The notes under the pieces were generated by a model that saw nothing but the letters and a program-made list of their open reading frames with translations, did not search any database and was not told where the DNA came from. This document shows, piece by piece, positions 1 through 39,401 of a stretch of DNA of 39,401 bases. The position numbers and the translations under genes are program-made. Where the stretch lies: the IMG/VR virus record IMGVR_UViG_3300033148_001982, positions 1 through 39,401 of that record. One strand, 5' to 3'. The stretch is from a virus. Position 1 is the stretch's first letter. The number at the start of each line of letters is the position of its first letter.

Positions 1-333
1 CTAATCTAAACTATCAATATCTAAACTATTAATAGCCGTTTCAATATCTTTATTAATAGCTTTTGCATCCTTTCCCTGTTCTAGCCTGTTCCTTTCTAAC
101 AGATACAGTAAAACGTGCGCTTTCATTCCAAACGCGCCAGACAATAAATAAAGTTTATTGATAGTCAGGTGTGCAACATAATTCTTTTTAATTCTTTGCC
201 AATGTTTTGAACTCATTTGCATAATTCTGCAAACGTCAATAACTTTTAAATTGTGGCGTATCAATAACAATTCTAATGGGTGTTTAATCTTGCTATTATT
301 TACAGAGTCTTTGCAGTTGTTTAATCTTGCCAT
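1..333 (-). CDS. HTH DNA-binding protein, putative phage regulator
   Basis: A 110-residue basic protein. Residues about 20-75 form a helix-turn-helix-like block: a leucine-rich helix ending in IRHNL, a second helix (VIDVCRIMQ), a turn (MSSKHW) and a longer helical region that reads like an Xre-type fold. The ATG at 331-333 (MARLNN) is preferred over a TTG two codons upstream. The gene is complete, with its TAG stop at the window edge. It is transcribed away from the early region, and a weak minus-strand promoter lies at 414-444. It is a candidate regulator, possibly of the palindromes found elsewhere, but nothing in the sequence links it to a specific site. It could also be a terminase-type HTH or a mobile-element regulator. 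Confidence 0.6.
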   Translation of the reverse strand: MARLNNCKDSVNNSKIKHPLELLLIRHNLKVIDVCRIMQMSSKHWQRIKKNYVAHLTINKLYLLSGAFGMKAHVLLYLLERNRLEQGKDAKAINKDIETAINSLDIDSLD

Positions 334-413
334 TATCAATAAGACCTAATCCAATTAGTTATAGGTTGGGGAGGTTTAAGAGGGGTTATCTCTCTGTCTC
401 ATCCTCATGTATG

Positions 414-444
414 CAAATTTAAGCCAATCGAATCTAATTAACAA
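414..444 (-). promoter_or_regulatory. Putative Bacteroidota-type promoter for the minus-strand HTH gene
   Basis: On the minus strand TAAATTTG (421-414) matches the TAnnTTTG -7 element, and a TTG (444-442) sits 20 bp upstream where a -33 element is expected. It would give a leader of about 75 nt before the ATG at 333. It is found by motif match alone. Confidence 0.35.
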
Positions 445-755
445 GCGAAATTCAATATTTCCCGAAGTACAAAGGTTTAGGGGATATAATACTAGGTCTG
501 TAATTATATTTTGTACCAATATTAGCTAACTAGTTGATTATCAACACATCATTAATATCAATAATTAGTTTCAATCTCAAAAAATATTAATTAAAGGAGG
601 GTACACGGTCGCAAAATCGGGCTTTTCGTTCGATACACCCCCCCCTCGAATATAGTGCGAACCCCATTTATCCTTCCCCACAAAAGACTAAAACATTCTA
701 AGGTATGGATGAATTTACCCCGAAATTAGAGCAAATTGAGTGAGTTTTGATTGGC

Positions 756-896
756 TTTGGACACGATATTTGGGAGAATGAGGGGTAAAGAAAGATAGGT
801 ATAGGTATAAATTTGCAATAATAATCGTACATATAGCTATAATTGAATAGGGACGTTTTGAGGCCACTTGGAATATTTTTGGACACTTATATTGGG
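756..896 (+). repeat. Two imperfect 19-bp direct repeats in the non-coding region
   Basis: Both copies (756-774 and 878-896) begin TTTGGACAC and end TGGG, with a diverged AT-rich centre, and are spaced 122 bp apart start to start. They sit in the leader region of the RepL-like gene and may be protein-binding sites. The core TTTGGACAC resembles, but does not equal, the TTGACA half of the GTCA-N6-TGAC sites downstream. Confidence 0.5.
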
Positions 897-954
897 TGTG
901 TTTTTATATGCTACTGAGGGGGCTAAAATGGGGGTAAATCAAGATAATGCAATA

Positions 955-962
955 TATGTTTG
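955..962 (+). promoter_or_regulatory. Possible -7 element of the RepL-like gene promoter
   Basis: TATGTTTG matches TAnnTTTG. No clear -33 TTG is visible at the right distance. Transcription from here would place the inverted repeat at 1002-1015 in the early leader, a suitable operator position. Motif-only evidence. Confidence 0.35.
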
Positions 963-1001
963 TTTTATATGTATTAATGTTGTAGTATTGCGGTGAAAAG
1001 T

Positions 1002-1015
1002 GTCAATTAACTGAC
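1002..1015. promoter_or_regulatory. GTCA-N6-TGAC inverted repeat, candidate operator
   Basis: GTCA-ATTAAC-TGAC, with the same half-sites and the same six-base spacer as two sites inside the RepL-like coding sequence (1177-1192 and 1256-1269). It lies 43 bp upstream of the start codon and is followed by a run of seven T. This looks like a dimer binding site, perhaps for autoregulation by the RepL-like protein. Confidence 0.5.
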
Positions 1016-1057
1016 GTTTTTTTCGGGTGTCAAAAACCGTGGTAAGGCAAGTATAGT

Positions 1058-1651
1058 ATGTGTTTGCTGGGTTTGAAAACCGAAAGTAGAAAAAGGAGTA
1101 AAGAGTACTCCGATTTCTCAAAATCAAAATATGCTCTACAACTCAATACAGTAAAGGATTTGCGCTATAAGTCGAATGTCAAAAAATTGACACTTTTGGA
1201 GAGGGAGAAGCTGCTATCTAATAACCCACTGGTAGGTTTAGACTTCGTTATTCCCGTCAGAAAATTGACAGTGGATAAGTCGTATAAGCTTAGTAGTGGG
1301 GTGTCTGTACCTGTCGAGTTAGATTTAGAGAGGGAGAGTGTAGTGAAGGTGTATGTTAAACCTGAGAATAGGGTTAGCATAGCTAATCTAAGTTCTGGCG
1401 CTCAGAGGCTGTATCTTCATATCCTGCATAAAGTAGAATATGGGATGGATTATGTGGAGATTAATGTAGTTGGTTATATGAAGGAGAATAGGGTAGGTTC
1501 GGTTAATACTTATAAAAAGGCATTAGATGAATTGATTAGATATTACTTTATAGCCCAAAGTAAGATAAAGGGAGTTTACTGGATTAACCCCAGGTTATTC
1601 TTCCGAGGCAATAGAAAGGATAAATACCCAAAAAATGTAAAAATTAAATAG
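1058..1651 (+). CDS. RepL-like winged-helix replication initiator/DNA-binding protein
   Basis: A 197-residue basic protein. The C-terminal half (about residues 105-195) looks like a winged helix: helices around LSSGAQRLYLHILHKV, a recognition-like helix around NTYKKALDELI, a wing, then the signature GVYWINPRLFFRGNR. That last pattern (aromatic-x-INP...F..G.R) is typical of plasmid and phage RepL-type initiators. Residues 1-100 are lysine- and serine-rich and not recognised. The start at 1058 is the only ATG near the 5' end, but a later start is possible. It heads the early gene cluster, with the next gene 6 nt downstream. Two GTCA-N6-TGAC palindromes lie inside its own coding sequence and one in the leader. 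In phage P1 the repL gene contains its own lytic origin, so this gene could both encode the initiator and carry the origin. That role is inference. A transcriptional regulator is the alternative. Confidence 0.6.
   Translation: MCLLGLKTESRKRSKEYSDFSKSKYALQLNTVKDLRYKSNVKKLTLLEREKLLSNNPLVGLDFVIPVRKLTVDKSYKLSSGVSVPVELDLERESVVKVYVKPENRVSIANLSSGAQRLYLHILHKVEYGMDYVEINVVGYMKENRVGSVNTYKKALDELIRYYFIAQSKIKGVYWINPRLFFRGNRKDKYPKNVKIK
1177..1269. promoter_or_regulatory. Two GTCA-N6-TGAC inverted repeats inside the RepL-like gene
   Basis: The first (1177-1192, TGTCAA-AAAA-TTGACA) is a perfect 16-bp palindrome and the second (1256-1269) is GTCA-GAAAAT-TGAC. They are 78 bp apart and share the spacer length of the leader site at 1002-1015. 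Intragenic sites in a rep gene fit either an embedded origin or autoregulation. Confidence 0.5.
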
Positions 1652-1657
1652 AAAGAT

Positions 1658-2008
1658 ATGAAAGAATTAACCGAAGAAGAAATAGCAAAATTCCCCCCTA
1701 AGCCAATATACCCAATGGTTCGGGTGGATGATAATGGTTACAGGGTAGCCTTTGAGACTTATTTAAGGCAGAAACATACTGATGGAAAGTGGTATGTAGT
1801 TCATTTTTTTGATATGTGGCGGAATGTAGAAAAGATTGAAGATTACCTTAATAGATTTCATCATTGGGTGTATATGTTTCAAATTAAAGGCATAATCACT
1901 CCAAATGCAAAAATAACTGATGGGGTTGGAGGTTCTAAATTAATTCACCCTTTAGACGAGAATCAGGAGGATGAGTCGGAAAGGTTAAACAAAATAATGG
2001 GGATATGA
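1658..2008 (+). CDS. Conserved small phage protein, paralogue of the gene at 2358
   Basis: 116 residues, function not recognised. It aligns along its length with the 114-residue product at 2358-2702. Both share an IYP-x-V-x-x-(D/E)DNGY opening, a block reading (R)x-KH-(T/S)-DGKWY-x-VHF, a central RFH-x-x-VYMF-x-I-(K/R)G stretch, ITP-(D/N)A, and a C-terminal L-D-(E/D)-NQEDE motif. The strict spacing indicates a common fold of mixed helix and strand with a conserved acidic tail. It starts 6 nt after the RepL-like gene and overlaps the next gene by the ATGA arrangement, so all are one transcript. No catalytic motif is visible. Confidence 0.75.
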   Translation: MKELTEEEIAKFPPKPIYPMVRVDDNGYRVAFETYLRQKHTDGKWYVVHFFDMWRNVEKIEDYLNRFHHWVYMFQIKGIITPNAKITDGVGGSKLIHPLDENQEDESERLNKIMGI

Positions 2009-2289
2009 AAGAAAAAGAAAAGTATAAGATAATACCGCACAGTATAATCCAAAACAAAGCCCACAAGATAACAGGAAGTATATTTTATGGTGAGTGCGTT
2101 ATATGTATGTTAAAGGACGGTGTAACCGCAAAAGCTTCAAACCAGTTTCCCTTTTCCCCATTTAGAACTAATTTCTTCTTTTGCAATAAACATACAGAGA
2201 AGGTTAAGACTATTAACGATAAAGAAGGGGTTTTAGAAGGGTGGTATGATAAGTATATCCGACAAGTAGAAAAGTTAGACCGAATCTAA
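2005..2289 (+). CDS. Small protein with CxxC and CxxH, possible zinc binder
   Basis: 94 residues, family unknown. CVIC (about residues 31-34) and CNKH (about 60-63) could ligate one metal ion. The rest is basic and lacks hydrophobic segments, so it is probably soluble. Its ATG overlaps the stop of the upstream gene (ATGA), which implies translational coupling. Its 3' end overlaps the palindromic element at 2273-2291 that precedes the next promoter, so stop codon and regulatory site share sequence. Confidence 0.7.
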   Translation: MKEKEKYKIIPHSIIQNKAHKITGSIFYGECVICMLKDGVTAKASNQFPFSPFRTNFFFCNKHTEKVKTINDKEGVLEGWYDKYIRQVEKLDRI

Positions 2290-2334
2290 ATAGCGAAGAA
2301 TATTAGGATATATAAAATATAATGTATAATATTG
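2273..2334 (+). promoter_or_regulatory. Early promoter with TTAGA-N5-TCTAA palindrome
   Basis: The palindrome AGTTAGA-CCGAA-TCTAAAT (2273-2291) is followed by TTAGGATA (2303-2310) and, after exactly 16 bp, TAATATTG (2327-2334), one mismatch from TAnnTTTG. The same three parts, with almost the same spacing, recur at 2819-2879, and the last two recur at 3424-3455. It would drive the gene at 2358. Confidence 0.55.
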
Positions 2335-2357
2335 TCGAGAACTAAGAAAACTAGAAT

Positions 2358-2702
2358 ATGATAATAAAAGACAAATCAATTTACCCCAATGTTAAAATAG
2401 AGGATAATGGCTATAAAATGTTGATTGAGTCATTCCTGCGAAAGAAACACAGTGATGGTAAGTGGTATTTGGTTCATTTTAGGGAGATTATTAATCTCCT
2501 GAAATGCCCTAAGCTGGAAAAGCATTTTTATGTAGATAGGTTCCATACTTATGTGTACATGTTTCTTATTCGAGGCTCTATCACCCCTGATGCACAGTAT
2601 AGCCACATAGATATGCCTGAAGATTATGTCCATAAATTAGACGACAACCAAGAGGATGAGGCTGGAAGAATGACACGCCATATACGACAATATAAAGGTT
2701 AA
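2358..2702 (+). CDS. Conserved small phage protein, paralogue of the gene at 1658
   Basis: 114 residues. It is the second copy of the family described for 1658-2008, with the same DNGY, KH-x-DGKWY-x-VHF, RFH-x-x-VYMF and NQEDE blocks. The copy differs by an insertion after the VHF block (about residues 38-50) and by a basic C-terminus. It is separated from the first copy by one unrelated gene and has its own palindrome-marked promoter. Duplication followed by independent expression suggests that the two are not redundant. Function unknown. Confidence 0.75.
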   Translation: MIIKDKSIYPNVKIEDNGYKMLIESFLRKKHSDGKWYLVHFREIINLLKCPKLEKHFYVDRFHTYVYMFLIRGSITPDAQYSHIDMPEDYVHKLDDNQEDEAGRMTRHIRQYKG

Positions 2703-2818
2703 TTTTCGATAGTTGTATCTTTTTTATTTCTAAGCTTATCAATGGGTGAAATGGTAATGTGTGGCTCATTTTGGCATATTTACACTAGTTGGTCGGAATT
2801 AATCCGATTAAAGAACTT

Positions 2819-2879
2819 ATTTAGACCGAATCTAAATAAGCTAAATGTTAGGATAATAGAAAATAAATCACAATCTTTG
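2819..2879 (+). promoter_or_regulatory. Early promoter with ATTTAGA-N5-TCTAAAT palindrome
   Basis: The 19-bp palindrome (2819-2837) has the same arms as the virion-gene sites at 13378, 21937, 27205 and 33272, but with spacer CCGAA. TTAGGATA (2848-2855) and AATCTTTG (2872-2879) follow, 16 bp apart as at the two other early promoters. The start codon at 2900 lies 20 nt beyond the -7 element. Confidence 0.6.
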
Positions 2880-2899
2880 CAAAAACGAACTAAATTAAA

Positions 2900-3109
2900 A
2901 TGGCAGATATAAGTATGTGTTTAAATAAGAGTTGTCCTATTAAAGATAAGTGCTATAGAACTACAGCTATCCCGAACGAGTTTCGCCAAGCCTACTCAGA
3001 GTTTAATTATAATAAGGAGACTGAGTCTTGCGATTACTTTTACGACGATATTTGGTCAGGTCAATTACACGCCAATAGGAGTAGCCCTACCAACGGTAAT
3101 AAAAAATGA
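2900..3109 (+). CDS. Cys-rich mini protein, paralogue of the gene at 8533
   Basis: 69 residues. The N-terminal motif C-x4-(S)CP-(I)KDKCYR and a later CD-Y pair (about residue 49) give four cysteines that could hold zinc. The product at 8533-8736 has the same pattern (MC-x3-KCPLRENCQR and a later DCD), although the rest differs. Function unknown. Such Cys clusters suggest a small structural zinc module or a protein-interaction adaptor. It has its own promoter and overlaps the next gene by 4 nt. Confidence 0.7.
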   Translation: MADISMCLNKSCPIKDKCYRTTAIPNEFRQAYSEFNYNKETESCDYFYDDIWSGQLHANRSSPTNGNKK

Positions 3110-3291
3110 TAGAAATAATCAAAATTGGAAGCCCCCCTGACAGGAATGGGGGTGATGTTACTTGTTGGTGCTGCAGGAGTGAGATGAAGTACGAGTGGTC
3201 GGATACAAATGTACGCCCTCAGTCAATTATGGATTCAATCAGAATAATTACATGTCCAATATGCTCAAACGAAATCCCAATAGCAACATGA
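3106..3291 (+). CDS. Zinc-ribbon-like mini protein
   Basis: 61 residues with CWCC near residues 21-24 and CPIC near residues 51-54. The two CxxC knuckles about 30 residues apart are the layout of a zinc ribbon. It is coupled to both neighbours by ATGA overlaps. Family not recognised. It may bind nucleic acid or be part of a multi-subunit phage protein. Confidence 0.65.
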   Translation: MIEIIKIGSPPDRNGGDVTCWCCRSEMKYEWSDTNVRPQSIMDSIRIITCPICSNEIPIAT

Positions 3292-3422
3292 AGGGCTACT
3301 TAAAATCGCCATTCGCAAGGTTTTTGCTTCATGTGTTTGCACTGACGATACTACTATTAATAGTTGACCAGTCGTTGCACCCTATAGCTTTTCAAATCCC
3401 ATGCAGGTATATTTGGAGATAA
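3288..3422 (+). CDS. Short single-pass membrane protein
   Basis: 44 residues starting at the ATG that overlaps the previous stop (ATGA), which is why this start is preferred over upstream ATGs in the same frame that lie wholly within the preceding gene. A basic start (KGYLKS...R) is followed by one hydrophobic helix (about residues 11-26, FLLHVFALTILLLIV) and a short tail with a cysteine. It could be a small inner-membrane protein made early in infection, for example in superinfection exclusion. That role is a guess from topology alone. Confidence 0.5.
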   Translation: MKGYLKSPFARFLLHVFALTILLLIVDQSLHPIAFQIPCRYIWR

Positions 3423-3423
3423 G

Positions 3424-3455
3424 TTAGGATATTTAGTAAATAATTACAATCTTTG
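3424..3455 (+). promoter_or_regulatory. Early promoter TTAGGATA-N16-AATCTTTG
   Basis: TTAGGATA (3424-3431) and AATCTTTG (3448-3455) with the same 16-bp spacing as the promoters before 2358 and 2900, here without the upstream palindrome. The gene at 3489 follows after a 33-nt gap. Confidence 0.55.
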
Positions 3456-3488
3456 TGGAATAAATTAATATAAACTAAACTAAAACAA

Positions 3489-3713
3489 ATGTTTGAAATA
3501 TTTAGGAGCAGAAAAGTTAAGCTAGAGCTAGCAAAGAAGGTAAATAAAGAGTTAAGAAACAGGTTGGCATTAGAAACCAGTCGGGTGGTTAGTTTGAAGG
3601 TTGCTGTATCTATAAGAGAAAAGCTAATTAGACAGTTAGAGAGGGATGTTATTGAGTTAGAGAGGGATGTTATTGAGGCTGAGAGTGGCGTAACGATAGT
3701 TCAAGTTAGCTAG
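3489..3713 (+). CDS. Small coiled-coil protein with an internal 7-residue duplication
   Basis: 74 residues, highly charged and almost wholly helical. Heptad-like leucine/valine spacing runs from about residue 12 to 68. The heptad LERDVIE occurs twice in tandem because the DNA carries a perfect 21-bp duplication (3636-3677), which lengthens the coil by two turns without breaking the frame. No membrane segment. Function unknown. The stop overlaps the GTG start of the next gene by one base. Confidence 0.65.
   Translation: MFEIFRSRKVKLELAKKVNKELRNRLALETSRVVSLKVAVSIREKLIRQLERDVIELERDVIEAESGVTIVQVS
3636..3677 (+). repeat. Perfect tandem duplication of 21 bp within a coding sequence
   Basis: Unit 3636-3656 is repeated exactly at 3657-3677, in frame and encoding two LERDVIE heptads. 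The absence of any difference between copies indicates a recent event. Confidence 0.9.
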
Positions 3714-3982
3714 TGGATAAGGTGGGAGAAATAGACAGCCTTGATTCAATAGAGAAGCTCTCTATTTATATGCACTACTTTGTTAATAATAACACACTAA
3801 AGATAGTTTATGGGGGGGTTTTTGTCTACTCTTTTGACGATTTCATTTCAAAAGACAGGATAGATATTAGGGATATGGGTGAAAGTTGGAAGACTAATGG
3901 TATGGCGAGTAGATTTTGGGTGCAGTTGGGCGGTATTTACGATTACTATTGGAAGTTTAAGGATGAAATTACATTGATATAG
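3713..3982 (+). CDS. Hypothetical early protein
   Basis: 89 residues beginning at a GTG that overlaps the upstream TAG by one base. No other in-frame start is near, and the tight packing favours it. The protein is mixed strand and helix with many aromatics in its second half (FWVQLGG-x-YDYYWKF). No metal or nucleotide motif. Not recognised. Confidence 0.6.
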   Translation: MDKVGEIDSLDSIEKLSIYMHYFVNNNTLKIVYGGVFVYSFDDFISKDRIDIRDMGESWKTNGMASRFWVQLGGIYDYYWKFKDEITLI

Positions 3983-3985
3983 TAG

Positions 3986-4192
3986 ATGGAGCAGAACTTT
4001 AGGGGACAGGTTGTAGCAATATGGAAAGATTTAGACTTTAATGGAAAGTTGATAGCTAAAATTGACACTAATCCTGAAATGCACTTCTTTGTAAACAGAT
4101 TAAAGGTTAAGGAAGGCGATATTGTGGAAATTATAAAAGAGGAAAACGAAATGAATTATAAATCAGTAAAAGTGAAAGTAATAACTAAATAA
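3986..4192 (+). CDS. Cold-shock/OB-fold-like small protein
   Basis: 68 residues. The opening FRGQVVAIWKDL, a central HFFVNRLKVKEGD-x-V and the end YKSVKVKVI reproduce the order of a cold-shock domain: a first strand G-x-V, an FF-x-x-L strand, a GD-x-V turn, and a final A/S-V-x-V strand. The RNP1 motif is not conserved, so nucleic-acid binding is uncertain. It lies directly ahead of the SSB-like gene, which suits a nucleic-acid role. Assignment rests on pattern, not on a database match. Confidence 0.45.
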   Translation: MEQNFRGQVVAIWKDLDFNGKLIAKIDTNPEMHFFVNRLKVKEGDIVEIIKEENEMNYKSVKVKVITK

Positions 4193-4202
4193 AAACAAAA
4201 AA

Positions 4203-4496
4203 ATGGCAGAAAAGAAAGAAAAGATTTATGCGGCAGGACTAAGAACCTTCCCGAAACATGAAAACGCACCTGATTTCGTATTAGGAACGCTAATTATCAC
4301 TCCAAACGAATTATTTTCGTGGTTAAAAGAGAATGAGCAATATTTGACTGAGTATAAAGATACTAAACAGTTGAAATTGCAGATATTAAATGGCGATAAA
4401 GGGATTTATACAGTTGTCGATACATGGAAGCCAAGTGGAGAAGGTAAAACTGAAACAGCTAAGGCTGAAGCGCCTTCAGATGACCTTCCTTTTTAA
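4203..4496 (+). CDS. Single-stranded DNA-binding-like protein
   Basis: 97 residues. The body (about 1-75) is small and beta-rich, including GLRTFPKH and LGTLIITPNEL. It is followed by a low-complexity linker rich in K/E/T/A/P and the acidic tip DDLPF. A linker ending in D-D-x-P-F is the hallmark of bacterial and phage SSB proteins and recruits replication partners. The core is shorter than in bacterial SSB (about 110 residues for the OB fold), so it is probably a reduced phage type. Place in the early region behind the RepL-like gene fits DNA replication. DNA binding itself is inferred. Confidence 0.65.
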   Translation: MAEKKEKIYAAGLRTFPKHENAPDFVLGTLIITPNELFSWLKENEQYLTEYKDTKQLKLQILNGDKGIYTVVDTWKPSGEGKTETAKAEAPSDDLPF

Positions 4497-4502
4497 ATTT
4501 GT

Positions 4503-4610
4503 ATGGAAAATGAAAAAGTAAAGTTTAGTTGCCAACATAATCGCTATACAATTCTAGGCAGGTACGCAGTCTGTCGGGATTGTGAGTTTCGTTGGATTTA
4601 TAAAATTTAA
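4503..4610 (+). CDS. Mini protein with CxH and CxxC, possible zinc knuckle
   Basis: 35 residues from the ATG at 4503. It carries CQH (about 10-12) and CRDC (about 24-27), the order and spacing of a compact zinc knuckle, and ends in an aromatic/basic tail (FRWIYKI). It lies 6 nt after the SSB-like gene in the same strand. It is short, but the paired metal-ligand motifs argue that it is real. Confidence 0.5.
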   Translation: MENEKVKFSCQHNRYTILGRYAVCRDCEFRWIYKI

Positions 4611-4636
4611 TTTAAACTATAAAATTGAAATCTATA

Positions 4637-4801
4637 ATGATTACTGAAGAATTACTAAAGGATATGATAGTAGATAGCAAAATTGGTGAATACGAAAAGG
4701 GGATTAAGCTAGAGTGTATTAAGATCGCTAGTAATTACGCCTTCGATGCATCGGATTTAATTATAAAGGCTAAGAAGCTCTATGACTTTATTTGCCTGTG
4801 A
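4637..4801 (+). CDS. Small helical hypothetical protein
   Basis: 54 residues from the ATG at 4637, entirely helical by residue pattern, acidic in the first third and basic near the end (KAKKLYDF). An A-rich stretch precedes the start. Not recognised. Its stop overlaps a possible GTG start for a 27-residue product. Confidence 0.5.
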   Translation: MITEELLKDMIVDSKIGEYEKGIKLECIKIASNYAFDASDLIIKAKKLYDFICL

Positions 4802-4881
4802 ACATATTTGATAATGTAAAGCTACGTGAAGTTAAAAAATCTACTCTGGTCGGAGAGAAGGTATTATCCTCTAGGAATTAG
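4798..4881 (+). CDS. Very small ORF, possibly 3'-truncated
   Basis: 27 residues from a GTG overlapping the previous stop (GTGA). The sequence looks protein-like (KLREVKKSTLVGEKVL), and beyond the TAG at 4879-4881 the same frame remains open for 19 more codons to a TGA at 4939-4941. Either the gene is short or a stop mutation has shortened it. TAG is used as a normal stop elsewhere here, so recoding is unlikely. Confidence 0.3.
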   Translation: MNIFDNVKLREVKKSTLVGEKVLSSRN

Positions 4882-5041
4882 CAAAGTCGAGTTTACGTAG
4901 TTGTTTTATCTCACGTCTCGGCAAAGGATAGTAAAGACTGACAGCAGGGAAATAGCCGCAGCCCTTTTTGGGTAAAATAAAGCAAATAAAAATAAGATAT
5001 GGAAGGTTTTTTACTAAATCGCCAACAAGATTAGATAAACT

Positions 5042-5224
5042 ATGATAGCGGTAGAAAGAATGCAACAAGACGTTTCGGATTATATCCTTAAAAAGAAGGG
5101 CGTGAGGGTTAATGTTAATATTAAGAAAGGGTTAGATAGTCGTAGCCCTTTCTTCCCAATAGATTATGCTCGCGAAGTAGCTAGGTTATTTGAGGCTTGG
5201 GTAAAAACTGACGGATTCTATTAA
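5042..5224 (+). CDS. Small hypothetical protein
   Basis: 60 residues. A basic, helix-leaning protein with a central strand-like piece (VRVNVNIKKG) and an aromatic C-terminal helix (VARLFEAWVKTDGFY). No recognised family. It closes the early gene cluster. The promoter of the chaperonin operon follows 17 nt after its stop. Confidence 0.6.
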   Translation: MIAVERMQQDVSDYILKKKGVRVNVNIKKGLDSRSPFFPIDYAREVARLFEAWVKTDGFY

Positions 5225-5241
5225 TATTAGATAAATTTTAC

Positions 5242-5249
5242 TATCTTTG
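5242..5249 (+). promoter_or_regulatory. -7 element of the chaperonin-operon promoter
   Basis: TATCTTTG is a perfect TAnnTTTG. The ATG at 5255 begins only 5 nt after it, so the first gene would have almost no leader. No palindrome and no clear -33 TTG are seen upstream, only a TTAGATA at 5227-5233. Internal genes of the operon have ATGA or short-gap starts and so do not depend on this leader. Confidence 0.6.
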
Positions 5250-5254
5250 CCAAA

Positions 5255-5536
5255 ATGAGCCACATTAGAGAAATACGAAAAATTACAATAGGTTTCGACC
5301 CAAAAGATGCTATGGTTTTCTTAGTAGGTCAAATAGCTGCAGGTGGAAAATCAGGTTATAGGGTAAGCTCAATAATTGAAGAGCAAAAACACTTTATATT
5401 ATTTGGAATAAAAAGATATAATGTATATATTGCAACCCTAAAAGGAGATGAAGTAATGTGGAAATCTTTCGAGGGTGTTCCCGTTACATTAGAATATAGC
5501 TTGCCTGGAGATGTAGAAGACATCACAGTAGGATAG
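5255..5536 (+). CDS. Hypothetical protein, first gene of the chaperonin operon
   Basis: 93 residues, beta-rich, with a glycine-containing turn (VGQIAAGGKSGYRV) and several alternating hydrophobic strands (HFILFGIKRYNVYIATL). No motif recognised and no membrane segment. It precedes the triple GroES-like gene by 16 nt, so a role connected with that operon is possible but unproven. Start codon and -7 element are only 5 nt apart, which suggests a leaderless or near-leaderless message. Confidence 0.65.
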   Translation: MSHIREIRKITIGFDPKDAMVFLVGQIAAGGKSGYRVSSIIEEQKHFILFGIKRYNVYIATLKGDEVMWKSFEGVPVTLEYSLPGDVEDITVG

Positions 5537-5552
5537 AATAAAATAAAACAGA

Positions 5553-6371
5553 TTGAGAACAGTAAAAGACATCTTTTTTGTAGATGCCGACTTTAATGCC
5601 AATAAGACTATGGATATTAAGGGGGCAGACGGTGAAAGGTTATACATTGATATAGATTTCGACCCCTACGCATACGCCACTCGGATAGGCGCTATTACGC
5701 ACACGCCACTAATCATAGGAGATAAGTATAAGTACCTTACTAAACTAGATAAGGGTGATATAGTCATTTTCCATCATTTTGTATGTCAGGAAGACAACAG
5801 AGTTATTGTTGATGGTAAACACTATTTTAAAGCAGACTTTTGCCACTTATTCGCTAAAATTAAGAATAATACAGTAACCCCCCTAGAACAGTTTATTTTT
5901 GTCCGACCTATTAAGGATGAGGTTAAGTTTATGGGGAAGTTACAAATAAGTTTTGAGGATAAGAATTTAAAGTCAACAGGGATTATTGAATATTTAAGCG
6001 AGGAAGCGAAGGGTGTTGGACTTAAAGTAGGGGATAAGGTGTTCTATACTAAGAATGCCGAGTATAAGATGAATATTCTTGGAACGGAATTTTATAGAAT
6101 GCGAATCCGTAATATTCTATTAGTTGAAAGGGATGGCGATTTAATATGTCTTAATGATAGGCTATTGTTGAAAGCTATTAAAAAGACGGGAATGTGGGTT
6201 ACAGGAAATGAAAAGGCATTAACGGCTGAGGTATGTGGAGTAATGGATGGCGAATCGCATATCGCGATAGGCGATATTATAGGTTATTCGAGGGGGCTAG
6301 ACTACCCAATAGAATATAAGGGAGTTGAATATTTACTAACGAGAAGAGAAAACGCAAATTATTTGGCATGA
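5553..6371 (+). CDS. Protein of three tandem GroES-like (Cpn10) domains
   Basis: 272 residues that can be read as three successive Cpn10 folds. Domain 1 (about 1-108) has the LDKGDIVIFHHF and VDGKHYFKADFCHLFAKI strands. Domain 2 (about 110-200) opens PLEQFIFVRPI, has a mobile-loop-like stretch, TGIIEYL, LKVGDKVFYTKN and LGTEFYRMRIRNILLV. Domain 3 (about 201-272) opens LNDRLLLKAI, then TAEVCGV, IAIGDIIGYSRG and YKGVEYLLTRREN. Each repeats the Cpn10 order: N-terminal strand, loop, G-x-V turn, (V/I)GD-x-(V/I), then a final (E/H)Y/F strand. Bacterial GroES is a single domain of about 97 residues and plant Cpn20 is a double. Translation is taken from the TTG at 5553, since a later ATG would cut into domain 1. 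It overlaps groES by ATGA. It may act as an altered or pseudo-symmetric lid for the phage GroEL. Confidence 0.7.
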   Translation: MRTVKDIFFVDADFNANKTMDIKGADGERLYIDIDFDPYAYATRIGAITHTPLIIGDKYKYLTKLDKGDIVIFHHFVCQEDNRVIVDGKHYFKADFCHLFAKIKNNTVTPLEQFIFVRPIKDEVKFMGKLQISFEDKNLKSTGIIEYLSEEAKGVGLKVGDKVFYTKNAEYKMNILGTEFYRMRIRNILLVERDGDLICLNDRLLLKAIKKTGMWVTGNEKALTAEVCGVMDGESHIAIGDIIGYSRGLDYPIEYKGVEYLLTRRENANYLA

Positions 6372-6664
6372 AAATAAAATCAATAATAGCAGCACCAACT
6401 TGTAATCGCATTTTAATAAAGCAAAGCGAGATAGAGCAAAAGATAGAAGGGATTCACGTTCCTGAGACAGCGATAAAAAAGCCTAGAAAAGGAATAGTGG
6501 TCGCTGCATCAGAAGAATATAAATGCCCAGCCAATGGGGTAGTAAAGCCAGTTATAGCGGTTGGAGATGTGGTAATGTATGAGAATCATACGGGAGTCGA
6601 AATAGAAATTGATGGCGAAGACTTTATTTTACTAAAAGAGCCTGACGCATTTGTAGTATTATGA
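6368..6664 (+). CDS. groES: Phage co-chaperonin GroES (Cpn10)
   Basis: 98 residues, the normal length for the family. An N-terminal strand CNRILIKQ is followed by a mobile-loop region (about 22-38) with the hydrophobic patch GIHVP that would contact GroEL. Next come GIVVAAS, a roof-loop stretch, the conserved VGDVVMYENHTGVEIEIDGEDFILLKE and a C-terminal strand. It acts as the seven-membered lid that closes the GroEL cage over substrate in the cytoplasm. The gene is translationally coupled on both sides (ATGA overlaps) and lies one gene upstream of the GroEL gene. It is divergent from bacterial GroES, so it is likely an old phage lineage and not a fresh host capture. Confidence 0.85.
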   Translation: MKIKSIIAAPTCNRILIKQSEIEQKIEGIHVPETAIKKPRKGIVVAASEEYKCPANGVVKPVIAVGDVVMYENHTGVEIEIDGEDFILLKEPDAFVVL

Positions 6665-6909
6665 GTAAAGCAGAAGAATTAGCAGAAAAGGTTTCGGAAG
6701 ACTTAATTAATCTAATTGGGCTTTATTTGGCTAATATAGGTAAGGATAAGGAAGCGAATGAAAAGCTATATGGGGAATTAGATAAAGAATGGAAAAAATA
6801 TGTTTATACTATTAATAATAGGCAGAAAGGGGTTAAGGTATCTCCGCAAGCGTTTGGATTAGAATTGAAAAAGAAATTAGAAGAATCACTAGAAAATAAA
6901 ATAAAATGA
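6661..6909 (+). CDS. Small helical protein between groES and groEL genes
   Basis: 82 residues, charged and predicted all-helical (EELAEKVSEDLINLI, LKKKLEESLENK), with no cysteine and no membrane segment. It is locked between the GroES and GroEL genes by ATGA overlaps at both ends, so it is made together with them. Not recognised. It could be a cofactor or adaptor for the chaperonin, or an unrelated passenger. Confidence 0.65.
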   Translation: MSKAEELAEKVSEDLINLIGLYLANIGKDKEANEKLYGELDKEWKKYVYTINNRQKGVKVSPQAFGLELKKKLEESLENKIK

Positions 6910-8540
6910 AAAGAAAAGTATTACAAGGAAAAGAAGCTAGAGAAAAGCTAATGAAAGGCGTTAACCTCGTTGCTGACGTTGTAGGTAAAACTATGGGTAG
7001 CAATGGTAAGACTGTTATGGTTAGCGATGGTAGGGATACTATCCCGTGGGTGACTAAGGATGGCATTTCTGTGGCTGCCTCAATACGGTCTGAAGATGAA
7101 ATAGAGAATGTAGGGGTTATGGCTATGAAGAATATTGGCGATAAAACCGTAATAGAAGCAGGAGATGGGACAACACAGACTATCGTATTGGGTCGAGCTA
7201 TGTTAAAAGAGGGTTATGCTAAGATAGACCAGGGCGCTCAATCCCAATCTGTAAAACGAGGGATGGACAAAGCTGTTTCTATTGTAGTTGACAAGGTTAA
7301 GGAGTTATCAGAGCCTATTAGCCATGATGATGAAAAGCTATTAAGTGTAGCGTCAATATCTGCTAATAATGACCCTGAGATAGGTGGTCTTATTGCTAAT
7401 GCTTATAGCAGAATAGGACCAAGTGGCTTACTTTCTATAGAATATTCTAAGACAGCAAAGACCTACACAGAAGTAGTTGACGGATTTGAGTTTGATAGAG
7501 GCTATCAACATGCGGGGTATGTTAATGTTCCTGAGAAGATGCAAGCTGTATATGAGAATCCTTTAATATTAGTGGCTGACTATGACCTTATAACCTTAAA
7601 AAGTATAGGGGAGATATTAAAGCCAATGCTAGAGTCTGAAAAGCCTATCATTATAATAGCAAAAGGGATTGAAGGCGAGGTATTCCAAACTCTCCTTTCC
7701 AATAAAGCACAACATGGAGTTAATGTTTGTACTATTAAAGCACCAAATAGATACCAAGAGGAATGTCTTAGCGATATAGCTGTAATGACAGGGGCTACAT
7801 TAATAACAGACAAAATCGGTCTTAAATTAGAAAGTATTAAGATGGAGCATTTAGGTACGTGCAGTAAAATTATAGTATCCAACGACACTACAAAAATTAT
7901 CGAAGGTAAGGGTGATAAAGATAAAATTAAAGCTAGAGAGGAAGAAGTTAGCGTATTGTTAGAGCAGTCTGATGACAGTTTAGTTAAAGATGAACACAGA
8001 AAGAGGTTGGCGCAACTTACTAGCAGTATTGGGGTTATCTATGTAGGAGCTTCGGGGGATTTAGAAGCAAAAGAAAAGCTAGACAGGGTTGATGATGCAG
8101 TTCGAGCGTCTAAGTCGGCTATTGAAGAAGGTATATGCTCAGGAGGAGGTGTAACATTACTTCGATGTATTAGCTCACTATATAGCGTAAAGTGTGATAA
8201 TGAAGATGAGCAGGATGGAGTGGATGTGATACGAATGGCGCTAGAAGTTCCTGCCCGACAAATACTAAAGAATGCCGAGGTATACCAAAATAAGTATATC
8301 CGATTATTGTCTAATTTAGTTGGAACTACACTAGAAAATCCTATGATAAAAAAGATTAAGGCAGAAAAGGGTGATATTGGATACAACGTAAAAACAATGA
8401 AAATGGAAAACCTTAAAGAGGCTGGTGTGATTGACCCTAGTAAAGTTATACGTGTTGCATTACAGAATGCTAATTCTATGGCTGGCTCTATGATAACTTC
8501 GGATAGTTTAATTGTTGATGTACTAGAAAAAAATGGATAA
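6906..8540 (+). CDS. groEL: Phage chaperonin GroEL (Cpn60)
   Basis: 544 residues, full family length (about 545). Conserved ATPase features are visible: the TMGSNGK loop in place of TLGPKGR (about 29-35), TKDGISVA (50-57), EAGDGTT with the aspartate at residue 87, the hinge/apical region with VDGFEFDRGY, DRVDDAV (catalytic aspartate of E. coli D398 type) and EEGICSGGG near residue 415. The substitution of P by S in the N-terminal loop and divergent apical residues set it apart from host enzymes. The C-terminus ends DVLEKNG without the GGM-repeat tail that bacterial GroEL extends into the cavity. It is an ATP-driven folding cage, working with the GroES-type products upstream. It probably serves phage virion proteins, which is inference from its place just upstream of the structural genes. 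Confidence 0.93.
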   Translation: MKRKVLQGKEAREKLMKGVNLVADVVGKTMGSNGKTVMVSDGRDTIPWVTKDGISVAASIRSEDEIENVGVMAMKNIGDKTVIEAGDGTTQTIVLGRAMLKEGYAKIDQGAQSQSVKRGMDKAVSIVVDKVKELSEPISHDDEKLLSVASISANNDPEIGGLIANAYSRIGPSGLLSIEYSKTAKTYTEVVDGFEFDRGYQHAGYVNVPEKMQAVYENPLILVADYDLITLKSIGEILKPMLESEKPIIIIAKGIEGEVFQTLLSNKAQHGVNVCTIKAPNRYQEECLSDIAVMTGATLITDKIGLKLESIKMEHLGTCSKIIVSNDTTKIIEGKGDKDKIKAREEEVSVLLEQSDDSLVKDEHRKRLAQLTSSIGVIYVGASGDLEAKEKLDRVDDAVRASKSAIEEGICSGGGVTLLRCISSLYSVKCDNEDEQDGVDVIRMALEVPARQILKNAEVYQNKYIRLLSNLVGTTLENPMIKKIKAEKGDIGYNVKTMKMENLKEAGVIDPSKVIRVALQNANSMAGSMITSDSLIVDVLEKNG

Positions 8541-8736
8541 CGGAACAATGTGCGATGGTGGTAAATGCCCACTAAGAGAAAATTGTCAGCGATACTCAGA
8601 ATTTGCCGACAAATATGTATCAAGATTACTTACCCCGCCTTACACAATTAAGAAAGGGTTATTTGATTGCGATTCCTTAATTACCAAAAATCAAGTTGAC
8701 CTATTAGAGGAAATTAAAAATAAAGAGAATGAGTAA
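8533..8736 (+). CDS. Cys-rich mini protein, paralogue of the gene at 2900
   Basis: 67 residues. MC-x-GGKCPLRENCQR at the N-terminus and DCD near residue 47 copy the cysteine pattern of the product at 2900-3109. Its ATG lies inside the last codons of the GroEL gene (8-nt overlap), so it is translated from the chaperonin transcript. Probably a small zinc-binding module. Partner and role unknown. Confidence 0.7.
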   Translation: MDNGTMCDGGKCPLRENCQRYSEFADKYVSRLLTPPYTIKKGLFDCDSLITKNQVDLLEEIKNKENE

Positions 8737-8926
8737 AACTTATACTAACCTAGACCAGCTTGGGTCATTAAAGAAAGAGCTAGAACAGACTGAGAAAAAT
8801 ACGTCTTTGACTCAAAAGATTAACTGGGAAAGAGGTACGATAACTTGGGGAGATACAGGCGATTCTGATATAGTATATAGAACTAAAAGGAATTTTTGTA
8901 ATGAGGTTAAAAATAAAAAGAAATGA
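8729..8926 (+). CDS. Small hypothetical protein
   Basis: 65 residues with a helical, glutamate/lysine-rich first half and a short strand-forming part (GTITWGDTGDSDIVYRT). It overlaps both neighbours by 4-8 nt. No family recognised. Confidence 0.6.
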   Translation: MSKTYTNLDQLGSLKKELEQTEKNTSLTQKINWERGTITWGDTGDSDIVYRTKRNFCNEVKNKKK

Positions 8927-9273
8927 ATAGCGAAGAACAGGAAAAACATTTTCAGGCTTTTACAGAAAAGATTAGGAAAACCCAAATATCCAAACAGGGG
9001 GATTATGCTACATCTGATGTACTGTCCAACTTTAAGGTGGCTGGGGCTAACTGTGGATTAACTGCAGAAATGCAATGTCTATCACTAATTGCTACTAAAG
9101 TGGCTAGATTGGGCGTACTTTTGCAATCTCAGGATAGCCCTAACCATGAAAGTATTAGAGATTCTGTGCTGGATATGGCTAATTATTCTATTTTGTTGGA
9201 TATGATAATTGAGGATAAAGCACTCGAATTATTTCATAAATACGCTAAAATAAGGAATCTTAAATCAATTTAG
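8923..9273 (+). CDS. DUF1599/MazG-like phage protein
   Basis: 116 residues, all-helical. The order KQGDYAT, then LSNFK, then ATKVARL, then HESIRDSVLDMANYSILLDMI matches the DUF1599 group (also called nucleotide-modification-associated domain 1), where a lysine/aspartate pair in helix 1 and an (E)SI-x-D-x-x-D-x-x-NY motif in a later helix are conserved. The fold resembles all-alpha NTP pyrophosphatases, so a role in nucleotide metabolism or modification is possible. Acidic residues expected of a metal site are partly present (D, E, D). It is the last gene of the chaperonin operon. The next promoter follows within a few nucleotides. Confidence 0.6.
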   Translation: MNSEEQEKHFQAFTEKIRKTQISKQGDYATSDVLSNFKVAGANCGLTAEMQCLSLIATKVARLGVLLQSQDSPNHESIRDSVLDMANYSILLDMIIEDKALELFHKYAKIRNLKSI

Positions 9274-9279
9274 CTTTCG

Positions 9280-9287
9280 TATCTTTG
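9280..9287 (+). promoter_or_regulatory. -7 element of the promoter for the gene at 9339
   Basis: Perfect TATCTTTG, starting 6 nt after the previous stop codon. It gives an unusually long leader of about 50 nt, which contains a short ORF from 9299. No palindrome of the ATTTAGA type is present. Confidence 0.6.
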
Positions 9288-9338
9288 CAGAACCAATAAT
9301 GGTACAACATTTACAAGCCCTGAGAAGGCAACAACAAA

Positions 9339-10091
9339 ATGGCAATAGCAAGTAACTTACTATCCCTGACTTTAACAGACTCGGATAGCACACCAATCGA
9401 ATTATCTAGCGGAGATATTATCAGTATGACCGTTTCGGGTACGGACTCTATCATTAAATATGTTGATGATAACAGAACAGTAAACAAAATTACAGTTGAC
9501 GAAACAGTAGATTCTATCAAATCATTAGCTTCTATCTTAATCGACCTTACAATTACAGCAGATTCTAGCACTTTAACAGTTAATGCTGCAAAAATCGGGA
9601 CAATCTATGTTGATGGCTCAGGTTCTAAGGTTAAATATAATGAAGAAGGTTCAGCATGGAATTACCTTGTTGTAGATGAAACACCGTCAGCAATCCAATT
9701 ATTAGTAAACAGTACAGATATTTCTGAGTCTTCATTGACTAGTGCAACAGCTACTGCTGATGGATTAACTACAGGTTTGTTATCTGCTCAAAGTCAATTT
9801 GTTCAAGTAACAAGTGCTGCTGCTACTAGTATTATAGCATTACCTTTATCTACTTCAGTTCCAGTTGGGACAGAAATTGGTGGGTATGTTGGAGCTAATG
9901 GTTTTGAATTAAGAGTAGACGCTTCAGAAGCTGCTACAGCATTAATTAACAATGTTACAACAAATGTTGAAGCTGCTATACCAGCTACTACTAGATTTAA
10001 AGTAGTTAAAACTCTTGCTTTGACTTGGGAGCTTACAGCAGTAGATGAATTAGGCGCAGTTGTTGCGGCAATTGTTCCAGATGCAGTTTAG
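9339..10091 (+). CDS. Putative capsid decoration/head-fibre protein
   Basis: 250 residues, rich in S/T/A/V, no cysteine, beta-type throughout. Residues about 8-62 and 68-122 form two related repeats, each ending in a strand, then VDET-(V/P)-(D/S)-(S/A)-I-x-x-L, so a small beta domain has been duplicated. The C-terminal part (about 140-250) is alanine-rich, with a pattern (GFELRVDASEAATALI, TTRFKVVKTL, TWELTAV) that suits a trimeric head-fibre-like or adhesive domain. It forms its own transcription unit: strong promoter at 9280, terminator at 10128, directly upstream of the terminase genes. This suggests abundant expression of a virion surface protein. Alternatives are a tail fibre or a fibre base. 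Confidence 0.55.
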   Translation: MAIASNLLSLTLTDSDSTPIELSSGDIISMTVSGTDSIIKYVDDNRTVNKITVDETVDSIKSLASILIDLTITADSSTLTVNAAKIGTIYVDGSGSKVKYNEEGSAWNYLVVDETPSAIQLLVNSTDISESSLTSATATADGLTTGLLSAQSQFVQVTSAAATSIIALPLSTSVPVGTEIGGYVGANGFELRVDASEAATALINNVTTNVEAAIPATTRFKVVKTLALTWELTAVDELGAVVAAIVPDAV

Positions 10092-10127
10092 TAAATAAAG
10101 ACTTTTCCTGGTTTAGTTTAGTTGAAG

Positions 10128-10155
10128 AAGAGGGTGTAAAAAGCCCTCTTTTTTT
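10128..10155 (+). terminator. Rho-independent terminator after the gene at 9339
   Basis: Stem AAGAGGG (10128-10134) pairs with CCCTCTT (10144-10150) around a 9-nt loop, followed by a run of T to 10155. The next promoter begins two bases later. Confidence 0.85.
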
Positions 10156-10156
10156 G

Positions 10157-10164
10157 TATCTTTG
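10157..10164 (+). promoter_or_regulatory. -7 element of the terminase-operon promoter
   Basis: Perfect TATCTTTG immediately after the T-run of the preceding terminator. The -33 position falls inside the terminator hairpin. Its presence rules out the TTG at 10162 as a start codon and leaves a short leader before the ATG at 10186. Confidence 0.6.
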
Positions 10165-10185
10165 TTTTTAATAGAATATAATATA

Positions 10186-10545
10186 ATGGAAAAACCTAAG
10201 AAAATCCCAAAGGACGTAGCCCCCTATGTCGAATATTTAGAGGAGAGAGTAAAGAAGTTTGAAAGCTCCCCTTACGTAACTTCATATATATCACTACTTA
10301 ATCAAATAGATAATTGGAATAAGCAGTTGTCAGATAAACCAATAGACCTTTTCGCGGAAAGTACCGATAAGTCCTTTGATAGAGCGCATAAATACTTTAC
10401 CGAGCAAACCCCATATTTTGAACAACTAGCATATCTTAGGAAGCAGATGTCTCCTGAAGAGAAAGTTGAAGTGGAGGCTGTTGTAAGAAAGAAGAAAGAA
10501 AGAATAGCAATAGCAGAAAAGATAGCGCAGAATGGCAGAGTTTGA
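10186..10545 (+). CDS. Putative small terminase subunit
   Basis: 119 residues, highly charged and helical (PKDVAPYVEYLEERVKKF, EEKVEVEAVVRKKKERIAIAEKIAQ). Position immediately before, and overlapping by 14 nt, the large terminase gene is the usual place of the small subunit, which recognises phage DNA for packaging. A clear HTH was not seen, so the call rests on position and size. The ATG at 10186 is chosen because an in-frame TTG upstream falls inside the -7 promoter element. Confidence 0.5.
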   Translation: MEKPKKIPKDVAPYVEYLEERVKKFESSPYVTSYISLLNQIDNWNKQLSDKPIDLFAESTDKSFDRAHKYFTEQTPYFEQLAYLRKQMSPEEKVEVEAVVRKKKERIAIAEKIAQNGRV

Positions 10546-12793
10546 TTTATATAAAGGGTTAATATATACCACTCCAAAACAGCCGAAAAGAAAGGATATT
10601 CAAGGAGTTGACTTGCCTAAAAAGAAACAAAAGTGGTTTAGAACCGAAATTCCAAAACATTTTGATGCATTATATGAAGAGCTTGACCTTCTTGGTGGTC
10701 AAATATTAGAGATAGAGAAAGCCTGTCAAAAACTAGACGATAAACTACAAGTCGAGTCTAACAAGAAAAATAAATCCGCAGAAAAAATAGCTAAATATAA
10801 TGAAGAATTAGATGACGCTTATAGCTTAATTAATATAAAAGTTGACAAGAGTAATAAGATTGAAGAGGAGATAGAAATTTTTGCTTTTGAGGAAGATAGA
10901 AAATGCACAGAAGGGATGTGGTTTTTTAATAATGGAATCCCAACGTATATTAATGGCGACCACTATCATTATCTTAACTGGTTTAAATTGGATGTCGGGT
11001 ATCCTCAGTTCAGGGATAGAGATAAAAGATGGTTTTTTCATTGGGAGATTTGCGATAAGGATGAAGAGTGTTTAGGTCAAATTTACGGGAAGCAACGTAG
11101 AGATGGTTATTCTTTTAGGGTAGTTTCTGTTATGTATAATAGGGCTAGAAAGACTTTCAATGCCAATTATGGTATAATGTCTAAATCTAAAGTGGATTCA
11201 CAAGAAATGTTTAAAAAAGGTGTCGATGCCTTTATGGAATACCCTCGCTTCTTTAAACCACAACTTCAAAACTCTGAAGATGTTAAGCAGAGAATGGTGT
11301 TTAAGACTCCACAACAAAAAATAACTTACAAGACTAGAGTAACAAAAAAAGAGGTTTCATTGAATACTATCATTGATAGCCACCCTACTACCGAAAATGC
11401 TATGGATGGTAGTGCTAGAAAGATAATAGGGTGTGATGAGGCTGCTAAATTTCCAAAAGATGTCAAGCTATTAAAGTGGTATGCTATTGGTAAGATATGT
11501 TGCCTCTTAGGAATGAAAAATATAAACGGTAAAATGCTGATGGGTTCTACTGTTAATGACTTCGAGAATGGTGGAGAGGATTTTATGATATTGTGGGCAT
11601 TATCACTTCATAGCAATAAAACAGAGAATAATAGAACAGACAGTTGGATGTATAGATATTTTGTTGATTGTGCTGACGGAATGGAAGGCTTTGTGGATGA
11701 GTATGGAATGAGTGTTATGGAAACGCCTGAAGTTCCCATTATGGGAATAGACGGGAAGCTAATAACTGTTGGCTCAATAGATTACATAACAAAAGAATTA
11801 GCAGCTAAAAAGAAGTCTGGAGATTCTGTAGGGTATTATGAGCTTAGACGGCAGTTCCCTAGAGTAGAAGATGATATGTTTATCACTCCTGCTGACGAAA
11901 AGACCTGTTGGGACATTGAAAAGATATATCAACAAATTGAACATAACGATATTCACGACATAGAAAAAACTCTTCACTGTGGATATTTTAGTTGGGCTAA
12001 TGGAGTTAGAGATAGTACTGTTGTATGGAACTCGCTACCTTATGACGACCCGATGGTAAAGCATAGATTTGCTTGGATGCCTCAGCCTGCCGATTGTAAT
12101 AAGTGGGAATTAAAAAATGGGAAGAAAGCACCATCAAACACCCATATAGGTGTGTTTACATTGGATCCTTATGCAGCAAAGAATACAACAGATAAGAGAA
12201 AATCTAAAGCGGCATCTCATGGATTTAGAAAGTTCGATTCTTTGGGAGATAAAAATATTAGCGATGTTTTCATTATGGAATACTGGAATAGGCTAAAAGA
12301 CCCTTTGTTAGTATATGAAGATATGATATTACAATGCGTATACTTTGGGTGGAAATTACTTCCTGAGCGTAACGTAAAAAACTGTAACGACTATTTTAGA
12401 AATAGGGAATATGATAATTATTTAATGCAACCACCTCGAATGACGCAAGAGGAGTTTATGGCTAAAATTGACAAGAAGGAGGATGCGGGCTTGGCGAATA
12501 CTGCAGGAAAGACTCAGCAGCAGATGGTTGAATATCAAGCTAGTTATATTACAAACCATATTGGGGTTAACGAGAAGACGGGGGAAATGGGCTATATGCC
12601 ATTCAATAACACACTAAAAGATTGGCTAATTTTTGATATTGACAAGTGGACTCCCTACGATTTAACTATAAGTTCAATGTTAGCTTGTATGGCTCGTAGT
12701 GCTGTAACTCATCTTACGCCAAGAAAGAAGATTAAAATAGACTTTTTCAAATCCTACGACAACAGCGGCATAGAGAGTCGCGAGATTAAATAG
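10532..12793 (+). CDS. terL: Large terminase subunit (packaging ATPase/nuclease)
   Basis: 753 residues, long for the family because of a coiled-coil N-terminal extension (about 45-115). The ATPase part has a deviant P-loop around GKQRRDGYS (about 186-194), Walker B IIGCDEAAK with D-E near 304-305, and a coupling motif MLMGSTV. The nuclease part starts with VFTLDPYA (about 540-550), a first metal-binding aspartate. ILQCVYFGWKLLPERN follows as the second site, and the remaining acidic residues lie further down. It drives DNA into the prohead and cuts the concatemer. It resembles large terminases of Bacteroidota podoviruses in length and in the RR-x-G type P-loop. It lies between its putative small subunit and a minus-strand gene. 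Confidence 0.9.
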   Translation: MAEFDLYKGLIYTTPKQPKRKDIQGVDLPKKKQKWFRTEIPKHFDALYEELDLLGGQILEIEKACQKLDDKLQVESNKKNKSAEKIAKYNEELDDAYSLINIKVDKSNKIEEEIEIFAFEEDRKCTEGMWFFNNGIPTYINGDHYHYLNWFKLDVGYPQFRDRDKRWFFHWEICDKDEECLGQIYGKQRRDGYSFRVVSVMYNRARKTFNANYGIMSKSKVDSQEMFKKGVDAFMEYPRFFKPQLQNSEDVKQRMVFKTPQQKITYKTRVTKKEVSLNTIIDSHPTTENAMDGSARKIIGCDEAAKFPKDVKLLKWYAIGKICCLLGMKNINGKMLMGSTVNDFENGGEDFMILWALSLHSNKTENNRTDSWMYRYFVDCADGMEGFVDEYGMSVMETPEVPIMGIDGKLITVGSIDYITKELAAKKKSGDSVGYYELRRQFPRVEDDMFITPADEKTCWDIEKIYQQIEHNDIHDIEKTLHCGYFSWANGVRDSTVVWNSLPYDDPMVKHRFAWMPQPADCNKWELKNGKKAPSNTHIGVFTLDPYAAKNTTDKRKSKAASHGFRKFDSLGDKNISDVFIMEYWNRLKDPLLVYEDMILQCVYFGWKLLPERNVKNCNDYFRNREYDNYLMQPPRMTQEEFMAKIDKKEDAGLANTAGKTQQQMVEYQASYITNHIGVNEKTGEMGYMPFNNTLKDWLIFDIDKWTPYDLTISSMLACMARSAVTHLTPRKKIKIDFFKSYDNSGIESREIK

Positions 12794-12794
12794 C

Positions 12795-13223
12795 CTAGGC
12801 TTCTTTAGCCCAGTCTAGCAATTGCGACATAAACCCATTAATATCTTTTTTAGGTATACTTAATTCGTGGGTAATATAATGAAACTTATCCTCTTCTTTT
12901 TCTGTATAGTGACCATATTCATCAAACCAAGCACCTCTTATTGATGACCCCCAATCTAGCATCCCACTAAAGAATGGCATATTCACCATTGTTAGGTAAT
13001 TCATATACCTAGCTTCGTCTGACAGGTATTCAAAGGTTGTTTTATTAACTATACAGTCAATAACCTCTAACATTAGTTCTGCAAATAATGCATCCATTGA
13101 ATTGTCGTAAGTTGTAAAATCAAATAAGTGACCACCCAAAAACTCTAATTTGCTTTTTGGGGCGCATTCAATGGCTTTTGCTTCAATATAAAGGTTATCT
13201 AATTCTTTTTTGTAGTCTTTCAT
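12795..13223 (-). CDS. Hypothetical accessory (moron-like) protein on the opposite strand
   Basis: 142 residues, acidic, helical, with a central segment rich in M, F, W and Y (MNYLTMVNMPFFSGMLDWGSS). It starts from an A-rich-preceded ATG at 13223 and ends 1 nt from the terminase stop, so the two genes converge. The opposite orientation within a run of plus-strand virion genes marks it as an accessory insertion with separate expression. Function not recognised. No promoter element was found for it. Confidence 0.65.
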   Translation of the reverse strand: MKDYKKELDNLYIEAKAIECAPKSKLEFLGGHLFDFTTYDNSMDALFAELMLEVIDCIVNKTTFEYLSDEARYMNYLTMVNMPFFSGMLDWGSSIRGAWFDEYGHYTEKEEDKFHYITHELSIPKKDINGFMSQLLDWAKEA

Positions 13224-13288
13224 TGTAGTTTAATGTCATTCCTACTAGTCCCAATATTCCTTATCGGCTTGCAACTCTGTCCAGTCTC

Positions 13289-13735
13289 ATGATTTCGCTT
13301 AGATTATTTGGTTTGTTTAATTTTAGTTTACCCCACAAACCTAACCTAATTATTCCAGTAAAGCAAATAAAAGCCCAATTTAGAATGATTCTAAATAATA
13401 TTCCGTATATTTGCATTACATTGGAAATTCTAATTATTTTCGTCTTATCAACAGCTAGCCTATCATGGATATTCGTTCATGGTAGTATCTTTAAAAGCCT
13501 AAGAATGGCTATTACAACCAAGCATTACAAAGTCCGTGATAGCCAAGGAAGTAAGATAATAGAATTAATATTAAGATATTTCGATAATTTATTGGGATGT
13601 GTTGGATGTTTCGGAGTCTATTCGGGCGCTTTCAACTACTTAATAATGTATAGCACTTTAGACATTAGGATTATTTCTTATGCTATGTCGGGCGCTATGG
13701 TCAGTTTGATTTTAAACAGTTTAATAAAGAAATAA
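13289..13735 (+). CDS. Small membrane protein with C-x-x-C, DUF1360-like topology; start uncertain
   Basis: As an open frame it has 148 residues, but the first about 42 codons cover a palindrome and a -7 promoter element (13378-13413). The real start is therefore probably later, for example the in-frame TTG at 13421, giving about 105 residues. That core has three hydrophobic helices: one at its start (ILIIFVLSTASLSWIF), then a basic loop, one after the GCVGCFG motif, and one at the C-terminus. This is the layout of DUF1360 phage membrane proteins, whose role is unknown. It precedes the ejection-protein genes with 1 nt spacing. A holin-like role is possible but not supported. Confidence 0.5.
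   Translation: MISLRLFGLFNFSLPHKPNLIIPVKQIKAQFRMILNNIPYICITLEILIIFVLSTASLSWIFVHGSIFKSLRMAITTKHYKVRDSQGSKIIELILRYFDNLLGCVGCFGVYSGAFNYLIMYSTLDIRIISYAMSGAMVSLILNSLIKK
13378..13413 (+). promoter_or_regulatory. Virion-gene promoter with 19-bp palindrome
   Basis: A perfect ATTTAGAAT-G-ATTCTAAAT palindrome (13378-13396) is followed after only 9 bp by TATATTTG (13406-13413). Other copies use 14-15 bp, so the phasing differs by about half a helix turn. It would drive the membrane protein and the internal-protein genes. Confidence 0.65.
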
Positions 13736-13736
13736 T

Positions 13737-14552
13737 ATGGCAGGATTAGGTCAGAATATAGGAAAAGGAGCTAGTACTGGTGCTGCAATAGGGTCAATCG
13801 TCCCTGGTTTAGGTACGGCTGTTGGGGCTGGAATAGGCGCGTTAGGTGGCCTAGCAGTCGGTGGAGCGCAATACCTCAAAGGAAAGCAAGTAGAAGAAGA
13901 TACTACCCGCCCTGAGTATCAGATACCCCAAGAAGTACTACAAAATCTTACCCAAGCCCAGCAAATGGAGCTACAGGGAATCCCAGAAGCTCAAAAGCAG
14001 CAATACTTATCTAATCTACAGCAAGGAACGGCTTATGGTCTAAGTCAGATTAGCTCTCGTAGGGGAGGATTAGCTGGAGTAGCCGCAGCTAGCCAAAACC
14101 TAAATAAAGGATATAGCAATTTGCTAGCCCAAGATGCATCAGCTAGGATTCAGAATCAGCAAGGATTGATGGCTCAGAGACAGAATGTAGCGAATTATCG
14201 TGACCAAGAGTTTCAGAGTAACCAATTAAACCCATACTATGAAAATGTAGCTCAGTCTCAAGGATTAATGGGAGCAGGAATGCAGAATATTAACACTCAG
14301 ATTGGTAATTTAGGTTATCAGGGTGGTCAGGTTTATGACGCATATCAAGCTAATAAGAATAGCGGAGTTGGGTCTCAGTATTCTCCAATGGGAACTACTA
14401 CAGGATTAAATGCTATGGGACAGGAAGTTTCAGCAATGCCTGGGATATTACCAATAAACACTAACCAACCTAACACAGGAGGGTTCGGAGGATTTGGAGC
14501 TAACCTACCAACAGCAGGGTTTACAGGATTTACACCACAATCAGTTAGATAA
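13737..14552 (+). CDS. Putative internal virion/ejection protein with glycine-zipper N-terminus
   Basis: 271 residues. Residues about 5-46 form a glycine-zipper segment (GKGASTGAAIGSIVPGLGTAVGAGIGALGG) that can insert in membranes. The rest is Q/N/G-rich and helical (YLSNLQQGTAYGLSQISSRRGGLAGVAAASQNL), ending in a glycine/proline-rich tail. First of three adjacent genes of rising size, the layout of podovirus ejection proteins that leave the capsid with the DNA and build a channel across the cell envelope. The family is called from composition and order only. It is 1 nt from the previous gene. Confidence 0.6.
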   Translation: MAGLGQNIGKGASTGAAIGSIVPGLGTAVGAGIGALGGLAVGGAQYLKGKQVEEDTTRPEYQIPQEVLQNLTQAQQMELQGIPEAQKQQYLSNLQQGTAYGLSQISSRRGGLAGVAAASQNLNKGYSNLLAQDASARIQNQQGLMAQRQNVANYRDQEFQSNQLNPYYENVAQSQGLMGAGMQNINTQIGNLGYQGGQVYDAYQANKNSGVGSQYSPMGTTTGLNAMGQEVSAMPGILPINTNQPNTGGFGGFGANLPTAGFTGFTPQSVR

Positions 14553-14554
14553 AT

Positions 14555-16024
14555 ATGCCAAAGATAGACACAGGACAAGCTAGGACAGACTTATACGGTC
14601 AAGGTAAAGGTGAGGCTCAAGTTTTTGGGAATCAAGATGTCATGGCTAGAGAGAATAGAAAAGCTAGACTAGATTTCGCTAAAGGTCAACAGGCTACTAG
14701 AGCTAAGGCTAAGAAGCAAAAGGATTTATTTGACATTGTTTCTAAGGCTGGCGGTAAGGGTGTAAAACCTGGGGATATGAAATACTTCCAAGAGTCAAGC
14801 CAAGGATTATATGATATGGTTTTAAAGGCTGTAGGAACTGATGGGAGTATTGATAATGCTTCTTTTTTGCGTATACAACAAGCAGCCAATCAATTAACAG
14901 GTGAGGCTGAGATGAGTAAAAACCAACGTGAGGCTTTAGAGGCTACTTTATCTTCGCATGACGATACATTAGATTATGCAGAGGAAGCTGAAGAGGCTAC
15001 TAGACTATATAACACCCAAGGAGAATGGGGTAAGAATATTCAGAATGTAAAAAGACTAGACGTGAATAAGTTTACCAAGGATATATTAGAAAGTGAAGCG
15101 AAGGCAGCAGTTGATACGGGCGAAATAGGAACTAGAGAGTTTACTGCTGAGGATGCTTCAGCTTCATTAGATAGAATCTGGGAAGCTAATCCTATATTGC
15201 AAGATAATTTTCTAAGACAGTCTAAAGCAGCTACGGTTGAGGAGGCTAAGGAGTTATATAAGTCACAGCAAGCGCCAAGATTTGTTAAGAAGAAATTTAA
15301 GCAGGCTAGGGCTGCTAAGGATAAAGATTTCTTTAAAACGGCAGCAGGAAGGAAAGCGACTAAAAATGTTACAATAAGTGATGACGGAAGGATGACTACT
15401 AATACTGGTACTACTTCAGAAACGCCATTAATATCTAATGTAATTATAGACGGTGAAAGCCAAACTGTACGACCCCCTGATATAATATTTAACGATAAAG
15501 GTGAGGTTATAGGAGGAGAGGTTGCTATACTTCCTACTCCTGAGCAAAAGAAGGAGAATGCTGCAATTGACGCTATTAATAAAAAGAATAAAATAGCTGA
15601 GATAGAGGAGCTAGCTTATTATGACGAAGAAAATCCTAAACCAATAAAAGGTAAGAATTTTAGACCTTGGGCTGATACAGAAGAGGCATACCAAGAAAGA
15701 CTATCTGAATGGGAGGCTAAAAGAGAGGAAGTTAAAGCTCGATATGCCCCACTAGAAATCCCTTATCCTGAAAAAGTTGTTGATGTTGATGCGGAAAGAG
15801 CTAAGAAGTTGTATTTTGAAACTTGGGGAGAAAAACCTGAAAGTTTATTAGAAGGCAAGGTTGCAGGATTTAAGAGAGATGATAGAAGAGGTCAGAAAGA
15901 AGAAGTTGTAGTTCAACCTCCTGACGAGGGTAAAACTTTACTTAAAAAGCAGGTTAATGGCAATACTAATCAAACAAAATATATCTACAGTGATGGAACT
16001 GAAGAGATAGTAGAAGGAATATAA
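14555..16024 (+). CDS. Putative internal virion protein
   Basis: 489 residues, charged, almost wholly helical and coiled-coil-prone, with no signal peptide or membrane segment. It lies 2 nt after the glycine-zipper protein and 2 nt before the giant 1856-residue protein, so the three are made together. Composition (K/E/A/D-rich) and place suit an internal or ejected virion protein. No enzymatic motif was recognised. A scaffold-like role cannot be excluded, although a separate scaffold candidate sits next to the capsid gene. Confidence 0.6.
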   Translation: MPKIDTGQARTDLYGQGKGEAQVFGNQDVMARENRKARLDFAKGQQATRAKAKKQKDLFDIVSKAGGKGVKPGDMKYFQESSQGLYDMVLKAVGTDGSIDNASFLRIQQAANQLTGEAEMSKNQREALEATLSSHDDTLDYAEEAEEATRLYNTQGEWGKNIQNVKRLDVNKFTKDILESEAKAAVDTGEIGTREFTAEDASASLDRIWEANPILQDNFLRQSKAATVEEAKELYKSQQAPRFVKKKFKQARAAKDKDFFKTAAGRKATKNVTISDDGRMTTNTGTTSETPLISNVIIDGESQTVRPPDIIFNDKGEVIGGEVAILPTPEQKKENAAIDAINKKNKIAEIEELAYYDEENPKPIKGKNFRPWADTEEAYQERLSEWEAKREEVKARYAPLEIPYPEKVVDVDAERAKKLYFETWGEKPESLLEGKVAGFKRDDRRGQKEEVVVQPPDEGKTLLKKQVNGNTNQTKYIYSDGTEEIVEGI

Positions 16025-16026
16025 TC

Positions 16027-19000
16027 ATGGCAGAACAAGATAACGGTGAATGGAAAGATGTACCTATTGAAGAGCCTACTGATTCAGGATGGCAGGATGT
16101 CCCTATAGATAAGCCTGAAGAAGTAAAAAAAAAAGAGCCGACTCAAGAAGTTCCTTTCGTTTCTCCGTTTGGGCAAAAAGAATTAGAACCTTCTTTAGAA
16201 GATAAATCAGTAATAGCTCCAACCGAGGAGAGAGAGAAAGAGTTATCCGATGCTGTAGAAGAGCCTTCTTTTGGCGAAGAGCTGGTAGGTAGTTTAGGTC
16301 GAGGAAGTGCTAGGTTAGGTGAGATGCTAGCAAATACTCCAAGTTTCCTTTATGATTTAGCAGCATTACCGCAAAATGCATTAGCAGATGCCACAGGATT
16401 ACCAGTAGGCACTTCAAGTGCTGAGTTTGCAGATAACCTAGGAATCCCTGAAAATGAATTAGCTAACTATTATAAAGGATTAGCTGACAAATCGCAAGAA
16501 AAAATTAACGAAAAATACGACCAAACGGTATCTCAATATTTGTTTGGAGAAGAGACGGATTACACTAAAGGTTTTAAATTACTAGCTAATCAAGTCTTAG
16601 AGTCAGCCCCAATATCATTAAGTTTATTGATGGGTAATGCCGCAGGTGTAACTCCTATAGCTTCAACTTTAGCAGGTGGCGCAGTATTTGGCGCAGGAAA
16701 GAAAGCTCAGTTAGACGCAGAGGACGCACCTATATCGGAATCAGCAAAAACGTTTAACGCATTATCAACAGGTTTATTTGAGGGTATATTTGAACAGTTT
16801 GGTATAACTAAACTTGGAGGAGTAGCTAAAGATGTATTCCTTAAAGAAGGTAAAGAAGCTGCTGCTGAGGTAGCTAGAAAAGGCTTTATGGAAGTTTACG
16901 CTCCATTACTTAAGAAGTATATAGGAATAGGCGCTGAGGAGAGTATCTCTGAGGCTGCAACTCAATTCGCTGAAAATGTAGTGGATAAATTTGGGGGAGC
17001 GAAACCTGACATAGAATTAAAGGATGGAGTTATTGATGCCGCCTTAGTTGGTCTTGGGTCATCTGTAGCTTTCTCATCACCAATAGCTGCTGCAGATATT
17101 ATATCAACCTCTCCCAATAAAAAAGAGATGGAGGAGTTGTCAGCCAAGAAAGAACAATTAGAAACTCAAATAGCCAATCCTGAGACAAGCAATGTAACGA
17201 AAGATATTTTAAAAGAGGAAGCTGATGTGGTTAATGAAAAGATTACAGATGAGTTTAATTCAGCTAAGGAAGAATATAATAAACTATCCGATGAAGATAA
17301 AGATAATGTAACGTCTATTAATGCTGATATAGCCAAAATTGACGAAGCGTTGCTAGATGAGACTATAACTCCTGAAGTTAGAAAAACCTTAAAGGATAAG
17401 AAGATAAAGAAGGAGGGTGAGATTAAAGAGGTAGCTAGGGCTGCATTCTCTAAAAAAAGAGATGAGGAGATATCTGAATCAATAAAGGGTAGAGAGGAGA
17501 AGACTTTAGATAAGAGAAGCGATATTATTAGCGATATTATTAGCGATATTCCAGACAACATTAATACCACTATGGAGAGAATGAAGGACTCTTCTGTTCC
17601 TATGGATGTCGTTCAGATTGAAGAGGCTTCCGACTATTTCTATAAGGAGTATAAGAGGTTACAAAAAATGAAGGATAACCCTAATAGGGAATACACTATT
17701 GAGGAGATTTCCGAGGGAATGGATACTATAGGGAATGCTATAGAGGAATTAGAGAGCCGTAAAGACCCCGATTACACCAACATTAAGGATAAAGAATTAA
17801 TCACTAAAAATAAAAAAGATGCCATACAAAAACGGAAAGAAGATGCCATACGGAAAGAAAAAGAAGTCAAGCCCAAAGTCGAAGAAGTCAAAGAAGAAAA
17901 GGACGTACTCGATACCGAAGTATTAGAAGATAAAGATAAAGTTACCCTCGAAACTAAAACGGAAGTAAAGGTTACTCCTGAAGAAAAAGCCAAACCTATC
18001 CAAGAATTACCAGTAGAAGAATTTACAGGCAAATTTATCAATTCAGGATTTTTAGAAACTGTAGGCGAGGTATTACAGGAAAGAGTTGATTGGGGTATTC
18101 CTACGAAGGAAGTTCAGAAAGGCATTCAAGATATTAAAGATGGCAAAGTAACAGCAGCATCTAAGAAGGTTAAGGCTAAAATAGCTGAAATACAAGAGAC
18201 AGGCAAAGTTGCTATGATGCAAGGTTCAGGAGGTACTACAACTAGAGTTGATAGGGATTTATCAGACTTTGAAGATATTATTTCTGAATCCACTACCGAG
18301 TTAACCCCTCAAGAAGTTGAAGGTTCTGAGAAAATATCTGATAATTTACATAGGATTATATCAGAGGAAGATGTAACTTTGGATAATATAGATAAGATTA
18401 TCGAGGAGAAGGGTGAGTTCCCCTATGCTAAAGAAGATTTACAAACCATAAAAGAATATTTACAAGATGCCAAAACAAGAGAAGACGAAACAAGAGTCGA
18501 TGTTGAAGCTGAAGCAGTTAGTCCAAAAGTCGAGGCTGTGGAAGAAAAGCCAGTCGCAGAGCCAACCAAAAAAGAAGTAAAGAAAAAGAAGTTAGATGAA
18601 GCTAGGGCTGCATTTAAAAAGAAGATTGGCGGTTCATTACAAGCAGGAGGCTTAGATGCTATTCCTGAGTTTATTAATGTAGTGAAAGCTGCAGGTGAAT
18701 ATGGTATAGCTAGTGCAGAAGAGTTCTACCTAGAATTTAAAGACGATTTCAAGGGTTGGAAAGAAAAGGATATTAAAGACGCTTATAGTAAAGTAAAAGG
18801 CGAACCAAAAAAGGAAGAGAAAAAGAAGACTGGCGTTAAACATGAGGAGACAACTAAAATAGCAGAAGAGTTTGGCTTTGAAACTAAAAAAGAAAAAGGT
18901 AGGACTCACGCAGAATTAGATGTCGAAGCTGCAGAGATGTTAGCAAAAAATCCCAAAGAAGCTGAGAAGATATTTAAAGGATTAGAGTTGGAGAAGAAGT

Positions 19001-21597
19001 CTGCAACAGACTTTGACCATAGACTACTAGGTAAGTATATTTCATCATTACAAGCTAAAATTCAAGAAACTCCAACTAACGAGCTAATAACAGAGCTTGG
19101 AAGAGCGGTCACTATATCGAGAGTTATAGGAACAGAGGCTGGTATAGAATTAGCGGCTCGTAGAGGAACTATAGATATTGAAGATAGTTTAGGGGATTGG
19201 TTAATTCAAATGAAAGACGCAATGGCTGTCGATGAGTTAACTGAAACTGAAATAGGAGCTGTAAAGAAAGCCCACGATAAATACCAAAAAGATAAAGTTG
19301 AAACTCAAGATGCCAGGGATGTTTTAGACGATAAAATTGCAGATTCCGAAGCTCAGGAAGAAATAGCTAAGTTAAAGGCTGAAATAGAAAAGCTTAAAAA
19401 GAGAAAGCCTAGCGATAAGTATAAAAAACGGGCAGACGACTTCAGGAAGAAATATAAGACCAAGAAAAAAACCTTTACATTAAAGGATAAAAATGGTAAC
19501 GATGTTACTATTGATGATATTACTAGTCAGGGTGTAACTCAAGATGCTATTGTAGAGTTAATAGCAAAAGCCATTGAAGCCACAGGCAGTATAGCTGATG
19601 CTGTAGATGTAGTGGTTGAAAAATTAAAGGATAGAAGTTGGTATCAAAAACTATCAAAGGATAACAAAGATAGCTTAAAATCTCAAATTGAAGATAGTAT
19701 TAATGAGTCATTCCAAGAAGAATATAGTGAATCACTAGAAGACGCTAAAGGAAGCTTAGAAGACGGTATTACGGAAGGTAACGCTAGAAAAATAAAAGAC
19801 CTAGTTCGTAAAAAGGTTGAAATGGGCGTTGATAACCTAGCCGACATTACTAAGGATATTAGTACTGATTTAGGCTTGGTTAGCGAAAAAGAGGTTAGGG
19901 ATGTAATAGCTGGGAAATATAATAAGAAGTTCACTCAGGGCGAGATTACAGTTAAATTAAAAGACCTGTCCGATGAAGCTAAATTAATTGACGAGCTTGA
20001 AGCGTTAGAGCGTGGAGAGAAACCAATTAAGAAAGTTAAGAAAGGCAGAGAGCGCCAAAGAATAACCGAGCTTAGAAATCAATTAACAGAAGCTAAAGGG
20101 GAAGCAGGGTTTAGCGCAAAAACTCCTGAGCAAAGATTAGAATTACTACGCAGAAGAAACGCAGAAGAGACTAGGAAGTTTAAGGCTAGACTAGATAAGG
20201 GTGAGTTTGATACGCCTAAAAGAATAAGTGTATTACAAGACCCCGAGATAGCTAAAAAGTTCCCCGAAGAAAGACAAGCCGTATTGGAAGCATTGAGAGC
20301 TAAAAGAGAAGCTAAGCATGATTTTGAAACGGCTAAAACAGAAGAGGAATTAAAAAAGAGGTCAGACCTAAAAAAGGCATACGATATAGGAGCAAAAACC
20401 GTCAATACTATTGCTAAATTAAAGGCAACTTTAGATTATAGTTTTATGGGTGTTCATGGTGGGCTTGTTGCTTTAATGCGACCAAAGCTATGGAAGCAAG
20501 TTTATGGCTCATCCGTCAGGGAGGCTTTCTCTGAGAAAAAATTTAAAGAGGGAATAGAAGCTATTCGCGGGGATAAAGAGATTAATGATATGGTTGAGTT
20601 TTCAGGTCTTGATATACTTGATATGGACGCTTTAAAGGATAGCGAACGTGAACAGCTATTACTAAAGACATGGTTTGATGAGCATACTACTAAGAGCGGC
20701 AAGAAGGTTAATATTGGCAAGCGAACAGGGTTAGAGCATTTCGATAGAGCATTTATTAGTATGGGAAATAATCTTAGACTACAAATGTTTTTACAGGAAG
20801 TTGAACAATACCTTAAAGAGGGTAAGACGGTATACACTCATCCTGATTTATATAAAGGATTAGCCAAATATGTTAATAATACTACAGGTCGAGGCAAAAT
20901 AAATGTTCCCCTGTTTAAGGGAGAGACAGTTACCATGCTAATGTGGGCGCCAAGGTTATTAGCCTCAAGATTAAATTTACTAGCATTAGGAGATGTAGTG
21001 CATGGATTTTCAAAAAAAGGATACTATAGGTCACTTCCAAAAGAGGTTCAATCAAGGGCAGTTAAAGATGTGGCTAAATTGATTGGTGTTGGGATTACAG
21101 TGATGGCTGCAGCTTCACTGAGCGGGGCTGATGTTGACTATGACCCTGAAAGTGTAACCTTTGGTCAAATTAAATTCCCTAATGGAGTATCAATAAACCC
21201 GTTTAATCAACTCACAAGTATTGTACGTAATCTATTAAATATAGCTCTCGGAAGAAGAAAGATAAAAGGGAAATACCAAGAAAAAAACAGGGGGGAGTTG
21301 CTATTAAGGTATCTTAGGGGTAAATTGGCTCCAATATCAGGAGCTACAGTTGACTTAGGTACTGGTGAAACTTATATGGGTGAGGATGTGTATGATGATT
21401 TAGGCTCATACGGAATTGACCTTATCACTCCATTAGCCGTTAGCTCAATAATTGAAGAATTTGAGAACGAGGGGTTAATCTCATTCCTGTTAGAGTTTCC
21501 TTTATTATTCTCAGGTTTTAATGTAACTAATGAGAGAACATGGGAAAAGCTAAGACGAGAACGCAAAAGAAACCGAAGAAGAAAGAGGAGGGATTAG
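16027..21597 (+). CDS. Giant internal/polyvalent virion protein (1856 residues)
   Basis: One of the largest genes here. Residues about 1-85 are acidic and low-complexity. Residues 85-370 hold hydrophobic helices (near 205-235 and 350-365) that could span a membrane. A long lysine/glutamate-rich coiled-coil body follows (about 375-1440), including a short SDI-IS-DI-IS tandem. The C-terminal about 380 residues form a compact helical domain with APRLLASRLNLL, DPESVTFGQIKFPNG and RYLRGKLAPISGATVD, resembling LPD38-type regions of phage polyvalent proteins. It ends with an extremely basic tail of Arg and Lys, fit for DNA or envelope contact. Polyvalent proteins are packaged and delivered into the host with the genome. 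No lytic transglycosylase or protease motif is recognised, so its enzymatic content remains open. Confidence 0.65.
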   Translation: MAEQDNGEWKDVPIEEPTDSGWQDVPIDKPEEVKKKEPTQEVPFVSPFGQKELEPSLEDKSVIAPTEEREKELSDAVEEPSFGEELVGSLGRGSARLGEMLANTPSFLYDLAALPQNALADATGLPVGTSSAEFADNLGIPENELANYYKGLADKSQEKINEKYDQTVSQYLFGEETDYTKGFKLLANQVLESAPISLSLLMGNAAGVTPIASTLAGGAVFGAGKKAQLDAEDAPISESAKTFNALSTGLFEGIFEQFGITKLGGVAKDVFLKEGKEAAAEVARKGFMEVYAPLLKKYIGIGAEESISEAATQFAENVVDKFGGAKPDIELKDGVIDAALVGLGSSVAFSSPIAAADIISTSPNKKEMEELSAKKEQLETQIANPETSNVTKDILKEEADVVNEKITDEFNSAKEEYNKLSDEDKDNVTSINADIAKIDEALLDETITPEVRKTLKDKKIKKEGEIKEVARAAFSKKRDEEISESIKGREEKTLDKRSDIISDIISDIPDNINTTMERMKDSSVPMDVVQIEEASDYFYKEYKRLQKMKDNPNREYTIEEISEGMDTIGNAIEELESRKDPDYTNIKDKELITKNKKDAIQKRKEDAIRKEKEVKPKVEEVKEEKDVLDTEVLEDKDKVTLETKTEVKVTPEEKAKPIQELPVEEFTGKFINSGFLETVGEVLQERVDWGIPTKEVQKGIQDIKDGKVTAASKKVKAKIAEIQETGKVAMMQGSGGTTTRVDRDLSDFEDIISESTTELTPQEVEGSEKISDNLHRIISEEDVTLDNIDKIIEEKGEFPYAKEDLQTIKEYLQDAKTREDETRVDVEAEAVSPKVEAVEEKPVAEPTKKEVKKKKLDEARAAFKKKIGGSLQAGGLDAIPEFINVVKAAGEYGIASAEEFYLEFKDDFKGWKEKDIKDAYSKVKGEPKKEEKKKTGVKHEETTKIAEEFGFETKKEKGRTHAELDVEAAEMLAKNPKEAEKIFKGLELEKKSATDFDHRLLGKYISSLQAKIQETPTNELITELGRAVTISRVIGTEAGIELAARRGTIDIEDSLGDWLIQMKDAMAVDELTETEIGAVKKAHDKYQKDKVETQDARDVLDDKIADSEAQEEIAKLKAEIEKLKKRKPSDKYKKRADDFRKKYKTKKKTFTLKDKNGNDVTIDDITSQGVTQDAIVELIAKAIEATGSIADAVDVVVEKLKDRSWYQKLSKDNKDSLKSQIEDSINESFQEEYSESLEDAKGSLEDGITEGNARKIKDLVRKKVEMGVDNLADITKDISTDLGLVSEKEVRDVIAGKYNKKFTQGEITVKLKDLSDEAKLIDELEALERGEKPIKKVKKGRERQRITELRNQLTEAKGEAGFSAKTPEQRLELLRRRNAEETRKFKARLDKGEFDTPKRISVLQDPEIAKKFPEERQAVLEALRAKREAKHDFETAKTEEELKKRSDLKKAYDIGAKTVNTIAKLKATLDYSFMGVHGGLVALMRPKLWKQVYGSSVREAFSEKKFKEGIEAIRGDKEINDMVEFSGLDILDMDALKDSEREQLLLKTWFDEHTTKSGKKVNIGKRTGLEHFDRAFISMGNNLRLQMFLQEVEQYLKEGKTVYTHPDLYKGLAKYVNNTTGRGKINVPLFKGETVTMLMWAPRLLASRLNLLALGDVVHGFSKKGYYRSLPKEVQSRAVKDVAKLIGVGITVMAAASLSGADVDYDPESVTFGQIKFPNGVSINPFNQLTSIVRNLLNIALGRRKIKGKYQEKNRGELLLRYLRGKLAPISGATVDLGTGETYMGEDVYDDLGSYGIDLITPLAVSSIIEEFENEGLISFLLEFPLLFSGFNVTNERTWEKLRRERKRNRRRKRRD
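17518..17550 (+). repeat. In-frame 12-bp tandem repeat inside the giant gene
   Basis: AGCGATATTATT occurs twice and then as a partial third copy, encoding SDII-SDII-SDI. A short slippage-type repeat within a helical low-complexity part of the protein. Confidence 0.8.
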
Positions 21598-21813
21598 TTA
21601 CATTCCTGACAATAACTCTCCACACTTTTCAGGGTCTTCTAATGTATTCCAAAGCGATTTAAGTTCAGCCTTAACCTTTTTTAGCTCTTCTTCTAGCTTC
21701 TTAGTATTAATTGGTTTAGCATTTTTTGCCCCAGCCAAGAATGCGTCCGTAGCAATCTTATGGTAGGTTGGGAATCCCTTGTATTTTAAGTCTGCGTAAT
21801 CTTTTGCATTCAT
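21598..21813 (-). CDS. Small coiled-coil accessory protein
   Basis: 71 residues from the ATG at 21811-21813, preceded by AAACTAAATAAA. An upstream in-frame ATG is rejected because that region looks like leader. An N-terminal part with YKGFPTYHK precedes a K/E-rich coiled coil (about 35-58). It converges head-on with the giant gene, with no gap. It has its own minus-strand promoter (21895-21925) back to back with the portal promoter. Function unknown. Confidence 0.6.
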   Translation of the reverse strand: MNAKDYADLKYKGFPTYHKIATDAFLAGAKNAKPINTKKLEEELKKVKAELKSLWNTLEDPEKCGELLSGM

Positions 21814-21894
21814 TTTATTTAGTTTTAAGGGGCGGATTATATCCATCACTCTGCACCGCCAACAGGTTAGATGCCTGCTCGTATGCTTGGACTA

Positions 21895-21925
21895 CAAACC
21901 TACAACACATTTTTCAATAATGCAA
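21895..21925 (-). promoter_or_regulatory. Minus-strand promoter divergent from the portal promoter
   Basis: On the minus strand TAGGTTTG (21902-21895) matches TAnnTTTG and a TTG (21925-21923) lies 20 bp upstream. The palindrome at 21937-21955 is 34 bp from this -7 element, the same distance seen in the early promoters at 2273 and 2819, so it may serve both directions. Confidence 0.5.
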
Positions 21926-21936
21926 ATTATTAAGTA

Positions 21937-21978
21937 ATTTAGAATGATTCTAAATAAGGATTATATTTCGTATATTTG
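21937..21978 (+). promoter_or_regulatory. Portal-operon promoter with 19-bp palindrome
   Basis: The perfect palindrome ATTTAGAAT-G-ATTCTAAAT (21937-21955) is 15 bp from TATATTTG (21971-21978), so it covers the -33 region. The ATG of the portal gene follows 18 nt after the -7 element. The same construction occurs at 27204 and 33270. Confidence 0.75.
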
Positions 21979-21996
21979 CGAAAAGAATTATATCCA

Positions 21997-24465
21997 ATGA
22001 CAGGAAGTTTCCCTAATCCAGTAGCATCTAAAGAGGAAAAAGCCACTAAAAAGTATGGTTTAGAATACGCTAGAGCTATTTGGGCAACCCATACTAGGTC
22101 TGCTACAACTTATAATACTAGAATAGAAAGGTTTATTAATAATAGAAAATACGCTGAGGGACTACAATCAATTCAGAAGTATAAAAATAGATTAGACCTT
22201 AATAATGACTCGTCTTATCTTAACCTAGATTTCAACCCAGTAAACCGAATATCGACTACTATTGACAATATGGTAGGTAAATTAATGAATCAGAAGGTTA
22301 AGATTCAATGTAATCCTATTGATTCTGAGTCACTTACTAAATTCGATGACTACCGAAGAAAGCTATATGCTAATAAATTCTTAGCTAAAATAGCCCCTCA
22401 AATAGAAGAAAAGACAGGTATTCCATTAATTCCTATTGGAGAAGAGATTCCTAAGACGAATGATGATATAGAGATGCATCTGAAGTTAAACTATAAGATG
22501 GATGCTTCAATGTCAATGGAGTCGGCAATGCAGTACGTTAATAATAACAATATGTTTGAAGAAACCCGAAGAAAGGTTTTAAAGGATATATTTACATTAA
22601 AATGGGCTGCGATATACAGATACTATGATAGTGCTAAAAATATTAGACATGAATATGTAGACCCTGTTGACCTTATTGTCCCTTATTCAAAATATGATGA
22701 TTTCAGGAATATCACATATCAGGCTCTTAAGAAGCAGTATCAGATATGGGAGCTAGCCTTACAAAACCCAAAATTTACTGAGGAGGACTTGTTTAATATA
22801 GCTAAAACTCAGGAAGGGAATAATGGTAATCATAGCTGGGAGTATGGCGATTCATACGAAGGTTACTACAGTTCAGGAGCAACGGACAAGACTTATATGA
22901 ACTTTAACATCACAGTGATGGAGTTCTATTATATCACTCAAAATGTAGAGAAGAGGGTTAAGAAGAAAAACTCTAAAGGAGGATTCTTTTATAATGACAA
23001 GCCTAGTAAATATTCGATGGATATTGACCCACTAGGAATATCTGTTGTAGATAATGGAGATTCATGGGGAATACAGGGAGAGAATTATACGCTTAAAAAG
23101 GATGGCGCTACTTCGGCTGATGATGCTAAGGAGTATTTTGCTAAAATAAAGACTGATAAGAGGAAGAAGACTAGCGAAGTGATAGAGAAGAAGGCTAAAT
23201 ATAGATATGAGGGTCGTTGGATTCCAGGCACAGAATGGTTGTGGGACTACAAGATGACCGAAAACACTGAAAGAGAAAAGATTAGTGGAAGCTATAGTCC
23301 AGAAGTAGAACTTCCTATTTCTATCGTTGCTATGGATATTTATGATATGCAAAATAAGTCGCTGGTAGAAAGGATGATTCCCTTGGAAGACCAAATGAAT
23401 TTGGCGCATTTAAAATTTCAGCAATTGCTTATTAAGGCTGTCCCACCAGGCATTAAATTTGACATTGACGGACTAGACGGGATTATATCTAGTATGGGAG
23501 AAGGCACTAAGCCTATTGATATACTTAAAATGTATATGCAGACTGGCAGTTTTCCTAGTAGTTCAACAAGGGCTGACGGTACTTATATAAACAGCTCAGT
23601 TGTTGAGACATTACCAAACGGAATAGGGAAGGACTTTCAGGCATATATCGCTACAATGCAGAATTATCAGATGATGATTAATGATGTTATTGGTTTTAAT
23701 AGCGCAGTTGATGCTAGTTCCCCTGACTCTAACGCACTAGTTGGAGTACAGAAGATGGCAGCACAGGCTACACAAAACGCACTTAGACCATATTACAATG
23801 CTCATTTAGAGCTTATACTAAAAAGCAGTAAGAGGGTTGCTTTGATGATTCAGGATAGCGTACAGTATAATTGGGATGCCTTTAAGATGGCTATTGGGGA
23901 GCAGGCTGCGGATACATTAAAACATGGTCGTAAATTAGCTTTCAATCAATTCGCTATTTCAATGATGGTTGCTCCTGACGAGGAGGATAAGCAAAATGTT
24001 CGTGGGCTATTGCAATTAGGGATAAAAAATCAGACCTTGTTTGCCTCTGACGCGATTCGTATAAACCAAGAATTAGAGTTTAGTGATAAGTTAGCAGGTC
24101 AATTATTAGTCTTATTAGAGACTAAGAACAAGGAAAATAAAACGAAGGAGTCTATGCAATTGCAAGAGCAGAATAGCCAAGTGCAGACTAGGGCGGCTCA
24201 AGCATCAGAGTATGCTAAGACAGAATCAGCTATAGCAATAATGAATGCCGAGAAAGAAATTAAGTTATTTGAGGCACAGTTAAAAGAGAAGTCCGACCAA
24301 GCTAACCATATACGAACAATGGAGCAGATTGAGCTTAAAAATCAAGTGATTCAGAGTGTGTCATTGGTTAATAGCGAATCGAAGACAGATGTTCAAGAAA
24401 TAGCTAATAAAGGAAAAATAGAACTAGAGGAAGTTAAAGTTAAATCGCAACCGAAAGCTGAATAG
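21997..24465 (+). CDS. Portal protein
   Basis: 822 residues from the ATG at 21997. The longer frame beginning with TTG at 21976 would start inside the -7 promoter element. Features fitting large Bacteroidota-phage portals: an N-terminal helical region, DFNPVNRISTTIDNMVGKLMNQKVKI (about 78-103, the segment that begins the wing), a long mixed central region with WRP-like aromatic strands (YEGRWIPGTEWLWDYKM), PLEDQMNLAHLKFQQLLIKAVPPG, and a VGVQKMAAQATQNALRPYYNAHLELILKSSKR stem-like helix. The last about 110 residues are a glutamine/lysine-rich coiled coil. It forms the 12-fold ring at the vertex through which DNA enters and leaves and which the terminase docks to. It heads the structural operon with its own palindrome-marked promoter. 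Confidence 0.85.
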   Translation: MTGSFPNPVASKEEKATKKYGLEYARAIWATHTRSATTYNTRIERFINNRKYAEGLQSIQKYKNRLDLNNDSSYLNLDFNPVNRISTTIDNMVGKLMNQKVKIQCNPIDSESLTKFDDYRRKLYANKFLAKIAPQIEEKTGIPLIPIGEEIPKTNDDIEMHLKLNYKMDASMSMESAMQYVNNNNMFEETRRKVLKDIFTLKWAAIYRYYDSAKNIRHEYVDPVDLIVPYSKYDDFRNITYQALKKQYQIWELALQNPKFTEEDLFNIAKTQEGNNGNHSWEYGDSYEGYYSSGATDKTYMNFNITVMEFYYITQNVEKRVKKKNSKGGFFYNDKPSKYSMDIDPLGISVVDNGDSWGIQGENYTLKKDGATSADDAKEYFAKIKTDKRKKTSEVIEKKAKYRYEGRWIPGTEWLWDYKMTENTEREKISGSYSPEVELPISIVAMDIYDMQNKSLVERMIPLEDQMNLAHLKFQQLLIKAVPPGIKFDIDGLDGIISSMGEGTKPIDILKMYMQTGSFPSSSTRADGTYINSSVVETLPNGIGKDFQAYIATMQNYQMMINDVIGFNSAVDASSPDSNALVGVQKMAAQATQNALRPYYNAHLELILKSSKRVALMIQDSVQYNWDAFKMAIGEQAADTLKHGRKLAFNQFAISMMVAPDEEDKQNVRGLLQLGIKNQTLFASDAIRINQELEFSDKLAGQLLVLLETKNKENKTKESMQLQEQNSQVQTRAAQASEYAKTESAIAIMNAEKEIKLFEAQLKEKSDQANHIRTMEQIELKNQVIQSVSLVNSESKTDVQEIANKGKIELEEVKVKSQPKAE

Positions 24466-24472
24466 CTATTAA

Positions 24473-24922
24473 GTGAAATACTCATTAAAAGAAATAGCAT
24501 CCATTAACCAAGAGGATAAGGGTATTAATGGTCGATTCTACGAAGATGTGGAAGGTTATATCTATATCGGGAAAGGAACGCGACTTTTTAAATATGCCAA
24601 ATGTTCTGAGGTGTCTATGGATATAGGGGTGGCTCTTGGGGATAATGTTTGCGATGCTTTAAATAACTTGAGAGTAAGGATAGTTGCACTCGAAGGAGAG
24701 ACTGTAGCACCAACCCAAACACTTCAAGGTTTATATCACCTGCAAAGCGGGGATGATATTACAGTGAAGGGCAGGTACGAGTATTTTATTGCTTGTAACC
24801 TTATTTTGGATTCGGGGTCTAGGATTGAAATAGAAAACGGAGGGAGGTTAGTTGTTCATAGTGGGGCCATACTGAATGATGGGGTTTTAACAAATAATGG
24901 TATTATAAAAATAGGACTATGA
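24473..24922 (+). CDS. Putative fibre/appendage protein with beta-helix end
   Basis: 149 residues from a GTG 7 nt after the portal stop. The first 70 residues are globular (YEDVEGYIYIGKG). The end (about 105-149) has short regular strands with asparagine/glycine turns (SRIEIENGGRLVVHSGA, LNDGVLTNNGIIKIG) as in trimeric beta-helix spikes. The 3' end overlaps the next fibre-like gene by 4 nt. It may be a tail-spike component or a fibre connector. No enzymatic motif. Confidence 0.5.
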   Translation: MKYSLKEIASINQEDKGINGRFYEDVEGYIYIGKGTRLFKYAKCSEVSMDIGVALGDNVCDALNNLRVRIVALEGETVAPTQTLQGLYHLQSGDDITVKGRYEYFIACNLILDSGSRIEIENGGRLVVHSGAILNDGVLTNNGIIKIGL

Positions 24923-26091
24923 GCAGTATATTAAGCCAAGTAGCAATATCACAATCGACTGCACTAAGCGGTTCAACAATAGGAAGGCAAGACCTCTTTA
25001 TTGATAGCTTAGATGGTAAGTTGAAAATGTACGATGAAACAAATTCATTAGTAACTGTAGGTGGAGAAGTTGATACAGCCTCTAATGTTGGTACGGCAGG
25101 TGTTGGTGTATTTAAACAGAAAACAGGTGTAGACTTGGAGTTTAAAAAAATAAACGCAGGGTCTAATAAGGTAACAATTACTGATGATACGGGGAACGAT
25201 GAATTAGATATAGATATTGATGAATCTAATGTTGTACATCAAAATCTAAGCGGTGCGGGAACTAATACCCATGCTCAGATAGACACTCATATAGCAAATA
25301 CCGCAAATCCTCACGCTACAGATGTGGGTAATTTGGGAGGTGGCACATTGGCTGAGTTGAACTCAGCCGTTACTGATGCTACACTAGATGATGCGGGAGA
25401 TAGTAGAACTCCTGACGGTTTGGCTGGTGGAGATCTTACAAATACATATCCTAACCCTTCGTTGGTTAATACCACCGTTACACCTGGAAGTTATACTAAC
25501 ACAGATTTAACTGTAGATGCTAAAGGTAGAATAACAGCAGCATCAAACGGTAGTGGTGGAGGTGGCGCTCCAACGGGGGCTGCTGGTGGTGACTTGGGAG
25601 GGACGTATCCTAACCCCAAAGTAGTAGCTATCACAGAAACTAGTGGGCCAACATCATTGGTAATAGGTGCTATTGCCGATGGGGAGTTATTACAAAGGGT
25701 TGGGTCAACATTAGTAGGATATAATCCTGTTGTCGTTTGTTGTCCTTTTGGTGCTAATAGTAACACTATAGGTCGGTTTTTAGTTGCCAATGGGAAGTCT
25801 TCTGATGCGGACGAAACAAGCAAAACAAAAACAAGGCAACCGATAATAGAAGACGGCACACTAACACGGTTAGCATACCAAACTAAAGATGGCACAACCT
25901 CAACGCAAATGAAGGTTCATGTTAATGGGGTGGTTCAGGCTACGGTTGTTTTAAGTTCAATGAACGCCAACAAATCAGGAGTTGAAACAATAAGTGTAAG
26001 CGTTTTGGCAGGTGATTATGTAGAAATAGAGTGGGATGCTAGTGACAAGCCAGGGGAATGCACAATGTACTTTAAACAAGAATTATCATGA
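24919..26091 (+). CDS. Tail-fibre-like protein with GDL-xx-TYPNP repeats
   Basis: 390 residues. Two copies of a GGDL-x-x-TYPNP motif (about residues 171-182 and 223-234), a TDLTVDAKGRITAASNG segment, and Gly/Ala/Thr-rich linkers are typical of phage tail fibres. The N-terminal 60 residues (SSILSQVAISQSTALSG) resemble an attachment domain. The C-terminal domain (about 255-390) is a separate beta-rich head that may bind the host surface or other ligand. It overlaps the following gene by 4 nt. Fibre role is well supported by the repeats. The receptor is unknown. Confidence 0.7.
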   Translation: MSSILSQVAISQSTALSGSTIGRQDLFIDSLDGKLKMYDETNSLVTVGGEVDTASNVGTAGVGVFKQKTGVDLEFKKINAGSNKVTITDDTGNDELDIDIDESNVVHQNLSGAGTNTHAQIDTHIANTANPHATDVGNLGGGTLAELNSAVTDATLDDAGDSRTPDGLAGGDLTNTYPNPSLVNTTVTPGSYTNTDLTVDAKGRITAASNGSGGGGAPTGAAGGDLGGTYPNPKVVAITETSGPTSLVIGAIADGELLQRVGSTLVGYNPVVVCCPFGANSNTIGRFLVANGKSSDADETSKTKTRQPIIEDGTLTRLAYQTKDGTTSTQMKVHVNGVVQATVVLSSMNANKSGVETISVSVLAGDYVEIEWDASDKPGECTMYFKQELS

Positions 26092-26915
26092 TAGTAGGAA
26101 TAATAAAAAAAAGCGATGGCTTGATCTCCTTGGAAGAGTACAGAAACGCAACCGACGAAACATCCGCAGTTAGTACATTTTGCAGTGAGTATTCACCCGC
26201 ATTAAGCGTGGCAGACTATCTAGGTGTAAACGCAGATTCAATCGACTTGCTAAAGAATTGGGGGTGGGACTTTTCGGAAGTCGCTCCAACCTTAAAAGAG
26301 GTTATTGTCATAGAGGGCTACCCTATGCCAGTTAATGTGGGAGAGTCAAACGACTACAACCAGTTTAGAGACTATCAGAATGGAATTTTAGACAGTAAAA
26401 CATGGGCTAATTTATCCGATAGTGAAAGGGATTTCATGATTAGTATAAATATAAAGGAGACATCTATCTCTAAGTTAGCAGATGAGGTCAACAAAGTTAC
26501 CCACCTAATGAGTACGGGACAGGCAGCAGATGTTGAGTCTGCTAGGCTATTAATAGTTAATAAGTGGGCGTACCATCATGTACTAGATATTGAGTCCTGT
26601 TCAGCAAGGGCGAAGGCTTTAAGGCTATACGTAGAGGTAGGCACATATTTAAGCAAAGAAGACGCGCAAGACTTCTTTGTGACAGTGGAAAACCTTTATA
26701 TGGCATTTAGAGACCAAGCTATTAAAGGAATAAATTATGGAACAGAGACAGGCATTATAGATTACATCGAAAGCACTTTTGAGACTGTTTACGAGTTTGC
26801 AGGTTTAGACTCAAAGGGGTATGAAATGCAAAACGGAGACGAAGATATGACAGAATTTAAAAAGTCTCTTATTGATGTTTTAATACATGGTAAATATATA
26901 AACTTAGAGGAATGA
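26088..26915 (+). CDS. Hypothetical protein of the structural operon
   Basis: 275 residues with an N-terminal mixed domain (about 1-95) and a mostly helical remainder (SISKLADEVNKVTHLM, ADVESARLLIVNKWAYHHVL, DAQDFFVTVENLYMAFRDQ). No signal, membrane segment or known motif. Start overlaps the fibre gene by ATGA-type coupling. It could be a fibre-assembly chaperone or a minor virion protein. Neither is demonstrated. Confidence 0.6.
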   Translation: MIVGIIKKSDGLISLEEYRNATDETSAVSTFCSEYSPALSVADYLGVNADSIDLLKNWGWDFSEVAPTLKEVIVIEGYPMPVNVGESNDYNQFRDYQNGILDSKTWANLSDSERDFMISINIKETSISKLADEVNKVTHLMSTGQAADVESARLLIVNKWAYHHVLDIESCSARAKALRLYVEVGTYLSKEDAQDFFVTVENLYMAFRDQAIKGINYGTETGIIDYIESTFETVYEFAGLDSKGYEMQNGDEDMTEFKKSLIDVLIHGKYINLEE

Positions 26916-27184
26916 AAGCAGACTTTATAGCACGTGAAATAGAACTAAATACTGTAATGCAAGGCAGGATAATGTTTGTTGAGAATACAGAGGGTATTGA
27001 TGAGGAAAAGATAATATCCTACGTTAAAGTGGTGCCGAAGTCGCCCATCATCATGGTAACATTTACCGATGGCGAAACTATGGAAATGAACGAGCATAAG
27101 ACCTACACTTTTGAAGTTAATCAGAAGTTGGAGTGGAAAAAAGCAACAAAAAGACAAATAAGAAGCTCTACGAAAAATAGATGA
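26912..27184 (+). CDS. Small hypothetical protein
   Basis: 90 residues. A beta-rich first two thirds (IISYVKVVPKSPIIMVTFTDGETMEM) is followed by a short basic tail rich in K and R (ATKRQIRSSTKNR). It is the last gene of the portal operon, with the palindromic promoter of the capsid genes starting 20 nt downstream. Function unknown. Confidence 0.6.
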   Translation: MKADFIAREIELNTVMQGRIMFVENTEGIDEEKIISYVKVVPKSPIIMVTFTDGETMEMNEHKTYTFEVNQKLEWKKATKRQIRSSTKNR

Positions 27185-27203
27185 GGTATCCAAATAAAAT
27201 CAC

Positions 27204-27245
27204 TATTTAGAATCATTCTAAATAAGAAAACTATACGTATCTTTG
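27204..27245 (+). promoter_or_regulatory. Capsid-operon promoter with 21-bp palindrome
   Basis: TATTTAGAAT-C-ATTCTAAATA (27204-27224) followed after 14 bp (from the 19-bp core end) by TATCTTTG (27238-27245). The start codon of the scaffold-like gene lies 29 nt after the -7 element. Confidence 0.75.
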
Positions 27246-27274
27246 TTGAAACTAATAAATTAAAATAAAATAAT

Positions 27275-28456
27275 ATGCCAACAGAAGAGGAATTACTAGG
27301 TAAAGCGTTTAGCGGTATTGCCGTCAGCACTGACAATGAGGGGGATTTAATGGAACCAATAATGCCAGAAGCTCCACAGGAAATAGTAGAGCGTGAAAAA
27401 ACGCAAGTGCTATTAAAATCGGTAGAAGAAACAGTAGATACTACCGAATCTCCACAGGAAACGACTACTGAGATAGCAGAAACTACAGCAGAAACTACAG
27501 CAGAAACTCCAATAGAAGAGTCTGCAGAGACCGCCGAAGCCCCCACAGAGCAGTCGCCCGTTAGAACTCTTGAGGAGTTAATAACAGAAAAGACAGGAGG
27601 GAAGTTTAAAAGCTACGAAGAAATTGAATCGGCACTTAATAAAGACCCGTTTCATAATGAAGAAATTAAATTACTTAATGATTTAAGTAAGTCAGGTCAA
27701 GAATTTGACGATACGTTTTGGAAATTAAAGTCAAAGGATTTTAAATCAATGACTGACCCAGAACAGATTTTGCTAGAAAAGATGAGGCTAGACCCTGATT
27801 ATGCAGGATATAACGATAAAACATTACGTCTTGAATTAGACGATAAATATAGAAGAAAGGATTGGGCAGAAGAAGGTGAAGAGCCTACCGATGTTGAAGA
27901 GTTGCAATCAGCACGTTTTAAGAGAGATTCTATTAAAGCGAGAGATGAATTAATTCAGAGACAAGAAAAGCTAATTACAGTACCCCAAGTAGACCCAGCT
28001 AAAGCAGAGGAGGCTCAAAGAGTAGCCGAGCAGCAGCAGTCAGATTGGAGTACACACGTTAACGAGCTATCGGGCAAAACACTAAAACTGCCAATATTAG
28101 TTGATGAAAAGGCGAAACAGTCATTTGATTATGATGTAACAGACTCGGACAGGGTAACAGCATCAAAAATGATGACAGAAATGAGGTTAGACCCTATGGC
28201 GCTTTTAAGTCGATTTAAAAAAGCAGATGGTAGCTATGATAACCAAGGAGTCTACGAGGCAATATTGAGATTCAATACGCAAGACAAAACGGCTAAAATA
28301 ATCCATCAAAATGGAATAGCGAAGGGGAAAGATGATGAAGTTCGTTCGCTTAAAAACGTGAACTTTAAAACCGACCCACAACCTGTTGTTTCAGAAAACA
28401 AAGGCGGTCTCGCCGAAGCCTTAGCAAAAGCAGAAGGTTTAACATTAAAAACTTAA
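27275..28456 (+). CDS. Putative scaffolding protein
   Basis: 393 residues, acidic and low in aromatics. Residues about 28-95 are a T/E/A-rich, probably disordered stretch with TTE and TAET repeats. The rest is helical and charged (YEEIESAL, LRLELDDKYRRKD, QEKLITVPQVDPAKAEEAQRVAEQQQ), ending in a glycine-containing basic tail. It lies 13 nt before the major capsid gene, the usual place of the scaffold that shapes the prohead and is then removed. No protease motif is seen within it. It is read from a palindrome-marked promoter. Confidence 0.65.
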   Translation: MPTEEELLGKAFSGIAVSTDNEGDLMEPIMPEAPQEIVEREKTQVLLKSVEETVDTTESPQETTTEIAETTAETTAETPIEESAETAEAPTEQSPVRTLEELITEKTGGKFKSYEEIESALNKDPFHNEEIKLLNDLSKSGQEFDDTFWKLKSKDFKSMTDPEQILLEKMRLDPDYAGYNDKTLRLELDDKYRRKDWAEEGEEPTDVEELQSARFKRDSIKARDELIQRQEKLITVPQVDPAKAEEAQRVAEQQQSDWSTHVNELSGKTLKLPILVDEKAKQSFDYDVTDSDRVTASKMMTEMRLDPMALLSRFKKADGSYDNQGVYEAILRFNTQDKTAKIIHQNGIAKGKDDEVRSLKNVNFKTDPQPVVSENKGGLAEALAKAEGLTLKT

Positions 28457-28469
28457 AAAATAAATTATT

Positions 28470-29894
28470 ATGCCAACACCAAGTTCAGTACAACAAGCAA
28501 CAACCCACAATTGGATAGGGTCTCAAGCTATTTTCAGCCAACTAAAACCTCAAATCGACCCTACAGAATACAAGGCGTATGGAGATGAGAATATAGAAGG
28601 CTTAATCGAAATGATGGGTTCTAAGAATCCAGTTCAATCAATTTTATGTCGTCACTTCGAGGATGACCGTTTACACACAACTGTTAGAGCAACAGGGACT
28701 ACAGGTGGGGCGAATACTAACGTTGTTTATACAGTTGACGCTGCATACACGATGACTGGTTATCCTTCCACATTTAATCCTTACAATGCAGCATCATCGG
28801 GTTCTGCTGCGCCTAACGCAAGTGGTACTGCTACCCTGCATTCAGTACGTGAGTTTGAATCACTCATGTTTCCTGATGGAACTAGGGGTACAGTTATATC
28901 TGTCAGTCCTACCACTTTCACGGTAGCGCCTGACATCGAAGGAGCTTCTCTACCTACAGTTCTTAATACTCAAGACATCGTTCTTATGGGTGTAAATCAA
29001 GGTGAGGGTGGTACTACTCCAGTTGGGATTAACAACCGTCAGAATACTTATACTGCGGTATTGGAAATCTTAGGAGATTCTGCTACAGCTACAGGTACTT
29101 CTATGGGAGAACGAACTTGGGTTAAGTCCGAAGGGAAAGACGGAAAAACAGGATTTCTTTGGTATTACAAGCAACAAAAAGATACGTTAAGAAGGTTTAA
29201 GAATTATCGTGAGCAAAAAATGGTTAGTGGTGAAGCTGTGACAAACACAACTAACCTTGCTGCTGTTGATGCAACGTTACTTAAAACTAATGGTCTTTAT
29301 GCTGAAGCTACAAGTTCTAATGCAGCGACTAACTATAACATCGCACAAGGTTTATCTTTATCTGACTATGAAGATATGGTTATTGATAATTTAGACCAGA
29401 ATAACGGAGCAAAAGAAAACACTGTAATGTCTTCTATCAATTTACGTAATTCTATCGACGGATTTATTCGTCCTGAGATGCAAGCAGGCGCTGTTCAATA
29501 TAACTCTTTTTCGGGTGGTAAAGAACAAGCTGTGAATTTCGGGTATAGCGGATTTACCGTGTTAGGTTACAGTTTCCTATTGAAGACTTACGATTTGCTT
29601 AATAACCCTACCATGTTAGGAGCTAATACAGCCTTTAATAACTCTGGTATAGTTTTACCTATGGATAAGAAAGCCTATTCAATAGGTAGTAGCAAAAAGA
29701 AGGAAACTGTTAATGCGTTCCGTATGAATTACATGAGCGATGATACAGGTTCTAGAGAGTTAGAGGAGTGGATGACTGGCGGTACAAAGGGTATATATAC
29801 CAATCAGGTTGATGCTCAAACAATGAGTCTTAGAAGTCACTTCGGAGCAGAAATGTTCGGAGCGAATCGTTTTAACGTTATGCAGGGACAATAG
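28470..29894 (+). CDS. Major capsid protein (HK97-fold type)
   Basis: 474 residues with no cysteine-rich or membrane features and a balanced composition. An N-terminal arm (about 1-45) precedes DENIEGLIEMMGSKNPVQ, and a region with many small beta-type residues (TGTTGGANTNVVYTVDAAYTM) may be an insertion domain. Central and C-terminal blocks (FLWYYKQQKDTLRRFKNY, LDQNNGAKENTVMSSINL, SFSGGKEQAVNFGYSGFTVLGYSF) fit the P and A domains of large Bacteroidota-phage capsid proteins. It is followed by a strong terminator, and lies just downstream of the scaffold candidate, the expected order. Fold assignment is by gene order and size, not by measured similarity. Confidence 0.85.
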   Translation: MPTPSSVQQATTHNWIGSQAIFSQLKPQIDPTEYKAYGDENIEGLIEMMGSKNPVQSILCRHFEDDRLHTTVRATGTTGGANTNVVYTVDAAYTMTGYPSTFNPYNAASSGSAAPNASGTATLHSVREFESLMFPDGTRGTVISVSPTTFTVAPDIEGASLPTVLNTQDIVLMGVNQGEGGTTPVGINNRQNTYTAVLEILGDSATATGTSMGERTWVKSEGKDGKTGFLWYYKQQKDTLRRFKNYREQKMVSGEAVTNTTNLAAVDATLLKTNGLYAEATSSNAATNYNIAQGLSLSDYEDMVIDNLDQNNGAKENTVMSSINLRNSIDGFIRPEMQAGAVQYNSFSGGKEQAVNFGYSGFTVLGYSFLLKTYDLLNNPTMLGANTAFNNSGIVLPMDKKAYSIGSSKKKETVNAFRMNYMSDDTGSRELEEWMTGGTKGIYTNQVDAQTMSLRSHFGAEMFGANRFNVMQGQ

Positions 29895-29914
29895 TTTAGA
29901 GCTACTATAAACTT

Positions 29915-29953
29915 AATCAAGGGGGCATTAATTTTCCCCCTTGATTATTTTTT
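29915..29953 (+). terminator. Strong rho-independent terminator after the major capsid gene
   Basis: An 11-bp perfect stem (AATCAAGGGGG with CCCCCTTGATT) around a 10-nt loop, followed by a T run at 29948-29953. Confidence 0.92.
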
Positions 29954-30002
29954 AAATTAGAATACGAGTACATTTAATTATAAATAAATAAAATAAAGTA
30001 AA

Positions 30003-31151
30003 ATGAAAAACAAGAAATACGCCACTATAGCAGACTACAAAGATAACAACTATTCTGAAAAGTTATTTTTATTCCAATGGGCCAAACCTAATAAGGCTAG
30101 TTTAATCGAGACAGCAGACGGGAGACCCATAATTTATCCACACAAAGCAACTTTTTATCTTGAAGATGATATTCTCGACAGTAAGATGAAGATAAATAGG
30201 TCTATAAGATACTCTCAGGGGGTAAAAACCTTATGGGCTGATGAACAGGATGATAACACTGTAATGGATGTTAACGGAAATAGAAAGAGGAGATATAAGG
30301 TTATCTTTACCGATGGTGTTTCTATTTTGGACTCAACCTTCAATCCCTTAGTTATTGAATTTATGATGAAGACCAACTTTAATGGGTCTAATCCTGATAG
30401 AGATGTCAGTAGACCTATCGTATTTAATTTTATTGATAAAAGTGCAGGATTCAAAGATTATATTGATAAGGATAAATTAATCCAAAAAGCTACTTCATGG
30501 TGCTACGACACGCCATTTTCGGAGGTTAAGATGCTAGGAAGAGTATTGATGAAGGATGCAGCTAAAGATATGGATTCTGAAGAGATACGATGGAATTTGA
30601 AGGAAATTGCAAAAGAAAACCCTGAGAAGTTTTTAGCCGACACGACAAGCAATACTGCAAAACGTAAAGGAACGTTTTACGAGGCAATAGACAGGGGGGT
30701 ATTAAAGATTAATGAAGCTGAAAATACTTTATCTTGGGCAGAAAACATTAGCCAGCCTATATTTAGAGCGCCAATTGGTTCTGACATTATAGATACAGCA
30801 GTAAGCGGTTCTACGACCCCTGATGGGGAGGTGGTATATGCGGCTATAAAAAAACAAGTGATGCCTGAGATTATAAAGGCTGAAGTGCTGAATACTGTCA
30901 TTCCTAACTTTAGTAAGCCAGTACAGGTATCGACAGAGCCGCCTATCGTACCTTTGTCTGATGAAGGCTATAAAGAAATAATCAAGCTTTACCATAAATG
31001 TGTTGAATCGAAGATTATTAATATTGCTGGTGCTTGGAGGAGGTATGGCGACTTTAAGTTTAACGGAGAGAAGGCGTTTTTAACTAACCTACGTGCTAGT
31101 CAAGAAACCGTTGATGCGTTGAAGGCTGATTTGTCAGCACAGGAAGCTTAG
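30003..31151 (+). CDS. Conserved structural-region protein downstream of the capsid gene
   Basis: 382 residues of mixed strand and helix, without signal or membrane parts. The first half is beta-rich (ATFYLEDDILDSKMKIN, RRYKVIFTDGVSILD, IEFMMKTNFNGSNPDRD, IVFNFID). The second half is helical and ends AWRRYGDFKFNGEKAFLTNL-x-ASQETVDALKADL. It stands alone between two terminators. Its place right after the capsid gene suggests a virion or head-completion protein. I do not recognise a specific family. A weak -7-like TACATTTA lies upstream but was not counted as a promoter. Confidence 0.6.
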   Translation: MKNKKYATIADYKDNNYSEKLFLFQWAKPNKASLIETADGRPIIYPHKATFYLEDDILDSKMKINRSIRYSQGVKTLWADEQDDNTVMDVNGNRKRRYKVIFTDGVSILDSTFNPLVIEFMMKTNFNGSNPDRDVSRPIVFNFIDKSAGFKDYIDKDKLIQKATSWCYDTPFSEVKMLGRVLMKDAAKDMDSEEIRWNLKEIAKENPEKFLADTTSNTAKRKGTFYEAIDRGVLKINEAENTLSWAENISQPIFRAPIGSDIIDTAVSGSTTPDGEVVYAAIKKQVMPEIIKAEVLNTVIPNFSKPVQVSTEPPIVPLSDEGYKEIIKLYHKCVESKIINIAGAWRRYGDFKFNGEKAFLTNLRASQETVDALKADLSAQEA

Positions 31152-31172
31152 ATTGGCTTATATTATAAAAGG

Positions 31173-31204
31173 AAAGCCCTTACATTAATTTGTAGGGGCT
31201 TTTT
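31173..31204 (+). terminator. Terminator, probably bidirectional, before the minus-strand block
   Basis: A 12-bp stem (AAAGCCCTTACA with TGTAGGGGCTTT, one G-T pair) with a 6-nt loop, followed by TTTT on the plus strand and by T-rich sequence on the minus strand. It separates the plus-strand gene ending at 31151 from the convergent endolysin gene. Confidence 0.8.
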
Positions 31205-31248
31205 AACCGTTTTAAAAACTACCCATACCATCAATCTTACCACCAACA

Positions 31249-31683
31249 CTACGGTAGTACTAATTCAAAGTGAGGTCTATCATCAAATGATTGGTCAATT
31301 AGTATAATTCCATCCATATCCCAATTGCCCCCCCACCTTATTTTATGTGTGATTTCGCCATTATTAAAAAGCATTTCTGAAACAGCGTGAATAATTCCTG
31401 ATAAATAACTTAAATGCTCATTATCCCATTTTGCTCCACCTTCAAAGTACGGGTAAATGTCTACAGCTAATGAAGGGCTATAATTGTGTTTACCTTTCTT
31501 TTTTATCCCGTCTATCTTACTCTTTCCTTCATTAAAATACTGTAGTTGTTTTTTAACACTTCTTTCTCCTTCAGATATTCCAAAATCTACATTTGATATT
31601 AAAATAGATTTATTCATTATTATTTGAATGTCTTTATGACACGTAGATAACCTGGTTTTACTTGTATTACCAAATCTGTACAT
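31249..31683 (-). CDS. Endolysin, peptidase M15-type (L-Ala-D-Glu/D-Ala-D-Ala family)
   Basis: 144 residues, a single catalytic domain. Family signatures appear in order: SKTRLSTCHKDIQ (about 8-20), an F-G-I-S-E-G-E-R-S motif with Q-x-Q-like K-K-Q (about 34-46), KHNYSPSLAVDIYPY with the zinc ligands His66 and Asp75, a IRWGGNWDMDG block (about 115-125), and DDRPHFEL with His138. This matches M15 phage endolysins that cut cross-links in cell-wall peptidoglycan. There is no signal peptide, so release needs a holin, for which a candidate lies at 39218. It is on the minus strand, unlike the virion genes around it. Upstream (31684-31784) are overlapping hairpins that might control expression. Confidence 0.85.
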   Translation of the reverse strand: MYRFGNTSKTRLSTCHKDIQIIMNKSILISNVDFGISEGERSVKKQLQYFNEGKSKIDGIKKKGKHNYSPSLAVDIYPYFEGGAKWDNEHLSYLSGIIHAVSEMLFNNGEITHKIRWGGNWDMDGIILIDQSFDDRPHFELVLP

Positions 31684-31784
31684 AATTATATTTTTAAGTT
31701 TATTGTTATTAGTTATAGCGTATTACAGGCTACGCTTTATAGCCGTAACTCATTCACGCCTGTTAGCTTCATTATTGGCAAACA
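31684..31784 (-). other. Structured leader region upstream of the endolysin gene
   Basis: On the minus strand GGCTA/TAGCC, ACAGGC/GCCTGT and AGCGT/ACGCT pairs overlap, so at least two alternative hairpins exclude one another. The region follows the stop of the upstream DnaJ-zinc-like gene directly. No promoter element is seen. Could be an attenuator or simply a processing/termination structure. Confidence 0.35.
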
Positions 31785-32033
31785 TTACCCCAACCCTTTA
31801 CAAACAGGACAAATTTCATCTATCGGTGGTGTACAATTTTTAAATATTCTCCGTCCTTTACCATCACATAAAGGGCAAACGGATTTACTAATATCACCTA
31901 CACCAATATTAACAGGGTTCGCGGTTTCTATTACCTCTCGTGCTTCTCTTAGTAGCTTTGTTGTTTTTTCAATTCCTAATTCATCGGCTACCTTTCCAAT
32001 AAATAGTTCGTGTATTAATTTTTCATTCTTCAT
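31785..32033 (-). CDS. Mini protein with two DnaJ-type CxxCxGxG repeats
   Basis: 82 residues. A helical N-terminal half (HELFIGKVADELGIEKTTKLLREAREV) is followed by CPLCDGKG (53-60) and CPVCKGLG (75-82), both exact CxxCxGxG motifs. DnaJ/Hsp40 has four such repeats forming two zinc sites. Two repeats here can form one. No J-domain HPD motif is present, so it is not a full Hsp40. Such half-domains occur in small proteins that bind partners or RNA. In this phage, which also has GroEL and GroES, a link to protein folding is tempting but unproven. It sits just downstream of the tRNA-like gene in the minus block. Confidence 0.7.
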   Translation of the reverse strand: MKNEKLIHELFIGKVADELGIEKTTKLLREAREVIETANPVNIGVGDISKSVCPLCDGKGRRIFKNCTPPIDEICPVCKGLG

Positions 32034-32109
32034 AATTTAGTTTTGTGGTTTATTTCTGTTAACATTGTGTAGCTATGGTACATTGTAGGTAATAAGCCTA
32101 CTAAGTTAG

Positions 32110-32228
32110 TGATGGGAGCAGGAATCGAACCTGCATTTGACTTCGTTAGAAGTCACCTTAATATGCACTCATAGAGCGTCCTCTATCGCATTTGTTCAGG
32201 CGTGTCTTACCAGTTCCACCACCCCATC
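32110..32228 (-). tRNA. Aberrant tRNA-Leu-like gene with anticodon arm replaced by a long hairpin
   Basis: Read on the minus strand. A 7-bp acceptor stem (GATGGGG with TCCCATC) and a Leu-type D arm (GTGGAACTGGTAAGACAC) are followed by a variable arm with a 7-bp stem (TGACTTC/GAAGTCA). The T arm GCAGG-TTCGATT-CCTGC has the canonical loop. These parts fit a class II (Leu) tRNA. The anticodon-arm place, normally 17 nt, is 45 nt (32156-32200). It pairs CCT/AGG at its base, then AATGC/GCAT and a perfect ATAGAG/CTCTAT stem with tetraloop GACG. No 7-nt loop with T33 and a purine at 37 was found, so no anticodon can be named. CCA is not encoded. Alternatives are a tRNA with a small insertion, a degenerate tRNA, or a tRNA-mimic RNA. 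Confidence 0.75.
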
Positions 32229-32242
32229 ATATTGTGTAAAAA

Positions 32243-32440
32243 TTAACGCTTACATTGTGCTTCAAGTTCTTGTTTTACCCCTTTCCAAAAATTTTGTCTT
32301 GCATTCCACATTTCCCAATCATAGTCATACCCACAATAACAAATTTCATTTTCATACTCTTCTATTAATTCATCAACCACATTAACAGCATTTTTGCCAA
32401 ATTTATCAGTTAAGTATTTTGCTTTTTCTATTATATTCAT
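32243..32440 (-). CDS. Small hypothetical helical protein
   Basis: 65 residues, helical (NIIEKAKYLTDKFGKNAVNVVDELIEEY, WEMWNARQNFWKGVKQELEAQ), with a CYCG pair near residue 34-37 and many acidic and aromatic residues. It starts from an ATG preceded by AAATAAAACTT. It resembles short proteins common in Bacteroidota prophages, but the function is not known. It lies upstream of the tRNA-like gene, in the same direction. Confidence 0.6.
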   Translation of the reverse strand: MNIIEKAKYLTDKFGKNAVNVVDELIEEYENEICYCGYDYDWEMWNARQNFWKGVKQELEAQCKR

Positions 32441-32613
32441 AAGTTTTATTTATTAATTCCGTACAGTTTACAACACTACCTATACACCATTAAAACGGTG
32501 AATAGCCAAACCGTTATTTTTAAGTTAGTTAATGTTTGGTCGCCTTATCTGTAAGGCGCAACCCCCGCCTATTGTTTTTATGCGCTTACAAGTTGTACAT
32601 TATGTATAATAAT
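32441..32613 (-). other. Hairpin-rich intergenic spacer in the minus-strand block
   Basis: Contains a perfect CGCCTTA-TCTG-TAAGGCG hairpin extended by GGT/ACC with a 2-nt bulge (around 32549-32575). It also has an AACGGT/ACCGTT pair (about 32493-32515) and a TACAT-T-ATGTA palindrome. No coding frame is credible here. The hairpins may be terminators or parts of a small RNA. No promoter motif was seen. Confidence 0.4.
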
Positions 32614-32736
32614 TTACTCAATATCTAAATTGTTAGTCCATAAAACATCGTCATATCCATGAACTAGGTACTTTCCTTGAGCCCATTCGTTACATCCCCA
32701 TTTTTCGTAGATTTCTATATCTAGTTTTGCTGTCAT
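32614..32736 (-). CDS. Small hypothetical protein of 40 residues
   Basis: 40 residues, from ATG at 32736 to TAA. It reads like a real protein (LDIEIYEKWGCNEWAQGKYL, then VHGYDDVLWTNN), with tryptophans and an ordered acidic/aromatic pattern. It is preceded by AAACTTAAATAAAT, as for other small genes in this block. Function unknown. Confidence 0.55.
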   Translation of the reverse strand: MTAKLDIEIYEKWGCNEWAQGKYLVHGYDDVLWTNNLDIE

Positions 32737-32774
32737 ATTTATTTAAGTTTAAATTATAATACGCAGATTTTACT

Positions 32775-32921
32775 TTATTCATAATAAACAGTAATCACCC
32801 TGTCTTTGTTATTGGGGACAAGAAAAACAACCCCGTCTTTGTGGTATTAAAACGCCCCATACACTAAGGATTAGGCTTAACACTTCACTAAGTCAGCACT
32901 AAACCTCCAAAATCCTTGCAT
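32775..32921 (-). pseudogene. Possible decayed small gene with three in-frame TAA stops
   Basis: One frame from ATG 32921 to TAA 32775 contains 49 codons. Three are internal TAA stops, yet the pieces between them read as protein: MQGFWRFSADLVKC, SLVYGAF and a 23-residue end with KDGVVFLVPNNKDRVITVYYE. The last part has a beta-hairpin-like pattern typical of small phage proteins. Most likely a remnant. Chance cannot be excluded. The DNA also holds two ACAAAGAC-(G/A)-GGGT direct repeats. Confidence 0.35.
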
Positions 32922-32966
32922 ATTATCAATATTACGCCATTTATTCTACCAATCCAATTTATCCTG

Positions 32967-33218
32967 TTATTTAGAATCATTATAAATAACAACATGAGGC
33001 TTTTCCCATAAGGCTACCCTTCTAATATGCTCTTCGTTCGTACTATATTTAGCGCAAACTCTCGTAACTAAATCTTGAAAGTCTCTGCTATTATATATCT
33101 CGAATGTAATTAGGGTGTGGTCGGTTATAACGGATTCGCCTTTAATTTGCCTTCTAATTTCTTTAATCGTTTTCTCTACAGCAATTGTAGCCTCTCGTAA
33201 TGTCCTTTCTTGCTTCAT
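32967..33218 (-). CDS. Hypothetical protein, first gene of the minus-strand block
   Basis: 83 residues, helical start (LREATIAVEKTIKEIRRQIKG) followed by an alternating strand/helix part (TLITFEIYNSRDFQDLVTRVCAKY, HIRRVALWEKPHVVIYND). It starts at an ATG 15 nt downstream of a -7 element (33234-33241). Its last codons and stop overlap a degenerate palindrome (32969-32987). Function not recognised. Confidence 0.65.
   Translation of the reverse strand: MKQERTLREATIAVEKTIKEIRRQIKGESVITDHTLITFEIYNSRDFQDLVTRVCAKYSTNEEHIRRVALWEKPHVVIYNDSK
32969..32987. promoter_or_regulatory. Degenerate copy of the 19-bp palindrome
   Basis: ATTTAGAAT-C-ATTATAAAT differs from the consensus by one base in the right arm. 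It lies inside the 3' end of a minus-strand coding sequence and no -7 element follows at the usual distance on either strand. It may be a relic or a weak binding site. Confidence 0.4.
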
Positions 33219-33233
33219 AATATTTTAGTTTGT

Positions 33234-33241
33234 CAAAACTA
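33234..33241 (-). promoter_or_regulatory. -7 element for the minus-strand accessory block
   Basis: On the minus strand TAGTTTTG matches TAnnTTTG and lies 15 nt upstream of the ATG at 33218. The palindrome at 33270-33292 is about 30 bp upstream, shared with the divergent fibre promoter. Confidence 0.6.
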
Positions 33242-33269
33242 ACGATAAAAAAACTAATAACCTACAATA

Positions 33270-33312
33270 TTATTTAGAATCATTCTAAATAAGGAGAGAT
33301 TTCGTATCTTTG
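33270..33312 (+). promoter_or_regulatory. Fibre-operon promoter with 23-bp palindrome
   Basis: A perfect palindrome (33270-33292, core ATTTAGAAT-C-ATTCTAAAT) lies 14 bp (from the core end) from TATCTTTG (33305-33312). The ATG at 33331 follows 18 nt after the -7 element. This is the longest copy of the element and sits between divergent promoters. Confidence 0.8.
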
Positions 33313-33330
33313 TGTAAAATTTACACTTAA

Positions 33331-34788
33331 ATGGCAACACTCACTTTTACCCCCACGTTTGACTTATCTGCGACACAAAACAGGATTAATTTAGTGGATA
33401 CATCAGACTATGCAGGGCAAGGGATTCCTTTAGCTAATGTTAATGGTAGTTTTAGGATAGTATCTCCTAGCGGGTCAACAATATACGATAACGGGTCATA
33501 TACAGATGCAAATTGTGATATAAAGGTTTCTACCTCCACAACTAGCCAACAGACCATAAACTTTACTCCAGAATTAGGAGATTACGTTATAACTTATACG
33601 GTTTACGATAATAGCCTTTTAGCTTTTTCAACCTTAACTAGCACAATTACTAATAGCTATGTTGCGCCAACAATATCAATTACGCAAACAGCAAATTGTG
33701 TTGGTCAAGTTTGGACTCAAGAGGATGCAACCGATTATGTAGTTAACGGTGTAACACCCACTAAAACGATAGTTAATACATTATACTATCCTGCAGGTTC
33801 GGCAGGTCAAGGAGCGCCATATTCAACGGCAGCTACTCCTTTATCTACTACAACTTTCTATAACGGAACTCAAACTTCCGAGATTACAGCTACACTAAGC
33901 TATGCTTTTACAGGATTGACTGTTACAACTGTAATTACAGGAACTAAAGAGATGAAGGTTGACTGTAGCTATTACTGTTCAATCCTTTGCTGCGTATTAG
34001 CATTTGAGAGATTAAAGACTAGCTATCAAGGAAGTAACCCAGTTAAGTATAACGAAACCAATGAAATATTCCATGAAATAATGGATTATATTTCCTTGAT
34101 TAGACTTTCTATTGAATGTAATGATGGGGATAGCACTGATATTAGTTGGTACTTGGATAAAATTAAAGCTTTATCTAACTGTACTGCTGATTGCGATTGT
34201 AGTGCTGATGATTACTCAAGAGTAACAGGATGGGGAAGCGTTATTGGCGCTGATGGAACGGATGGTACTAATGGTACTAACGGAACAAATGGTGCTGCAG
34301 GTGCTGACGGGACTCCACTATTAAATAATAATATTGTAGTTGACACGCCTTCGGCAGGAGCATTTGCTTCATTAAAGAGTTATACATTATTAGCTGACCA
34401 ATTAACAGCAGATGGAGATGCAGTAGAAATATTGTCAACCTTTACTGTGACAGGAACGGCTGGAGCAAAACAGATTAAGCTACTTTTAGGGGCAACAGAT
34501 TTAACACCTTCATTATATGGAGGTATTATTAGCATCCCAAACGGGAATATAAATTTAACATTAAAAGCCACAATGACTAGACGTTCAGCTACTACGGTAT
34601 CTTTCGCTTACAATTGGAGTGTTTCTGATGCGGTAGGTGCAGGTCTTGGATTAGGAGCTTTAGATGAGCCATCTGTAGTTGCGTCTAACCTTACAACGTT
34701 AACAAACTTAATTGATGTTCAGGGCTTTACTACTGCTCCTGATACTATAGTTTGTAATCAATTACTGATTAAATATTTAAAAATCTAA
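33331..34788 (+). CDS. Fibre protein with collagen-like GxDGTNG repeats
   Basis: 485 residues. The N-terminal part (about 1-205) is beta-rich and resembles Ig-like domains (LGDYVITYTVYDNSLLAFSTL, ATLSYAFTGLTVTTVITG). A cysteine-containing helical stretch (about 208-300, with CSYYCSILCCVL and NCTADCDCSADD) follows. Next are G-x-x repeats of the type GTDGTNGTNG (about 308-330) and a C-terminal beta domain ending at residue 485. The collagen-like region is characteristic of trimeric phage fibres. The cysteine cluster is unusual for a fibre and could form disulphides or bind metal. It heads the fibre operon. Confidence 0.7.
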   Translation: MATLTFTPTFDLSATQNRINLVDTSDYAGQGIPLANVNGSFRIVSPSGSTIYDNGSYTDANCDIKVSTSTTSQQTINFTPELGDYVITYTVYDNSLLAFSTLTSTITNSYVAPTISITQTANCVGQVWTQEDATDYVVNGVTPTKTIVNTLYYPAGSAGQGAPYSTAATPLSTTTFYNGTQTSEITATLSYAFTGLTVTTVITGTKEMKVDCSYYCSILCCVLAFERLKTSYQGSNPVKYNETNEIFHEIMDYISLIRLSIECNDGDSTDISWYLDKIKALSNCTADCDCSADDYSRVTGWGSVIGADGTDGTNGTNGTNGAAGADGTPLLNNNIVVDTPSAGAFASLKSYTLLADQLTADGDAVEILSTFTVTGTAGAKQIKLLLGATDLTPSLYGGIISIPNGNINLTLKATMTRRSATTVSFAYNWSVSDAVGAGLGLGALDEPSVVASNLTTLTNLIDVQGFTTAPDTIVCNQLLIKYLKI

Positions 34789-34794
34789 AATAAG

Positions 34795-35823
34795 ATGCCT
34801 AGACAGTTAACATACGAAAATTATACAATGCTTGCTGCAGGGGCGACTAAGACGTTCCAAGTAGAAGATAACACTATTGATGTGTATAATCTAATACCTG
34901 ATGGTGGCTCTATTACTTTGGGCGCTAATTTAACGATTAGTCCAACGGGTACTCCTGTAGAAAATCAAAAGTTTACATTTAATTATGGTGGTGGAGTTAC
35001 TTTCGCGGATGGTAATGTATTAACTATATTTGGAGTTACCTTAGATTTAAACCAAGCATTAGCAGCCTATAAAATAGAGTGCCAATATGTGAGTGCAGCT
35101 TGGGAGGTTAAAATTTTCCCTGCTGACGATGGAAGCGGTACAAACCATTTGGACGGTGCTGACTTATTTGAGAATAGTATAAGTAATGCTAAGATACCTG
35201 CAGACACAATATATCCTAACAGATTAAAAAATACAACTAGAGGTTATGCTCTTAGAGGTGGAGCGACAGGGATTACAGAGTACTTTTCTGCAGAATCTGC
35301 CAATGCTTTCTTAATGGGAGACGGGACAGACTTAACTAGTCAAGTTTTATCTGGCGATGTTACAGTTAGTGCAGGTGGGGTTACGGCAATTGGAGCAGGA
35401 AAGGTTACTCCTGCTATGCTATTAAATACTCCGATAGAATATAAGACAGCAGAGTTAACGATGACTACTGCTCAGATTTTATTATTAAATGGAACGCCAC
35501 TGACTGTTATTGCAGCGCCTGGGACGGGATTCTTTATAGACATTATAAGTGCTACATCTCAATTAACATTTGCAGCCGCAGCATATACAGCAAACACAAC
35601 AATGGCTTTAACTAATGGTGGGATAGCAATATTGCAAGATGCAGCAGCTATGTTAGGTACGTTCAATAAGATTACAAAGTTTGAAGCACCGACAGCAGCT
35701 ACAGCAGGGCAGACTCAAATAATAGAAGATACAGCAGTTCAGATTGAAGTTCCTGCTGGAATCCCTGCTACAGGAGATAGTGGCATTAAAGTACAAGTTA
35801 TTTACGCAATAAGAGCAATATAA
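34795..35823 (+). CDS. Putative fibre/tail appendage protein
   Basis: 342 residues, mostly beta, rich in T/A/G/N, with no cysteine-rich part except one near the middle. Residues about 20-110 form a domain with GSITLGANLTIS and GGVTFADGNVLTIFG. About 112-215 is a linker with FLMGDGTDLTSQVLSGDVTVSAGGVTAIGAGKVTPAML, a classic fibre-shaft pattern. The remainder is a beta-sandwich-like end (ITSA-type strands). It follows the collagen-like fibre gene by 6 nt and precedes another short collagen-like gene by 1 nt, all in one operon. Confidence 0.65.
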   Translation: MPRQLTYENYTMLAAGATKTFQVEDNTIDVYNLIPDGGSITLGANLTISPTGTPVENQKFTFNYGGGVTFADGNVLTIFGVTLDLNQALAAYKIECQYVSAAWEVKIFPADDGSGTNHLDGADLFENSISNAKIPADTIYPNRLKNTTRGYALRGGATGITEYFSAESANAFLMGDGTDLTSQVLSGDVTVSAGGVTAIGAGKVTPAMLLNTPIEYKTAELTMTTAQILLLNGTPLTVIAAPGTGFFIDIISATSQLTFAAAAYTANTTMALTNGGIAILQDAAAMLGTFNKITKFEAPTAATAGQTQIIEDTAVQIEVPAGIPATGDSGIKVQVIYAIRAI

Positions 35824-35824
35824 A

Positions 35825-36238
35825 ATGGGAAAGTTTTATTCAGGAACTAATACAAGAATTAAAGGTGATAAAGGAGAGCCTGGGGTTAAAGGAGCTACAG
35901 GGGCTAGCGGTACTAATGCATTATTAGGAATCTCAACTCCAACCTTTACATCAAACGATTATACATTAAAGATAGGTGATAGCGGGAAAACGTTATTACT
36001 TACTAATGCAGCAGTAGCAGGGACATTAACTGTACCGCCAGATAGTGAAGTAGCTTTCAGTATAGGAGCGCAAATATTACTAACCCAAACTGGGGCAGGA
36101 ACGATAACTGCAACGGCAGGAGTTGGAGTAACTATTAATAGCGCAAATAGCTATTTAGCGTTTTCTGCTCAATATGCAGGAGCTACACTATTAAAGACTG
36201 CAGCGAACACTTGGAGTTTATTTGGTAATTTAGCTTAG
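35825..36238 (+). CDS. Short fibre protein with collagen-like start
   Basis: 137 residues. A short collagen-like segment (KGDKGEPGVKGATGASG, about 14-30) is followed by a beta-type domain (TLKIGDSGKTLLLTNAAVAGTLTVPPDSEVAFSIGAQILLTQTGAGTITATAGVG) resembling small C-terminal fibre domains with a phage-fibre beta-fold. It may be a trimeric tip or a module swapped between fibre genes. The neighbours on both sides are also fibre/adhesin proteins. Receptor unknown. Confidence 0.65.
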   Translation: MGKFYSGTNTRIKGDKGEPGVKGATGASGTNALLGISTPTFTSNDYTLKIGDSGKTLLLTNAAVAGTLTVPPDSEVAFSIGAQILLTQTGAGTITATAGVGVTINSANSYLAFSAQYAGATLLKTAANTWSLFGNLA

Positions 36239-36241
36239 ATT

Positions 36242-37048
36242 ATGATACACCCTTTCAATCATGGAATTTGGGATTCTTCTGTTACTACGAGTCCATTTGT
36301 TATGTCAATTAAGACTGATAACACAAGCGCAGGGTCATCAGGGTCTGAGCAGTTTAGGCTTCCATTAAAGTCTACGGGAACCTATAATTTTAATGTATTT
36401 TGGGGTGATGGAACTTCCGACTCTATAACAGCATGGAATCAAACAGAAAAAACCCATACATACCCTGGTTCGGGAACTTATGAGGTTAGAATATTTGGAG
36501 TTTGTGACCATATATACTTTAATTCCGTTGGGTCTGAGGATGTACTAAAACTATTAGATATTACCCAATGGGGGGATGTTGTAGTGGCGAGTATGAATCA
36601 CTCGTATAAGTCGTGCCTCAATCTTGTTGGAACATGGACTGATTTTCCTGTTTTTTCTGGAGGAGTAGCTACAGGTATATCATTTAATAACGCCTTCTCT
36701 GGTTGTTCAGCACTATCAAACACAGTATTCCCTAGTTGGACTATGGGAGACTTAGGGGATTGCACTCAAATGTTTAAAGATTGTACATCTCTTAACGTAA
36801 ACATAGGCTCATGGGATATTACGGGGTTTAATATAGACCTAACTCTTTTTATGGACAACACCGCTTTAACTACAGTTAATTATGATGCTATCCTGATAGC
36901 TTTTGCAGCACAAGGAGTGACCGTTCCGACAGGAAACACTTTTGACGTAGGCTCAACACAGTATACTATAGCCACATCAGGATCGTCTAGGGCAACACTA
37001 GTTGGTGCGCCTGGGTCTTGGACAATTAATGATGGAGGTGGAATATAA
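36242..37048 (+). CDS. Adhesin with PKD-like strand pair and BspA-type repeats
   Basis: 268 residues. The segment about 37-85 has FNVFWGDGTSDSIT and THTYPGSGTYEVRIFGVCDHI, the W-G-D-G-(T/S) and H-x-Y-x-x-(P)-G-x-Y-x-V signature of PKD domains. About 95-230 are short repeats of 20-25 residues with CLNLVGTWTDFPVF, FNNAFSGCSALSNTVFPSWTMG, CTQMFKDCTSLNVNIGSWDITG, matching the BspA/DUF285 leucine-rich surface-protein repeat (F-x-x-C-x-x-L). These are common in surface proteins of Bacteroidota and gut parasites. Probably a host-binding protein on the virion. It lies between fibre genes and connector genes. Confidence 0.75.
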   Translation: MIHPFNHGIWDSSVTTSPFVMSIKTDNTSAGSSGSEQFRLPLKSTGTYNFNVFWGDGTSDSITAWNQTEKTHTYPGSGTYEVRIFGVCDHIYFNSVGSEDVLKLLDITQWGDVVVASMNHSYKSCLNLVGTWTDFPVFSGGVATGISFNNAFSGCSALSNTVFPSWTMGDLGDCTQMFKDCTSLNVNIGSWDITGFNIDLTLFMDNTALTTVNYDAILIAFAAQGVTVPTGNTFDVGSTQYTIATSGSSRATLVGAPGSWTINDGGGI

Positions 37049-37057
37049 AGATAAGAT

Positions 37058-37723
37058 ATGGCTTCGGTAAACGATTTTAAGAATTTTACAGAATATGTTT
37101 CCAATAAGAATCAAAATGGGAACAGTTTAACTGTTTCTCAATTTAATGATGTAGCTCACAGGGCGCAAATGCAAGTATTCGAGAAAGATAGAGCTATTTT
37201 TCTTGCTAAGAATATTATGAGTGACTTTTTAAAAACCTTTGCAGATACCATTGTTTACAACAAAAACTCTGTAATAGGAGAATTTGTAATGCCTAGTGAT
37301 TTGGAGCATATTTCCGAGATAAGAACGTACCACCTAAAAAAGGATGGGACAGGCATTGATGTGGAGCTAGATGAGGTGAAAAATGCTGATTGGGGCAAAA
37401 TCACAGCCTCTTCGTTATTTGAAGCAACTTCTAGGTTCCCTAAATATAGTGAGTGGGGGAGTGTTGTAAGATATTTACCTAAAAACCTAAATATTATTAC
37501 GTTAGACTATTTAAGAACTCCAATTGCTCCCGAATGGAAGTTTACGATAGTTAATAAGAGACCAGTCTATGATGCATCCAATAGCGTTGACTTTGAGTGG
37601 TCAAACTTCTCGTTCAATAACGTTGCAGCAATGTTCTTGCAAATAGTAGGTGTGAACTTAAAAGACGCGGAATTATCAAATTTTGCTCAATTATATAAAC
37701 AGGAAACTAATAGTGTAATCTAA
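37058..37723 (+). CDS. Putative ring/adaptor (head-tail connector) protein
   Basis: 221 residues with a helical N-terminal domain (about 1-60, NFTEYVSNKNQNGNSLTVSQFNDVAHRAQMQVFEKDR) and a beta-rich middle (GEFVMPSDLEHISEIRTYHLKKDG). A characteristic end follows, VDFEWSNFSFNNVAAMFLQIVGVNLKDAELSNFAQLYKQE, which I associate with conserved ring-type proteins of Bacteroidota podoviruses. The three adjacent genes of about 200-260 residues fit the connector stack below the portal. Specific function (ring, adaptor or tail tube) is inferred from order, composition and general resemblance only. Confidence 0.55.
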   Translation: MASVNDFKNFTEYVSNKNQNGNSLTVSQFNDVAHRAQMQVFEKDRAIFLAKNIMSDFLKTFADTIVYNKNSVIGEFVMPSDLEHISEIRTYHLKKDGTGIDVELDEVKNADWGKITASSLFEATSRFPKYSEWGSVVRYLPKNLNIITLDYLRTPIAPEWKFTIVNKRPVYDASNSVDFEWSNFSFNNVAAMFLQIVGVNLKDAELSNFAQLYKQETNSVI

Positions 37724-38325
37724 TGATAAGCTTATTAAATATAGCAGAACAATGTCAAGCGATACTAGGAAAGGGTACTGCCCAGGAGCTTGTACAGGCT
37801 GTTAGAAATTCTTACGGAGTAGCCGTTAAGAATAATTGGTTTGAGAATAAGCAGAATGGGATTGACGAGATTAACGGGGGCTTTCAGTATACTTACAGCG
37901 ACTTAAAGCCTGAATTAGATAGAAATACTAATAAGTATTACATAACCATCCCTTCCTCTTATTTGGAACTGCCACATCAGATGGGCATTAATCATGTTAG
38001 CTTTATGGATGGACAGGACTCTCCATTTTTAATAATAGCAACAAGTCAGTCAGCTTTATTTTCGGGTTTAAAATCTGAGGGTATGGGGGGCTTACAAAAG
38101 GCTAGACCCGAAGGTAACAGGATGTACTTTGATGACATGGCTAAAACTGACATTATTGTTAATAATAACAATAGAGGGATATTACTAAAGATTACGGTAG
38201 GGTTGGATACTGTTGATGTAGATGAGCAATTAAATATTTCGCCCTCTGTCACAGCAGAGATTGTTGATGCTGTAGTTAATTTATACCAAATCAAGGAGAG
38301 GGGAGCAAAAGACACACTAGTATAA
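37723..38325 (+). CDS. Putative connector/ring protein
   Basis: 200 residues. Helical N-terminus (NIAEQCQAILGKGTAQELVQAVRNSYGVAVKNNWFENKQNG), then strands (YYITIPSSYLELPHQMGINHVSFMDG) and a helical end (SPSVTAEIVDAVVNLYQIKERGAKDTL). The start overlaps the previous stop by one base. No enzyme motif. Size and neighbours suggest a head-tail joining or ring protein. The sequence family is not identified. Confidence 0.55.
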   Translation: MISLLNIAEQCQAILGKGTAQELVQAVRNSYGVAVKNNWFENKQNGIDEINGGFQYTYSDLKPELDRNTNKYYITIPSSYLELPHQMGINHVSFMDGQDSPFLIIATSQSALFSGLKSEGMGGLQKARPEGNRMYFDDMAKTDIIVNNNNRGILLKITVGLDTVDVDEQLNISPSVTAEIVDAVVNLYQIKERGAKDTLV

Positions 38326-38326
38326 G

Positions 38327-39103
38327 ATGGGATACACTTTAAAAAATATAATTCAAGAATACCTAATAGAGATAGGGGATACTCAGTTCAATAAGTATGC
38401 CCGTTTTTATCAATTAGGGGTATCCGCAATTAGGGAGCTGAATATGAATGCAAGTGGAATTATTAAATCCATTAATATGCCTATTAAGGTTAATTCAACT
38501 TGCGATTTACCATTAGACTATTTAGAATATCGAAAGATTGGTGTTTTAGCTAGCGATGGATGCCTAATAGCATTAGGGGAGAATAATTGTGCTACCTTTT
38601 TACAGCCTTTTGACGATTGTGGTCAACCAAGGAAGGTTGTACTATCGGCAAACAATACTCCTACCAGTTCTATTGGTGGTTTAGGTTTGGTTTCTGATAA
38701 CTACCCCAATAATTACCGTAATGGGGAGTTTATGGGTAGGATGTTTGGGGTTAGTGGGGGGCTGAATGGTTATGGAGATTACAGAATCGACAGGGAAAAC
38801 CAATTAATACTAATATCAACTAGCAATCCCCTGACCAACTCTATAGCAATGGAATATGTTGCCGATATATCATTGTCTGATGGAGATTTTGATGTTCACC
38901 CCTATATTATTGAGTCTGTTAAGGCTTACATATATTGGAAAGCTATTCAGAGAGATAGAGGCAGAAGTATAGGAGAGAAAGAGCAAGCTAAATTTGACTA
39001 TAATACTGCTGCTAGGTGGGCGCAAAGAAGGTTCACTAGTTCTACTGTCAAGGAATGGCAAGCGGGGTTTAGGTCAGGAAGTAGTGCTTCTGCTCATTTT
39101 TAA
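38327..39103 (+). CDS. Putative ring/adaptor protein
   Basis: 258 residues. LKNIIQEYLIEIGDTQFNKYARFYQLGVSAIRELNMNASGIIKSIN at the N-terminus, then a strand-rich domain with CDLPLDYLEYRKIGVLASDGCLIALGEN and a final helical part with QFDYNTAARWAQRRF. This pattern of a helical start, a 'D-(Y/W)-x-x-x-(R/K)-(I/V)-G-V' strand and a helical end resembles conserved ring-type proteins of large Bacteroidota podoviruses. The 3' end overlaps a small antisense ORF. It ends the plus-strand run of genes. Confidence 0.6.
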   Translation: MGYTLKNIIQEYLIEIGDTQFNKYARFYQLGVSAIRELNMNASGIIKSINMPIKVNSTCDLPLDYLEYRKIGVLASDGCLIALGENNCATFLQPFDDCGQPRKVVLSANNTPTSSIGGLGLVSDNYPNNYRNGEFMGRMFGVSGGLNGYGDYRIDRENQLILISTSNPLTNSIAMEYVADISLSDGDFDVHPYIIESVKAYIYWKAIQRDRGRSIGEKEQAKFDYNTAARWAQRRFTSSTVKEWQAGFRSGSSASAHF

Positions 39104-39185
39104 TTATTTCCTTTTCAAATTCAACCTCTTGTTCCTTATCCTCAAAGGCTACATTCCATTTTTGTATAAATTCTTCTATTTCCAT
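39069..39185 (-). CDS. Small acidic protein antisense to the end of the preceding gene
   Basis: 38 residues from ATG 39185, preceded by AACACAACTAAAACAACG. Strongly acidic and helical (EEFIQKWNVAFEDKEQEVEFEKE). Its last 35 nt are antisense to the 3' end of the ring-type gene (ending 39103). It lies downstream of the holin-like gene on the same strand. Function not recognised. Confidence 0.5.
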   Translation of the reverse strand: MEIEEFIQKWNVAFEDKEQEVEFEKEIIKNEQKHYFLT

Positions 39186-39217
39186 ATCGTTGTTTTAGTT
39201 GTGTTTATTTATTGTGT

Positions 39218-39364
39218 TTATTCCATACCTGCGTAAATTGTTGCCATTGCTATTAATGCAATACTTTCAAACCCTATAAGTTCTTTCATTCCAAGCCAAA
39301 ATAAACTTATTACCATTGATATTACTAACTTTGTTATAAACTTTTGCGTACTTGTTTTTTCCAT
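39218..39364 (-). CDS. Holin-like small two-helix membrane protein
   Basis: 48 residues. A basic start (EKTSTQKFITKL) is followed by hydrophobic helices at about 11-26 (LVISMVISLFWLGMKE) and 31-46 (FESIALIAMATIYAGM). The size, short loop and two-helix topology fit small holins that open the inner membrane and let the endolysin through. The endolysin candidate is also on the minus strand, but some 7.5 kb away. The holin call is from topology only. A small membrane regulator is the alternative. Confidence 0.45.
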   Translation of the reverse strand: MEKTSTQKFITKLVISMVISLFWLGMKELIGFESIALIAMATIYAGME

Positions 39365-39368
39365 CCTT

Positions 39369-39401
39369 TTAAATATTAGTCTTTATTTCTATTCCGGGCA
39401 T
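39369..39401 (-). CDS. 3' fragment of a minus-strand gene running off the window
   Basis: The last ten codons and TAA stop of a frame that continues past the window end (PGIEIKTNI before the stop). The ATG at the very edge may be internal. Five nucleotides separate it from the holin-like start, so the two look co-transcribed. Confidence 0.35.
   Translation of the reverse strand: MPGIEIKTNI

Follow-up and report, generated by a model that had tools for sequence, protein, structure and literature searches.

A virus gene in the analysed window, a record of 39.4 kb, encodes a 272-aa protein that almost certainly consists of three head-to-tail Cpn10 (GroES-like) domains. The protein derives, as an elaboration, from a two-domain phage Cpn10 that is linked to the terminase across an entire clade. 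Three-domain homologues were recovered from three further metagenomic phages, L172, L251 and L252, in the same gene block with GroES and GroEL. Compared with the known Cpn20 and the two-domain phage Cpn10, the three-domain form appears new among the sequence collections searched and within a partial coverage of the literature, where nothing relevant on three-domain Cpn10 proteins was found. We consider it likely that the protein acts as a component of a GroEL lid.

Chaperonin gene block of the window

The block consists of five successive genes in one direction, for a 93-aa protein, the triple Cpn10 protein, GroES, an 82-aa protein and GroEL (Table 1). From the triple gene through GroEL, each pair of neighbours overlaps by 4 nt, in agreement with the overlapping reading frames of an initial sequence-only reading. 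Judged by this gene overlap, the chaperonin genes may share one transcript. The promoter motif TANNTTTG occurs at 47 sites in the window against 47 expected, a frequency equal to chance, and no operon claim is built on it. One TANNTTTG site lies at 5242-5249, just ahead of the gene for the 93-aa protein. The genes for the terminase large subunit (TerL) and the portal follow further downstream, with TerL located ~4.2 kb from the triple gene and GroES and GroEL in between. The normal GroES and the full GroEL proposed in the sequence-only reading were both recovered by Pfam. The absence of a GGM tail from GroEL was likewise borne out, as its C-terminus reads ...DVLEKNG.

Table 1. Positions of the chaperonin-block genes, the Cpn10 domains and the terminase gene in the window.
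Feature	Position	Strand	Evidence and remarks
93-aa small protein, IRKITIG type	5255..5536	+	conserved gene directly upstream of the Cpn10 fusion
272-aa triple Cpn10 (GroES-like) protein, TTG start	5553..6371	+	Pfam, PHROG, hhalign, AlphaFold
Cpn10 domain 1, residues 1-105	5553..5867	+	predicted fold, hhalign; LYI triad, HHFVC motif, shortened roof
Cpn10 domain 2, residues 106-194	5868..6134	+	Pfam and fold match; loop GKLQI, VGDKV strand
Cpn10 domain 3, residues 195-272	6135..6368	+	hhalign, AlphaFold; loop TGMWVTG, IGDII strand, apparently no roof hairpin
98-aa single-domain GroES	6368..6664	+	Pfam Cpn10 E 2.6e-15; full-length roof segment, mobile loop EGIHVPE
82-aa protein	6661..6909	+	without family match; absent from the conserved set of other triple phages
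544-aa GroEL, without GGM tail	6906..8540	+	Pfam Cpn60_TCP1 E 1.3e-52; phrog_5725 E 2.4e-127
Terminase large subunit (TerL)	10532..12793	+	phrog_6681 E 3.2e-111; conserved gene downstream of the Cpn10 fusion

Sequence and profile evidence for three Cpn10 domains

The triple Cpn10-like protein recognized in the sequence-only reading is upheld by sequence, profiles, predicted fold and the three independent relatives. The Pfam Cpn10 model (PF00166) matches it with 34.1 bits (E 2.9e-8; gathering cut-off 21.1 bits), all of which stem from domain 2 (residues 108-191). Domains 1 and 3 of the window protein have no Pfam match by themselves. In the relatives L251 and L252, the same model matches domain 3 at E 0.0024 and E 0.008, respectively, both below the cut-off. 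PHROG 13932, a family of two-domain phage GroES proteins, spans residues 8-192 (E 2.3e-20). Profile comparison of each third by hhalign against 47 phage GroES proteins gave 97.6% for domain 3 (a profile of four sequences), 97.2% for domain 2 and a weaker 70.7% for domain 1. Reversed GroES used as a control reached 0.2-0.7% (0.2% for domain 3). The corresponding scores are 63.5, 58.8 and 30.5 for domains 3, 2 and 1; the highest values from 60 column shuffles per domain were 18.1, 15.7 and 18.8, nowhere near the observed ones. With domain 3 alone as query, phmmer found only a weak match to 2i52 in the PDB (E 0.099), which we took as chance.

The (V/I)GD-x-(V/I) strand had been described for every domain. 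It is present in domains 2 and 3 as VGDKV and IGDII, but domain 1 reads KGDIV, with a lysine at the first position. Hydrophobic triads can be read from the loop sequences of all three domains (LYI, LQI and MWV in domains 1, 2 and 3). At the position of the GroES triad IVL, domain 1 carries at least two hydrophobic residues in all 85 rows of the family alignment. As read from the sequence, the loop of domain 3 has no clear hydrophobic triad in L172 and L252. Domain 1 also contains the motif HHFVC, corresponding to a nearly invariant HHNVF in the family, which is not a GroES signature. Judged from alignment and model, domains 1 and 2 have short roof segments and domain 3 has the shortest. By sequence, domain 1 is the weakest case of the three, its assignment leaning mainly on the predicted fold.

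Predicted structure

A first AlphaFold run produced confident barrels for domains 1 and 2, with residues 217-272 below a pLDDT of 50 because the alignment held no domain 3 homologues. A second run, with an alignment of the other triple proteins and GroES rows, predicted a barrel for domain 3 with a mean pLDDT of 84.5 that was lowest at the mobile loop. Since this fold was partly guided by the GroES rows, the independent support for domain 3 is the profile comparison. The triple protein has a predicted beta-barrel in all three thirds, each matching GroES structures. Domain 1 aligns with GroES 5opx (Z 9.5, 87 residues), domain 2 with 1wnr (Z 8.8) and domain 3 again with 5opx (Z 11.1, 75 residues, rmsd 2.9). 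Cpn10 proteins fill the first 16 rows of the structure search with domain 3, after which Z drops to 6.2.

Neighbouring subunits of a GroES ring touch through the last strand of one and the first strand of the other. The model of the triple protein has hairpins at both domain junctions (strands 99-104/107-110 and 188-193/196-199), so the fused domains could occupy adjacent places of such a ring. The chain of the window protein stops at its last strand, leaving an edge to which another subunit could bind. The best solved-structure match of residues 1-193 is the Chlamydomonas Cpn20 chain 7ekq_R (Foldseek E 2e-6; Z 11.8, 167 residues). The entry 7ekq, a chloroplast ClpP entry by title, contains two Cpn20 chains, one Chaperonin 11 chain and a chain Q that is 205 residues long. 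Provided that Q represents a single two-domain chain, 7ekq would be a structural precedent for a mixed ring of 2+2+2+1=7 domains.

Triple-domain proteins in other phages

L172 was retrieved by a GroEL-based search, and L251 and L252 by a search with an alignment of the L172 and window proteins. Ahead of its GroES gene, L172 carries an open reading frame of 288 aa with the same domain make-up as the window protein. L251 and L252 match along residues 1-271 at 34-35% identity. Common to all four phages is a gene order of small protein, triple Cpn10, GroES, GroEL, a protein of ~190-250 aa, a protein of ~120-140 aa and TerL. Single-sequence searches with two of the window proteins found no related loci, and alignments were needed. 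Among 50,697 phage records, tblastn produced no match covering 80% of the triple protein, and a scan of bacterial and archaeal genomes with the triple alignment found no relative.

Domain 3 evolves fastest, with 22-39% identity against 34-59% for domains 1 and 2. In a midpoint-rooted TerL tree, thinned to 14 rows with L252 merged with a near relative, the triple phages form one fully supported group placed among two-domain phages. With this root, a single gain of domain 3 is the simplest reading. The domain 3 profile is closer to GroES (score 63.5) than to domain 2 of the family (45.3), which makes a fusion with, or a duplication of, the adjacent GroES gene a plausible origin on profile similarity.

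A clade-wide two-domain Cpn10 linked to the terminase

The architecture and the GroES/GroEL neighbourhood of the triple protein were described correctly in the sequence-only reading, which missed its descent from a clade-wide two-domain Cpn10. The clade with the two-domain protein comprises Callevirus, Elemovirus and many uncultured phages, and its cultured members are Cellulophaga phage phi38:1 and a Flavobacterium Elemovirus. Of the contigs retrieved by TerL, all 57 with more than 1.5 kb of upstream sequence, and all 66 with more than 0.9 kb, carry a two-domain Cpn10 homologue upstream of TerL. A small IRKITIG-type protein is encoded directly upstream of the Cpn10 fusion in 131 of the 137 loci with enough sequence; the window homologue has no PHROG match. 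The PHROG 13932 proteins (phi38:1 gp089 and Elemovirus gp30) share homology across both domains and the location upstream of TerL. They end after domain 2 (~180-205 aa), whereas the window phage and the three others add domain 3 and, unlike these relatives, place the fusion gene directly before GroES and GroEL. The cpn10 gene has been listed as a core gene of Pervagoviridae, beside structural genes (PMC8776804).

Among 28 records of two-domain-clade phages, GroEL is encoded in 17, and each of these also has the two-domain protein plus a separate GroES of one domain; since most of the related contigs are fragments, the absence of GroEL from some of them is uninformative. In the 72.8-kb IMG/VR record G021 (the record of locus L144), a two-domain Cpn10 and a single GroES were found and GroEL was not detected; this phage may use the GroEL of its host. 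The domain 2 loop is shorter in most two-domain relatives, thus not every domain need bind GroEL. The separate GroES of many two-domain phages (L033, L054, L059, L084 and related loci) is only ~85 aa long and lacks the roof segment.

Comparison with known co-chaperonins

The Cpn20 of chloroplasts and apicoplasts resembles the triple protein in its head-to-tail Cpn10 domains and, in chloroplast systems, in the separate single-domain Cpn10 encoded by the same genome. Cpn20 has exactly two Cpn10 domains, whereas the window protein has three. The triple protein further differs in being phage-encoded, in its linkage to phage GroEL and terminase genes, in the HHNVF-type motif and in its reduced roof hairpins. 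Mixed Cpn10/Cpn20 lids of plants and functional concatemers of six to eight domains are established (PMC5780408, PMC4242682). T4 gp31 is likewise a phage co-chaperonin, and it aligns with the models of domain 2 (Z 7.9) and domain 3 (Z 8.2). It replaces the host GroES and lacks roof loops, and its chamber is slightly larger (PMC6318259); the roofs of the fusion look short. Unlike the triple protein, gp31 has a single domain, forms a homo-heptamer and works with host GroEL. Immutovirus encodes its own GroEL and single GroES as the window phage does, but has only one Cpn10 match.

A candidate mixed lid and its alternatives

We suggest that the triple protein is probably a fused lid subunit of the Cpn20 kind, which together with the GroES of the phage would cap the phage GroEL. 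Both the GroEL ring and the single GroES would be supplied by the phage. The fusion might fill several adjacent places of the lid ring, with a tight turn linking the last strand of each domain to the first strand of its neighbour. The strands left free at its two ends could then pair with GroES or with another copy of the fusion. Given the precedent of plant Cpn10/Cpn20 and 7ekq, the simplest closed lid would contain two fusions and one GroES (3+3+1=7), and the lid of the two-domain relatives would follow as 2+2+2+1. Domains 1 and 2 would bear the loops that contact GroEL. The least conserved domain, domain 3, also has the shortest roof and might be partly a spacer. GroEL binding reportedly needs at least four working loops out of seven (PMC4242682). 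The shortened roofs could open up the dome in the manner of T4 gp31, making room for large structural proteins of the phage as candidate substrates.

These parts differ in how firmly they can be held. Co-assembly into a mixed ring with the phage GroES is a serious possibility that we hold at slightly below even. A stoichiometry of exactly 3+3+1 is doubtful. Equally tentative is the fuller proposal of a natural 3+3+1 ring that evolved from a clade-wide 2+2+2+1 lid, with its domains dividing the tasks of binding GroEL, spacing and touching the substrate. A mixed or symmetry-matching lid is nevertheless better motivated than before because all 17 GroEL-bearing relatives keep a single GroES and both domain junctions are tight turns. 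Counting against the lid proposal are the fast evolution of domain 3, its unclear triad in L172 and L252 and the shorter domain 2 loop of most two-domain relatives. The clade-wide TerL linkage also counts against it, since a packaging or head role unrelated to GroEL could be involved, as does G021 with both co-chaperonins and no detected GroEL.

The triple protein could alternatively form a homo-oligomeric lid of its own, with the single GroES assembling into a separate conventional heptamer for other substrates. Two copies would provide six domains and leave one GroEL subunit uncapped, or three copies would assemble with some domains excluded. Seven-fold GroEL does work in vitro with six- and eight-domain GroES concatemers and with Cpn20 homo-oligomers (PMC5780408). 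In phi38:1, different operons on opposite strands carry the two-domain gene and GroES-GroEL, hence a fixed ratio would not be needed. However, the genes are adjacent and co-directional in the triple clade, and the separate GroES in every GroEL-positive record fits an obligatory partner at least as well; we consider two alternative lids unlikely. The fusion might also mainly re-lid the host GroEL in the manner of gp31, leaving phage GroEL and GroES to serve separately. Host GroES is replaced by gp31, with an enlarged cage and missing roof loops (PMC6318259); the fusion roofs look short too, and G021 would suit such a takeover. Yet the window phage, like most of the long relatives, has a GroEL gene of its own, and we regard this explanation as improbable, more so than any other functional alternative considered.

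The constant location upstream of TerL (57/57) could point instead to a GroES-derived assembly or packaging factor that is independent of GroEL and acts with TerL or the head, or to a cap for another ring such as Clp protease. The nearly invariant HHNVF motif, the core-gene status of cpn10 beside structural genes in Pervagoviridae (PMC8776804) and the ClpP entry 7ekq as the best structure match, with Cpn10 rings able to sit on other partners, are consistent with such an exaptation. The loop triad retained in domain 1, the genetic co-occurrence with GroES and GroEL and the presence of both within the same gene block of the triple clade argue the other way, and we consider exaptation unlikely, slightly more so than two alternative lids. 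An accidental in-frame fusion, a misassembly or a non-Cpn10 tail in the place of domain 3 would fit the missing Pfam match of the window domain 3 by itself. Three independent contigs of similar length and the same layout, together with the profile and fold evidence for domain 3, make an artefact a negligible prospect.

The mixed-lid proposal touches on the long-standing symmetry problem of Cpn20, in which even-numbered sets of domains meet a seven-fold chaperonin. Related phages with their own GroEL and with lid genes of one, two and three domains make both the ring arithmetic and the roles of individual domains directly testable. The clade-wide two-domain Cpn10 beside the terminase suggests that this large phage group, most of it uncultured, relies on a dedicated chaperonin lid as a core part of assembling the head.

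Companion genes and further observations

The 82-aa protein had been read as a helical protein within the chaperonin operon. By BLASTP it is unrelated to the 133-aa protein beside GroES in L252, and it is not conserved in the other triple phages. The genes inserted between the triple gene, GroES and GroEL vary among triple phages, which places the 82-aa protein outside the conserved module. In L172, the inserted genes include an IS1595-type transposase and a DNA methylase; the segment at 4793-6691 between GroES and GroEL holds the transposase, a small open reading frame and an N6/N4 DNA methylase.

The closest solved chain to the window GroEL is an ancestral Fibrobacteres-Chlorobi-Bacteroidetes (FCB) chaperonin (9rwr, E 5.6e-121). 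The host of the virus is probably a member of Bacteroidota, judging from the relatives and the Bacteroidota-like GroEL. Compared with the ancestral FCB chaperonin, GroEL has an insertion of ~16 residues in the equatorial domain (residues ~457-473), at a site near the ring-ring meeting point of E. coli GroEL. The insertion is apparently absent in L172. Elsewhere in the window, positions 8923-9273 have a weak match to DUF1599, a nucleotide modification associated domain (E 0.0004, below the cut-off), and positions 36242-37048 encode a DUF285 domain (E 5.8e-6). A DUF285 protein is also annotated near GroEL in the Elemovirus record.
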